Translations under genes and position numbers: made by a program
The notes under the pieces: model-generated
Told to the model about the DNA's origin: nothing
What the model saw: only the letters and a program-made list of their open reading frames with translations
Database searches by the model: none
Shown: positions 1 to 7,831 of the stretch, piece after piece
Layout: every line of letters begins with the position of its first letter
Position numbering within the stretch: the stretch's first letter is position 1
Origin: Spirochaetaceae bacterium
Lineage (GTDB): Bacteria; Spirochaetota; Spirochaetia; Treponematales; Treponemataceae
Reading direction: 5' to 3'
Assembly: GCA_017382775.1 (NCBI GenBank)
Contig: JAFNZQ010000266.1
Span: 1 to 7,831, forward strand
DNA length: 7,831 nucleotides

Positions 1-1062
1 GTAGTATTTATTGTTGCTTTTTGTTGCAATGAAATCTATTTCAAGCCCTTTCTGAACCCTTTTGCCTTCCCCATTTGTTTCGGTAATTTCCACAACACCC
101 ACATCAACACGATAGCCTCTTGTTTTAAGCTCGTTAAATATTATGTTTTCCATAATATGGTTTTCTTCCTGCTGTCTGAAATTGAGTTGCGCATTCCTTA
201 TGCCAACATCGGTGAAATAATATTTTGAGGGAGTTTCAATATATTTTTTACCCTTAACGTCATATCTTTTGGCTTTATCCACAAGAAAAGCCTCGGTAAG
301 GTGTTCGAGATATTTTGCTATTGTTTTTTGGGTTATATCACTGTTTTTCATGCTTTTGAAAGTTTTTGCAAGTTTAGAGGGATTGGTGAGAGAACCCACC
401 GAAGATGCAAGTATGTTCACAAGATCTTCAAGTTCACTTTCGTTTTTTATACGATTACGCTCAACAATATCGCTGATATAAACTTTCTGTAATTGTGCAA
501 TCAAGTATTCCGACTTCATTTCGTCATCATCACGCATTAAAATCAAAGGAAGTCCGCCGTAGGTATAATAATCTTTCCAAGCTTGCCGGACGCTACCATC
601 ATATACAGAACAGAATTCCGAAAAGGACAAAGGCCTAACACGGATTTCGTCGCCTCTGCCTCTGAACTCGGTAAGAATATCGCTTGACAAAAATTTGGAA
701 TTGCTTCCGGTCACATACACATCAAGATTCCCAATGTGGGAAAGACCGTTGACTAAGTCCGAAAAATTGTCCACAAGTTGTATTTCATCAAGAAACAGGT
801 AATATTGAGAGCCGTCTTTAATTTGTTCCCTAATGTGATTATACAAAACTTTGGGTTCTCTCAACTCATCATTGATAATATCATCAAGGGCAATTTCTAT
901 AAGATGATCTGCTTTTACGCCTTTTTGAATCAAATGGGCGTGATATAAATTAAAAAGCAAATAAGATTTTCCGCATCTTCGAATTCCGGTTATTACTTTA
1001 ACCAGGCCATTGTGCTTTCGTTTGATTAGCCTATTTAAATATAAATCTCTTTTAATTTCCAT
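1..1062 (-). CDS. AAA-type ATPase with DUF4143-like C-terminal region, 3' end off the window
   Basis: I translated this frame by hand from an ATG at 1062 and found 354 codons with no stop, so the gene runs off the left edge. The N-terminus carries a Walker A motif, GIRRCGKS (residues 26-33), a Walker B motif, YLFLDE (88-93), a sensor-like VTGSNS (117-122) and an FRGRG arginine motif (133-137). This is the layout of the ATP-binding proteins paired with a DUF4143 domain. Near the end, NELKTRGYRVDV (310-321) and LEIDFIA (340-346) resemble the E...D core of PD-(D/E)XK-like folds in that family. The cellular role of these proteins is poorly known, and I assign none. Complete members are usually about 400-450 residues, so some 50-90 residues are probably missing. 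The start follows an in-frame TAG about 15 nt upstream. The ribosome binding site is weak (GGATTGGATG), and a TTG three codons upstream is a possible alternative. The gene looks more AT-rich than the threonine cluster next to it. Confidence 0.85.
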   Translation of the reverse strand, partial: MEIKRDLYLNRLIKRKHNGLVKVITGIRRCGKSYLLFNLYHAHLIQKGVKADHLIEIALDDIINDELREPKVLYNHIREQIKDGSQYYLFLDEIQLVDNFSDLVNGLSHIGNLDVYVTGSNSKFLSSDILTEFRGRGDEIRVRPLSFSEFCSVYDGSVRQAWKDYYTYGGLPLILMRDDDEMKSEYLIAQLQKVYISDIVERNRIKNESELEDLVNILASSVGSLTNPSKLAKTFKSMKNSDITQKTIAKYLEHLTEAFLVDKAKRYDVKGKKYIETPSKYYFTDVGIRNAQLNFRQQEENHIMENIIFNELKTRGYRVDVGVVEITETNGEGKRVQKGLEIDFIATKSNNKYY

Positions 1063-1081
1063 ATCATCCAATCCATTTTTA

Positions 1082-1095
1082 GTCTACATGTAGAC
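1082..1095. promoter_or_regulatory. Perfect 14-bp palindrome, putative operator just downstream of the ATPase start site
   Basis: GTCTACATGTAGAC is a perfect 14-bp palindrome. It lies between the predicted transcription start (near 1102) and the ATG of the ATPase gene at 1062. A near-identical palindrome lies upstream of the same promoter, centred 75 bp away. The position and symmetry suggest a dimeric repressor site. TACA/TGTA half-sites recall BlaI/MecI/CopY operators, but those usually have two bases between half-sites and here there are none, so I do not name the regulator. Confidence 0.55.
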
Positions 1096-1108
1096 ATTTT
1101 ATGTTTCT

Positions 1109-1137
1109 ATTATAACATATTTTTTAGCGGAAGTCAA
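1109..1137 (-). promoter_or_regulatory. Strong sigma-A type promoter of the AAA ATPase gene
   Basis: On the minus strand there is a -35 box TTGACT (1137-1132), a 17-nt spacer and a perfect -10 box TATAAT (1114-1109). The -10 is preceded by TG at the extended -10 position. Transcription would start near 1102, about 40 nt before the ATG. This is one of the best consensus promoters in the window, although the gene has a weak ribosome binding site. That fits a strong promoter held down by a repressor at the flanking palindromes. Confidence 0.75.
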
Positions 1138-1144
1138 GAGAATT

Positions 1145-1182
1145 AGGAAAAATTTAGTCAACATGTAGACTGAATTTTTCCT
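1145..1182. promoter_or_regulatory. 38-bp imperfect palindrome, second putative operator upstream of the ATPase promoter
   Basis: The core GTCAACATGTAGAC (1157-1170) matches the perfect palindrome at 1082-1095 except for one base. Here the symmetry extends to arms of AGGAAAAATT and AATTTTTCCT, giving 17 of 19 matching pairs around the centre at 1163.5. It sits directly upstream of the -35 box. An operator pair that loops or doubly blocks the promoter is my preferred reading. The long arms with a T-run could also make it a bidirectional terminator. Confidence 0.5.
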
Positions 1183-1246
1183 ACGCAATTGTAAAAAACA
1201 CTTAAAGGTTTGGAATTTGGTTATTAAAAACAGACGGAAAAACCGC

Positions 1247-1346
1247 AACCGTATACTATTGTCTCCGTATACTTTTGTATCTGTATACTTTTGTATACAG
1301 CACCGTACACAAAAGTATACAGATGTGTATGATTTAGTATACGGTT
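1247..1346 (+). repeat. AT-rich nested palindrome, left module of composite repeat copy 1
   Basis: Outer arms AACCGTATACTA (1247-1258) and TAGTATACGGTT (1335-1346) are perfect reverse complements. Inside them, 16-bp arms ATCTGTATACTTTTGT (1279-1294) and ACAAAAGTATACAGAT (1309-1324) are also perfect complements around a 14-nt loop. The unit is followed by a T-run at 1354-1360, so on the plus strand it could act as a weak terminator. Copy 2 at 6702-6770 has the same nested plan. Confidence 0.8.
1249..1296. repeat. Three tandem 16-bp units
   Basis: Three consecutive 16-bp units start at 1249, 1265 and 1281: CCGTATACTATTGTCT, CCGTATACTTTTGTAT and CTGTATACTTTTGTAT. They form the left half of the AT-rich palindromic unit. 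The corresponding unit near 6702 has only one such copy, so the array probably arose by local duplication. Confidence 0.8.
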
Positions 1347-1401
1347 TGATAAGTTTTTTTAGGGGAGATAGTACCGATTCCCGATGAAATTCTGTTTGCG
1401 A

Positions 1402-1513
1402 CCTGCGTTAGGGCTCCGGAGGGTGCGAAGCAGTCTCGGTGCGCAGCAACGAGACCGAAGTGAAACGGAGCCCGTAGGTAGCCCGACCCTTTGCGCAGCA
1501 AAGGGGAACGCCC
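1402..1513 (+). repeat. GC-rich structured module, copy 1 (candidate folded RNA or mobile palindromic element)
   Basis: This 112-bp block aligns without gaps to 6823-6934, with 21 differences by my hand count. Possible stems are: GCGTT (1405-1409) with AACGC (1507-1511) closing the structure; GGGCTCCG (1411-1418) with CGGAGCCC (1466-1473); GTCTCG (1433-1438) with CGAGAC (1450-1455), extended by TGC/GCA; and CCCTTTGC (1487-1494) with GCAAAGGG (1498-1505). A second AGCCC at 1480-1484 could compete for GGGCT. The block is flanked by TGATAAG plus a T-run on the left and an A-run on the right. It lies in the 3' region of thrC, on the opposite strand. A 61-codon reading frame crosses it but has no coding support. 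Confidence 0.8.
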
Positions 1514-1547
1514 AAAAAAAACGAAACCTCATTTTCCCTTGTCCTCG

Positions 1548-3005
1548 TTATAGGGACATAACAAATTGAAGCATTGCCTCTTTTTCAATTACATCGGTGT
1601 GCAACTCTTTCTTCGTCTGCAAATCGGAAAGGTTTCTTGGAATGGGCCATCCGGTGAGTTTTGCCAGGCGATCCATTTGGGCAAATTCGTCATTGTCGGA
1701 CAGCGGTTCCAAGGCAGAAAGCACTGAGCCGGGAAACTTATAGGCCGATGCGGTGGACAAAACCACCATGGGTCGACTGTCGCCGGTTTGGTTCACATAA
1801 TTTTCTGCCACCGCCCATGCAGTGGCGGTATGGGTGTCGCAAAGATAATTATGTTCCTTGAAAACATTGGCAATGGCAGTTTGAGCTCCCACATCATCGC
1901 AGAAGCCGGCATGGAATTCTTCGATAATGGCCGCTTTCAGGTTTGCGGGGACGGTATAGTTGCCATCTGTATTCAGTTGATTCATCAGTTTCGAAACCAG
2001 TTCCGTATCTTCGGACAGGAAATACAGCAGCCGTTCCAAATTGGAAGAGACCAAAATATCCATTGACGGGGAAAGGGTTTTGTGGAGAGGACGGCGGCGA
2101 TCATAGGTTCCGGTCTGAATAAAATCGGTGAGTACGTTGTTGGCATTGGATGCGCAAATCAGTTTGCCCACGGGCAATCCCAGTTTCTTTGCCAGCCAGC
2201 CGGCCAAAATGTCTCCGAAATTACCGGTGGGAACGCAGAAGTTCACGGTATCGCCCATTTGGATTTGGCCACGACGGAGCAAATCTGCGTAGGCTTTGAA
2301 ATAGTAAGTGACCTGCGGTGCCAAACGGCCGATGTTGATTGAATTGGCAGTGGATAGGCACAGGCGATTCCCACCGGGAAGTCTACCATTTTCCCCGGCA
2401 GCGAAGATGTTTTTCACTCCGGTTTGGGCATCATCAAAATTGCCTTTTACTGCGCACACAGCCACGTTATTGCCCTCTTGTGTCACCATCTGTGCCCGTT
2501 GGATTGCAGACACGCCGCCATCGGGATAAAACACGCAGATTTTTACCCCGGGCACATTTGCAAAACCTGCCAGGGCGGCCTTGCCGGTATCGCCGGAGGT
2601 TGCGGTGAGAATCAGCACATCCTCATTCATTCCCTTGACCTCACGGGCTGCGGTGAGCAATTGAGGAAGCATACAAAGGGCCACATCCTTAAAGGCCGAT
2701 GTGGGGCCACGGAACAATTCCAGTACTGTAAATTTACCGGTATCCACCGTGGGAGTCAACTCTTCCGTTTGGAACTTTCCCTTATAGGCTCGATCAACCA
2801 ATTTTTTCATATTCGGAATTTCCGGCAGAAAGGCACCGATAATCCCGGTTGCCATCTCCATGGTATTTTCTTGTAGACAGCCTGCAACGTCAATTTGAGG
2901 CAATTTTTCCGGAACGTACAATCCGCCGTCAAGGGCTAATCCGGTCAGCACCGCATGGGCACTGTCTACAAAATTTTTTCCGTTTCTTGTGGAATGATAT
3001 CGCAT
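1548..3005 (-). CDS. thrC: Threonine synthase
   Basis: This 485-residue protein is a full-length, long-form threonine synthase (fold type II, PLP-dependent). It converts O-phospho-L-homoserine to L-threonine and phosphate in the cytoplasm. An N-terminal Thr_synth_N-like segment (MRYHSTRN..., LALDGGLYVPE at 24-34) precedes the catalytic domain. The Schiff-base lysine is K106 in GPTSAFKD (100-107). TATSGDTGKAA (134-144) and VPTGNFGDILAG (258-269) form the substrate and cofactor phosphate loops. The start at 3005 is supported by an AGGAGA Shine-Dalgarno site (3016-3011) at 5-nt spacing. The gene is transcribed divergently from hom, lysC and asd, which feed the same pathway. The TAA stop at 1548 is followed about 35 nt later by composite repeat copy 1. 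Confidence 0.97.
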   Translation of the reverse strand: MRYHSTRNGKNFVDSAHAVLTGLALDGGLYVPEKLPQIDVAGCLQENTMEMATGIIGAFLPEIPNMKKLVDRAYKGKFQTEELTPTVDTGKFTVLELFRGPTSAFKDVALCMLPQLLTAAREVKGMNEDVLILTATSGDTGKAALAGFANVPGVKICVFYPDGGVSAIQRAQMVTQEGNNVAVCAVKGNFDDAQTGVKNIFAAGENGRLPGGNRLCLSTANSINIGRLAPQVTYYFKAYADLLRRGQIQMGDTVNFCVPTGNFGDILAGWLAKKLGLPVGKLICASNANNVLTDFIQTGTYDRRRPLHKTLSPSMDILVSSNLERLLYFLSEDTELVSKLMNQLNTDGNYTVPANLKAAIIEEFHAGFCDDVGAQTAIANVFKEHNYLCDTHTATAWAVAENYVNQTGDSRPMVVLSTASAYKFPGSVLSALEPLSDNDEFAQMDRLAKLTGWPIPRNLSDLQTKKELHTDVIEKEAMLQFVMSL

Positions 3006-3077
3006 AGTTCTCTCCTATCCGCATTTTGTACAAAAGCGACAAAAAATTTATTAAATGCCTGCAATTATCTAAAGTAC

Positions 3078-3106
3078 TTGTAATTATATAGAATATATGA
3101 TATACT
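3078..3106 (+). promoter_or_regulatory. Promoter of the hom-lysC-asd operon
   Basis: The -35 box TTGTAA (3078-3083), a 17-nt spacer and the -10 box TATACT (3101-3106) fit a sigma-A promoter, with TGA directly before the -10 (extended -10). Transcription would start near 3113 and leave a leader of about 68 nt. An ATG at 3097 lies inside this promoter and so cannot be the hom start. Confidence 0.7.
3083..3088 (-). promoter_or_regulatory. Possible -10 box for thrC, overlapping the hom promoter
   Basis: On the minus strand TATAAT (3088-3083) is a perfect -10 hexamer about 80 nt upstream of the thrC ATG. I see no good -35 at 16-18 nt. It lies within the spacer and -35 of the hom promoter, so the two divergent transcripts would compete for the same DNA if it is used. 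Confidence 0.3.
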
Positions 3107-3167
3107 CATTTTCAGGAAAAAGCAAGCACCATTATGTAAAAACTTACGATATCCAAGAAAATTATCC

Positions 3168-3172
3168 GGGAG
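3168..3172 (+). promoter_or_regulatory. Ribosome binding site that fixes the hom start
   Basis: GGGAG lies 8 nt before the ATG at 3181. It supports this start over the in-frame ATG 28 codons upstream, which has no ribosome binding site and sits within the promoter. Confidence 0.7.
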
Positions 3173-3180
3173 ATAAAAAA

Positions 3181-4302
3181 ATGAAGATTGGATTACTTGG
3201 TTTTGGTGTTGTAGGCCAAGGTGTCTACGACTTGATTGCCTCACGTGAGGATATGTCCGTTGTCAAGGTTTTGTGCCGAAAAGATGTGTCTCTACCGGGC
3301 GTGCAGGTAACAAAGGATTTCAACGATATTCTGAATGATTCCGACATCGATACCGTTGTGGAAGCCATTGGCGGTCTGCATCCGGCTTATGAGTTTGTCA
3401 AGGCCGCCATCGAGGCCGGTAAAAACGTTGTCACTGCCAACAAAGCCTTGGTCGCCACTTTCTATGACGAATTGATTCCCCTTGCAAAGGAAAAGGGCCT
3501 TTGTTTCCGTTGTACCGCAGCTGTCGGTGGCGGTATCGGCTGGCTTAGCGAGTTGGAGCGTGCCCGCAGGATACAGACCATTGAAAAGGTGGGCGGAATT
3601 ATGAACGGTACCTGCAACTACATCCTCGATTCCATGACCCGTTTGGGTTTTGATTACACTAATGCGTTGAAGCAAGCCCAGGAATTGGGTTACGCCGAGG
3701 CTGATCCCACCACCGATGTGGAAGGTATCGATACTTGGCACAAGGCGATTTTGTCTTCCAATGTGGCATTCGGAATTTGTTTGGACTCCGCCACCGTTCC
3801 CGTTGCCGGCATCAGTCGCATACAGGCAACCGATGTAGAAAATTTCAAAGCCCATGGTTTGGTCTGCAAACTGATTTCTACCGGAATGTTCACAAAGGGC
3901 AAGGTCAGTGCCTATGTCCAGCCCACATTGGTAAAATTTGGCGAGCCGGAATCCGCTGTTCCCGCTAACTACAACCTCATTACTTTTGTCGGTTCTGCTT
4001 CCGGCCGAATGAGTTTCTACGGCCAAGGTGCAGGCCGTTATCCCACTGCATATAATGTGGTGCAGGACTGCGCCGATGTGCTTTTGGATAAGGGATTTTA
4101 CAGTCCCTGTGGAGAAAAAGTCAAGGCGGAAAATACCGACTTTATGCGCTACTATGTTCGAGGCGAAAAGGACTCATGGTTGGAAGAAAACACCGCAGAA
4201 ACTTGGGGGACTGCCATTATCAGCAAGCCTATTTCCGTGGAAGCCATGCACGTATGGTTGAAAAACCATCCCGAGGCATTTATCGCTGCATTAGCAGAAT
4301 AA
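3181..4302 (+). CDS. hom: Homoserine dehydrogenase, short form without a recognisable ACT domain
   Basis: This 373-residue protein reduces L-aspartate 4-semialdehyde to L-homoserine with NAD(P)H. The dinucleotide loop is GFGVVGQG (7-14). TANK (85-88) contains a catalytic lysine, NGTCNYI (142-148) is the family signature, and YAEADPT (171-177) leads to GIDTWHK (182-188). E173, D184 and K188 have the same spacing as the yeast catalytic residues E208, D219 and K223. GQGAGRYPTAYNVVQD (281-296) closes the catalytic domain. Only about 55 residues follow, starting RYYVR. They do not show the DxPGVLA pattern of the regulatory ACT domain that most bacterial enzymes carry (about 400-440 residues in all). 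The start is chosen from the ribosome binding site at 3168-3172. The gene is first in an operon, with 21 nt to lysC. Confidence 0.96.
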   Translation: MKIGLLGFGVVGQGVYDLIASREDMSVVKVLCRKDVSLPGVQVTKDFNDILNDSDIDTVVEAIGGLHPAYEFVKAAIEAGKNVVTANKALVATFYDELIPLAKEKGLCFRCTAAVGGGIGWLSELERARRIQTIEKVGGIMNGTCNYILDSMTRLGFDYTNALKQAQELGYAEADPTTDVEGIDTWHKAILSSNVAFGICLDSATVPVAGISRIQATDVENFKAHGLVCKLISTGMFTKGKVSAYVQPTLVKFGEPESAVPANYNLITFVGSASGRMSFYGQGAGRYPTAYNVVQDCADVLLDKGFYSPCGEKVKAENTDFMRYYVRGEKDSWLEENTAETWGTAIISKPISVEAMHVWLKNHPEAFIAALAE

Positions 4303-4323
4303 TATAATTATAAGGAAGAAAGT

Positions 4324-5643
4324 ATGTTAAAAGTTACCAAATTCGGCGGATCATCCATGGCAGACGCCGGCCAATACGAAAAGGTACGAGACATTGTGAC
4401 TGCCGATCCTGAACGTCGTGTAGTGGTGGTTTCCGCCGCCGGAAAACGATTTTCCAAGGATCACAAAATCACTGATTTGCTGTATCTCTGTCACGCTCAC
4501 ATTCAGTACGGAGTGCCCTGCGATCCCATCTATGAGACAATTACATCACGGTATATTGAGATTCGAGAAAAACTGGGTATTCAGATGGATTTGGAAAGTG
4601 AATTTGCCGAATTGAAGTCTCGACTGGATGCCAAACAGGTTTCCAAGGATGAAATGGCCAGCCGTGGCGAATATTTCTCCGCCAAGTTGATGGCCGCTTT
4701 TTTGGGATTTGATTTCGTGGATGCTTCCCAATGGGTGTATTTCACCATTGATGGCAAGGTTGACACCGAAAAGACCTACGCAGCCTTGAAAGAAAAGGCC
4801 AAAAACTGCAAAGGTATTGTCATTCCCGGTTTCTACGGAGTGATGCCCGACGGAAGTATCCGCACATTCTCCCGTGGTGGCAGCGATATTACCGGTTCCT
4901 TGGCCGCTGCCGCGTTGGATGCCGATGTATACGAGAACTGGACCGACGTTTCCGGTATTCTGATGGCAGATCCTCGAATTGTGGAAAATTCCCGCCCCAT
5001 TGCCGAAATTACTTACGAAGAACTCCGCGAGTTGGCCTATGCCGGCGCCAATGTGCTTCACGAAGACGCCATCTATCCCGTGCGTGAAAAGAACATTCCG
5101 CTGAATATCCGCAACACCAACGCCCCCGAAGATCCCGGAACTATGATTTGCAAGGATTTCGACACCGAAATTGACACCAACCGAATCATCACCGGAATTG
5201 CCGGCAAAAAGAATTTTTCCATAATTACTGTTTTCAAGAGAGGACTTACCAAAGAGGTTGGTATTCTCCGTCGGATTTTGCTGGTTATGGAAAAACACAA
5301 CATATCCGTGGAATTCGTTCCCAACGGAATGGACAACGTTTCTTTGGCAATTCCCACCGATAAGCTTAGCCCACATCTATACGCCATCCTGGCTGATATC
5401 CAGCAGGATATCGCACCGGACAACATCACCGTTCACGATCAGATTGCCGTTATCACCGCAGTTGGTCATCAAATGGTGTTCCGACCCGGTGTTTCCGGAA
5501 AAATTTTCGCCGCACTGGGAGAGGCCGGAATTAACATTCGTATGATTACCCAAGGCCCCGATGAGTTGAACATCATCTTCGGTGTGGACAACAAGGATTT
5601 CGATAATGCCATTCGAGTCTTGTACAATAGTTTTATAAAGTAA
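4324..5643 (+). CDS. lysC: Aspartate kinase, monofunctional, with two C-terminal ACT domains
   Basis: This 439-residue protein phosphorylates L-aspartate to 4-phospho-L-aspartate, the committed step to lysine, methionine and threonine. KFGGSS (6-11) is the amino acid kinase signature. SRGEYFSAKL (113-122) holds the substrate-binding glutamate, and FSRGGSD (182-188) with WTDVSGILMADPR (206-218) forms the nucleotide site. Two ACT domains follow: ACT1 at roughly 298-365 (KEVGILRR, HNISVEFVPNG) and ACT2 at roughly 374-437 (GVSGKIFAALGEAGINIR at 389-406). The FVPNGMDNVS pattern resembles clostridial and B. subtilis YclM-type enzymes, which are controlled by lysine and/or threonine. The effector here is inferred. 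The Shine-Dalgarno site AAGGAAG (4312-4318) supports the start. The stop codon is 13 nt before asd. Confidence 0.96.
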   Translation: MLKVTKFGGSSMADAGQYEKVRDIVTADPERRVVVVSAAGKRFSKDHKITDLLYLCHAHIQYGVPCDPIYETITSRYIEIREKLGIQMDLESEFAELKSRLDAKQVSKDEMASRGEYFSAKLMAAFLGFDFVDASQWVYFTIDGKVDTEKTYAALKEKAKNCKGIVIPGFYGVMPDGSIRTFSRGGSDITGSLAAAALDADVYENWTDVSGILMADPRIVENSRPIAEITYEELRELAYAGANVLHEDAIYPVREKNIPLNIRNTNAPEDPGTMICKDFDTEIDTNRIITGIAGKKNFSIITVFKRGLTKEVGILRRILLVMEKHNISVEFVPNGMDNVSLAIPTDKLSPHLYAILADIQQDIAPDNITVHDQIAVITAVGHQMVFRPGVSGKIFAALGEAGINIRMITQGPDELNIIFGVDNKDFDNAIRVLYNSFIK

Positions 5644-5656
5644 GGAGGTATTTTTA

Positions 5657-6658
5657 ATGAAAAATTATACTGTTGCGGTTTTGGGCGCAACCGGCGCCGT
5701 GGGACAAGAAATGATTAATATTTTGCAGGAACGAAACTTTCCCGTCGGAAAGTTGGTTCCCCTGGCCAGTACTCGCAGTGCGGGGGAAACCTTAAAGTTC
5801 CGAGGGGAAGATGTGACCATCCAACTTGCCTGCGATGAGGCTTTCGAGGGTGTGGACATAGTACTGGGTGCTGCCGAAAACGACATTGCCAAACAGTTCG
5901 CTCCCGCCATTGTCAAGGCCGGGGCTGTGTTTGTTGATAATTCCTCAGCTTTCCGTATGGACCCTGATGTTCCTTTGATTGTTCCCGAAGTCAATGCCGA
6001 AGATGTAAAGGGCCACAAGGGAATTATCTCCAACCCCAATTGTACCACCATTATCACCATAACCGCTGTTAATGCTCTTAACTCCATCGCCCCCATACGA
6101 ACAATGACAGCATCCTCCTACCAGGCCGTTTCCGGTGCAGGTGCAGGCGGTCCCATTGAATTGATGGAAGAGGTGGAAGCCCTACGAAAGGGTGAAACCT
6201 ACGAACCAAAGGTTTTCTCTCACCAGATTGCATACAATGTTATTCCTCAAATTGGTGGAGAGGCCTTTGAAGGATACACCTCCGAAGAAATGAAAATGCA
6301 GAACGAGGGCCGAAAAATTATGCATGTGCCGGAGTTAAAAGTGTCATGTACCTGCGTCCGTGTTCCCGTTGTTCGCAGTCACTCCGTTTCCGTATCTTGC
6401 CATTTTGATGTGCCCGTAACCGTGGAGCAGGCCCGTGAGGTGATTGCTAAGGCTCCCGGATGCAAATTGGTTGACGATTTGGCCAAAAAGGAATATCCCA
6501 TGCCTTTGGATACCAGCGGACAGGACATTGTGTACGTGGGCCGCATTCGTCCGGACCTTACCGATGACAAGGGATTGTGCCTGTGGTGCTGCGGCGACCA
6601 GGTTCGCAAGGGTGCTGCCACCAATGCCATTCAGATTGCAGAACTGTTGATTAAGTAA
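5657..6658 (+). CDS. asd: Aspartate-semialdehyde dehydrogenase
   Basis: This 333-residue enzyme reduces 4-aspartyl phosphate to L-aspartate 4-semialdehyde with NADPH. GATGAVG (10-16) is the NADP loop. The active-site cysteine is C129 in SNPNCTT (125-131), and Q156 in SSYQAVSGAG positions the substrate. R235 and H242 in RVPVVRSHS have the same 7-residue spacing as the catalytic pair R267/H274 of the E. coli enzyme. CGDQVRKGAATNAIQ (312-326) is the conserved C-terminal helix. A consensus AAGGAGGT Shine-Dalgarno site (5642-5649) overlaps the lysC stop codon, so lysC and asd are probably translated in step. It is the last gene of the operon and is followed by composite repeat copy 2. Confidence 0.97.
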   Translation: MKNYTVAVLGATGAVGQEMINILQERNFPVGKLVPLASTRSAGETLKFRGEDVTIQLACDEAFEGVDIVLGAAENDIAKQFAPAIVKAGAVFVDNSSAFRMDPDVPLIVPEVNAEDVKGHKGIISNPNCTTIITITAVNALNSIAPIRTMTASSYQAVSGAGAGGPIELMEEVEALRKGETYEPKVFSHQIAYNVIPQIGGEAFEGYTSEEMKMQNEGRKIMHVPELKVSCTCVRVPVVRSHSVSVSCHFDVPVTVEQAREVIAKAPGCKLVDDLAKKEYPMPLDTSGQDIVYVGRIRPDLTDDKGLCLWCCGDQVRKGAATNAIQIAELLIK

Positions 6659-6668
6659 AGGAAATTAC

Positions 6669-6682
6669 CCACCAATCGGTGG
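6669..6682 (+). terminator. Weak stem-loop after asd, possible terminator
   Basis: CCACC-AATC-GGTGG starts 11 nt after the asd stop, with an outer AAATT/AATTT pairing possible. No T-run follows directly, so it is at best a weak intrinsic terminator. A second perfect small palindrome, TTTGAAA-AC-TTTCAAA (6688-6703), follows it. The AT-rich repeat beyond, ending in TGATAAGTTTTT, may contribute to termination. Confidence 0.25.
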
Positions 6683-6701
6683 CGAAATTTGAAAACTTTC
6701 A

Positions 6702-6770
6702 AAACTGTATACTTTTATATACAGTTTGTGTAAAAAAGTATACAGTGATGTATGATTTAGTATACGGTTT
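6702..6770 (+). repeat. AT-rich nested palindrome, left module of composite repeat copy 2
   Basis: Outer arms AAACTGTATACT (6702-6713) and AGTATACGGTTT (6759-6770) pair in 11 of 12 positions, and the odd pair would be a G-U wobble in RNA. Inner arms ACTGTATACTTTT (6704-6716) and AAAAGTATACAGT (6734-6746) are perfect complements. A shorter alternative hairpin, AAACTGTATA/TATACAGTTT (6702-6711 with 6718-6727), is also perfect. The 3' half (TGTATGATTTAGTATACGG, then TTTGATAAG) is identical to copy 1. Confidence 0.78.
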
Positions 6771-6822
6771 GATAAGTTTTTAGGGAAGATAGTACCGATT
6801 TGAACTGAAATCTTGTTTGCAA

Positions 6823-6934
6823 CCTGCGTTAGGGCTCCGGAGGGTGCGTAGCAGTCTCGTCGCAACGCGACGAGACCGACCGCAAGGGAAGCCCGTAGGC
6901 AGCCCGCCCCCTTGCTACGCAAGGGGGAACGCCC
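6823..6934 (+). repeat. GC-rich structured module, copy 2 (candidate folded RNA or mobile palindromic element)
   Basis: This 112-bp block is the ungapped partner of 1402-1513. Its stems are: GCGTT (6826-6830) with AACGC (6928-6932); GGGCT (6832-6836) with AGCCC (6890-6894); a perfect 10-bp stem GTCTCGTCGC (6854-6863) with GCGACGAGAC (6867-6876) around an AAC loop; and a perfect 9-bp stem CCCCCTTGC (6907-6915) with GCAAGGGGG (6919-6927) around a TAC loop. The last two stems keep pairing although their sequences differ from copy 1. It lies between the 3' ends of asd and the convergent phosphatidyltransferase gene. Confidence 0.8.
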
Positions 6935-6953
6935 AAAAAACCAAAAAATTCCC

Positions 6954-7460
6954 CTAGTTACCTTTTCCTTCCCTTTGCAATAAAAAACCTTCTTGAATTG
7001 CCGAAATTGTTGCCATCGAGCAGACCACTGCGGAACTGTATTTTAATTCAACGAATTGCAGCGTCAATGGCAAAAAAAACAACAACGCACCCGTGATTTT
7101 ATTCATAACTGTATGTAATGACATAAACATTTTCTTGCGGATTAGTCCCCACGCAACATGGCTGATTTTAATAATTGCGATTGCGGCAATCCATACCCAC
7201 AACCATTTTGGAATGTGAATCAACGGTAAAAATTTAACCAAAGATACAACTACGAATAGGAAGTCGGCAACTGAATCCAATCGTGACCCAAATTCGCTTG
7301 CCGAATTTGTCTTTCTTGCGATGGTTCCGTCTATCATATCACTAAATCCGCAAAAAAGGTATAAGATATAAAATTGTAGCGAAGAGGCAGGGAAAAGCAA
7401 CATTAGAATGCTGCACAAAATCCGAGAACCTGTTATGGCATTTGCAATGTGTTTTTTCAA
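6954..7460 (-). CDS. CDP-alcohol phosphatidyltransferase family membrane protein
   Basis: I start this gene at a TTG (7460), giving 168 residues. The CDP-alcohol phosphotransferase signature D-x2-DG-x2-AR-x8-G-x3-D-x3-D is complete: D41, D44-G45, A48-R49, G58, D62 and D66. These aspartates bind the metal and CDP. The enzyme would transfer a phosphatidyl group from CDP-diacylglycerol to an alcohol at the inner face of the membrane. The acceptor (glycerol phosphate, inositol, serine or other) cannot be read from the sequence. Hydrophobic segments lie at about 13-40, 66-82, 85-105, 114-132 and 138-155. The TTG follows GGGGGA at 6-nt spacing, and the sequence then begins KKHIANAITGSRIL, the usual N-terminal pattern of the family. 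An ATG at 7580 would add 40 unrelated residues and overlap the upstream gene by 80 nt. It lies 40 nt after the serine hydrolase gene and may be co-transcribed with it. Confidence 0.88.
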   Translation of the reverse strand: MKKHIANAITGSRILCSILMLLFPASSLQFYILYLFCGFSDMIDGTIARKTNSASEFGSRLDSVADFLFVVVSLVKFLPLIHIPKWLWVWIAAIAIIKISHVAWGLIRKKMFMSLHTVMNKITGALLFFLPLTLQFVELKYSSAVVCSMATISAIQEGFLLQREGKGN

Positions 7461-7466
7461 CTTCGT

Positions 7467-7472
7467 TCCCCC
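7467..7472 (-). promoter_or_regulatory. Ribosome binding site supporting the TTG start
   Basis: On the minus strand GGGGGA (7472-7467) lies 6 nt before the TTG at 7460. It is the main argument for this start, together with removal of the overlap with the upstream gene. Confidence 0.5.
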
Positions 7473-7500
7473 GGATCGGATTTCTTTATAAATTAAAATC

Positions 7501-7831
7501 TTATTCGCCAATAAAAGGTTCAATGTATTCTTTGATAAAATCAACTCTATCAAAAACAGTGGGTTTAAAATATGATGCAACTGATATTACAATGTTCTTT
7601 TCAGGGTTAATATAAATAACATTTCCACTATTTCCTATTGCTGCGTAAATTCCTTTTTCCTTATCAATTCCCCACCACAAATAACCGTATTCCATTCCTC
7701 GAAAATTGGTATTTTCAACTTCTTTGAATGTTGTCATTTCTTTTAGCCATTGTGGTGAAATAATTTGTTTATCGTTATAATTTCCGTTGTTTAAACACAG
7801 AAGGCCGATTTTAGCCATGTCTTTGGCTGAC
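7501..7831 (-). CDS. Beta-lactamase-family serine hydrolase, C-terminal part, 5' end off the window
   Basis: About 110 C-terminal residues are present. The reading frame stays open through the right edge, so the ATG at 7818 is internal rather than a start. SAKDMAKIGLLCLNNG followed by ISPQWLKEM and YGYLWWGI is the typical C-terminal layout of class C beta-lactamase-like (Pfam Beta-lactamase) serine hydrolases. IGNSGNVIYINPEKNIVI corresponds to the strand near the third active-site box, usually HxG or KTG-like, here GNSG. The catalytic SxxK and YxN motifs lie outside the window. Such proteins include penicillin-binding-like peptidases and esterases, so drug resistance should not be inferred. 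The gene is AT-rich compared with the threonine cluster. Confidence 0.85.
   Translation of the reverse strand, partial: SAKDMAKIGLLCLNNGNYNDKQIISPQWLKEMTTFKEVENTNFRGMEYGYLWWGIDKEKGIYAAIGNSGNVIYINPEKNIVISVASYFKPTVFDRVDFIKEYIEPFIGE

Follow-up and report, generated by a model that had tools for sequence, protein, structure and literature searches.

The window analysed here, a 7,831-nucleotide stretch that is the whole of contig C210 in the 1.44 Mb draft genome (81.5% complete) of a Spirochaetaceae bacterium, holds two GC-rich modules, both belonging to one short, dispersed element. It is probably selfish and mobile though non-autonomous, and would spread as a folded plus strand, either RNA or single-stranded DNA. 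The element is about 90–150 bp long and carries no gene of its own. Mobility is the likely explanation of six observations: sharp ends, unrelated flanks, high copy number, presence or absence between species, covariation of the paired positions, and copies lying in frame within protein genes.

The initial annotation had placed the modules at 1402–1513 and 6823–6934, and its count of 112 nt each, aligned without gaps and with 21 differences, is exact. The base changes that it listed are likewise right: in the third stem, T1440-A1448 becomes C6861-G6869 and the mismatch G1439/A1449 becomes T6860-A6870, and in the fourth stem T1490-A1502 becomes C6911-G6923 and A1486/G1506 becomes C6907-G6927. 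Besides these four changes, the remaining pairs of the family helices are Watson-Crick in both copies alike (Table 1). A DNA search of the window's own genome matched copy 2 to copy 1 at E 5e-25, which is not a chance likeness. The predicted fold of copy 2 is better than those of all 200 shuffles (z −4.35), and that of copy 1 is weaker by this measure (better than 197 of 200, three being as good; z −2.38). The likeness does not end at 112 bp, as had been supposed. Each copy is preceded upstream by an AT-rich palindrome array and a spacer, so that the direct repeats run from about 1311 to 1519 and from about 6734 to 6940. These arrays of GTATAC palindromes (1255–1345 and 6704–6760) have related stretches in contigs C235, C17 and C265 of the same genome and possibly represent a repeat family of their own, one that might compare with the TD RNAs.

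Table 1. Features of the window and, in the last rows, TD-2 matches beside element copies in genome G081; helix positions are those of copy 1.
Feature	Position	Strand	Remarks
Element copy 1 (model span)	1402–1516	+	R1 136.8 bits, R2 119.3 bits; core GCGTT...AACGC 1405–1511
Element copy 2 (model span)	6823–6937	+	R1 138.1 bits, R2 115.2 bits; core 6826–6932
P1 5' arm GCGTT	1405–1409	+	pairs with 1507–1511 AACGC; in copy 2, 6826–6830/6928–6932; identical in both copies
P2 5' arm GGGCT	1411–1415	+	pairs with 1480–1484 AGCCC
P2b 5' arm	1421–1423	+	pairs with 1471–1473
P3a mini-hairpin TGC-GAA-GCA	1424–1432	+	1424–1426/1430–1432; stem changes on both sides
P3b variable hairpin (third stem of the initial annotation)	1433–1455	+	1433–1442/1446–1455
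P4 variable hairpin (fourth stem of the initial annotation)	1487–1505	+	1487–1494/1498–1505
Upstream companion of copy 1	1276–1401		AT-rich GTATAC palindromes and shared spacer (repeats D1–D3, I4); outside family core
Upstream companion of copy 2	6699–6822		AT-rich GTATAC palindromes and shared spacer; outside family core
Threonine synthase	1548–3005	−	Pfam Thr_synth_N, PALP, THR4_C
Homoserine dehydrogenase, aspartokinase, aspartate-semialdehyde dehydrogenase	3181–6658	+	Pfam
TD-2 matches, G081	L093 1184–1276, L094 3056–3148	opposite to element	over Rfam cut-off
TD-2 matches, G081	L102 4836–4927, L106 8205–8297, L122 851–942	opposite to element	below cut-off
TD-2 match, G081	L108 1469–1563	opposite to element	below cut-off; 36 nt off

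The family fold comprises six helices. The outermost, P1, brackets the whole element and encloses P2, which in turn encloses P2b; P3a and P3b follow, and P4 stands between the 3' arms of P2 and P1. The P3a mini-hairpin often has a GNA loop and is extended in the copy on contig C296 of the window's genome, and the P3b and P4 hairpins are variable; a further small hairpin between P3b and P4, GC-GAYA-GC (P3c), was read by eye. Changes on both sides of a helix are already found within this one genome, where P1 GCGTT/AACGC is replaced by GAGTT/AACTC in C235 and by GCGTC/GACGC in C296, and P2 GGGC/GCCC by GGCC/GGCC in C117.

Covariation was measured in several alignments. Among 61 distinct copies, nearly all from the spirochaete genome richest in the element (G081) and aligned by fitting to the structure, standard pairs fill 91.5% of cells, against 59.4% in shuffles, and 551 cells are changed on both sides, against 155. 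All 34 pairs have both-side changes in some copy, including the five of P1, in which 98% of cells are paired. The alignment scores 0.626 for covariation, whereas shuffles score 0.155 and slid versions no more than 0.098. A structure-fitted alignment of 42 distinct copies from 30 genomes gave similar values (standard pairs 92.6% against 67.3%; both-side changes in 32 of 34 pairs; covariation score 0.538 against 0.135). Because these alignments had been fitted to the structure, we built a sequence-only model (R3) and aligned its 44 matches in G081 without reference to structure. In this alignment 35 cells are changed on both sides, compared with 7.5 in shuffles, and the covariation score is 0.169, compared with 0.064 in shuffles and at most 0.089 in slid versions; further pair types are weaker, the observed count being reached by 9 of 500 shuffles. 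Since many R3 matches stop before the 3' arm of P1, support for this helix comes here from 10–12 rows. P2b has one pair that is not general, its outermost, which is open in 28 of 42 copies of the 30-genome set and in 24 of 38 of the sequence-only set. RNAalifold, run on the structure-fitted alignment A8, returned the same helices, with both-side changes in all 27 predicted pairs. The conserved fold first proposed from the two window copies is thus borne out by the test set beforehand, covariation among many copies: the signal lies far above both the shuffled and the slid controls and holds on the sequence-only alignment.

The two strands of the element are not equivalent. The plus-strand RNA is predicted to fold more stably than the minus strand in 116 of 133 copies, by a mean difference of −4.2 kcal/mol. 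Dinucleotide shuffles give −2.3 and lean towards the plus strand as well, so the effect is modest and partly compositional. In alignments A6–A8, in which some copies occur twice, there are 93 G-U cells against 44 A-C cells, and 200 G-A cells against 9 T-C cells. Judged from these sequences, the asymmetry would favour a plus strand acting as RNA or as single-stranded DNA. The original alternatives of a structured RNA and a transposase-recognised palindrome share the conserved fold, which stands, but are themselves only partly separable: dispersal favours a mobile element, and strand asymmetry an RNA or single-stranded DNA. Stop-free frames (31% on the plus and 59% on the minus strand) are a little commoner than in shuffles (28% and 55%), which gives no sign of selection for a peptide-coding role; the lengths of 49, 43 and 41 of the 133 copies leave remainders of 0, 1 and 2, respectively, when divided by three.

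In 40 aligned copies, conservation extends from one base before GCGTT to three bases past AACGCCC, giving bounds that read Y|GCGTT ... AACGCCC-W-R-A, beyond which the flanks are unrelated and have no common sequence. Such sharp ends, in a high-copy, non-autonomous element whose P1 amounts to a terminal inverted repeat in which the paired letters covary, would also suit a DNA-level palindrome of the MITE or REP type, in which a transposase reads the terminal inverted repeat and the inner fold is incidental. We regard this reading as possible though doubtful, given that the inner helices covary as strongly as the ends and that one strand folds better than the other. Moreover, the best flanking 2-mer excess in 217 copies, from one genome per species, was 34 against 21 expected, which is no clear target-site duplication, and no convincing direct repeat stood beside these copies at any offset tried. 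Neither the richest genome nor that of the window has a RAYT transposase, as detailed below.

Evidence for dispersal comes from searches of related genomes. DNA searches recovered five good copies and one partial copy in the window's own genome and, over 59 genomes, matched that genome only, so a covariance model was needed. The first such model (R1), built from four copies, matched at least 108 of 195 genomes and 12 of 20 genera of the window's family; a second (R2), built from 40 copies and run over the phylum, matched at least 74 of 296 genomes, representing 37 of 139 genera, the window's own genome being included in both. Copy counts in these wide searches are floors because at most 19 (R1) or 12 (R2) candidates were scored per genome. 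R2 finds 10 copies in the window's genome, and with up to 150 candidates scored in each, ten genomes of the phylum hold 103, 11, 6, 6, 11, 8, 6, 4, 2 and 4 copies. The richest, G081 (2.2 Mb, 103 copies), encodes an ABC transporter whose sequence is 97% identical to that of proteins named Treponema pectinovorum, which would make the window's family Treponemataceae-like. The covariance-model search proposed at the outset thus succeeded in the host and across its family and phylum, and the earlier suggestion that similar elements are dispersed in other bacterial genomes proved accurate for many spirochaete and Bacteroidota genomes, the richest of which carry about a hundred copies. Distant blastn searches (E ≤ 1e-5) of phage and plasmid collections gave no match. 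A contig filed as viral in IMG/VR (L124) encodes an Asd 87% identical to that of the window; it has no element and appears to be chromosomal, from a different bacterium.

In the stretches of G081 that were listed, copies are mostly intergenic and occur singly, in inverted pairs or in rows. Where ORFs lie on both sides (123 copies), the element is in the same orientation as both neighbours in 48 cases, opposite to both in 28, opposite then same in 27, and same then opposite in 20. With one genome compared per species, the trpB-trpA spacer contains the element in G074 and none in G081. At locus L093, two identical copies lie 228 nt apart with N between them, which may be an assembly artefact, and at L112 (1236–1538) a seemingly shortened VapC-like ORF adjoins a copy.

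Close direct pairs of copies at L086 (2747–4766), L089 (2386–4832) and L111 (1385–2567) flank genes that, from translations alone, read as hipBA, RhuM/DUF3990 and a PIN-domain gene, and genes read in the same way as TetR with a flavodoxin are also flanked by a direct pair. The window copies, also in direct orientation, flank the block from threonine synthase to aspartate-semialdehyde dehydrogenase. These arrangements could reflect homologous recombination or cassette-like exchange between direct copies flanking cargo genes, an explanation that we consider very improbable: other close copies are inverted or isolated, and single in-frame insertions need no cargo. Elsewhere in the window, near-identical and partly self-palindromic 18-mers, TTTAGTC(T/A)ACATGTAGAC, at 1078–1095 and 1153–1170 stand upstream of an AAA_14/DUF4143 gene and are possibly an operator pair. 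No tRNA was found in the window. An Rfam search of the window at E ≤ 1 returned five matches, all below cut-off and none on the element (four miRNA families on the palindromes at 1264–1347, and Ysr251 at 5269–5467).

To look beyond spirochaetes, we scanned named genomes with a pattern for the constant frame, which hit at least 118 stretches. Among the 80 loci listed, eight are titled Treponema, two Fibrobacter and one "bacterium", and the rest are Bacteroidota, above all Flavobacteriaceae; P1 is constant in these loci by design, because the pattern fixes part of it. Applied to 78 of the 80 listed loci, R2 gave 87 matches, and some of these lie outside the pattern and carry P1 changes, such as GCGTC/GACGC at L179:320–412. 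Of eight Bacteroidota loci scanned with Rfam, three matched Flavo-1 (RF01705) over the 42-bit gathering cut-off (L159, 51.2 bits; L173, 50.2; L187, 45.8), three fell below it (37.0, 34.5 and 26.1 bits), and two had no match. The spirochaete-derived model R2 picks out these stretches as well (L159 4695–4786, L173 283–377 and L187 3301–3421; 35.6, 39.2 and 40.7 bits). In ten genomes drawn from the pattern loci the copies number 100, 6, 27, 41, 2, 2, 3, 55, 31 and 5, six of these being minima; they include at least 100 in Aquimarina (among the best 150 of 852 candidates), at least 55 in Hyunsoonleella and at least 41 in a Bacteroidales MAG, and the Flavo-1 relatives are therefore themselves dispersed and of high copy number.

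Flavo-1 has been listed as a candidate structured RNA of Bacteroidetes (PMC2864571). Its Bacteroidota loci share with the window type the start GCGTTAGGGAT, the stretch GCCCGACC and the AACGCCC end, and homology is indicated through intermediates by the shared P1-P2-P4 frame. The Rfam model, typed as Gene; sRNA, covers the core only, stopping near the start of P4 and lacking the 3' arm of P1. The inner domain also differs, the P2b and P3a columns of R2 being mostly gaps or unpaired in 77 non-Treponema copies. The foreseen threat to novelty from a known Rfam family is thus real for the Bacteroidota relatives, but the window copies match no Rfam family at E ≤ 1 and so do not reach the 42-bit cut-off, and the spirochaete loci scanned gave a single weak Flavo-1 match (L094:8022, 28.1 bits).

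Some copies lie within protein genes. More than half of the copy is inside an ORF of 100 or more codons in 26 entries, many of these ORFs being doubtful, and for 12 of 224 locus entries (a few places being entered twice) the copy is placed deep within an ORF that has at least 150 codons. Five are convincing as real gene insertions, in genes that otherwise look intact. In G081, an RluA-type pseudouridine synthase contains an in-frame copy of 111 nt before its catalytic domain, absent from the homologs in 18 other genomes. An ABC transporter of the same genome carries a sense, in-frame copy of 108 nt in a loop that precedes the Walker A region; the insertion is common to three proteins named T. 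pectinovorum, and orthologs of 536–540 residues do not have it. Several homologs have unrelated, non-element long loops at this site, so the loop is tolerant in general, and one (P0020) shows a different element-like reading there at the protein level. The neighbouring ABC transporter contains a 108-nt copy in frame and antisense. We did not accept L067, where the copy precedes a DUF4007 domain and is probably upstream of the true start, or six other cases in antisense ORFs without support, and a copy close to the beginning of an RHS-like ORF (L088) was left out of the count.

The remaining two insertions are in methionine synthase (MetH) of two Treponema MAGs, in frame and at the same site (model spans 126 and 123 nt); that in L206 falls between the pterin-binding and cobalamin cap domains. 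In the L206 structure model, pLDDT is below 50 at residues 615–655, the insertion being residues 616–656, although this low value may partly reflect the variable alignment (33 sequences). From 120 listed homologs, 14 that could not be parsed were dropped and the other 106 were split by a motif expression. By this protein-level criterion, 51 have element-like linker readings, which comprise 32 distinct ones by a 40-residue cut. Ordinary linkers, with a parsed span of 62–69 residues, are found in 47 of the other 55, and the last eight have longer linkers (72–94) with other readings.

Retention of the MetH linker copy despite sequence turnover would be expected if the family consisted of small RNAs or cis-acting RNA elements that serve the host and are maintained at every site for that reason. 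The both-side changes in every helix, the better-folding plus strand, and the Rfam label of Flavo-1 would fit the same view. We nevertheless hold this to be improbable: ten genomes of a single phylum differ in copy number between 2 and 103, orientations are mixed, the flanks have no common sequence that could serve as promoter or terminator, and copies occur within coding sequences in both orientations.

For the preferred reading, a selfish mobile element, we propose that a trans-acting enzyme would recognise a constant frame of P1, P2, the GAC link, the base of P4 and the AACGCC end, leaving hairpins P3b and P4 free to vary. Movement would occur in trans through an RNA or single-stranded DNA intermediate, and copies would persist where they are harmless, that is between genes and in disordered linkers or protein loops. 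Among 365 ORFs near copies, no transposase-like family recurs that might be the mobilising enzyme or mark an autonomous version of the element; the four families present in three or more loci look ordinary by reading (e.g., ABC transporters in eight loci). RAYT (Y1_Tnp) proteins are encoded in 3 of 17 genomes over cut-off, or 4 of 17 at E ≤ 0.001, with none in G081 or in the 81.5% complete genome of the window. RAYT was accordingly rejected as the mobiliser on the grounds that the richest genome lacks it.

More speculatively, Flavo-1 and the spirochaete elements might form one superfamily of RNA-structured selfish elements in Bacteroidota, Fibrobacterota and Spirochaetota, copied in the manner of a bacterial SINE, with a foreign enzyme acting via RNA or single-stranded DNA. 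Such elements would enter proteins in frame and would have been taken over as the MetH linker in part of Treponema, with both fold and linker constrained. The listed results of the literature searches, in which subscription journals are thinly covered, gave no account of the full element, its high copy number, its spirochaete branch or its in-frame copies, and the phrase "Flavo-1 RNA" had no match there. A family filed as a small RNA would then belong, as a branch, to a folded genome parasite that is widespread and high in copy number, and in-frame invasion of proteins by such elements could be studied outside Rickettsia, in many species and with large copy numbers. The methionine synthase linker offers a testable example of a selfish sequence retained in an enzyme. 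The question is also raised of what enzyme copies an element that is conserved in fold more than in sequence.

Several known systems resemble the element in part. Integron attC sites have the arms RYYYAAC (5') and GTTRRRY (3'), and this identity was rejected since the element's arms are reversed, with GTT at the 5' end and AAC at the 3' end. An intrinsic terminator was likewise rejected, the plus-strand fold being followed by an A-run and not a T-run. REP and BIME sequences are dispersed, intergenic and palindromic; the element is much longer and has multiple helices. The TD-1 and TD-2 RNAs (RF03155 and RF03162), reportedly described in a 2017 paper, are hairpin arrays that differ from the element in sequence and fold and have no match in the window, but are its neighbours. 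Beside the 5' ends of element copies in G081 stand six TD-2 matches, five of them no more than 7 nt away, and four tandem TD-1-like matches occur at L106 5808–6388 (61.3–62.5 bits, against a cut-off of 64.5).

A parallel by description is with the Rickettsia palindromic elements (RPEs), which published accounts describe as non-autonomous, folded sequences of 105–150 bp, found between genes and in frame in conserved protein genes (PMC10969869, PMC2229807). The element is similarly short, folded, intergenic and in frame in conserved protein genes. It differs in its host phyla and in its multi-helix fold with strand polarity, where the RPE is a long stem-loop, and its open frames stay near shuffle level, whereas RPEs are described as encoding a conserved peptide (PMC10969869). 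On our analysis, the best reading of Flavo-1 is that it would represent the Bacteroidota branch of a structure-dependent selfish element that works like the RPEs.
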